IMG/VR virus record: IMGVR_UViG_3300042898_002794
Location: 1-31,670 of that record
From: a virus
DNA length: 31,670 nucleotides
Direction: 5' to 3' (one strand)
Below the pieces are notes generated by a model. The model ran no database searches. It was not told the origin of the DNA and saw nothing but the letters and a program-made list of their open reading frames with translations. This document shows positions 1 to 31,670 of this stretch, piece by piece; the stretch's first letter is position 1; each line of letters begins with the position of its first letter. The translations under genes were made by a program, and so were the position numbers.

Positions 1-293
1 AGCTGGACTTTTACTCGTCCTAGCGGTGCGCTTAAAATAACCATCTCTTTTTCAACCAGCAGTTGATCGCCAGTTTGATTTAACAAACGGAATATAAATG
101 TGCTTCCTGTAATATTAACAGGTTTTTCTTCTTGATTGATAAACTCAAACAAGAGCACATTGTCAACGCCTTTGTTTACGGTTAATTGTTTTGCATACAC
201 TGGGTCGTACCTCGCTGTGAAATATCCGCCACTGGTATCTATCAATAATACTCGGGTAATTTGTTGGTATAAGTATGCAGTGGTCGAATACAT
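1..293 (-). CDS. virion structural protein, N-terminal part (runs off window)
   Basis: The minus-strand frame opens at the ATG ending at 293 and stays open to the window edge, giving about 97 residues that begin MYSTTAYLYQQITRVLLID. A conserved feel comes from the stretch DTSGGYFTARYDPVYAKQL followed by NKGVDNVLLFEFINQ. From memory, this opening is typical of a virion/baseplate-associated structural protein in marine T4-like phages with a BppU-like N-terminal beta domain; I cannot verify that here. GAGG lies 7-8 bases before the ATG, and a T4-late-like CATAAATA box lies at 310-317, which fits a late structural gene. It is divergent from the gene starting at 315. The C-terminal part lies outside the window. 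Confidence 0.65.
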   Translation of the reverse strand, partial: MYSTTAYLYQQITRVLLIDTSGGYFTARYDPVYAKQLTVNKGVDNVLLFEFINQEEKPVNITGSTFIFRLLNQTGDQLLVEKEMVILSAPLGRVKVQ

Positions 294-309
294 AAGATCC
301 TCGAATAAC

Positions 310-317
310 TATTTATG
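310..317 (-). promoter_or_regulatory. T4-late-like promoter box CATAAATA
   Basis: The minus strand reads CATAAATA 17 bases before the structural-gene ATG at 293, with one mismatch to the T4 late consensus TATAAATA (read by gp55-type sigma). A GAGG ribosome site lies between the box and the ATG, so spacing suits a short leader. The box overlaps the first codon of the plus-strand gene at 315. Confidence 0.45.
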
Positions 318-692
318 GGCAACGATATATTTAAAAAACTAGCGGACAAATATCCGTTTATAACACTGTGCATGTACGCCAACGAAGAATATGTGGGCGT
401 AGTGCAAAACAGGGACGATGCTGTGACAACTATCTATGACTTTGGTGCTGTTCAAACACCCCAGGAAAAGATAGAATTTTTGGAGCTGGCCAATGCTTGG
501 TGGTGGGAGAGCAATCACAGCATACCTATCAACATATTCATGCGTGGAGAATGGGACAAATTCCGGCCAACTCTACGAACATTCAGCAACAAAGATCTAG
601 AAATTTTACATGGGCCTGTTTGCAGTTTAACTGATATAAGCCGCAAAAAAACCAAAAGAAAATCAATCACGTTGGTTCGCAGAATTGATTAA
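315..692 (+). CDS. conserved marine-phage protein, unknown function (125 aa)
   Basis: A 125-residue protein beginning MGNDIFKKLADKYPF, with aromatic-rich centre (AWWWESNHSIPINIF) and a basic end (KKTKRKSITLVRRID). I recognise the general pattern as a small conserved protein that recurs in marine T4-like phages, but I know no function for it. It has no signal peptide or membrane segment. The strong Trp/Ile pairing in the middle suggests a folded globular domain. No clear Shine-Dalgarno precedes the ATG. It lies between a divergent structural gene and a convergent gene (663-1241), whose 3' end it overlaps by 30 bases, an arrangement that makes it a lone plus-strand gene in a minus-strand region. 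Confidence 0.7.
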   Translation: MGNDIFKKLADKYPFITLCMYANEEYVGVVQNRDDAVTTIYDFGAVQTPQEKIEFLELANAWWWESNHSIPINIFMRGEWDKFRPTLRTFSNKDLEILHGPVCSLTDISRKKTKRKSITLVRRID

Positions 693-1241
693 GTTCATGT
701 GCAATGCTACCAGGGCCGCATAGCTCAATGCATGACTCTTCTTGAAAGTATAGCCCCGGCTGGTGTCACCGTCCCATACACCAGCAAACACTTCTGACCA
801 AGGGCGATTTTGTAGGTGTGCTTTGCCTGGACGAATAATTGAAATAAACGCTGCCATTCTTGGAATGCTGTCTGGGCGCATGCTCTTCAACAAGTCTGTA
901 TAGTTGCCCACATGCACCAATTGTTGAGCCCAAGCAGGATCTTGCCACAATTGATCCCAAGGCGGATCAGCTGACAACATCTGTTCATAGTGTTCAGGAC
1001 TTTGAACCAACTGATACACACTCATGTTCAACAGATCAATTTTGAAATAACCTCTGCGTTCGGCTTGTTCGTAGTCAATGGCTGCGCATTTGTGTACAAT
1101 ATCTTTGGGAATATCTGTCACATATACACCTGAGTTGTGTCGTCTCACCTGGCCATTTACCAATTGTCGTGCAGGAGTATGTTGGATCAAGGCCAACAGT
1201 TGGGCACGATCAGGAACATCAATGTCAATATCTGCGCTCAT
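663..1241 (-). CDS. miniature DNA polymerase III alpha (C-family palm)-like protein
   Basis: A 192-residue protein that aligns by eye, in order, with the catalytic palm of DnaE. Residues 4-8 DIDID match the PDFDVDF motif holding two catalytic Asp. RRHNSGVYV (33-41) resembles the KHAGGVVI segment. GYFKIDLL (64-71) matches GLVKFDFL with the active-site Lys and the third catalytic Asp (K67, D69). LLKSMRPDSIPRMAAFISIIRPG (117-139) matches LIKRLQPDCF...ALFRPG, split here as residues 117-126 and 127-139. GYTFKKSHALSYA (163-175) matches GYGFNKSHSAAYA. The PHP, thumb, beta-binding and OB regions are missing, and about 90 residues between the Asp motifs are gone (E. coli alpha is about 1160 aa). AGGA precedes the ATG, and one base separates it from the upstream gene. 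Homology is likely; activity is unknown. It may be an inactive decoy, a regulator or a repurposed nucleotidyltransferase. Confidence 0.7.
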   Translation of the reverse strand: MSADIDIDVPDRAQLLALIQHTPARQLVNGQVRRHNSGVYVTDIPKDIVHKCAAIDYEQAERRGYFKIDLLNMSVYQLVQSPEHYEQMLSADPPWDQLWQDPAWAQQLVHVGNYTDLLKSMRPDSIPRMAAFISIIRPGKAHLQNRPWSEVFAGVWDGDTSRGYTFKKSHALSYAALVALHMNLINSANQRD

Positions 1242-1242
1242 G

Positions 1243-1917
1243 TTACCATCCTGCCTTTGTTAGTATTTCTCTAGCATACTCTTGATCTGACAGATAGTCG
1301 TGGAATTTCTTTTGCCATATGTCGCTGTTGATGTATGGCCATACCATACCAACCTGCGTTGCGTCAAGCTCACTCAAAAACTTTTGTCCAGACTCACTGT
1401 TGTATATCACCCAAGGACTGATCCTACCAGTGGTCACAGCATAACACAATGCATTGGTATTGCCGTAGCGCAAACAATCATTTGATGGATGCTTGGTTTG
1501 TTCGCTCCAGTCAATGCTGTACTCGATTGCTCTGGCTAATGCATCTGCAACATTTTCCACTTTTAAATAGTCCAGCAGATACTCTGTGTAGATCTGATCA
1601 CTGGGCCATCTATCAATCTTTTTGTTGTTCTTCAACAGCCACTCAAGAAACTGCTTGGGATTGATTGTCTTTGTGCTGACACAATAGCGGCCAAACTTTA
1701 CAAATGCACGATAGTATGATGAGTCGCAAAAGTCATCATAGGTTTTGAGTCGGGCTGATCCTTGGCTCATTTCATAAAATCGAATGTAGGCTTGAAATCC
1801 CAGTTCAACTCCACGCTCACTGCGCTCTTGCCTGCGCTTTTTCTGCTCACACACATGAACAGCCAAGCTGGATTCTTTTACAAAATCTTTTTTACAGTAC
1901 TGGCATTTGTGTGTCAT
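1243..1917 (-). CDS. phage protein with N-terminal C2H2/C2HC-type zinc finger
   Basis: 224 residues. The first 22 residues hold a compact metal site: C5-x2-C8 followed by H20 and C22 (CQYCKKDFVKESSLAVHVC), a C2HC-like finger with the usual aromatic and Leu positions. The rest is alpha-helical, rich in Trp/Tyr, with no motif I know. It resembles a conserved hypothetical seen in marine T4-like phages. A role in nucleic-acid binding is suggested only by the finger. It overlaps the upstream SGNH-like gene by 4 bases (ATGA) and ends one base before the DnaE-like gene, so the three are probably co-translated. Confidence 0.7.
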   Translation of the reverse strand: MTHKCQYCKKDFVKESSLAVHVCEQKKRRQERSERGVELGFQAYIRFYEMSQGSARLKTYDDFCDSSYYRAFVKFGRYCVSTKTINPKQFLEWLLKNNKKIDRWPSDQIYTEYLLDYLKVENVADALARAIEYSIDWSEQTKHPSNDCLRYGNTNALCYAVTTGRISPWVIYNSESGQKFLSELDATQVGMVWPYINSDIWQKKFHDYLSDQEYAREILTKAGW

Positions 1918-2636
1918 TCTAGTATTTTATACTCTTGAATGTAGTTTGTCAAGAAGTTATTTAGATGTTGATGGTGTCCTGGTTGTATGTGTCTAGCTTC
2001 TGGCGGCGGAGCCGCACCTGTGGCATAATCTTCTATTGCTGGCGCACCTTGCTCGTGTTGCCAGGGAACAGCTCGCCAACTCAGAGCATCCACAAACACT
2101 GGATTGTCTCGCAGTAGCCTAAACAACGGCACACGCATCTTGCCGTTTAGTCTATGATCAATTTGGTTGAACACCACGACTCGGTTGCCTCTGGCATGTA
2201 AATCACTTGCCATACTGATCAGTCTGAACATTAGATCTTCTGCTTGATCAATGTCTGCCCATATAGCACTTTTGAACTGTAAATTTTTAAACTGCTCAGT
2301 ATCTTTGGCGGACCATTTGTCTTGCAAGGTGTCTTTGGACCATTGTTGGGCTTGTGGATTGATCCAACGCCCTTCAAAATGCATGTCAGGTCCTGACTTG
2401 ACTATTGGCAACTCCCATCTGCTGAGATAAGTTATGCCCACCACATACAGTGTGGGTTCAGGATACAAATAACTGTGCTTTAGAGTAGTGCGAACAATGC
2501 GACTGTTGGCGCTGCCGCCTCGTGCAATACTGACAGCGTCAGAGATGTTTAATTGCTGTGCAAGATCAACATGTCCTTGACCATTTGCATATCCTTCGGC
2601 GTAACTGCATCCGTTTACAACCAATCTCTGTATCAT
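1914..2636 (-). CDS. SGNH/GDSL-hydrolase-like protein
   Basis: 240 residues. The N-terminus VVNGCSYAEGYAN (6-18) places a Ser (S11) in a G-x-S turn after a beta strand, as in block I of SGNH hydrolases. GGSANSRIVR (40-49) supplies a Gly and Asn as in blocks II/III, and PGHHQHLNNFL near the end supplies His in the position of block V. This family is often found in marine phage genomes; substrates are not known, with carbohydrate O-acetyl groups one option. No signal peptide is present, so it should be cytoplasmic or virion-borne. It sits between the clamp-loader-like and zinc-finger genes with 4-base overlaps on both sides. Confidence 0.55.
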   Translation of the reverse strand: MIQRLVVNGCSYAEGYANGQGHVDLAQQLNISDAVSIARGGSANSRIVRTTLKHSYLYPEPTLYVVGITYLSRWELPIVKSGPDMHFEGRWINPQAQQWSKDTLQDKWSAKDTEQFKNLQFKSAIWADIDQAEDLMFRLISMASDLHARGNRVVVFNQIDHRLNGKMRVPLFRLLRDNPVFVDALSWRAVPWQHEQGAPAIEDYATGAAPPPEARHIQPGHHQHLNNFLTNYIQEYKILE

Positions 2637-3082
2637 TTTTTGGTCTCATTGCCGTGTTCTTTAATCAACTGGTCTATGTCCTTTTGTGTGACCAACTTAG
2701 ACATCAGTTCTATTTCATCATCTTTAAAGTGCGGATACAGTTCCATCAACTGTTTTCGTTTGCCACTTGCTCCGGCTTCTTTCTTTTTGGGAGCAATCCA
2801 ATTATGCCTGGGTGTGCCCATGTTTGGACTTACAGATGTGGCACACAACCATTGCAGTTTAGGATGTTTGCTAAGATCAAAGAAATGTTTGTTCAGGCGT
2901 TCATTGGTCGAGATCAAATAAAATTCTTGTAGTTCTTGACTGCCTTCGACAGCACTGCCCCATCGAATCATGAGATAGTTGCTGAACTTTTTCTTTTCGT
3001 CAGGAGTTAGTTCGTCATAGAACTGTCTGTTCTTGCGATCAAACTGACGCATTTCATTCTGTATGCTGAGTTTTTCCATCAT
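2633..3082 (-). CDS. probable clamp-loader small subunit (gp62-like)
   Basis: 149 residues. The pattern FSNYLMIRWGSA followed by an inserted helical region, RHNWIAPKKKEA, and a C-terminal LYPHFKDDEIELMSKL resembles the phage clamp-loader A family (T4 gp62), whose members read NRxLSxF, a basic patch, then YYGYSxEKAxxxL. In T4, gp62 pairs with the gp44 ATPase to load the gp45 clamp. The match is by pattern memory only. No gp44 or gp45 is in this window. The gene overlaps the 3' end of the radical SAM gene by 29 bases if the first ATG is used; an internal ATG at 3052, three bases after that gene's stop, is an alternative start (139 aa). Confidence 0.5.
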   Translation of the reverse strand: MMEKLSIQNEMRQFDRKNRQFYDELTPDEKKKFSNYLMIRWGSAVEGSQELQEFYLISTNERLNKHFFDLSKHPKLQWLCATSVSPNMGTPRHNWIAPKKKEAGASGKRKQLMELYPHFKDDEIELMSKLVTQKDIDQLIKEHGNETKK

Positions 3083-4127
3083 GAATTAAATCGTTGTACA
3101 CTTGTGTTCTGTTAGGCAACAGATCAAACCATTTCTCGTTGCGGTAGCTGTCAAGTACCAGTTGGCTGGCTAAAAATTTATGCCAATCAGCAGAATTGTC
3201 TACTTTTTCTAATGCCCTAATAGAGTCAACAATTACTGGATGGCCACTGAACTTGGAACTTTTTAAAGTGGCAATTAGCGGAGCACGATATTTGCCGTAT
3301 ACAAGTCCTAGCCCCTCACTGCCATTGACATCAGCCAACACAGGGTTAAAATCTCTGTGGTTGATCCATTCAAAGTATTCAAACAATTTGTCAATCCACC
3401 AAATGTTAACTGCACTGATTACCGTGGCCAATTTCAAATGTGTATTTGGAAAAGCTCTGATCCAATTCATTGTTTGCTCTACAGTCTCCCAATCGCTGCC
3501 ACTACGAACTGCCGCCGTTGCTGGACCAACTGCATCAATACTGGCATGAATATTGATCTGTTTGAAATGTGGCCAGTAATCTTTTACCGATAAATCTTTA
3601 TATCCAGTCACTGTCATGTTTGTGCTGTACATCAGCAGTGGGTCAAGTTTTTGCTTGACTAATTTTTCCAACAATTCATAGTGTTGCGGATTTAACAAAG
3701 GCTCTCCACCGGCAAAATATACTTTTTTACAATTGGTCAAATCAATGTCGTCGATATTGGTGCGATCAAACAGATGTATAATTGAATTGTCAGCTTCGCT
3801 GGCCCAGCTGGTACTAAAACTTGGTCCACAACTTCTGCATTTTAGATTGCACATGTTGTTGTTACGAAAATCTAAAAATTGCACTGCTGAAGTTTTGTAG
3901 TCTGTTTCAAACTCATCAAAAACATTTCTCCAACCAGGTGCATTGACCGGACATGCTGAACATTCTGTGGGCACCTGATTTTGTAAAAATTGATCGCCAA
4001 CCACTTGAGTCATTTCCGTTTGGCTGTCGAAGTATTCGCCACGCCATTGGCAGCAAGGTGCAAACTTTCCACCTGGCATGTAGCTCACGCTGACCCAGGG
4101 TGCTTTGCAATATATGTTATTGGTCAT
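3054..4127 (-). CDS. radical SAM protein with N-terminal SPASM/twitch-like cysteines (1)
   Basis: 357 residues. The radical SAM cluster motif C-x3-C-x2-C is C93, C97, C100 (NMCNLKCRSCG), followed by the GGEP motif (YFAGGEPLLN) that binds SAM. Ahead of it is an auxiliary cluster region: C7 in CKAPW, C25-C26 in APCCQWRG and C56-x2-C59. This order, auxiliary cysteines first, matches the twitch-domain radical SAM family found in marine phages and bacteria. It should bind at least one 4Fe-4S cluster and cleave SAM to a 5'-deoxyadenosyl radical; the substrate is unknown. It sits downstream of uvsW with two small genes between, and its stop overlaps the clamp-loader-like gene. Confidence 0.85.
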   Translation of the reverse strand: MTNNIYCKAPWVSVSYMPGGKFAPCCQWRGEYFDSQTEMTQVVGDQFLQNQVPTECSACPVNAPGWRNVFDEFETDYKTSAVQFLDFRNNNMCNLKCRSCGPSFSTSWASEADNSIIHLFDRTNIDDIDLTNCKKVYFAGGEPLLNPQHYELLEKLVKQKLDPLLMYSTNMTVTGYKDLSVKDYWPHFKQINIHASIDAVGPATAAVRSGSDWETVEQTMNWIRAFPNTHLKLATVISAVNIWWIDKLFEYFEWINHRDFNPVLADVNGSEGLGLVYGKYRAPLIATLKSSKFSGHPVIVDSIRALEKVDNSADWHKFLASQLVLDSYRNEKWFDLLPNRTQVYNDLIHDGKTQHTE

Positions 4128-4374
4128 TGGTATTGGTCAAGTTATAGATCATTATAACATGATCCATTGCATCTTGCAATGCACTATTGTCAGCAGAAGC
4201 AGCTCTGATGGCTCTCCACAAGGAATCTTCTTTTTGTTGTTGTTCTTCAAATTCTATCATGTAACTTCTTCCAACTAAAATTTTTTCCGAAGAATTAAAT
4301 TCTCTGGCATAGACAGTTTGGCCGCCATCCGGACTTTCATAGATATAGGTTGTGCCTGGCTTGAGATTGTTCAT
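4117..4374 (-). CDS. small conserved phage protein, unknown function (85 aa)
   Basis: 85 residues, opening MNNLKPGTTYIYESPDGGQTVYARE, here noted as a beta-rich N-terminal half (residues 1-45), followed by a Gln/Glu-rich helix (EEQQQKEDSLW) and a helical end. No metal-binding or catalytic motif is visible. The start codon follows the upstream stop directly (TAA-ATG), and the 3' end overlaps the radical SAM gene by 11 bases, so it is part of one translationally coupled string. I considered a radical SAM peptide substrate; see rejected items. Confidence 0.7.
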   Translation of the reverse strand: MNNLKPGTTYIYESPDGGQTVYAREFNSSEKILVGRSYMIEFEEQQQKEDSLWRAIRAASADNSALQDAMDHVIMIYNLTNTNDQ

Positions 4375-4875
4375 TTACCAGGCCTTGTTGTAATCTACAA
4401 TCTCACAGTTACGACTGATGTCTTTGACAAAGTATATACAATCAGGGTCGTCGCCGTCTGTAATAGGAACAGCCAGTAGCTGTCCATTTTTAAGTTTTGG
4501 TGCATACCATGAAACTTCATGATACACATCTAGTATCTCAATGTCCGGAAAACTAGGTCTAAAACTGGTCAACGGATTAAACTGGAACACCTTGAATCCA
4601 CGATCGTTGATACTGGTAAGTGGAAGTACTTCAAGATCTCCAATGTCAGGTTCGCCAATCAATATTTGCCAGTCCATGGGCATGCGAATAGTGTTTGTTC
4701 CAATACGCAAGACCAGTGCTGGCGAGTTAAAGCTCTCTAAAAATATCAATGGAATAAAATGATAGTCTGGTTCTGCGGGATTAGAATTATCTAATATTGC
4801 AAATCTCATGTCATCCACCTCTTCGGGCAAATGGTCAAGATCGTAGTGTTGGTTGTCTAGGGTTAAAATTCGCAT
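4375..4875 (-). CDS. conserved marine T4-like phage protein, unknown function (166 aa)
   Basis: 166 residues, acidic, opening MRILTLDNQHYDLDHLPEE. The middle (LESFNSPALVLRIGTNTIRMP divided at 67-76 and 77-87) and GDLEVLPLTSINDRGF look like a conserved beta-rich fold. I associate this kind of protein with marine T4-like genomes near uvsW but know no function. There is no Shine-Dalgarno before the ATG. A strong sigma70-type promoter ends only six bases upstream (see 4882-4910), which would make the transcript leaderless. It heads a short run with the 85-aa gene, radical SAM 1 and the clamp-loader-like gene. Confidence 0.75.
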   Translation of the reverse strand: MRILTLDNQHYDLDHLPEEVDDMRFAILDNSNPAEPDYHFIPLIFLESFNSPALVLRIGTNTIRMPMDWQILIGEPDIGDLEVLPLTSINDRGFKVFQFNPLTSFRPSFPDIEILDVYHEVSWYAPKLKNGQLLAVPITDGDDPDCIYFVKDISRNCEIVDYNKAW

Positions 4876-4881
4876 AGTTGT

Positions 4882-4910
4882 ATATTACAGTATTTTGTAG
4901 TAGAAGTCAA
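4882..4910 (-). promoter_or_regulatory. sigma70-type promoter, TTGACT-17-TAATAT, leaderless geometry
   Basis: On the minus strand, TTGACT (4905-4910), a 17-base spacer and TAATAT (4882-4887) are followed after six bases by the ATG ending at 4875. A normal start site 6-7 bases after the -10 box would fall on the ATG. It lies in the 37-base gap between uvsW and the 166-aa gene. Confidence 0.6.
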
Positions 4911-4912
4911 AT

Positions 4913-6382
4913 TTATTTGATCTTCATCCACTCTAGTTTCTCTGCTGAGAAAGGATAGTTGGCTTCTTTGTAGAATTGTTTGCGCTTGGTCAAGTGGCGT
5001 TTGGCAAACTTGCAGGTACTGGTCACATCCCAGATCTGAACATGTTCTTTATCTTCCGCTTTACGAATGCCACGACCAATCGACTGAATAACTCTAACAA
5101 AGCTCTTACCAGGCTCAATGAGTACCAGATTAAAAATACGGGGAATGTTAATACCAACAGCAGCCACACCATAAGTTGCCACAATGATTTTATCTGTTGC
5201 TTCAGCCACTTCATCATATTCATCTTGTCTATCTTTTGCTTTGGTTGCACCCGAGACAAACACTGATTTGTCCCCGAGTCGTTGTACCAGTTGTCTACCA
5301 CATTCAGTGCGATCTACTAACACTAGTGTATTGCCTGTTTCATTTACTTGGCGTATTAGCTCGGCCATGGCGTCGAGCCTGCCTGATTCTTCCAACAAGT
5401 ATTTAAGCTCACTTTGATAGTTACTGTACTCGACATAGTCTTGTAACTGCACAATGTTCACATGACATTGTGCCAACACACCCTGCTGTTGTAATTCACT
5501 GGCACTTAACCTGCCGATAACTGGGCCCAGGCTGACCAGCAGACTTTGACTTTCAAACTTTTCTTTTGGAATTGTACCAGTAAGACCCCATCGAATTGGC
5601 ACCCGTGCAAAAATGCCTGTGAGCAAAGTCTTTAGTGCATCAGCTTTGGCCATGTGTACTTCGTCTACCATGACACAAACAACTCCTTCAATAAAGTCTT
5701 GAATGGTATAATCGCCTATGCCACTTTTGGTATTTTTTAACAGTATGTTTAGACTTTGCCAGGTACAAATAGTGTGTTGCCGACCAAACTCTTTGCGATC
5801 ACCAAAATATACACCTACATCTAGACCTAAATTTTTATAGTCTTTTTCTGTCTGTGTCACAAGACTTTTGTTAGGCACAATGACCACACTTCTTCCATAA
5901 GATTCAATTGATGCACTTAGTGTGGCAGTCATGATGGTTTTGCCTGCTCCTGTGGCCACTTCCTGTATGCATTGTGGGTTCTTCAAGAAGTTGTTGACAA
6001 TCTCCACTTGGTAATCTCGCAACATAACAGGTTGGCCCTCAGCAGGATGCCCTTTGGGCCAAGATTTGTATACCCATCGATCTTCTGTTACAATGTCAAA
6101 GTCGAATGTGTTTGAGTAATCTCTTTGATCATCAAGTTCGATGTCATAGTCAAACTTTTCTAGTATAGGCAGGATGTCAGGCAACAAGTTGGTATAGGTG
6201 CTGCCGCCCAGTTGGAAGTAACTGACTTTGCCATCCCATCTTCCTAATCTAACTGCTGGCAGGTATCGTGCATATGGAACATCATATTTGAAAGCATTGA
6301 CCAGTGCCTTGCGAGCGTCCAGGTCTAGGCCTTCAATTTTGATATTGACCTCATCACGGATTTGTATTGTGCATTGTTTCAT
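4913..6382 (-). CDS. uvsW: UvsW-like DNA/RNA helicase
   Basis: 489 residues, near the 503 aa of T4 UvsW. Superfamily 2 motifs are in order: Q-like RDYQ (122-125), Walker A ATGAGKT (143-149), DEVH box (240-243), motif III LTGTIP, motif V ATYGVAAVGINIPR and motif VI QSIGRGIRK. The N-terminal 100 residues correspond to the UvsW substrate-binding domain. In T4, UvsW unwinds R-loops and D-loops and drives branch migration, switching replication from origins to recombination. The start overlaps the upstream radical SAM gene by 29 bases. All motifs needed for ATPase action appear intact. Confidence 0.95.
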   Translation of the reverse strand: MKQCTIQIRDEVNIKIEGLDLDARKALVNAFKYDVPYARYLPAVRLGRWDGKVSYFQLGGSTYTNLLPDILPILEKFDYDIELDDQRDYSNTFDFDIVTEDRWVYKSWPKGHPAEGQPVMLRDYQVEIVNNFLKNPQCIQEVATGAGKTIMTATLSASIESYGRSVVIVPNKSLVTQTEKDYKNLGLDVGVYFGDRKEFGRQHTICTWQSLNILLKNTKSGIGDYTIQDFIEGVVCVMVDEVHMAKADALKTLLTGIFARVPIRWGLTGTIPKEKFESQSLLVSLGPVIGRLSASELQQQGVLAQCHVNIVQLQDYVEYSNYQSELKYLLEESGRLDAMAELIRQVNETGNTLVLVDRTECGRQLVQRLGDKSVFVSGATKAKDRQDEYDEVAEATDKIIVATYGVAAVGINIPRIFNLVLIEPGKSFVRVIQSIGRGIRKAEDKEHVQIWDVTSTCKFAKRHLTKRKQFYKEANYPFSAEKLEWMKIK

Positions 6383-7682
6383 AATTGCTTATTGTATTGA
6401 TCCAATCCAAAAACACAGTTGGATAGACATCTTGATATTTTAATTTGCTAGTGTGATTATAATACTGCAAAAACTTCAAGAAGTCAAGCTCTAAGACTCG
6501 TTGATCAAAGTTGTGATTGGGCTGAGGGTTGTTCTTTAGGTACCCAATGGTTTTGTTTACAAATATCTCTTCGTCAGGCAACAACTGTTTCTGATTGCAA
6601 GTTAACCAATCTTGTATGTCATTACCTAGTGCTTGTTTAATTGCATCGGGCAATAATAAAACAGATTGAAACTCTGGTGCTCGAACAATTGTACTGTAAA
6701 ACTCCAATACTCTGGTTGGATAGCGTTGTCTCAACTGTGTGTTTAAATCAAATTTGTGGGTTAGCCCCCATACATTTAAAATGCTCACTGTGCTTTGCAG
6801 TTTAAGCAGACAATTGGCTGGAGTTTCACTGCACCAATAGTTTATGTTGTTTAAAAATTGTTGGTAGTCTAGCCCTTGCCTGGCATACTCGGCGATGTCG
6901 CCTGTGGCATCTATGCTGGCAGAAATTGTTATGCGTTTGAAGTTTGGTGCATATGATGCAAACTTTTTGACCAGTTGCAAGTCCACTGAAAAGTTACTGT
7001 TAATAGCAATTGACAAGTTTGGTGCTGTTCCAAGTGCATCAACAAACTTCCAAAAGTTTTTGCTCATTAATGGTTCGCCACCGCTGATCTTGAGGGTTTG
7101 TACTTGATCCTTTATTGTGGGCCACCACTTTAACCAAGCCTCAAGATAGGGTTGTTTGGTAGTACCTGGAGCAATGTGTATCTTTGAATACAGCTGTCGG
7201 CTGTCAGATTCTAAATGCAAGGGCTTGTTGTGTATTTTGGCAGCCCAAGAACTACTCTGTCCTGAGTCGCAATAACTGCACGACAAGTTGCAATAGTTAT
7301 CAAACACCACTTCGATAAACGGAGGTATGTAGTTTGGATCAACTGTTAACTCCTCTATTTGGTCCTGCCAGTATTGACTTTTTACAATACGGTCGCTCAC
7401 CGCAGTTGGGTCTGAATCTTCAATATGCCAGCACATGTGGCACTCATCAGGACGATGCCCATCCATCATGAGTTGTTGCATTTCGAGCTTGTGCGGAGTA
7501 TTGTGTAGCACTGATGGATTATCCAACAGCTCTTGCGGAATGCTGTGAGGAATAGGATGATGGCAACTGTTGCTACTGCCGTGATTTAGATACAAGAACA
7601 ACTCTGTCCATTTTGCTGGGCAGAAGAAATTACTTTTTTTCTCAAGTACCTGATATACTGGGTAGTCTTTTTTATGTTTCAT
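6354..7682 (-). CDS. radical SAM protein with N-terminal auxiliary cysteines (2)
   Basis: 442 residues, the longest of the three. C131-x3-C135-x2-C138 (NYCNLSCSYCDSG) is the SAM-cluster motif, and KISGGEPLMS gives the GGEP motif. The N-terminal part has C21 in CPAKW, C40-H41-H42 in SCHHP and C81-x2-C84 (ECHMCW), an arrangement parallel to the other two copies but with CHH replacing CC. This suggests a second cluster or metal site with a different ligand set. Substrate is unknown. It overlaps the upstream copy by 11 bases and uvsW by 29 bases, so the three are transcribed together. Confidence 0.85.
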   Translation of the reverse strand: MKHKKDYPVYQVLEKKSNFFCPAKWTELFLYLNHGSSNSCHHPIPHSIPQELLDNPSVLHNTPHKLEMQQLMMDGHRPDECHMCWHIEDSDPTAVSDRIVKSQYWQDQIEELTVDPNYIPPFIEVVFDNYCNLSCSYCDSGQSSSWAAKIHNKPLHLESDSRQLYSKIHIAPGTTKQPYLEAWLKWWPTIKDQVQTLKISGGEPLMSKNFWKFVDALGTAPNLSIAINSNFSVDLQLVKKFASYAPNFKRITISASIDATGDIAEYARQGLDYQQFLNNINYWCSETPANCLLKLQSTVSILNVWGLTHKFDLNTQLRQRYPTRVLEFYSTIVRAPEFQSVLLLPDAIKQALGNDIQDWLTCNQKQLLPDEEIFVNKTIGYLKNNPQPNHNFDQRVLELDFLKFLQYYNHTSKLKYQDVYPTVFLDWINTISNYETMHNTNP

Positions 7683-8802
7683 TTAGAAATACTGCCATCT
7701 CTTTAAAAGTAGATGCAAAATCCAATCCTCGATATTTGTCGTGTTCCTGCGTCTTGGTTGCAAAGGTAGAAAAATTGCTACTATCATCACTGTTCAAAAT
7801 TAGCCTGGCCCAATTCCGTACATCTGTGTGTTCGCTAGTGGTCAAGTGATCTGCTATTGCTGTTCTAACATGCTCTGGCCATACACTGGGTCGCATGTGA
7901 ACAGGATTATGTACTCTACCACACCAAGGACGAGGTAGTCCTACAGTATAACACCATGAGAAGAACTCGTCAAGATAATAGATATTGTATGCACTGACAG
8001 TATGGCTAACACTTAGCCGTGTGTTGCCACTTTGATGTACAATATACCTATGTACATTTTGTGCAACCTCAATCCAGGTAGCAGGATATCTAATGTACTC
8101 ATACTTATCACCAATTCCATCTATGCTAAGTTGCAAATCAACTTCTCTAAAATGTTGCCATAAATCCCACCATACATGATCAGGAAATACTGTGGCATTG
8201 GTTGTGTAGTGCAAGGTAATCTTTGATGCTTGTCCTGTATCTATATAGTGTCTTAGCAATTGTTGCTGTTCGGCCACTCCACTCAGGAATGGTTCGCCAC
8301 CTGGTATGTCAAGATGTACGACATTTGGTGCTTGTTTCACAAACTTTTCAACAAAGTCTTGTTTGTAAAATTTAACATGTTTATTATTAACACCATATAT
8401 GTCGTGGTATTCTTTTTGCCACCGACTGCTGGTTTCTGAGTTGCAGGTAATGCATTTGAGATTGCAGGTGTTACCAAATGCAATACTGGCAGTGATCCAC
8501 TTATCTCTGTCAATGTCATAGTTGTCGTAATGTAACGACCAGCGTTCTAAATCCAGTTGGCGTTTACTTTGGATATTGTTTTCTTCTTCTATACGACAGC
8601 GTTTGCATCCCTGGGGCCATTGCCCTGCTTGAAATTCTTGCTTGATTGTGGTCAAAAAGGCACTGCCAACATAATCATCAAGATTGTGCTGTTGAATATT
8701 AAAATGTTGATCATACAATCCTGTTTGAAATTTGCAACAAGGTGCAATATCGCCTGTTGGGCTGATGTCAAGGTTGGTCCAAGGAGAGTGGCAAAAGGTC
8801 AT
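7672..8802 (-). CDS. radical SAM protein with N-terminal SPASM/twitch-like cysteines (3)
   Basis: 376 residues. Auxiliary cysteines come first: C4 in CHSPW, C22-C23 in APCCKF, C66-x2-C69. The SAM cluster motif follows: C113-x3-C117-x2-C120 (NTCNLKCITCNS), then DIPGGEPFLS as the GGEP motif. It is clearly a paralogue of the genes at 3054 and 6354. First gene of the uvsW transcription run. It lacks a Shine-Dalgarno; its promoter (8816-8844) would give a leader of about seven bases. The product is likely cytoplasmic, and no partner or substrate is evident. Confidence 0.85.
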   Translation of the reverse strand: MTFCHSPWTNLDISPTGDIAPCCKFQTGLYDQHFNIQQHNLDDYVGSAFLTTIKQEFQAGQWPQGCKRCRIEEENNIQSKRQLDLERWSLHYDNYDIDRDKWITASIAFGNTCNLKCITCNSETSSRWQKEYHDIYGVNNKHVKFYKQDFVEKFVKQAPNVVHLDIPGGEPFLSGVAEQQQLLRHYIDTGQASKITLHYTTNATVFPDHVWWDLWQHFREVDLQLSIDGIGDKYEYIRYPATWIEVAQNVHRYIVHQSGNTRLSVSHTVSAYNIYYLDEFFSWCYTVGLPRPWCGRVHNPVHMRPSVWPEHVRTAIADHLTTSEHTDVRNWARLILNSDDSSNFSTFATKTQEHDKYRGLDFASTFKEMAVFLNET

Positions 8803-8815
8803 AATGTGTATTTAC

Positions 8816-8844
8816 AGTATATAGATTACCGCAGGCAAAGTCAA
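8816..8844 (-). promoter_or_regulatory. sigma70-type promoter, TTGACT-17-TATACT
   Basis: Minus strand TTGACT (8839-8844), 17-base spacer, TATACT (8816-8821). The -35 box overlaps the T-run of the terminator at 8843-8875, so termination and re-initiation are fused in about 60 bases. The ATG of radical SAM 3 lies 13 bases after the -10 box with no ribosome site between. Confidence 0.6.
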
Positions 8845-8875
8845 AAAAACAGGTACCTTTTTTAAGGGTACCTGT
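8843..8875 (-). terminator. Rho-independent terminator
   Basis: Nine-base perfect stem ACAGGTACC (8849-8857) with GGTACCTGT (8867-8875), nine-base loop, then seven T on the minus strand (8843-8849). It ends transcription of the 8922-10665 gene run. A second, longer-looped hairpin (CAGGGC 8884-8889 with GCCCTG 8907-8912) lies between the last stop codon and this terminator. Confidence 0.8.
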
Positions 8876-8921
8876 ATAAAGCCCAGGGCCGGAGCCAACC
8901 GTTGTTGCCCTGAGAAAACTT

Positions 8922-9353
8922 TTAAAAATAGTCGTTGGTTACTCGAACATTGGTCAGTCCTGCAACCATTTGGAACTTGTCCCAGGCATCTTTTGCCGCT
9001 GGGTTGCGTTCTAGTTCACTGTCTGGCAGTACTGCCTCTAGCCAAATTTCTGATCGGCGGATTGGATGTGCTCCAAACTTGCGAGGCTGATGTAATTTAC
9101 CGTCCTCCCACAGCATGATGCTCACACTACGGAGTCGATCTTCGTCTTCAGCAGGGTACGCCATCCATTCTGGATTGCCAAACGGATTGCCAAATGTTTG
9201 GCCACCGCCGTATCCTTCCCAAATGTTCTTCCACTGTTCGTCAATACGAGGATCAAAGTCTGTTCGAGTAATGATGATTAGAACATCATCAATGTCTACT
9301 CGACCATCCACAATGTCTCTCACGCAACGACTATAACTCAGTCCAATTTTCAT
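8922..9353 (-). CDS. conserved phage protein, unknown function (143 aa)
   Basis: 143 residues. It opens MKIGLSYSRCVRDIVDGRV, then DVLIIITRTDFDP, a Gly-rich region (GYGGGQTFGNPFGNP, 48-62) and a charged C-terminal half with RRSEIWLEAVLP. I recognise no catalytic motif; the beta-strand/Arg pattern at the start suggests a small alpha-beta domain. It is the last gene before the terminator at 8843-8875 and overlaps the next gene by 4 bases (ATGA). Likely cytoplasmic. Confidence 0.7.
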   Translation of the reverse strand: MKIGLSYSRCVRDIVDGRVDIDDVLIIITRTDFDPRIDEQWKNIWEGYGGGQTFGNPFGNPEWMAYPAEDEDRLRSVSIMLWEDGKLHQPRKFGAHPIRRSEIWLEAVLPDSELERNPAAKDAWDKFQMVAGLTNVRVTNDYF

Positions 9354-9475
9354 ACATGCTCTTGTTCAACAACTCGATAGCCCGAATAAGGATAGTTTTC
9401 AACCAACCATTCTACTAGGCCTGGTTCCCAAGGATACACAATTGTGTTATCTTTGTTGGCAATGTATCGAATCAT
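9350..9475 (-). CDS. small protein, unknown function (41 aa)
   Basis: 41 residues (MIRYIANKDNTIVYPWEPGL at the start). The frame is open further upstream, but AAGGAA lies about five bases before the ATG at 9475 and the longer version would overlap the next small gene, so the internal Met is the better start. Stop codon overlaps the following start by 4 bases. No recognised domain; aromatic-rich and soluble. Confidence 0.6.
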   Translation of the reverse strand: MIRYIANKDNTIVYPWEPGLVEWLVENYPYSGYRVVEQEHV

Positions 9476-9486
9476 GCTGTTTCCTT

Positions 9487-9630
9487 TTAGAAAAGTTGAT
9501 TGGCAATTGATGCACCATTCCAGGCACTGAAGAATATGTTGAACCAACCCATGGTATTGTTTCCGTTTTCGAAATCACGGGTTGCCCAGTTCCAACACAG
9601 GATCATGACTACCGCATTTAACAGTATCAT
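9487..9630 (-). CDS. small membrane protein (47 aa)
   Basis: A 47-residue frame: ATG at 9630, stop TAA at 9487-9489. AGGAGAGGCA precedes the ATG, giving one of the best Shine-Dalgarno sequences in this run, and the gene fits exactly into the gap between the AAA ATPase stop (9643) and the 41-aa gene. Residues 1-15 (MILLNAVVMILCWNW) form a hydrophobic segment, followed by a charged turn (ATRDFENGN) and a second moderately hydrophobic part (MGWFNIFFSAWNGASIA). This fits a one- or two-pass inner-membrane peptide. Function unknown. Confidence 0.6.
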   Translation of the reverse strand: MILLNAVVMILCWNWATRDFENGNNTMGWFNIFFSAWNGASIANQLF

Positions 9631-9642
9631 TGCCTCTCCTTA

Positions 9643-10665
9643 TCAGGCACTCTTCATGCAAGTGGTCTCTGCAAGACGCTTCCAGTTTACCACAGACATC
9701 TTGCGCAAGTCTGCAATCTTGAGCGCCATACGCAAAGATACCTCACGCAGGCGTTCTTTGTTGATGTGCATAAAGTCAATGATGTCGTCTTGCACACACT
9801 CTTCAAAGTCGTATTCTGCAAACAACACACCATCTTTGGCAATCTGTTTGATACGCAAGAGCTTGTCACGCATGGTGTCCAAGGTCAAGTCAAGATAGTG
9901 ACAGCGTGACTGCAAAGCATCCAAGTGATCCTTGAGCTTTTGACTTTTCATTTTGTCAAACTTCAAGTTGGTGATAAAAATAACACTACCTTTAAACTCA
10001 AAACGGTCTGGGATACCTTCACGGCGCAAGGCACTGCTCTCTGACAACCAGGAGATAACACGCTTCTTGCCTGAGTCCAAGGCACCCTTGAGCAAGTTAA
10101 GAGCAACGTCATCTAACAAGATGCTGTCACAGTCGTCAAATACCACCACGCTGTTGGCGTCACTGTATTTGTACAGAGTTTGGTACAGTCCAATGGGAGT
10201 GGCACTGCCTTTAACTACCTCTGCACGGAGTCGTTTGCCTGCCAACTTATCAAACAAGCAGGCTTTCTCAATCTCTGTCTCAACGCCGTAGCTCTTGCCT
10301 ACACCTGGAGGGCCGCTCACAATCATAGCACGGATGTCGCCTGATACAGTGGCCTTTGTCATCTCGTGTAGGATGTCAAAACGCTCACGGATACGATCCA
10401 TGGCCTCGTCGTCTGTCTCGACTACTGAGGGCTTCTCAAAATGTACTGTATTATCTTGCACGGCTTCTCCTGTTACATATTCAAAATCACGAATGGAATC
10501 TACCTTGATACGCACGGTATCCGGGCAGTTGGGAAAGTTACCATCATTTTTGACAGTAACATAATTGCCTTTAACGCCTGTGGCATAGCCTGACACCAAA
10601 GTAAAAGCAATATTGCGGACGGGCTTGTTGCGGTACTCGCCCTTAACGATACGAATGGCACTCAT
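9643..10665 (-). CDS. AAA+ family ATPase
   Basis: 340 residues. Residues 1-65 form a separate beta-rich N-terminal region (SGYATGVKGNYVTVKNDG). The AAA core has Walker A GPPGVGKS (118-125), Walker B VVVFDDCDS (173-181), sensor-like IFITNLKF and a helical lid at the end. It does not look like gp44 (no RFC box), nor like gp41 helicase. Phage AAA proteins of this form are common in marine T4-like genomes with no fixed role; remodelling of a nucleoprotein complex is plausible. Start chosen at the ATG preceded by AAGGAG. A strong promoter lies just upstream, overlapping the 3' end of the 59-aa gene. Confidence 0.8.
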   Translation of the reverse strand: MSAIRIVKGEYRNKPVRNIAFTLVSGYATGVKGNYVTVKNDGNFPNCPDTVRIKVDSIRDFEYVTGEAVQDNTVHFEKPSVVETDDEAMDRIRERFDILHEMTKATVSGDIRAMIVSGPPGVGKSYGVETEIEKACLFDKLAGKRLRAEVVKGSATPIGLYQTLYKYSDANSVVVFDDCDSILLDDVALNLLKGALDSGKKRVISWLSESSALRREGIPDRFEFKGSVIFITNLKFDKMKSQKLKDHLDALQSRCHYLDLTLDTMRDKLLRIKQIAKDGVLFAEYDFEECVQDDIIDFMHINKERLREVSLRMALKIADLRKMSVVNWKRLAETTCMKSA

Positions 10666-10695
10666 GGTTGGCTCCTTGTTGTGCGTTAAAATTAA

Positions 10696-10724
10696 ATTAT
10701 AGCAGATATCAATTTATTCGTCAA
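10696..10724 (-). promoter_or_regulatory. sigma70-type promoter TTGACG-17-TATAAT
   Basis: Minus strand TTGACG (10719-10724), 17-base spacer ending TGC, TATAAT (10696-10701): an extended -10 promoter. The -35 box overlaps the last codons and stop of the 59-aa gene. It drives the AAA ATPase and the three genes after it. Confidence 0.75.
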
Positions 10725-10893
10725 CCTGGGCGGCCATGGCATAGATTTCCATGTATTTGTGGTAAGCCTCTACAGTCTTTTGGCTATAGACCATGCGTCC
10801 GTTGATCTGGATGTCTTTGATCAGTTCAAAAAACCCTATGCCCAAAAACACACATTCTTTTTGGAGTTGGGTCATTGCTGTGGATCTTTGCAT
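10714..10893 (-). CDS. small protein, unknown function (59 aa)
   Basis: A 59-residue frame opening MQRSTAMTQLQKECVFLGIG and ending AYHKYMEIYAMAAQVDE. AAGGAG is seven bases before the ATG at 10893 and a near-consensus promoter (10923-10951) lies just ahead, so it is a real, separately expressed gene. Mostly helical and soluble; no domain known to me. Its coding end is shared with the -35 box of the next promoter. Confidence 0.7.
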   Translation of the reverse strand: MQRSTAMTQLQKECVFLGIGFFELIKDIQINGRMVYSQKTVEAYHKYMEIYAMAAQVDE

Positions 10894-10922
10894 TTCTGCT
10901 CCTTTTTATTTACTATACAAGT

Positions 10923-10951
10923 ATTATAGCAAAATGGGAATTAATGGTCAA
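10923..10951 (-). promoter_or_regulatory. sigma70-type promoter TTGACC-17-TATAAT (copy A)
   Basis: Minus strand TTGACC (10946-10951), 17-base spacer ending TTGC, TATAAT (10923-10928), then ACTTGTAT. It shares the boxes, the TGC extension and the first transcribed bases with copies at 11413 and 11718. It drives the 59-aa gene. Confidence 0.8.
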
Positions 10952-10957
10952 TCGGTA

Positions 10958-10981
10958 AAGTGTGGTTTTTTTGCCACACTT
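10958..10981 (-). terminator. terminator-like hairpin after the 128-aa gene
   Basis: Stem AAGTGTGG (10958-10965) with CCACACTT (10974-10981) and an eight-base loop, 13 bases after the stop codon of the 128-aa gene and just before promoter copy A. The minus-strand T tail is short (TTT), so termination strength is uncertain. Near-duplicate of the hairpin at 11449-11472. Confidence 0.5.
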
Positions 10982-10994
10982 TTCTGCTTAATTT

Positions 10995-11381
10995 TTAGAC
11001 AGTTTGGCCTGCCGCAAGACGACGGATGCGCTGGCCCATGTCCTCAGGTGTGTCGCCTTTGCCTGTCAGCATGTAGGCAGTGTATTCCACCATGTCTGCT
11101 TGCTTGAACTCCAGGGCAATGCCCAAGTTCTTGAACACCAGGTTCACTTGTTTGAGGGTTTCAACCACTGTGTCATGAACGATGGTACACTGCTCGTTGT
11201 CGACTTCGTCCTCACAGTAGCCCATATCTTCTAATATAGTGTTATAGGCACACTGGTCGTCCATGATACAGAACTTGCCAAAAGCCTTATTAAGGTCAGG
11301 GTTATCAAAGTCCTCAATGTGCTCGCCAATGTCGTTGCTGTCGATCCAGGCAAGTTCTGTTTGTTTAGTGTAATTATGCAT
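10995..11381 (-). CDS. acidic protein, unknown function (128 aa)
   Basis: 128 residues with many Asp/Glu in the first half (DSNDIGEHIEDFDNPDLNK) and five Cys or His pairs scattered without a metal pattern. The second half is helical (VVETLKQVNLVFKNLGIALE). AGGAG precedes the ATG at 11381, and promoter copy B lies directly upstream. No known domain; strong acidic character could point to DNA mimicry, but nothing specific supports that. It is a single-gene transcription unit bounded by promoter and hairpin. Confidence 0.75.
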   Translation of the reverse strand: MHNYTKQTELAWIDSNDIGEHIEDFDNPDLNKAFGKFCIMDDQCAYNTILEDMGYCEDEVDNEQCTIVHDTVVETLKQVNLVFKNLGIALEFKQADMVEYTAYMLTGKGDTPEDMGQRIRRLAAGQTV

Positions 11382-11412
11382 AGTTGGCTCCTAATTAATT
11401 TACAATACAAGT

Positions 11413-11441
11413 ATTATAGCAAATGGCGATTTTTTGGTCAA
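11413..11441 (-). promoter_or_regulatory. sigma70-type promoter TTGACC-17-TATAAT (copy B)
   Basis: Minus strand TTGACC (11436-11441), 17-base spacer ending TTTGC, TATAAT (11413-11418). Drives the 128-aa gene; placed immediately after the hairpin that follows the 69-aa gene. Confidence 0.8.
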
Positions 11442-11448
11442 CCGGGAT

Positions 11449-11472
11449 AAATGTGGCTTTTTTGCCACATTT
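11449..11472 (-). terminator. terminator-like hairpin after the 69-aa gene
   Basis: Nine-base stem AAATGTGGC (11449-11457) with GCCACATTT (11464-11472) and a six-T loop on the plus strand. It follows the 69-aa gene stop by five bases. The minus-strand tail has few T. The arms and the flanking TTTTCTGCTTA are nearly the same as at 10958-10991. Confidence 0.5.
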
Positions 11473-11477
11473 TCTGC

Positions 11478-11687
11478 TTATTTTTTAAGCACTTCGTAGA
11501 ACTGCAGGTTGATGGCGTCCATTTCTGCTTGAGAAACATAGAAATCTGTAGTGGGATCATAGTAGGCGCCCTCTTTGTTGTCATAATACAACACTCGGCC
11601 TGAGAAATTGAACGGACCTTCTAGGCCCTTGCGTGGCTCGTATTTGACACGCATCATGTCCATGGTGTCCATAATCTTGTAACCCAT
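11478..11687 (-). CDS. small protein, unknown function (69 aa)
   Basis: 69 residues, opening MGYKIMDTMDMMRVKYEPRK and continuing with Gly/Tyr-rich FNFSGRVLYYDNKEGAYYDP, then a helical end. AAGGAG is six to seven bases before the ATG at 11687, and promoter copy C lies just upstream. It is a third single-gene unit in the cassette row. I see no known domain; the Tyr/Asp-rich centre suggests a small beta-hairpin fold. Confidence 0.75.
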   Translation of the reverse strand: MGYKIMDTMDMMRVKYEPRKGLEGPFNFSGRVLYYDNKEGAYYDPTTDFYVSQAEMDAINLQFYEVLKK

Positions 11688-11717
11688 TTCAGGCTCCTTT
11701 TCAATTACAATACAAGT

Positions 11718-11746
11718 ATTATAGCAAAAAGGGATTTATTGGTCAA
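11718..11746 (-). promoter_or_regulatory. sigma70-type promoter TTGACC-17-TATAAT (copy C)
   Basis: Minus strand TTGACC (11741-11746), 17-base spacer ending TTTGC, TATAAT (11718-11723), followed by ACTTGTATTG. Drives the 69-aa gene. No hairpin precedes this copy; the stop of the glycosyltransferase at 11752 lies five bases upstream. Confidence 0.8.
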
Positions 11747-11751
11747 CCGTT

Positions 11752-12495
11752 TTATTGCCACAGTTGTTTTACAACAGGGTCACTGATTTCGTGAGGTTTA
11801 GGGGTGCCATGGAACACCACAATTGATGTCAAGTCTGCAATTACTGTGCCGGTACCAGGATTCCGGGCTTTGTGGGTGGTGAAGTCAGTTCCGCCATCAA
11901 GGCATTCCCATCTCCAACTTTGTGTATGTTCTGATGAGAAGTATCGTCGATCCTGATAGTCAATTGCTTTTGTCAAGTATGCCTGATCACCGCCACGATA
12001 ATTTCTAATGATGTTATTGATATCCAGTTGTTTGAATTGTTGCCATACCCAATCAAATCGTTTGACATTCCACCACATGACACTGGAGTTTATTTCATCC
12101 CATCCTGGCGCCTGCAAATATCTAAAATCTTTTATGGTCCAAAATTTGTCAGTTGATAATTCTGGTATCCAGTCAATGTCTCGTATGATCAAAGTGTCTA
12201 GATCAAAATACAAAAGATTTCCTGAGTGATGCTCTGCATTGAACAATTGCATCTTGTACCACCAAGATTTTTTTGGGCCACTGATACCGTGCCATTCAAT
12301 TAAATTATGCTTGATCATGTGATCAGGAACTGGTCGATCAATTTCGGTGTACACATGAAATCGTATATCTCTGTGTAAGTATTTGCGAAGCATGTTATAC
12401 AGCTTGTCTACATATACCCAATCGTAGCCAGAGCCGTGTATGACACAAGCACAATCTATTGTTGGATCAATGCTGGCTCTATCCTTTTTAGCCAT
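11752..12495 (-). CDS. GT-A glycosyltransferase-like protein (GT8-like)
   Basis: 247 residues. LLYFDLDTLI (94-103) provides the D98-x-D100 motif that binds Mn and nucleotide-sugar in GT-A enzymes. SSVMWWNVKR and GGDQAYLTK fit the later GT8-type acceptor region, and VVFHGTPKPHE near the end matches the conserved HxGxxKP segment that closes the site. It should transfer a sugar from a nucleotide donor in the cytoplasm. It overlaps the upstream capsule-type gene by 40 bases; AAGGA is very close to the ATG. Related in layout to the protein at 21707. Confidence 0.8.
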   Translation of the reverse strand: MAKKDRASIDPTIDCACVIHGSGYDWVYVDKLYNMLRKYLHRDIRFHVYTEIDRPVPDHMIKHNLIEWHGISGPKKSWWYKMQLFNAEHHSGNLLYFDLDTLIIRDIDWIPELSTDKFWTIKDFRYLQAPGWDEINSSVMWWNVKRFDWVWQQFKQLDINNIIRNYRGGDQAYLTKAIDYQDRRYFSSEHTQSWRWECLDGGTDFTTHKARNPGTGTVIADLTSIVVFHGTPKPHEISDPVVKQLWQ

Positions 12496-13310
12496 ATTCC
12501 TTGCCTTAATTCATTTACTGTGTATTCTGTATGACAAATTTCAGTCAGCCACGAATCTCTCTCAATGGCATAACTCTTTTCAAGTTTGTCCCACCAAATA
12601 CTCATTGGGTGTGCCAGACTGCTGGCGTCTGTCAACAGTCTAGTGCCCGATAATGCCGCTTGTATGCTAGGTCCCGAGTTGTAATTTACCACGGCATGAC
12701 AATCAAATCTCATGTTGAAACTGTCATAGGTATTGAGCAGGGGCTTGGGCTGTTCCAGTGTTACATTGGGCGGCAAGCTATGCATGTTTAACCAACATCT
12801 TGGGTGTGGTCTAATACGAATTGGACGGTTACTCAAGGACTTTATTGTTACCACTTGGTCCATGATCCATTCTTCGATACTGGACAGTTCTGCCACTTGC
12901 AAACTGCGATTGTGTTGTGCCGCAATCAAAATAGCAGGATCAGTGCTGAAATTTATCTTGCGCTCAATGCCTAATTTGCTGGGTCTATCCCAGTCTAGAT
13001 TTGTGGTGTGACCGTAGTAGCCTTCAGCAGTGATATTGTTCACAGCCAGCTTCCAGGTTTCGCCTCGAATCAATGCACCAACATCGAGTATGATCACTGG
13101 TTTGCCCAAACTTCTATAGTGTGCATATACCAATTCATTTGGAGCCATGCGCCCGTGCCACAACACTGACCATATGATTGCGGCATCAGAATCCCAGGAG
13201 TTTTCTTGAATTTCAATACCTTTTAATCTCAGGTGATCCAGCACAGCAGTCATAACAGGACCACTGTTGAGAGCACACTGAGAAGGATAATAGGCTATGT
13301 TCTTGATCAC
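12456..13310 (-). CDS. GT-B / capsule-synthesis-like glycosyltransferase (1)
   Basis: 284 residues from a GTG at 13310; the frame extends upstream to an ATG at 13355 but that would overlap the divergent gene, and IKNIAYYPSQ looks like the first strand of the protein. Motifs RIRPHP, NYNSGPSIQAALSG and a C-terminal helix WLTEICHTEYTVNELRQG resemble capsule polysaccharide synthesis proteins (KpsC/KpsS-type GT-B domain): the His-Pro loop and the NS-x-A-x-x-G nucleotide-binding turn. Donor and acceptor are unknown. Paralogous to the genes at 19694 and 20619. Divergent from the plus-strand operon with only 13 bases between start codons. Confidence 0.65.
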   Translation of the reverse strand: MIKNIAYYPSQCALNSGPVMTAVLDHLRLKGIEIQENSWDSDAAIIWSVLWHGRMAPNELVYAHYRSLGKPVIILDVGALIRGETWKLAVNNITAEGYYGHTTNLDWDRPSKLGIERKINFSTDPAILIAAQHNRSLQVAELSSIEEWIMDQVVTIKSLSNRPIRIRPHPRCWLNMHSLPPNVTLEQPKPLLNTYDSFNMRFDCHAVVNYNSGPSIQAALSGTRLLTDASSLAHPMSIWWDKLEKSYAIERDSWLTEICHTEYTVNELRQGIWLKRIEPALIQQ

Positions 13311-13320
13311 TAAATATTTA
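13311..13320. promoter_or_regulatory. palindromic late-promoter-like box between divergent genes
   Basis: TAAATATTTA is a perfect ten-base palindrome, so a TAAATA late-like box faces both ways. The minus-strand GTG follows at once (13310) and the plus-strand ATG is four bases away (13324). It could fire both sides of the glycan island. No sigma70 pair is evident nearby. Confidence 0.35.
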
Positions 13321-13323
13321 ACT

Positions 13324-14109
13324 ATGTTAATGCCACCACTACAAGGAAAACTCAATCAAAACAAGTTCTTTATATTTGCGGCTGCAGATCCTATTTACTT
13401 CGATACGCATGCCCGGCCACTAATAAAGAGCATACAAGTTAACACGCCCGATCTTGGGTGTCACATACACATTTACAATCCAAGACCTGACCAAATTGAA
13501 TTCTGCAATCAACCAAATGTAAGTTGTACCTATGAATATCTTGACGATCACGAATTCAACATGGTCACTGACCATTGGTCAAAACCAAGCATGTTTGAAA
13601 ATGATCGCCAACGACAAATGTTCAAAAAAGGACAAACACTAGGATCAACAGAACTAAACAAACTGATTCGACAAACATATTACGCCTGTGCTAGATTTGT
13701 GCGTTTGGCTGAAATTTTACCTAGAGAGCAACGCTGCCTAGCCATTGATGTGGATGGCCTTGTGCGAGCTCCATTTGCAAACGATCTGGGCCCCCTGGAC
13801 TTTTATCTGTATGAAAAACCCAAGGATGGCACACACTTAGCAGGATCAATCTTGTTCAATGGTACTGGTCGTAGCAACGATTTTATTCAACAATATGCGC
13901 AAAGACTCAGAACAAGCATTGAGCAAAATGACATCTATTGGTTTTTAGACCAAATCATATTAGATCAAATTATTCCTGGCTACAAAAAAGGGTTGTTGCC
14001 CATGAGCTATATTGACTGGGCCATGCGCCCAGAAAGTAGCATATGGAGTGCCAAGGGCAAACGCAAAGAGCTAGACATATTCAAAGAAGAACAGAGAAAG
14101 TATTCATGA
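13324..14109 (+). CDS. GT-A glycosyltransferase-like protein
   Basis: 261 residues from the ATG at 13324 (13330 is also possible; the frame extends to 13297 but into the divergent gene). KFFIFAAADPIYFDTHARP gives the first GT-A strand. CLAIDVDGLV places D142-x-D144 as the metal/nucleotide-sugar motif; GSILFNGTGR and FLDQIILDQII follow as in GT8-like and phage GT-A enzymes with a late DQ motif. First gene of the plus-strand operon; its stop overlaps the next start by 4 bases (ATGA). Confidence 0.7.
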   Translation: MLMPPLQGKLNQNKFFIFAAADPIYFDTHARPLIKSIQVNTPDLGCHIHIYNPRPDQIEFCNQPNVSCTYEYLDDHEFNMVTDHWSKPSMFENDRQRQMFKKGQTLGSTELNKLIRQTYYACARFVRLAEILPREQRCLAIDVDGLVRAPFANDLGPLDFYLYEKPKDGTHLAGSILFNGTGRSNDFIQQYAQRLRTSIEQNDIYWFLDQIILDQIIPGYKKGLLPMSYIDWAMRPESSIWSAKGKRKELDIFKEEQRKYS

Positions 14110-14876
14110 TTTCAATAGTAATGAGTTATTACAATCGTCTCAGTCAACTGAGATACACTCTCAAAACAATCAGTCAAAGCCAAGTTAAAGATTTAGAAAT
14201 TATCATTGCTGAAGACTTTTGTGACCCAGGTGAACGGCTGGATTCTATATCGTCAGAATTTCCACACTTGAATATCAAAGTGATACGCATGTCTGATGGT
14301 AGAATCAACAAGGATTACTGCAATCCGTGTGTGCCTTATAACACAGCACTTCGTGCCAGTCGTGGTGACATGGTCATTATACAAAACCCTGAATGTTGTC
14401 ACATGGGAGATGTGTTGCAGTATACTCTAGACAATTTAAACAATGAGAATTATTTGACTTTTCATTGCTATGCGGCAACCAAAGCAGAAACAAGAGTCAT
14501 GCAGTCTGGCGAACCACTGCCCATGTTCACAGATAAGAAATCTCGCTGGTATAATCATGTTACTGAGCGACCATATGCCTATCATTTTACCACAGCTATT
14601 ACTAGAGAAAATCTTGTCAAGCTAAACGGGTTTGATGAGCAATTTTCGCAAGGCCAGGACATGGATGATGTAGAATTGATCTATCGTGTGAAAGCACTGG
14701 GGCTGGAACTGAAATTTGTTGAAGCTCCTTGGGTGGTACATCAATATCATCGCAAGACCTATGACAATCCACACAACCCGCCAGTCACAGTAAACAACAG
14801 AGAACTTTGGGCCACAATCAAAGACAACCTGCAGGTCAGAGTCAGCAACAACGGTAACGATATATGTGGCATTTAA
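14106..14876 (+). CDS. family 2-type glycosyltransferase
   Basis: 256 residues from ATG 14106, preceded by GAGAAAG; an upstream in-frame ATG at 14043 would lie inside the previous gene. ISIVMSYYNRLSQLRYTL is the GT2 N-terminal strand. IIAEDFCD and RGDMVIIQNPECCH carry the two acidic/metal positions (the usual DxD is here NPE, as in N-terminal galactosyltransferase-type GT2 proteins). NGFDEQFSQGQDMDDVELIYR matches the conserved catalytic ED-type segment, written here in two pieces: NGFDEQFSQG and QDMDDVELIYR. The late WVVHQYH motif fits too. Overlaps the next gene by 13 bases. Confidence 0.8.
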   Translation: MISIVMSYYNRLSQLRYTLKTISQSQVKDLEIIIAEDFCDPGERLDSISSEFPHLNIKVIRMSDGRINKDYCNPCVPYNTALRASRGDMVIIQNPECCHMGDVLQYTLDNLNNENYLTFHCYAATKAETRVMQSGEPLPMFTDKKSRWYNHVTERPYAYHFTTAITRENLVKLNGFDEQFSQGQDMDDVELIYRVKALGLELKFVEAPWVVHQYHRKTYDNPHNPPVTVNNRELWATIKDNLQVRVSNNGNDICGI

Positions 14877-15733
14877 AAAACATACCAAAGATTGCACATT
14901 TCTATTGGGGTGGTAAAAAATTATCTTATCTTAGATTTCTATCAGTACAATCGTTTAGGCAACTCAATCCAGACTGGACCGTTCGTGTACACATGCCGAC
15001 CAAATTAAGTAGAGCAAAACCTGCATGGGATTCATTTCAACAAAAAGACATTGACCTAGCTTCTGATTATACTGCCCAACTCAAATCACTTGATGTGGGC
15101 ATTATGTACCATGACTTTGGTCGTTATAGATTTAAAAATCAAGCACACGAAGTTCACAAAAGCGATTTCCTTAGATGGCGCCTGTTGGGACAACACGGAG
15201 GACTGTGGTCAGACATTGACATTTTGTATACTCGACCAATGGATCAACTAGAAGAGAACTTGCCCAAGAATGCTGATATCGATGCGGTATTATGTCCATT
15301 GAATCCACCGGACAAGCACACTGTGGGATTTTTGTTATCGTCTGCAAATAATAAATTTTTTAAACACATTGCTGGACTGGCAAAGAAAGAGTACAATCCC
15401 AATGTATATCAATGCATGGGCAGTGACCTGATCAATCAGCGATTTAAAACATTTGAAAGTTTTGGTGAACAATTTCCAAATAACCAATTTATGTTTCTCA
15501 ATCGCAATTGTGTGTATTCTATCACCAGCAAGACCATTGAAATGTTTTATCAATCAGTAGATGCCAACATTAGTAAAAAAATCAACAACAAGTCTGTGAT
15601 AGGGTTTCATTGGTTTGCAGGACATCCTCGGTCACAGTTGTTTGAGAATGCATTGACCGCAGACACTGTGAATGAATATGACAATTTACTATCCACTGTG
15701 ATAAAGGAGTATCAACATGAAACATGTGATTAA
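14864..15733 (+). CDS. family 32-type glycosyltransferase (OCH1/capsular DXD)
   Basis: 289 residues. IPKIAHFYWGGKKLS is the signature first strand (IPKxIHxxW) of GT32. KSDFLRWRLLGQHGG followed by LWSDIDILY gives the DXD motif (D117, D119), again typical of the family (R-x-x-x-L-x-x-x-GG-x-Y-x-D-x-D). VIGFHWFAGHPRS near the end is the closing His/Trp segment. Known relatives transfer mannose or galactose in capsules and LPS. Cytoplasmic; overlaps neighbours by 13 and 17 bases, so it is part of one operon. Confidence 0.85.
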   Translation: MWHLKNIPKIAHFYWGGKKLSYLRFLSVQSFRQLNPDWTVRVHMPTKLSRAKPAWDSFQQKDIDLASDYTAQLKSLDVGIMYHDFGRYRFKNQAHEVHKSDFLRWRLLGQHGGLWSDIDILYTRPMDQLEENLPKNADIDAVLCPLNPPDKHTVGFLLSSANNKFFKHIAGLAKKEYNPNVYQCMGSDLINQRFKTFESFGEQFPNNQFMFLNRNCVYSITSKTIEMFYQSVDANISKKINNKSVIGFHWFAGHPRSQLFENALTADTVNEYDNLLSTVIKEYQHETCD

Positions 15734-16244
15734 AGGAAAGCGAGCATTCTCTAACGATTTGTTAGTGGGTTACTTGATGGGTGCTGTTCAACACGGCAGC
15801 ACTGTGCTTGATCTTGGATGCGGGCCAAAGATGTATTCAGACCCGATAAAACCTCAATGCAGTCGTGTGGTCACAGTGGATGGATGGGCATGGGTTGAGC
15901 CTGACATTGTGGCTAACCTTGAATCTACTCCACTGTCAGATGTCATTGCTGACAACTTTGACTATATTCTCATGCTGGATTTTATTGAACATATTGACAA
16001 GACCGCTGGATTGAGATTGATTGAAAACTGCAAAGCACAGGTAAACCAAAAGATATTTCTGTTGACACCATTGGAATCTATTTGGACTGACAATCACGAA
16101 AATGTCAACAATGCAGAATTATGGTGTCATGGCAATGAACTAGATGTACATAAAAGTTTATGGTCACCAGAAGATTTTTCTGGATGGACTAGAATACACC
16201 TGCGTGGGTTCGATGATTACTATGTGGGATTTTATGAAGCGTAA
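15717..16244 (+). CDS. class I SAM-dependent methyltransferase
   Basis: 175 residues. VLDLGCGPKM (30-39) is motif I for SAM; VVTVDGWAW gives the acidic end of strand 2, and YILMLDFIEHI is motif IV with the common FIEH. It could methylate a sugar or glycan intermediate, as small methyltransferases in O-antigen loci do. AAGGAGTATCAAC precedes the ATG inside the previous gene, a good ribosome site. Overlaps the 2-epimerase start by 11 bases. Confidence 0.8.
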   Translation: MKHVIKGKRAFSNDLLVGYLMGAVQHGSTVLDLGCGPKMYSDPIKPQCSRVVTVDGWAWVEPDIVANLESTPLSDVIADNFDYILMLDFIEHIDKTAGLRLIENCKAQVNQKIFLLTPLESIWTDNHENVNNAELWCHGNELDVHKSLWSPEDFSGWTRIHLRGFDDYYVGFYEA

Positions 16245-17298
16245 GATATTGACCATATTGGGCACACGCCCAGAAATTATTAGACTGGCCAGAATCATTC
16301 CCAAACTTGATCAAGCCAGCGATCATAGAATATTGCATACCGGACAAAACTACGATGCCACACTCAATAGAATATTCTTTGATCAACTGAGATTGCGCAA
16401 GCCAGACTGTGTGTTAGAAAGTCGCGGCACCATTGGTCAGCAGTTGGCAGCCATCATGATTGGTGTTGAACAATACATTGCAGAATTCCAACCTGATGCA
16501 GTGCTAGTGTTAGGTGACACAAATTCAGGACTGAGTGCTATTGTTTGTGAACGCATGGGTGTGCCTGTTTATCACATGGAAGCTGGCAATCGTTGCTATG
16601 ATTTGTTGGTACCTGAAGAAAAGAATCGAAAGCTGATAGACAGCATCAGCACCATTAACTTGCCATACACTCAATTCAGCAGAGAAAATCTCTTGCGTGA
16701 AGGTGCTGCCAACAACCGTGTTTTTGTCACAGGCAATCCTATCAAAGAAGTGTTGGACTACTACAGCAATGACATTGAGTCCAGCAACATTCTGGACCAA
16801 TTGAATTTGACTGCAGGGCACTACATCATTGCCACGGCACATAGAGCAGAAAATGTCGACGATCCCAACAGGTTAAATCAGATTATGGATGCATTTGAAA
16901 TCATCAGTCAACAGTATCCTATTGTGTTCAGTTGTCATCCAAAGACTCGTCAACGATTGGCCAACAGAAAATTGAGTGATCGCATCATTGTAACCGAGCC
17001 CATGGGATTTTTTGATTTTGTCAAACTGGAACAACACAGTCAATTGGCCATAAGTGATTCGGGCACAGTACAAGAAGAAATGTGCTTGTTCCAAAAACCC
17101 ACAATAACTATACGAGCAACTACAGAAAGACCTGAAACTGTCATGTGTGGATCCAATATCATTTCAGGATTAGAAACACAGAGAATAGTAGACTGCTATC
17201 AACAGGCACAGACATTGAGCAATTGGACCATTCCTGAAGAATACACTAGATCAAATGTCAGTGATGTAATTGTGAATATTATACTAGGAAAAATGTAA
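16234..17298 (+). CDS. UDP-N-acetylglucosamine 2-epimerase-type enzyme (WecB/FnlC-like)
   Basis: 354 residues from ATG 16234; longer in-frame starts would lie inside the methyltransferase. ILTILGTRPEIIRLARIIPK is the family N-terminus. HTGQNYD, VLVLGDTNSGLSA, HMEAGNRCYD plus VPEEKNRKLID, and SDSGTVQEEM are the conserved binding and catalytic stretches. The GNRC-x-D-x-x-VPEE version is the one I associate with FnlC/WbjD/CapG enzymes that epimerise C2 of UDP-L-amino sugars, rather than WecB. That fits the dehydratase and reductase downstream. ATG of the next gene follows the stop after one base or less. Confidence 0.85.
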   Translation: MKRKILTILGTRPEIIRLARIIPKLDQASDHRILHTGQNYDATLNRIFFDQLRLRKPDCVLESRGTIGQQLAAIMIGVEQYIAEFQPDAVLVLGDTNSGLSAIVCERMGVPVYHMEAGNRCYDLLVPEEKNRKLIDSISTINLPYTQFSRENLLREGAANNRVFVTGNPIKEVLDYYSNDIESSNILDQLNLTAGHYIIATAHRAENVDDPNRLNQIMDAFEIISQQYPIVFSCHPKTRQRLANRKLSDRIIVTEPMGFFDFVKLEQHSQLAISDSGTVQEEMCLFQKPTITIRATTERPETVMCGSNIISGLETQRIVDCYQQAQTLSNWTIPEEYTRSNVSDVIVNIILGKM

Positions 17299-18894
17299 AT
17301 GAATTATAATCGAGAATTTTGGAATGAGCAACATGACCAAGACAACGAAAGAACCTTATCTGGCTGTGGGTTTGATGCGACTGTAGATTTCTTAAATATA
17401 AAAGATTTAATTGTGCCCGGAATGCGTGTGTTAGAGATTGGGTGTGGACTTGGGTATGTAACCCAAGGGTTTGCAGAAATAGCCAAAATCAGTGTGCTAG
17501 ATATTAGCGATTCAGCACTGGATCGTGTTCGTCCTATATGTGAGTCAGTGTATCACATTGACAATGTTGAATCATTGCCTTCTGACTATTTTGATTTGAT
17601 CATTTGCCATAATGTTGTTCAGCATGTGCTAACTGCATCGTTAGTTAACGAACTTAAACATGCTATTCGCAGTTTAACACCTACAGGAACATTTGCTATC
17701 GAGTATGTCTGGGCCGATGGCACAGAAGACAACGGGTTAGACCCTGATCCAAAATGGGCCACAGCTGGTCATCTCTGTCGAAGTGACAAATTCATGATTA
17801 ATTTAATCAATGAACTAGGTGGCAAATGTACAATATCAAGAACCAATGCTGTTCCTAATCATAGAAAAATAAATGGCTTAACAGTTTTGCACATACAAAA
17901 AAGTCGTATGTTTGATAACAAGCGTGTGTTCATTTCAGGGGCCACAGGTTCTTGGGGGCAGACACTGGTTAAAATGCTGTTGGACAACTATGATCCCAAA
18001 GAAATCATTTGTTTCAGTCGTGGAGAATTACAACAGGTATTGATGCAAAGACGATTTCACGATCCTCGGTTGAAGTTTGTGGTCGGTGATGTGCGTGATT
18101 ACGAAGCTGTACGCTTTGCCATGAAAAATGTAGATGTAGTGTTTCATTTGGCTGCGCTCAAGCATGTGCCAGTGTGCGAAGATCATCCACAGGAAGCAAT
18201 CAAGACCAACATTACAGGGACTACCAACATTGTAAACGCTGCCATTGAAAATGGTGTGAGCAAAGTCATTGATGTGTCCACAGACAAAGCAGTTGAACCA
18301 CTCAACCTGTATGGCATGACCAAATCTGTAGGCGAGAAGTTGATCATACAAGGCAACGATTTAAGTGAGCATACCAAATTTGTGTGCATTCGTGGAGGCA
18401 ATGTCATGGGATCCAATGGATCAGTTATACCATACTTTGTGGAACAAATCAAAGCAGGTGGACCAGTCACCATAACTGATTTGGAAATGACTAGATTCTT
18501 TCTTACACTGGAAGAAGCTATTCAGCTGTTGTTCAAGGCAGCGGAACACAGTATAGGCGGCGAAACATTTGTCATGAACATGCCAGCCTGTTACATCAAG
18601 GACATTGCACAGGTATTAATGGATCATTATGGGCAGGTTGACATCCGAGAAATCGGCAGCAAGCCTGGAGAGAAACTGGACGAAATGCTGATTTCAAAGC
18701 ACGAAGCACTGCTGAGTCGTTGTTATGACTCTAACTATTATGTTATACTGCCAACCAAGTCTACTCCTGAGCTAGACAAACAATATGGTTCATTGCCTCG
18801 TTTCGAGCCAGAAGAGTTTAGTTCTCGCACATACCTAATGAACCGAGATCAAATCAAAGACATGTTGGTCAAAGGTGGGTTCATATGCACATAA
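17299..18894 (+). CDS. fusion: SAM methyltransferase + UDP-sugar 4,6-dehydratase (FnlA/PseB/CapD-like)
   Basis: 531 residues in one open frame. Residues 1-200 are a class I methyltransferase: VLEIGCGLGYVTQGF (44-58), VLDIS (66-70), DLIICHNVVQHV (99-110). Residues 204-531 are an extended SDR: FISGATGSWG (NAD-binding GxxGxxG), FSRGEL, VGDVRDY, HLAALKHVPVCE, STDKA, YGMTK (Tyr-x3-Lys) and RPGEKL-like SKPGEKLDE. These match UDP-GlcNAc inverting dehydratases/epimerases such as FnlA, WbjB, CapE and PseB. A Met at 17908 begins the SDR part but has no clear ribosome site, so the fusion is probably translated whole. The last ten bases overlap the reductase gene. Confidence 0.85.
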   Translation: MNYNREFWNEQHDQDNERTLSGCGFDATVDFLNIKDLIVPGMRVLEIGCGLGYVTQGFAEIAKISVLDISDSALDRVRPICESVYHIDNVESLPSDYFDLIICHNVVQHVLTASLVNELKHAIRSLTPTGTFAIEYVWADGTEDNGLDPDPKWATAGHLCRSDKFMINLINELGGKCTISRTNAVPNHRKINGLTVLHIQKSRMFDNKRVFISGATGSWGQTLVKMLLDNYDPKEIICFSRGELQQVLMQRRFHDPRLKFVVGDVRDYEAVRFAMKNVDVVFHLAALKHVPVCEDHPQEAIKTNITGTTNIVNAAIENGVSKVIDVSTDKAVEPLNLYGMTKSVGEKLIIQGNDLSEHTKFVCIRGGNVMGSNGSVIPYFVEQIKAGGPVTITDLEMTRFFLTLEEAIQLLFKAAEHSIGGETFVMNMPACYIKDIAQVLMDHYGQVDIREIGSKPGEKLDEMLISKHEALLSRCYDSNYYVILPTKSTPELDKQYGSLPRFEPEEFSSRTYLMNRDQIKDMLVKGGFICT

Positions 18895-19697
18895 CAGTAC
18901 TGGGTTCCGGAGGCATGGCCGGACACATGATTACACAATATCTCAGACAGCAAGGGCATGTTGTGAGAGCAGTGGGCAGGTCTGAACTTGATATTGAAAA
19001 TCAAAGTCAAGTTATTGAATTCTTCAATGGCTTGCAAACAGACTTTGTGGTCAACTGCATTGGCCTGCTGGTCAAAGACTGTTTAGATAGACCTGATCGC
19101 GCGGCCTTGATCAATGCGTGGTTCCCTCACTATGTGGAACATAGATTAAAAGATACCGACACAAGGTTGATACATCTAAGTACTGATTGTGTTTTCAATG
19201 GCAATAGAGGCAGTTACATCGAGTTAGACGCACACACAGAAACCAATGCATACGGTCGTAGCAAGAGTTTTGGCGAAGTCAACAACGCCAAAGATGTCAC
19301 TTTTAGAATGAGCATAATTGGGCCTGAAATAAAAAACGGAACTGGACTGTTGCATTGGACTGTGTCCAACTCTGAATCGCAATTGCCCGGCTGGACCAAT
19401 GCCTGGTGGAATGGAATCACCACTTTGCAATTGGCCAAGTGTATCAACGCTTATGTTGGTAATCCAGTGATCTCTGGAGTGTACCATGTGGTAAACAATG
19501 CCAACCGGATCAACAAGTACGAGTTGTTGTGCAAAATCAATGAAGTCTATAAACTAAACAAAACGATTGTGCCTACTCAAGGTCCCAAGAACATAGACAA
19601 AGTGTTGATAGACACAAGACGACAGTTTGATTTTGCAATCCCTGACTATGATCAACAGCTAAAAGAGCTGGCAGATTTTGTCACAATCCACAATTAA
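18885..19697 (+). CDS. RmlD-type SDR reductase (WbvR/WbjC/FnlB-like)
   Basis: 270 residues. ITVLGSGGMAGHMITQYL is the NAD(P)-binding start (GSGGMAG is the GxxGxxG form). FVVNCIGLL, LSTDCVFNG and AYGRSKSFGEV (Tyr-x3-Lys) follow as in dTDP-4-dehydrorhamnose reductase. GTGLLHWTVSNSES and WTNAWWNGITTLQLAK resemble the subgroup that reduces UDP-4-keto-L-amino sugars, working after the dehydratase and before the 2-epimerase encoded just upstream. Last gene of the plus-strand operon. Its stop shares the bases TTAA (19694-19697) with the stop of the convergent gene. Confidence 0.8.
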   Translation: MHITVLGSGGMAGHMITQYLRQQGHVVRAVGRSELDIENQSQVIEFFNGLQTDFVVNCIGLLVKDCLDRPDRAALINAWFPHYVEHRLKDTDTRLIHLSTDCVFNGNRGSYIELDAHTETNAYGRSKSFGEVNNAKDVTFRMSIIGPEIKNGTGLLHWTVSNSESQLPGWTNAWWNGITTLQLAKCINAYVGNPVISGVYHVVNNANRINKYELLCKINEVYKLNKTIVPTQGPKNIDKVLIDTRRQFDFAIPDYDQQLKELADFVTIHN

Positions 19698-20647
19698 ACT
19701 TTGACATAGTTGCGCATGTGAGCCCAGCAACGGCCAGACCGCACATCTTCAAAACTCCAATGACACTGAGCTAATTTTCTAATCCATACTTCTCTATTGT
19801 GTAACATAGGTTGCTCAATTAAACTAAAGTCAGTGTTGGCAACTTCTCCTGCTTGAGAGTATCCCGGATTGTCTGTGATAAACACAGGCACACCTTCTAT
19901 GGCTGCTACCGCACTGGGAGTAGAATTGTGACATACCAATGCCCAACAATTTTGCAGGTCTTCGAGAATGTGTCTTTGTTGCGGACTCACAGTGACTCCA
20001 AAATTTCTCAAAGTTTGTTCGTATTGCGGATAGGCTTTCCAGTCGCCAGGGTGCCAACGCATTATTATGGGACGATCTGAATACTGTCTTATTTTGCTAA
20101 TTGTTTGTTGGATCCATGTCATGAGATCAATACCGCGCATGCTCCAGCCCAACGGTCGTTGCAACGCAATTAAAATATGATTGCCGCCTTGGCGCCAAGG
20201 CTTGAGATCCAGGTTGTAGTCTCGACGAATGTTTGCCCAATTTTCTTCACCAGGTGTATCATTGCAATAGATGCCTGTGGCTGGAAACACACCATTGAAA
20301 CTGTATCGCAGGTACTTGTGTGGATTGGCTCGATCTTTGTAAATGAACACATTGCTATCAATACTGAGCCAATACTTGCCTAGTTTGTCTTGTGTTTTCA
20401 TAACCATTTTTCGAACCTTGTAATGCGGCAATGATGTCTTGGATGGGTTTGAGTTAAATGCATTACCAATGATGGCTCCAACATCACAAGGTTCATAATC
20501 ACTAGACTGGGTTGTTGTTGCGTTGTCTCCACAGCGAGCCGCGCCTTGTGCAAAAAATGTGAGTGCGTCAATTTTTTCTTGGCTGTTGATTCGTGCGGGC
20601 AAGCTACTGAGATAGCTTTTAATAACTAAGGGTTGGGCGTTCTGCAT
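19694..20647 (-). CDS. GT-B / capsule-synthesis-like glycosyltransferase (2)
   Basis: 317 residues. IIMRWHPGDW is the His-Pro loop, LVCHNSTPSAVAAIEGVPVF the NS-x-A-x-x-G-x-P nucleotide-binding segment, and AQCHWSFEDVRSGRCW the terminal helix. The same order occurs in the proteins at 12456 and 20619, so the three are paralogues of a capsule-synthesis-like GT-B family. It lacks a signal peptide. Its start overlaps the upstream paralogue by 29 bases, consistent with tandem duplication or long co-residence. Sugar and acceptor unknown. Confidence 0.65.
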   Translation of the reverse strand: MQNAQPLVIKSYLSSLPARINSQEKIDALTFFAQGAARCGDNATTTQSSDYEPCDVGAIIGNAFNSNPSKTSLPHYKVRKMVMKTQDKLGKYWLSIDSNVFIYKDRANPHKYLRYSFNGVFPATGIYCNDTPGEENWANIRRDYNLDLKPWRQGGNHILIALQRPLGWSMRGIDLMTWIQQTISKIRQYSDRPIIMRWHPGDWKAYPQYEQTLRNFGVTVSPQQRHILEDLQNCWALVCHNSTPSAVAAIEGVPVFITDNPGYSQAGEVANTDFSLIEQPMLHNREVWIRKLAQCHWSFEDVRSGRCWAHMRNYVKV

Positions 20648-21710
20648 TTTCTAGTACCATTCTCCAGGCTTGACCTGTGATTATTTCATCTAAACTAAAC
20701 TGGCTGTATGCAATGTTATGCAACCACTTTTGTATAATATCTTCATCAGGCATGTTGGGTTTTTCTATATTTTTTAAATCTTTATTTCCCACAGGATCAG
20801 CAGCCGTTGGAGCCAGCGCAAATGCTGGTATTCCATACTGTATGGCTTCAACTGCGGCAATGCTGTTGTATGTGACCAATGCATAGATATCATCATCTAG
20901 TGCATCATATATGGTGTCGTTGGTGCGTTCGCCGCGAGTGGCTTTTTCTCTAAACACAATTTCTCTATCTGTGTGTTTTCTCAAGGTCCTGACTACTTTC
21001 CTCAACCAGGCTTCGCGATTATGGCCGTAGTACTGAAAAGGTTTGTCTGATGAAAGAACCACTAGTACTTTGGATCCTGTTCTTTTCCATCCATTGTATT
21101 TCAGGTCAGGATTAAAGTCTACCAACTGATCCCAACGATCACTGGGCACATCCATTATGGTGTTGTGTTGCATGGCGTTTTTGACAATTCTATGGTAAAT
21201 TTTTCTACCAGTCTTGTTGTTTTCACAACGGTAATTGCCTAGATACCCAGTTTCGATAAAATAGTAATCCTCGCCTGCGGCCTTGACCTGATCAACAATC
21301 TTGCCACTGGCAATACCTCGACACAATACAGGTCCAGTGATACTTGCATGTTCGTCTCTGAATCTTGATTTATCCATGAATTTACTTTCAGGATAAGCAG
21401 CCATGATCATTGCAGGATAGTCGCTGTACTTTATACCACGATCAAACTTTTCAATTTTTTGTATCAACCCAGTAACAAAGCGATTGTGCAACAACGAATC
21501 ACTATTTCTCTTTAGATCATATCTTTGTTCTTTGGTCAAAGAGTAAGCAGAAACTTCGTATGTGCTTTCAACTTCTTTCAACATCTTGATGTCGTGGTAT
21601 AGTTGCATAGTATCAGCCACACTGTGTTTGAGCGCAGATTCGATGGTTGTATGTTGTTGTTTGTATTCTTCTGCTGGCCAACGATCAACCAATGCTGTGG
21701 GCAAAATCAC
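20619..21710 (-). CDS. GT-B / capsule-synthesis-like glycosyltransferase (3)
   Basis: 363 residues from a GTG at 21710, which overlaps the upstream stop as GTGA; an in-frame ATG at 21761 would force a 55-base overlap. The N-terminal 120 residues are helical with little family signal. The C-terminal half has VLVVLSSDKPFQYYG, IVFREKATRGER, ALVTYNSIAAVEAIQYGIPA (the NS-x-A-x-x-A-x-x-x-G-x-P segment) and AYSQFSLDEIITGQAW, parallel to the protein at 19694. The His-Pro loop of the other copies is not kept (FREKA instead), so function may differ. Confidence 0.6.
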   Translation of the reverse strand: MILPTALVDRWPAEEYKQQHTTIESALKHSVADTMQLYHDIKMLKEVESTYEVSAYSLTKEQRYDLKRNSDSLLHNRFVTGLIQKIEKFDRGIKYSDYPAMIMAAYPESKFMDKSRFRDEHASITGPVLCRGIASGKIVDQVKAAGEDYYFIETGYLGNYRCENNKTGRKIYHRIVKNAMQHNTIMDVPSDRWDQLVDFNPDLKYNGWKRTGSKVLVVLSSDKPFQYYGHNREAWLRKVVRTLRKHTDREIVFREKATRGERTNDTIYDALDDDIYALVTYNSIAAVEAIQYGIPAFALAPTAADPVGNKDLKNIEKPNMPDEDIIQKWLHNIAYSQFSLDEIITGQAWRMVLENAERPTLSY

Positions 21711-22393
21711 ATGTGGCCTCTCTGCAGGCAATAGTCTGCTAACATTCGCTCTCGATGCCATTCTTCACCTTGTGGCGTAGTAGCGAATTCGTGGAAACAA
21801 GGTGTGCCAAGTGTGTAGTGCAGTAACTTGGCATCAGGGTTTGGCCCGTATTCATCAGGCAACCAATTCCATTCAGGCGGCAATTCGCCTATGCGTTCAT
21901 CGTCTATCCACGAGAAGCGGTGGAGCTCACTGCCTGTGGATTTTTGTATGAAGTCTGGGGTAAGTTTCCGGTTAGGAAAGCTATTACAATTCCACAGAAT
22001 AACACTAGACCAATTTTTTCGAGGATAGTTTTCATTTTTTGATCCAAGGTATTTTTCTGTCATTTTGGTTTGATAATCGTGTTTGACCACTTGTACATCC
22101 ATGTAAGAATTTTTCAACTCCCATAGTTTGACAATGTCGTCTCTCACAACCATGTCGCCGTCAATGAATATTGCCCAACCAGTGTAATCCGTCAGGTGTG
22201 GCACCAGAAATCTTGAATAGATAAATTGATTGCTACCGTCAGTATGTGTTTCGTTATAGTCGTCAAACAGGTTAAGTGCCAGTGGTATAATAGCAACAGG
22301 CTTAGACGCATGTCTAATAATTGAATTGGCGCAGGTGTGATAAGCTATGGCTTCTCTAGGATCATAGCCGATAAAAATTGGAATTGGTTTCAT
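21707..22393 (-). CDS. GT8-like glycosyltransferase
   Basis: 228 residues. IPIFIGYDPREAIAYHTCAN is the family's first strand and donor loop; AIFIDGDMVV holds D78-x-D80 for metal. WSSVILWNCN and LLHYTLGTPCFHEF (His and Gly near the C-terminus) complete the site. The same family occurs in many marine phage and bacterial surface-glycan loci. GAGGA precedes the ATG within the upstream gene, and overlaps of 4 bases occur on both sides, so it is co-translated with the cytidylyltransferase-cupin and GT-B genes. Confidence 0.8.
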   Translation of the reverse strand: MKPIPIFIGYDPREAIAYHTCANSIIRHASKPVAIIPLALNLFDDYNETHTDGSNQFIYSRFLVPHLTDYTGWAIFIDGDMVVRDDIVKLWELKNSYMDVQVVKHDYQTKMTEKYLGSKNENYPRKNWSSVILWNCNSFPNRKLTPDFIQKSTGSELHRFSWIDDERIGELPPEWNWLPDEYGPNPDAKLLHYTLGTPCFHEFATTPQGEEWHRERMLADYCLQRGHM

Positions 22394-23148
22394 TTGCGTT
22401 CAATGTCCTCTTCTACACAATCTTCGCCGTATTGAATTTCAATCAGCTTGAGTGGATGATCCGTTTCATTACACAGCTGATGCCATTCATTGAGTCGGAT
22501 GAATGTGTGTTGATGTTTTGCAGGGCTGGCCATTATGTCATGATCTGTGCTGTGCGGATCTACAGTGTAGACTGTGGCTTCACCTTCGGCCACAAACCAA
22601 AACTCTGCTCTCTTTTCATGTCGTTGCATGCTAAGACAAGTTTTGGGATTAACTGTTAGTTCTTTGAGTTTGGTATTTGCTCCTACTTCGTGCAACACTC
22701 GATAATATCCCCAAGATCTGGTGGTCTTGGGTTTCTTCCAGTCTTCAAGTATCCAACTACTGGAATTCATTTTGTTTTCGCCACCTACACCAAACACAAA
22801 CTCCACATCGTCAAACACCATTTCTGGAATGTTATCCTTGGTGCGATCGCCGCCATTGGCAAACACAATCTTTGCTGTGGGATACCGAGTTTTAATTAAC
22901 TTGATGGCATCAATGCTAGATCCATCGTTGTCATTGTAAACAACAACTTCGTCTACTGTAGAAAGATTTCCCACAATGGCCTGGCGCTCTTGCAAAGGCA
23001 TGAAAGGCCTACCTTTTTTACGGGTAAGCCATTCATCTGAATTGAGCCCTACCACTAGTTTATCGCCTAATGTGCGTGCCGCTTTAAAATAGGCAATGTG
23101 CCCGGAATGTAGCGGATCAAATCCGCCAGTAACTATGACAATTTTCAT
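22390..23148 (-). CDS. fusion: cytidylyltransferase-like + cupin (mannose-6-P isomerase-like)
   Basis: 252 residues. Residues 1-140 are a nucleotidyltransferase of the RfaE/GlmU-cytidylyl type: VTGGFDPLHSGHIAYF with the HxGH motif (14-17), GLNSDEW and SSSWILEDW. Residues 145-252 are a cupin: WGYYRVLHEVGANTK, LSMQRHEKRAEFWFVAEGEA (His 177 and Glu 182 as metal ligands) and HTFIRLNEWHQL, similar to the C-terminal domain of ManC/phosphomannose isomerase type II. The pair suggests nucleotide-sugar (for example NDP-heptose or mannose-like) supply for the nearby glycosyltransferases. No Shine-Dalgarno is seen; TATAAATA lies five bases before the ATG. Confidence 0.8.
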   Translation of the reverse strand: MKIVIVTGGFDPLHSGHIAYFKAARTLGDKLVVGLNSDEWLTRKKGRPFMPLQERQAIVGNLSTVDEVVVYNDNDGSSIDAIKLIKTRYPTAKIVFANGGDRTKDNIPEMVFDDVEFVFGVGGENKMNSSSWILEDWKKPKTTRSWGYYRVLHEVGANTKLKELTVNPKTCLSMQRHEKRAEFWFVAEGEATVYTVDPHSTDHDIMASPAKHQHTFIRLNEWHQLCNETDHPLKLIEIQYGEDCVEEDIERK

Positions 23149-23153
23149 AGCGA

Positions 23154-23161
23154 TATTTATA
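23154..23161 (-). promoter_or_regulatory. T4-late consensus box TATAAATA
   Basis: Exact TATAAATA on the minus strand, ending five bases before the ATG at 23148. T4 late transcripts start about six bases after this octamer, which would put the first base at the ATG. It lies in the 21-base gap after uvsY. Confidence 0.45.
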
Positions 23162-23169
23162 TTCGTATA

Positions 23170-23622
23170 TTACACCTGAATATCTTCCATGCCAGCTGTG
23201 CGCAATCTAACCACATGGCCCATTTGCCACTGTTTGGTATCTAGGCCTTTCATGATGCCCAACCAACGATTACGCAAAAATGCCACTTCATTGATAATGG
23301 TTTCAAAGTCTACAACTTCGTCCTCACCGTCCACATACTTTTCTGCATCTCTGCTGGTCAATGCACGGGCATATCCTTCTAGATATTTTTGAAAATGACG
23401 GCGGCGAATCTTGCGCAACTGAATGTTTAGATGATTCAATACTGCTTCAATTTCTTGTAGTTGGTTGAATCTGTGTTCAGTAATGCCAGGCAATGCAGTA
23501 ATGTTTTTTTCAACCACGCCATAAATTTTACAATCATGTTTGGCAGAATTTAATTCAGACTCATAGTGATTGATAAAATCTGGAATGCGTCCAAGATCAG
23601 CAACCACTTGACTATACCACAT
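23170..23622 (-). CDS. uvsY: UvsY-like recombination mediator
   Basis: 150 residues, close to the 137 of T4 UvsY. The N-terminal helical region contains a basic stretch (LRKIRRRHFQKYL) followed by YVDGEDEVVDFETIINEVAFL and ending with GLDTKQWQMGHVVRLRTAG, matching the UvsY layout of a basic helix, an acidic 'D-x-D-x-V' patch and a terminal KxxIxxxxRxFxAG-like helix. UvsY loads UvsX on gp32-covered single strands. Context is the strongest support: the small acidic gene and uvsX are just upstream in the same overlapping operon. Stop and start codons adjoin the 87-aa gene. Confidence 0.75.
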   Translation of the reverse strand: MWYSQVVADLGRIPDFINHYESELNSAKHDCKIYGVVEKNITALPGITEHRFNQLQEIEAVLNHLNIQLRKIRRRHFQKYLEGYARALTSRDAEKYVDGEDEVVDFETIINEVAFLRNRWLGIMKGLDTKQWQMGHVVRLRTAGMEDIQV

Positions 23623-23885
23623 CAGTTTTCCCAGTCATCGTCTTCGGTGTTTTCGTCTTCAAACTCTTCTTCCTCGTCATCTTCATAATTTTTGTCATTA
23701 TCAAGATAGTCAGTAAGTGCTCGTTTGATATCTGAATCACCTTTGAACGCGGCACGGATATCTTCGACATCCGAGTCGTGATCAATCAAAATTGCCACCA
23801 TGGTTTCGGCAGCTTCTGCACGATCAACAGTGTTGACATATCTTTTGAGTTCTGACCAAATTTCACTAGCTACTATTGCACTCAT
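23622..23885 (-). CDS. small acidic protein between uvsX and uvsY (87 aa)
   Basis: 87 residues from ATG 23885, which overlaps the uvsX stop by 4 bases; GAGGAGG lies a few bases upstream, so a longer in-frame start at 23957 is unlikely. The body (SEIWSELKRYVNTVDRAEAA, then AILIDHDSDVEDIRAAFKG) is helical, and the last 25 residues are almost all Asp/Glu/Asn. A gene of this kind beside uvsX recurs in marine T4-like phages. Role unknown; a partner for UvsX or UvsY is a reasonable guess from position only. Confidence 0.75.
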   Translation of the reverse strand: MSAIVASEIWSELKRYVNTVDRAEAAETMVAILIDHDSDVEDIRAAFKGDSDIKRALTDYLDNDKNYEDDEEEEFEDENTEDDDWEN

Positions 23886-24937
23886 TCTGCATCCTCCTCG
23901 ACTGTAGTTACCTCTGCCTTCTGATTGCCAAAGTCTTTCATCACTGTATCCAGGCATGCGTCATCGTTGCGTTCCCAACCTTTGCGGAACTTCTTGATGA
24001 TCTCTCCAGAACTTGTGGTAAACACAAGACTGTTGCCTTCTTTTTTAAGCAGGCCTTTTTTCTCAATCAAGTCAGTAAGACCTGAGTAAGGGCTCATACC
24101 TGTTGTGTAAGGAATCTTGACTTGCACGCCTTCAAAGGGTTTGGCATAGCGTGTTTTCATTACTTTACAACCTGCACGAATACCATTTACTTCTGAAACT
24201 TTGTTGCCATCCTCGTCCTCTTTGAGCTTCATCTTCTTCATGGCGACCACAATACTTGATGCATAGATAAAGCCTTGTCCGCCGCTGATCTTGTCATCTG
24301 GATCAAACATATCTTGACTTGCGTATGTGTGATTGGTACAAACTAATCCAACATTGTAGCTGCCAAACATGTTCACACAATTACGGACAAGTGCTGTAAG
24401 TGCTTTGGGTTTACGACCCAAGTCACCTTTCATTTCACCTGCGTCAAATTGGTTAACATCTGTGGGAGTCAACAGCATACCCAATGAGTCAATCACAAAC
24501 ATAACTTTGGGACGCTCGCCTTCAGCAAGTGCTTTGTAATCACTCATGAATGTTGAAATAGTTTTAGCCACATCGTCAATCATGGCCATACTCAATTTAA
24601 GAAGTTTGTCTGGCCCAGTGTCTACACCCAGTGCTTTGAGCCAGTCTTCGTCTAGTGCGTTTTCACTGTCAATCAATACCACAAAGATACCTTGCTCTTG
24701 TGCGTGTTTGACAATGTTGCCAGAACAAATATATGATTTACCTGCTCCCGAGTCGCCAGCAAACACAGTAACTTTACCCAGCGGAATACCACGGTTAAAG
24801 TCTCCTGAAATAAGATAGTTCAAGGCATAGTTGCCTGTGCTAATCCAATCAGTAGGATCGTTAAATCCAATACTCAATCCTTCGATTGACTTGGTGATTT
24901 CCTTGCGGAATTTTGATACATCAAATGGTTTTCCCAT
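23882..24937 (-). CDS. uvsX: UvsX, RecA-like strand-exchange protein
   Basis: 351 residues, near the 391 of T4 UvsX. Walker A is GDSGAGKS (61-68); VVLIDSENALDEDW carries the conserved acidic residue after strand 2; VMFVIDSLGML is Walker B. Loop regions with GGQGFIYASSIVVAM and NGIRAGCKVMKTRYAKPF are as in phage UvsX. It drives strand invasion during recombination-dependent replication. TAGGAAA precedes the ATG, and a promoter with TAGACA-17-TATAAT lies upstream inside the end of the next gene. Followed by the acidic gene and uvsY. Confidence 0.95.
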   Translation of the reverse strand: MGKPFDVSKFRKEITKSIEGLSIGFNDPTDWISTGNYALNYLISGDFNRGIPLGKVTVFAGDSGAGKSYICSGNIVKHAQEQGIFVVLIDSENALDEDWLKALGVDTGPDKLLKLSMAMIDDVAKTISTFMSDYKALAEGERPKVMFVIDSLGMLLTPTDVNQFDAGEMKGDLGRKPKALTALVRNCVNMFGSYNVGLVCTNHTYASQDMFDPDDKISGGQGFIYASSIVVAMKKMKLKEDEDGNKVSEVNGIRAGCKVMKTRYAKPFEGVQVKIPYTTGMSPYSGLTDLIEKKGLLKKEGNSLVFTTSSGEIIKKFRKGWERNDDACLDTVMKDFGNQKAEVTTVEEDAE

Positions 24938-24963
24938 GGTTGTTTCCTATAAAGTTATTTGTT

Positions 24964-24992
24964 ATTATACTACAAAGTCCAGGCGCTGTCTA
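24964..24992 (-). promoter_or_regulatory. sigma70-type promoter TAGACA-17-TATAAT for uvsX
   Basis: Minus strand TAGACA (24987-24992), 17-base spacer, TATAAT (24964-24969), ahead of a leader of about 20 bases with TAGGAAA. The -35 box lies in the last codons of the upstream gene. Confidence 0.65.
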
Positions 24993-25959
24993 CATAATCT
25001 CGGTAAGGTTCAACGCTTTTTAGGTAATCTTCGTTAAAATAATGATTGTAGTTGTACTCAATGGTATCCTGTTCTAACAGACACAAGTCTTTCCATTCAC
25101 CATGACTCAATATACTAAATTTAGATAGCATGGTCATTAACTCAATCAATCGTTCCACTGGGTTCTGTATAGAATCAAACTTGTAATCAAACAATTTATT
25201 ATACTTTTTGAACCCGTAATATTTTTCTAAATGTGCATGCCACCCTGGTTGTGCGTAACACACAAACAACCCACGGGTCACAATGCTATATAAAAACTTT
25301 TCTGTTACAAAAGGTTGGTAACTGGTTGCTAGTGTCTCGCTCACTACATGAACAAAACTATTTGTTAACTTGTGTTCTAAATTACAAATGTTAGCAGAGT
25401 GATTCCATTTTAAATTTCCAAAACTGTTTAAGGTTTGAAAAAAATTATTACTGTCCAGACCAATAAAAAATTTATTGTAAAAGGATTCTTGTTCTCCAAC
25501 ATAATCTTGTATATGGCCTGACAGCACATCTTCGGTGTACACAAAATTTTTACTGCAATACTCCGAATTAAACCATCCAAACTTGTGAATCGCAGACACC
25601 AGCAATTTTCTACCCACATGATCGTTTCCATTGAAACTGCATACAAAATTCTTGTAATCAATTTCTGGATGAGTGTTATATTTCTTGAACTGGCTCCATA
25701 AGTGTTTTTCTTGAAAATCAAAACAAAACTTTAGGTCAATACAGTCATATAGTTGTTTGATTGATGGTTCTATGTATTGAACAATATCAATAATATAGCG
25801 TTTGTTGTTGTGCCTGGCATACTGATTGATACCGGACAGGATCAAATTGTGGCCAGCACTGTCAAACCCTCCAAAATGATCAACCATATAAAATCGATCA
25901 GGTAGAAACCCAAAATCAGTTTTGTTTAATACTTCAAGATATGGAAATTCAATGTACAT
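24970..25959 (-). CDS. glycosyltransferase-like protein (family 10-like C-terminus)
   Basis: 329 residues from ATG 25959; the frame is open to 26064, but that would overlap the upstream oxygenase gene by 116 bases. The C-terminal part reads VSETLATSYQPFVTEKFLYS then GLFVCYAQPGWHAHLEKYYGF, and DSIQNPVERLIELM. This resembles the donor-site pattern of GT10-like proteins (FxTEKxxxxxxxGxxxxxxGxPxxxxxLxxxGFxxF). The N-terminal half has no motif I know (VDHFGGFDSAGHNLIL). No good Shine-Dalgarno; coupled by an 11-base overlap to the upstream gene. Role in glycan transfer is inferred. Confidence 0.55.
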   Translation of the reverse strand: MYIEFPYLEVLNKTDFGFLPDRFYMVDHFGGFDSAGHNLILSGINQYARHNNKRYIIDIVQYIEPSIKQLYDCIDLKFCFDFQEKHLWSQFKKYNTHPEIDYKNFVCSFNGNDHVGRKLLVSAIHKFGWFNSEYCSKNFVYTEDVLSGHIQDYVGEQESFYNKFFIGLDSNNFFQTLNSFGNLKWNHSANICNLEHKLTNSFVHVVSETLATSYQPFVTEKFLYSIVTRGLFVCYAQPGWHAHLEKYYGFKKYNKLFDYKFDSIQNPVERLIELMTMLSKFSILSHGEWKDLCLLEQDTIEYNYNHYFNEDYLKSVEPYRDYVDSAWTL

Positions 25960-26602
25960 GCTTTGATAACATGTTGTAAACCTGCCGGAAAGAAAGAGTT
26001 GACCATTTGAGTGAAAGACTGATTCTGGGATCAGACGGTGTAATAGATTCTGGCAGGTATTCAACAGAATGAATTTGTGTCACATCCAACAAAGCTGGCA
26101 TATTGTCTATGCAAAAACTGTCAACTTCGTGGCATTTGTTTGGATTGTTTATACCCAATCTAACAGGAGCTGTGGATTGATAGAATTTTGTCAAGGCCGG
26201 GGATGATTGATTATGGCGCAAAGGATAAACCAAACTTGTTGTTTTGGTTTGATCCACATGCAAGGGAACCATTTGTCTGTCAACAATTTCTTGAATTCGT
26301 AAGCTCAACCCGTGCTCTAGATCTTTGTCAATAGAGGAGATAAATTTTATAATCTCTTTTTCAAGAGTTTCTGGTATCTTATAAGTGTTGATGGATCCTA
26401 CTCGATTGAACAAAAATCCAAACTGGTTGAACCAGCTTGCAATCTCAAACCACGATACTCTCTCTTTTCTTAGGATTTTCAAGTGTTCAAATCTGTCCAC
26501 TTTCATAGCAGGTTCTAGACTGGAAATCGCAAGAGTTTTTAGTTCGTCTTCAATTTCAGATGGCAAACAAAAATTTTGCAAGATTACATAGCGACTATTC
26601 AA
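25949..26602 (-). CDS. 2OG-Fe(II) oxygenase-like protein (1)
   Basis: 217 residues from a TTG at 26602; a stop codon lies four codons upstream, and no ATG is available at the N-terminus. H115-x-D117 (PLHVDQTK), H178 (TQIHSVEY) and R193 (DPRISLSLKW) are in the order and spacing of the metal triad and 2OG-binding Arg of dioxygenases with a double-stranded beta-helix core. RYVILQNFCLPSEI at the start resembles other phage members. Target unknown: protein, nucleic acid or small molecule. Downstream neighbour is the GT10-like gene. Confidence 0.65.
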   Translation of the reverse strand: MNSRYVILQNFCLPSEIEDELKTLAISSLEPAMKVDRFEHLKILRKERVSWFEIASWFNQFGFLFNRVGSINTYKIPETLEKEIIKFISSIDKDLEHGLSLRIQEIVDRQMVPLHVDQTKTTSLVYPLRHNQSSPALTKFYQSTAPVRLGINNPNKCHEVDSFCIDNMPALLDVTQIHSVEYLPESITPSDPRISLSLKWSTLSFRQVYNMLSKHVH

Positions 26603-26659
26603 TTTTTTGATCCATTAAATTTTGACATAGATCCATAATGATGCAAATTTCTACTGTGG

Positions 26660-26688
26660 CAAAAGAAGGAAGGTCCTTCCTTCTTTTG
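26660..26688. terminator. bidirectional-type hairpin terminator after gp32 gene
   Basis: A 29-base perfect inverted repeat: arms of 14 (CAAAAGAAGGAAGG and CCTTCCTTCTTTTG) around one base. The minus-strand right arm ends CTTCTTTTG, giving a short T tract. It lies 46 bases after the gp32 stop codon. The rest of the 26603-26733 gap holds no gene that I can support. Confidence 0.65.
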
Positions 26689-26733
26689 TGTAACAATCAA
26701 AAAATGCTGTCATTGCCAGCACAAAATAATCAT

Positions 26734-27729
26734 TTATTTTGATTGGCGCGATCTGATCATGGCCAGGATATCCTGAGCATTTTGTCCGCCTGCAGCCGGT
26801 GCTGGTTTAGCAACTGGTGCAGTTGGGGTGTCGTCCACATCAAACGGTGGGTCATCGTGTGTTACTGCTGGAGCAGGTGTTGCCTTGGCCATTGGTGCAG
26901 GTGTATCTTCTACAGCTTCGCCTTTTGCTCCACCTGGTGCTGACACACCTGCAGGACGGAAGTATTGTCCCCAACGCTCTGTGTCATATGGTTGGCCATC
27001 TACAGATGCTTCAAACATCTCTTTGATAACCTTCAACTCCACATCAGTTGGACGCTTGGGCAAGAATGTGCTCAAGTCAAACAATCCGTGTGTTCCAATT
27101 GCCACTTGTTCAGCTTCGGTAAGTGCTGACTCTTTACGAGCCCATTTACTTGTGTTGTAATCAGCGTAGCCACCTTTGGATGTTTTGGTGATACGGAAAT
27201 CCAAACCACGCAGTGTATCTGTTGGCAATTCTTCCAACTCAGGATCCATTAATGCACCTTTGATAAGGGTGAACAACTGAGGACCAATGATAAATCTACG
27301 AATAGGATTCTCTGGTGTCTTGTCTTCGCTCAGTGGGTTCTCACGCACAAAGCCTTGGAAAATGTAACTGCGTTTTTTCCAGTACTTACGACCCATGTCT
27401 TCAAGGCTTTTGTCCTTGAACCAGGTGCGTACTTCTGCCAATACCGGGCAGGTATCTCCCCACATTTCTACACAAGGTACTTGTACATACACCTGCTTGG
27501 AATCCATTTCTCCTTTGATGCCATTGAAAGGCAAACGAATCATTGCTCGTTCTTGCCAGAAAAATGTGTTCTTGAGATTTGCGTCTGGGAGGAATCGAAG
27601 CGTTGTGCTTTGTCCTTCTTCCATGTTCCAATGAGGGAAAATTGAATTATCTCCGCCTCCGGTGGATTGCCCACCTTTGTTACCTTCTGCTGCCTGTAGT
27701 CGTGCTCTGATTTCTGCTAATGATGCCAT
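26734..27729 (-). CDS. 32: gp32-like single-strand DNA-binding protein
   Basis: 331 residues (T4 gp32: 301). IFPHWNMEEGQSTTLRFLPD (30-49) followed by FFWQERAMIRLPFNG is the core OB-fold start. VPCVEMWGDTCPVLAEVRTWF corresponds to the zinc-loop region, here given in halves VPCVEMWGD and TCPVLAEVR, but the last Cys of the CPVC motif is Leu. RRFIIGPQLFTLI, GLDFRITKTSKGGYADYN and RWGQYFRP follow as in marine gp32. The C-terminal 80 residues are Pro/Ala-rich with a short acidic DDPPFDVDD patch and a closing helix QDILAMIRSRQSK. It coats single strands and organises UvsX, UvsY and replication. AAGGAG precedes the ATG. Confidence 0.9.
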   Translation of the reverse strand: MASLAEIRARLQAAEGNKGGQSTGGGDNSIFPHWNMEEGQSTTLRFLPDANLKNTFFWQERAMIRLPFNGIKGEMDSKQVYVQVPCVEMWGDTCPVLAEVRTWFKDKSLEDMGRKYWKKRSYIFQGFVRENPLSEDKTPENPIRRFIIGPQLFTLIKGALMDPELEELPTDTLRGLDFRITKTSKGGYADYNTSKWARKESALTEAEQVAIGTHGLFDLSTFLPKRPTDVELKVIKEMFEASVDGQPYDTERWGQYFRPAGVSAPGGAKGEAVEDTPAPMAKATPAPAVTHDDPPFDVDDTPTAPVAKPAPAAGGQNAQDILAMIRSRQSK

Positions 27730-27749
27730 AGTGTTTCTCCTTGTTAAGT

Positions 27750-27808
27750 TGCCTATGTTATATGCCTGTATAATATGCCTATCTAAATAATTTAGATGTT
27801 AGTTGCCT
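27750..27808 (-). repeat. four AGGCA repeats plus a palindrome in the gp32 leader
   Basis: On the minus strand, AGGCA occurs at 27804-27808, 27776-27780, 27763-27767 and 27750-27754, at steps of 28, 13 and 13 bases; the outer two read AGGCAACT and the inner two AGGCATAT. A perfect palindrome ATCTAAAT-A-ATTTAGAT (27781-27797) lies between the first and second copies. The T4 gp32 mRNA is autoregulated by gp32 binding a leader pseudoknot and AT-rich tract; this array could be the counterpart. Confidence 0.5.
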
Positions 27809-27837
27809 GTGCATACAAGTTGTATTGTATACGCTTT

Positions 27838-27851
27838 TATTTAGTATAGCA
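27838..27851 (-). promoter_or_regulatory. extended -10 promoter for gp32, overlapped by CTAAATA box
   Basis: Minus strand TGCTATACT (27843-27851) is an extended -10 element without a clear -35. CTAAATA (27838-27844) overlaps it and resembles a T4-late box. Either would leave a leader of about 105 bases before the gp32 ATG. Confidence 0.4.
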
Positions 27852-27890
27852 ATAGCAAATGGCATGAGTTTTGCCTTTCTTTACTGCCAT

Positions 27891-27914
27891 AAAAAAGCCC
27901 GACTGTGCCGGGCT
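27891..27914 (-). terminator. Rho-independent terminator
   Basis: Stem AGCCCG (27896-27901) with CGGGCT (27909-27914), seven-base loop, then a run of six T on the minus strand. It follows the stop of the 508-aa gene by 17 bases and separates it from the gp32 unit. Confidence 0.8.
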
Positions 27915-27931
27915 CTTTAGAATGTGATAAA

Positions 27932-29458
27932 TTATTTTATCATGGCCAGTGATTTGATTCTGGCCAACAATGCATCATCCGATTTGCTTTCATAGTACGC
28001 ACCAGTGATTGCGGCATTGTAGTTCATAGGATCATCGTTGCCTTCTCCCATGACCGGAGCCATACCACCTGCCACTGTGCCCATTTCATACATGCTGCCA
28101 CACTCCATGAGTCCATGTTCTGGACAATATTGTCCTTCGGCAGTGTAGTTGCATGTGCTTTCTTCAAGAGCCGGAGGTTGCGCAGGCTGTGCTTCTGGTT
28201 CAGGAGCTGGCTCGGGCATGGTCATTTGGATTCCCAATTCGGCCAATCTTGCCTGCACATCAGTATCTTCCCAGGCATTGGCTCTAGAATCACGCTCGGC
28301 CAAGCCGCCAAGTATGTCATCCAACTGGTCATCACCGATGATATCGCGCAGTTGTTGTTTAGCGTTAACTGCGTCTGGGCCTACAATCAATGGCTCGGCC
28401 ATTAATTCTTTTAACTTTTTGTCGCTTTCGGGCGTGTCAGGCAATTGCCATGTGCCTTCAGTAACAGTATTAATCCAATTTTCAAATATATCAGCTTCTT
28501 TCATAACAGTACCTTGTTGAATTTTTGCCAAAATTGGCAATGCGCTTTCAATTCGCGAATCTAGTGTTTGTTCCAGGAACATTGTTTTTAAATCTTCTAC
28601 CAGCGCATTTTCATCTGTGATGTCACTGGGTGTCCAGGATTCAAAATATGTTTTGTATCCACGGCCTGAGGAAAGATGTTGTAGACTTTCTTTGAGCTGT
28701 GCATAATAGGTCTGAACTGTTTCAATCAATTGTTGTGTCACACCTTCGAACACTCGGCGTTGGCTGGCACGATTGAAACGATTCAGCACATTCATTTCTG
28801 TGATCATTTCACAAATATGGTTGCCACGAATATCATAAGGACGGCCACCTTGACGCACATGTTCTAACATGGCGCGGCCGCCTACCAACTTGGTAAATGG
28901 CAGTTTAAATCTTTCGCCGTCGGCAGTTTCAATAAACAAACTTTCCACATAGCGGAAACGAGCATCGTTTTCACCCAGGATGCGATTGTGCTTGATCACC
29001 AACCTAGCTTCTGTTTGCTCGCCCATGTAGCTGATCTTGCGGTTGCCGTAGTATCCTTCAAACAGGCCTTCTTTGATGGCGGCCATGCCTGCCATAGTGT
29101 GCTTTAGTTGGCTGATGTCTTTGCCTGTAAAAGTGTACCTCTTGGATACAGCAAACTTCATCAGGTCAGGCAAAAATCCCGGGTGCTTGTCTTTGCCAAA
29201 CCAGCTCAATTTGTCTTCGGGATTGTCCATGGTTTTGCCCAGGTTGTCCCCAAAGAACAGTTGCAAATCGTTTTTGTCAGCCAGTACTATAACTGCTGTG
29301 CCGTAATTTTTGCCTGATGGACCAATATAGTCGAATACAAATATAACGGCGTCGCCTGCGGCTGAATCGTTGCCACTTGCATCTTTGTATTTGGGGTCAA
29401 AATTCTTGGTAACCAACCAATTGATGAGGTCTTGAGATATTGTGCTGTGTTGTGCCAT
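27932..29458 (-). CDS. large conserved phage protein beside terminase, unknown function (508 aa)
   Basis: 508 residues. An N-terminal region (1-110) with strands like AVIFVFDYIGPSGKNYG and LQLFFGDNLG, a central helical part (VLNRFNRASQRRVFEGVTQQ), a Pro/Glu/Ala linker (414-430), and a Cys/His motif C436-x8-C445-x2-H448-x4-C453 (STCNYTAEGQYCPEHGLMEC), then a Gly/Met-rich stretch and a helix ALLARIKSLAMIK. I recall comparable proteins in marine T4-like phages without a known role. The Cys/His site could bind zinc. It does not resemble gp18, gp20 or gp16. No Shine-Dalgarno; ten bases separate it from the terminase stop. Confidence 0.65.
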   Translation of the reverse strand: MAQHSTISQDLINWLVTKNFDPKYKDASGNDSAAGDAVIFVFDYIGPSGKNYGTAVIVLADKNDLQLFFGDNLGKTMDNPEDKLSWFGKDKHPGFLPDLMKFAVSKRYTFTGKDISQLKHTMAGMAAIKEGLFEGYYGNRKISYMGEQTEARLVIKHNRILGENDARFRYVESLFIETADGERFKLPFTKLVGGRAMLEHVRQGGRPYDIRGNHICEMITEMNVLNRFNRASQRRVFEGVTQQLIETVQTYYAQLKESLQHLSSGRGYKTYFESWTPSDITDENALVEDLKTMFLEQTLDSRIESALPILAKIQQGTVMKEADIFENWINTVTEGTWQLPDTPESDKKLKELMAEPLIVGPDAVNAKQQLRDIIGDDQLDDILGGLAERDSRANAWEDTDVQARLAELGIQMTMPEPAPEPEAQPAQPPALEESTCNYTAEGQYCPEHGLMECGSMYEMGTVAGGMAPVMGEGNDDPMNYNAAITGAYYESKSDDALLARIKSLAMIK

Positions 29459-29468
29459 AGTTTGTTAT

Positions 29469-31055
29469 TTAGCGCATCATGCTTATGAAAGGCATGGGTT
29501 CAATGATCATGTCACCGTGATCTTTAAGGTGAGCATCCAGTTCTGAGTGAAAGGTTTGCAACAGCATCAGCATGCGCACTACTAGCAAACTTGACATGAC
29601 TAGATCGTCAGTTTCTCCCACTTTTGCCGCATAGCTCTGTCCTGTAGCAACAAAAGTTTTGAGTTCAGAAATCAAGGGCTTGGAATTGATTTTCATGCGC
29701 CCTGATTCCACAAGAATTTTGAACTTGTTACAGGCTGTGAGCTTGGCTTTGTTTGTGGTGTTAAATCCCTTGCGGAATTTGCGTGTACTGCCTGTTACTG
29801 AGTTGTCGCTTAGAAAATAGCCTGGAATGTTTTCTTCTCCGTACTCAGCAATTGATATCAATGCGGCTTCACCAATGGTGTTGTTTTCAACACTGTAGTA
29901 AATGCTTTTTTCATCCTTAACCACTGAGTTAATTTCTTTAACAATGTCCGCTAGAATTCGTATCTGTGTAGGAATGTCAGTTTTGTTGTGGCGCCATTCG
30001 GCTATTTGTTCTGTGGTCCTGGCATCAAACACTTGAATGGCAGCAGGGTCGCCACCTGTGCCCAGACTAGGATCCAGACTCACTGCATACATACCATCCT
30101 TTTTGACGGGTGCATACCAACGCACTTGCCCTGAGCGTTTGACAGGTTCAATACCCTCAAGATCAATCAGCTTGGTAGGAGCAATCAGTGTTTCGTCATT
30201 GATAACAAATTCACATTCCATCTCTCGACGGAAACGATCTTCGCCCAATTGTGCCAATTGTTCTGCGCCCCATTCATTGCCACGGTCAGGATGTTCACGC
30301 CAGTAACTACGGAATGCTCTGAACCCATTGATGCCTAGGCCATCTGGGCGTGTGTTACCAAATTCGTCCTCGACCTTGTTGGCGCCTTTCCACAAGAACG
30401 CAAACTGATCTTCGTCTGAGTTGGGAGTTGATGTGATAATGGCTTTACCACCTGTGGCCAGTGTTGGTGAAATAGAAGTCCAAAACTCTTTGGCAATTGT
30501 GGGTCTAACAAATGCAAACTCGTCAGCATACATCAATGATATAGACATACCACGACCAGTTGTTTCAGTTGTGGTTTGCGATACAATGCGTGATCCATTT
30601 TCAAAGTCTATTGAACCTTTGTTGTAGCTGGTGGCACCTGCTCTAATGTGATTTGGGCACAGTTCGTATGCATAGCGTATGCGTTGCATGATCTCTTGTG
30701 CGCCTGTGTATTTGTGTGCGGCAATTAGAATAGTGGAGTCTGGCACAAACATGGCGTACCACAACAGATAACCAGCAGCCGAGGTTGACTTGCCTGTTTG
30801 TCGAGGCATCAAGCTGATTGAGTATCTATAGTTGTGGTAGGTTTCAATCAGGCGTTTTTGATACTCAAATGGATGGTATAGCATTTTACCCCTGGTAGGG
30901 TGCTGAATATGAAAAAAGTTGTCCATGAAATACATAGGACCATCTTTGGAGTCGGCACACAGTGCAAACTCTGTTAGTTCGTGTTCAGTGTATACCTCGC
31001 GGCGATGCGGAGGTTTAACCAACACAGTTTCTGAATTCTTTTTTGCATCAATCAT
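29469..31055 (-). CDS. 17: terminase large subunit, gp17-like
   Basis: 528 residues (T4 gp17: 610). The ATPase has Walker A PRQTGKST (84-91), Walker B SLMYADE (173-179) and coupling motif TSTPN (209-212 region). FRAFRSYWREHP is the linker region. The nuclease domain begins AVSLDPSLGTGGDPAAI with D328, and YSVENNTIGEA and DDLVMSSLL carry the later acidic residues. It drives DNA into proheads and cuts concatemers. The start overlaps the upstream oxygenase-like gene by 8 bases, with no clear ribosome site, so translational coupling is likely. Confidence 0.95.
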   Translation of the reverse strand: MIDAKKNSETVLVKPPHRREVYTEHELTEFALCADSKDGPMYFMDNFFHIQHPTRGKMLYHPFEYQKRLIETYHNYRYSISLMPRQTGKSTSAAGYLLWYAMFVPDSTILIAAHKYTGAQEIMQRIRYAYELCPNHIRAGATSYNKGSIDFENGSRIVSQTTTETTGRGMSISLMYADEFAFVRPTIAKEFWTSISPTLATGGKAIITSTPNSDEDQFAFLWKGANKVEDEFGNTRPDGLGINGFRAFRSYWREHPDRGNEWGAEQLAQLGEDRFRREMECEFVINDETLIAPTKLIDLEGIEPVKRSGQVRWYAPVKKDGMYAVSLDPSLGTGGDPAAIQVFDARTTEQIAEWRHNKTDIPTQIRILADIVKEINSVVKDEKSIYYSVENNTIGEAALISIAEYGEENIPGYFLSDNSVTGSTRKFRKGFNTTNKAKLTACNKFKILVESGRMKINSKPLISELKTFVATGQSYAAKVGETDDLVMSSLLVVRMLMLLQTFHSELDAHLKDHGDMIIEPMPFISMMR

Positions 31056-31611
31056 GATAAGGAGTAAGCCAAGTGTAACTGCTCAATCTATATGTGTTGG
31101 CTGGCACAGGTGTCAACATGGCATGCCATTGTAGTTGTCGATACCCATTGGGATCAACATTATTTAACATGATATAACCTGAGTTGGGCCGGGCCAAGAA
31201 CTGATGTCTAACTGCATCTGGATCTTTGTAGTTGTAAAAGCATGTGCCCAACTCGGGCTGTGCCGCAATCCAGGTCATTTGCAATGCTCCAGGCATGTCA
31301 CCATCTGTGTGCATTGCACAGGTAAATCCAGGTTCGTCCAACCACCATCCGGTGCCAATATAGCTTTTTAATTTTCGTCCAACCAACTGTTCAATTTCAG
31401 GCATGGCATTTGATAGATATATATCCCATTCCTGTTGCCAAGGTATTGCCTCATTGCGTATTCGTCTACGAGACCAGGTTTCTTGCCCTTGTTGTCTGGA
31501 CCAGGCAAGCTCAGGCCAAGGGGTAGCAAGAACTTTTTCTACTAAGTGATCAGGTAATAATTCTTCAACTTTGAATAAATTGTTGTTTTCGTCAATTGAT
31601 GTTATTTGCAT
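31048..31611 (-). CDS. 2OG-Fe(II) oxygenase-like protein (2)
   Basis: 187 residues from ATG 31611, which overlaps the upstream stop; an in-frame ATG at 31632 is less likely as it has no better ribosome site and more overlap. H101-x-D103 (CAMHTDGDMPG), H163 (QLQWHAMLTP) and R175 (NTYRLSSYTW) give the metal triad and 2OG-binding Arg. TCFYNYKD and LARPNSGYIMLNN fit the beta-helix core strands. It sits directly before terminase. The substrate is unknown; phage members of this group have been linked to protein or nucleic-acid hydroxylation only by inference. Confidence 0.7.
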   Translation of the reverse strand: MQITSIDENNNLFKVEELLPDHLVEKVLATPWPELAWSRQQGQETWSRRRIRNEAIPWQQEWDIYLSNAMPEIEQLVGRKLKSYIGTGWWLDEPGFTCAMHTDGDMPGALQMTWIAAQPELGTCFYNYKDPDAVRHQFLARPNSGYIMLNNVDPNGYRQLQWHAMLTPVPANTYRLSSYTWLTPYHD

Positions 31612-31670
31612 AATGTTTTTAACTCCGGCCATAGCATTTCAAATTGTCCTTGTTTGTCACTATGATATTT
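31602..31670 (-). CDS. C-terminal end of an upstream gene (partial)
   Basis: An open minus-strand frame from the window edge to TAA at 31602-31604, encoding 22 residues (YHSDKQGQFEMLWPELKTL near the end). The stop lies within the next gene's ATGCAAATAA, a ten-base overlap typical of this genome. Too short to name. Confidence 0.45.
   Translation of the reverse strand, partial: KYHSDKQGQFEMLWPELKTLCK

Follow-up and report, generated by a model that had tools for sequence, protein, structure and literature searches.

Could a bacteriophage encode its own route to an activated L-amino sugar, and, if so, to which one? The question is raised by three adjacent genes in a viral sequence record that spans 31,670 bases and is called the window below. 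An earlier note on this DNA had proposed that the three genes form a set converting UDP-GlcNAc into an L-hexosamine, either UDP-L-FucNAc or UDP-L-QuiNAc. We consider it probable that the dehydratase (DH) and the reductase (RED) make UDP-L-RhaNAc and that the 2-epimerase (EPI) turns it into UDP-L-QuiNAc, the three together being a phage nucleotide-sugar module. No report of a phage-encoded nucleotide-sugar pathway, or of an L-QuiNAc/L-RhaNAc pathway in a phage, was found in a non-exhaustive search of the open-access literature.

Carrier and layout of the cassette

The contig of the window encodes a T4-like core, namely TerL, a gp32-type SSB, UvsX and a helicase, and its TerL has its nearest relatives in PA5oct-like jumbo Pseudomonas phages (53%). 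The phage is large and of a freshwater type, and the genes of the cassette recur in dozens of related phages. Three radical-SAM genes (3054-4127, 6354-7682 and 7672-8802) are also present in one phage region of the window.

EPI (16234-17298), DH (17908-18894) and RED (18885-19697) are all on the plus strand within 16234-19697, where the earlier note had placed them, and their family matches agree with the proposed enzyme kinds (Epimerase_2, 9e-89; Polysacc_synt_2, 1.2e-92; RmlD_sub_bind, 4e-25). They lie inside a glycosyltransferase/methyltransferase operon, which forms a rightward run from 13297 to 19697. The first gene of the run (13297-14109) has no family match and is a conserved neighbour of the cassette in relatives. 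It is followed by a family 2 glycosyltransferase (14043-14876; Glycos_transf_2, 4.8e-7), a glycosyltransferase with a DXD sugar-binding region (14864-15733; Gly_transf_sug / Caps_synth) and MT1, the second SAM methyltransferase of the operon (15717-16244; Methyltransf_23, 1.6e-6), which is found upstream of EPI in relatives as well. Then come EPI, the fusion of a methyltransferase domain, MT2 (17299-17907), with DH, and finally RED, all of them on the plus strand.

The rightward run converges with a leftward run on the minus strand. The latter contains a putative GT-B glycosyltransferase with a KpsC-like fold (19694-20647; AlphaFold pLDDT 91, Foldseek top match KpsC at 1.4e-6) and a second putative glycosyltransferase (20619-21761; weak DUF6716 match, below cut-off), whose C-terminal half resembles that KpsC-like neighbour in blast comparisons between both families. 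A family 8 glycosyltransferase (21707-22393; Glyco_transf_8, 3.6e-6) and a nucleotidyltransferase (CTP_transf_like, 2.6e-14) fused to a mannose-6-phosphate-isomerase-type cupin (1.2e-20; the fusion spans 22390-23148) complete this run. The latter fusion adjoins the cassette in most relatives too. The flanking glycosyltransferases that had been claimed are therefore found on both sides of the trio, and, since both runs contain them, candidate transferases for the product sugar are present.

The 2-epimerase

EPI (354 aa) is a predicted non-hydrolysing UDP-HexNAc 2-epimerase, whose start was placed at 16234, as a longer frame from 16144 would overlap the upstream gene. Its best solved match is S. 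aureus CapG (9.5e-89), and the GNRC..VPEE motif that had been noticed earlier is present as GNRCYDLLVPEE. In the tree, EPI groups with CapG/FnlC and is split from WecB/WbpI at 100/100, and the split was repeated after the addition of E. coli FnlC and the Qnl epimerase. By its motif and tree position, EPI is a 2-epimerase of the FnlC/CapG/WbjD kind, as the earlier note had suggested.

The dehydratase and its methyltransferase fusion

The middle gene had been read simply as a dehydratase, which is right in kind, but the fusion had been missed. The 531-aa frame 17299-18894 consists of MT2, a class I SAM methyltransferase domain (residues 1-203; Methyltransf_11/25, 1.7e-13), and of DH as the C-terminal part (residues 204-531), a UDP-GlcNAc 4,6-dehydratase by sequence. 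MT2 and DH are in frame with a stop-free junction in the window and in the relatives L009, L018, L025 and L028. In L010, L017, L031, L034 and L079 they are separate genes whose overlapping frames are offset by one base, and a change of one base fuses both.

The earlier note had called the dehydratase FnlA/WbjB/PseB-like, and membership of neither FnlA nor PseB is supported. With the model of FnlA/WbjB/CapE (TIGR04130), DH scores 258 bits against a cut-off of 730, while the controls, CapE of S. aureus and two further FnlA-type proteins, reach 558 bits and are thus also under that cut-off. The active site of the phage DH is STDKAVEPLNLYGMTK, with SYK, in contrast to the SMK of FnlA types (STDKAxYPINAMGxSK). 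In the dehydratase tree, the phages and the EPI-DH-RED loci of Bacillota form one clade (100/98), and the FnlA/CapE/WbjB clade is separate from it (100/98). Score, motif and clade together rule out DH as a member of the FnlA/WbjB/CapE group. The PseB model (TIGR03589) is the highest-scoring model for DH at 332 bits, which is under its curated cut-off of 408, and it gives 321-337 bits for DH and FnlA-type controls alike. The FnlA model discriminates among these dehydratases and the PseB model does not.

FlaA1 of H. pylori, Pen and Mg534 are outside the phage/Bacillota clade, on long branches whose exact placement is unsure, and the tree was built from a set without B. cereus Pdeg. No biochemically characterised enzyme of this clade was found in the literature looked at. 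From these comparisons it appears to be a separate, third clade of SYK UDP-GlcNAc dehydratases, distinct from both FnlA and PseB. The signature of DH is TDK..Y..K, and the same TDK occurs in Pen, a 5,6-dehydratase. In a review table, inverting dehydratases have TDK while Pdeg and the retaining enzymes have TDE (PMC8987622), and DH would, by signature, be of the 5-inverting type.

With regard to the phylogenetic placement that the earlier note had called for, the epimerase is with CapG/FnlC and apart from WecB, as expected there, and the dehydratase is outside both expected groups; the combination of PseB with WecB, which the note had named as contrary to its route, was not seen.

The reductase

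RED (270 aa) is a putative NADPH reductase with one RmlD domain, and its AlphaFold model (pLDDT 96) matches RmlD 3sc6 with a Z of 29.7, in line with the earlier call of an RmlD-type reductase. The C-terminal cupin C3-epimerase half that FnlB/WbjC/CapF (~370 aa) carry is absent from it, and NF047837, the model for WbjC-type reductases, does not match it. The hhalign alignment pairs Cys102 of RED with Cys109 of Fcl, the GDP-fucose synthase of E. coli, in which this Cys109 is active in C3/C5 epimerisation. This Cys102 is found in all 36 distinct phage REDs, counted only in phage loci that were found via DH or EPI and not selected on that Cys. A Tyr occupies the position in 5/5 true RmlD paralogues from the same bacterial loci and in the solved RmlDs. 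No clear counterpart of Fcl His179, the second epimerase acid/base, was seen in RED. In an E. coli locus made up of fnlA, a reductase and a 2-epimerase, the reductase is a good match for RED (31%, 1.5e-38, STDCVFDG), and FnlB is a much poorer one (23%, 7e-6). As in L-QuiNAc-type reductases, RED is a single-domain RmlD-type protein with STDC, next to a dehydratase and/or an FnlC-like epimerase, and that E. coli locus is a candidate L-QuiNAc locus by its fit to the L-QuiNAc set of PMC6467956. From these features we propose RED as a 3-epimerase/4-reductase.

The same Cys in bacterial REDs was dropped as independent evidence because one search pattern contained it. A Bacilli MAG (L138, 819-4442) has two copies of RED, and in one of them the invariant Cys is replaced by Ser (STDSVF).

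In phylogeny, the phage RED joins REDs from FnlA-type loci, but DH and EPI join the Bacillota operons. Given this discordance, it is linkage alone that points to a partnership of EPI, DH and RED, and the cassette may have mixed origins.

Phage relatives and the optional epimerase

Scans of viral contigs gave 41 phage loci, defined as distinct dehydratases with at least 60% identity and at least 1.3 kb upstream. RED is downstream of DH in all 40 loci where the contig continues; some pairs overlap by 3-6 bases, and an insertion of 0.7-0.9 kb separates them in L072 and L073. EPI is upstream in 24 of the 41 loci, including one in which it is cut by the locus end (L230), and is absent in the other 17. 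Whole-contig searches found no Epimerase_2 on DH-RED records of 210, 188 and 162 kb, which may be incomplete genomes, and found it on a 282-kb DH-RED record and five others. In the dehydratase tree, the phages without EPI nest among those with it (16/17 in one clade, SH-aLRT 99), which points to loss of EPI. The slot between EPI and DH contains a methyltransferase, a GT-D-like domain (L005 and L044) or nothing. Across the 41 phage loci, DH-RED is the fixed core and EPI is optional, and the split into 24 and 17 probably corresponds to two phage sugar types.

Some other arrangements were also observed. RED, MT1 and the glycosyltransferases are kept in L216 and L222 with DH/EPI not adjacent, and the pathway looks incomplete on these contigs. 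The phage contig L021 (6446-10129) has a distant EPI and DH with both glycosyltransferases and no RED. The contig L127 (1936-10275) of a Halanaerobiales MAG has the order EPI-RED-DH together with genes homologous to GT32 and MT1 of the phage, and may derive from a phage or prophage. In addition, close matches in two records named 'Staphylococcus phage' (OR849864 and OR844989) were rejected as phage evidence; they resemble the host cap locus, with CapD/CapE-like genes and an epimerase at zero tree distance from CapG.

The proposed route and its rivals

Gene identity, phylogeny, linkage, the conserved catalytic signatures and the presence or absence of EPI are established directly. In the route that we favour, DH would convert UDP-GlcNAc into a 5-inverted 4-keto-6-deoxy sugar, RED would epimerise C3 and reduce C4 to give UDP-L-RhaNAc, and EPI would invert C2 to give UDP-L-QuiNAc. 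Related phages would probably make either L-RhaNAc or L-QuiNAc, according to the absence or presence of EPI. The surrounding glycosyltransferases could transfer the product sugar, MT1 and MT2 probably O-methylate the glycan or the sugar, and the most likely target is a phage or host surface, that is, a virion protein or a host envelope glycan. The phage trio matches the Megavirus route step by step, and the phages without EPI match its two-enzyme form.

The C5 stereochemistry of DH is where a D-sugar route enters, in which a C5-retaining, Pdeg-like DH and RED would give UDP-D-QuiNAc and EPI would give UDP-D-RhaNAc. Pdeg of B. cereus is 46% identical to FlaA1 and yet does not invert C5 (PMC4514872), so sequence alone is insufficient to settle this point for DH, and this is the chief doubt about the favoured route. 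However, DH has TDK instead of the TDE of Pdeg and the retaining enzymes, the D-QuiNAc reductase Preq is reported to resemble RMD (33%, to GDP-4-keto-6-deoxymannose reductase) and not RmlD, and EPI is of the kind acting on L-sugars (CapG/FnlC), which makes the route unlikely. A published Pdeg primer sequence had no match in 397 genomes of one order. If DH does invert C5, RED might only reduce the resulting L-arabino 4-ketose, leaving C3 as it is (L-altro/L-ido), with EPI altering C2. The PseB-like active site of DH, the RmlD fold of RED and the lack of an obvious second epimerase residue of Fcl type would suit such a product, but Cys102 stands at the position of Fcl Cys109, and Mg534/Mg535, a pair of the same enzyme kinds, makes UDP-L-RhaNAc according to the Megavirus reports; we regard this version as improbable.

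The L-FucNAc half of the original proposal (FnlABC/CapEFG/WbjBCD) draws on the top match of EPI, CapG, and on the similar-looking gene triad. Against it, the cupin-bearing FnlB/WbjC/CapF is absent, NF047837 fails on RED, and DH fails as FnlA in score, motif and tree, which makes L-FucNAc synthesis very unlikely. Of the original proposal, an L-hexosamine set is supported, with L-QuiNAc as the favoured alternative. A pseudaminic-type route with DH as PseB is less credible still. The PseB model does top all models for DH and the active site is SYK, but the score is under the cut-off of a non-discriminating model, no aminotransferase is among the annotated neighbouring genes, and a reductase adjoins DH in 40/40 phage loci.

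Returning to the favoured L-RhaNAc/L-QuiNAc route, we put forward a broader and more tentative idea, which we hold to be possible. The SYK dehydratase clade of phages and Bacillota may define a UDP-L-RhaNAc/UDP-L-QuiNAc route of its own, and large freshwater-type myoviruses may, through losing a single epimerase gene, vary between L-RhaNAc and L-QuiNAc surfaces, the methyl- and glycosyltransferases in the slot beside DH being interchangeable.

Comparison with known systems

The cassette is a real and conserved sugar module that is ordinary in kind and has an unusual carrier; its dehydratase falls in a distinct clade, and its last step is optional. If the proposed route is true, phages, like giant viruses, would produce their own activated rare L-amino sugars in infection instead of borrowing them from the host. 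Two sugar types are to be expected from the presence or absence of EPI in dozens of genomes, and the cassette marks a dehydratase clade that is currently blurred with PseB in databases.

CapE/CapF/CapG of S. aureus and FnlA/B/C of E. coli, which serve L-FucNAc, share the epimerase kind and the overall logic with the phage cassette, but their dehydratase is of the SMK clade and their reductase has the cupin C3-epimerase half. WbvB/R/D of V. cholerae O37 is an L-QuiNAc O-antigen set. Such L-QuiNAc O-antigen loci contain FnlA, the QnlA reductase and the QnlB epimerase (naming of PMC6467956); they are like the phage cassette in the cupin-free reductase with STDC and the FnlC-like epimerase, and unlike it in the FnlA-type (SMK) dehydratase, with identities of 31-44%. 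The EPI-DH-RED operons of Bacillota (Paenibacillus, Bacillus, Rossellomorea and others; for example, L119, L134 and L161) have the gene order of the phage, an SYK dehydratase that is 50-57% identical and in the same clade, and an EPI that is 49-53% identical. However, they are cellular, and their RED is only 35-40% identical and branches apart from that of the phage.

PMC4691112 and PMC10117803 describe for Megavirus an inverting dehydratase, Mg534, and a 270-aa reductase, Mg535, which give UDP-L-RhaNAc, and a 2-epimerase, Mg536, as the predicted producer of UDP-L-QuiNAc; L-RhaNAc, L-QuiNAc and the 3-O-methyl forms of both are reported there. Mg534-Mg535-Mg536 of Megavirus chilensis is like the phage cassette in bringing the three enzyme kinds together in a viral cluster with glycosyltransferases: a TDK..Y..K dehydratase, a 270-aa RmlD-type reductase (Mg535 being likened by description) and a 2-epimerase. 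In contrast, Megavirus is a eukaryotic giant virus, Mg534 is distant from DH (158 bits) and on another branch of the tree, and a search of the viral contigs with Mg534 gave no relatives. The phage cassettes differ further in gene order, in the methyltransferase fusion and in the optional EPI. Bacteria and giant viruses are already known to have this chemistry, and the phage genes form a separate and modular branch.
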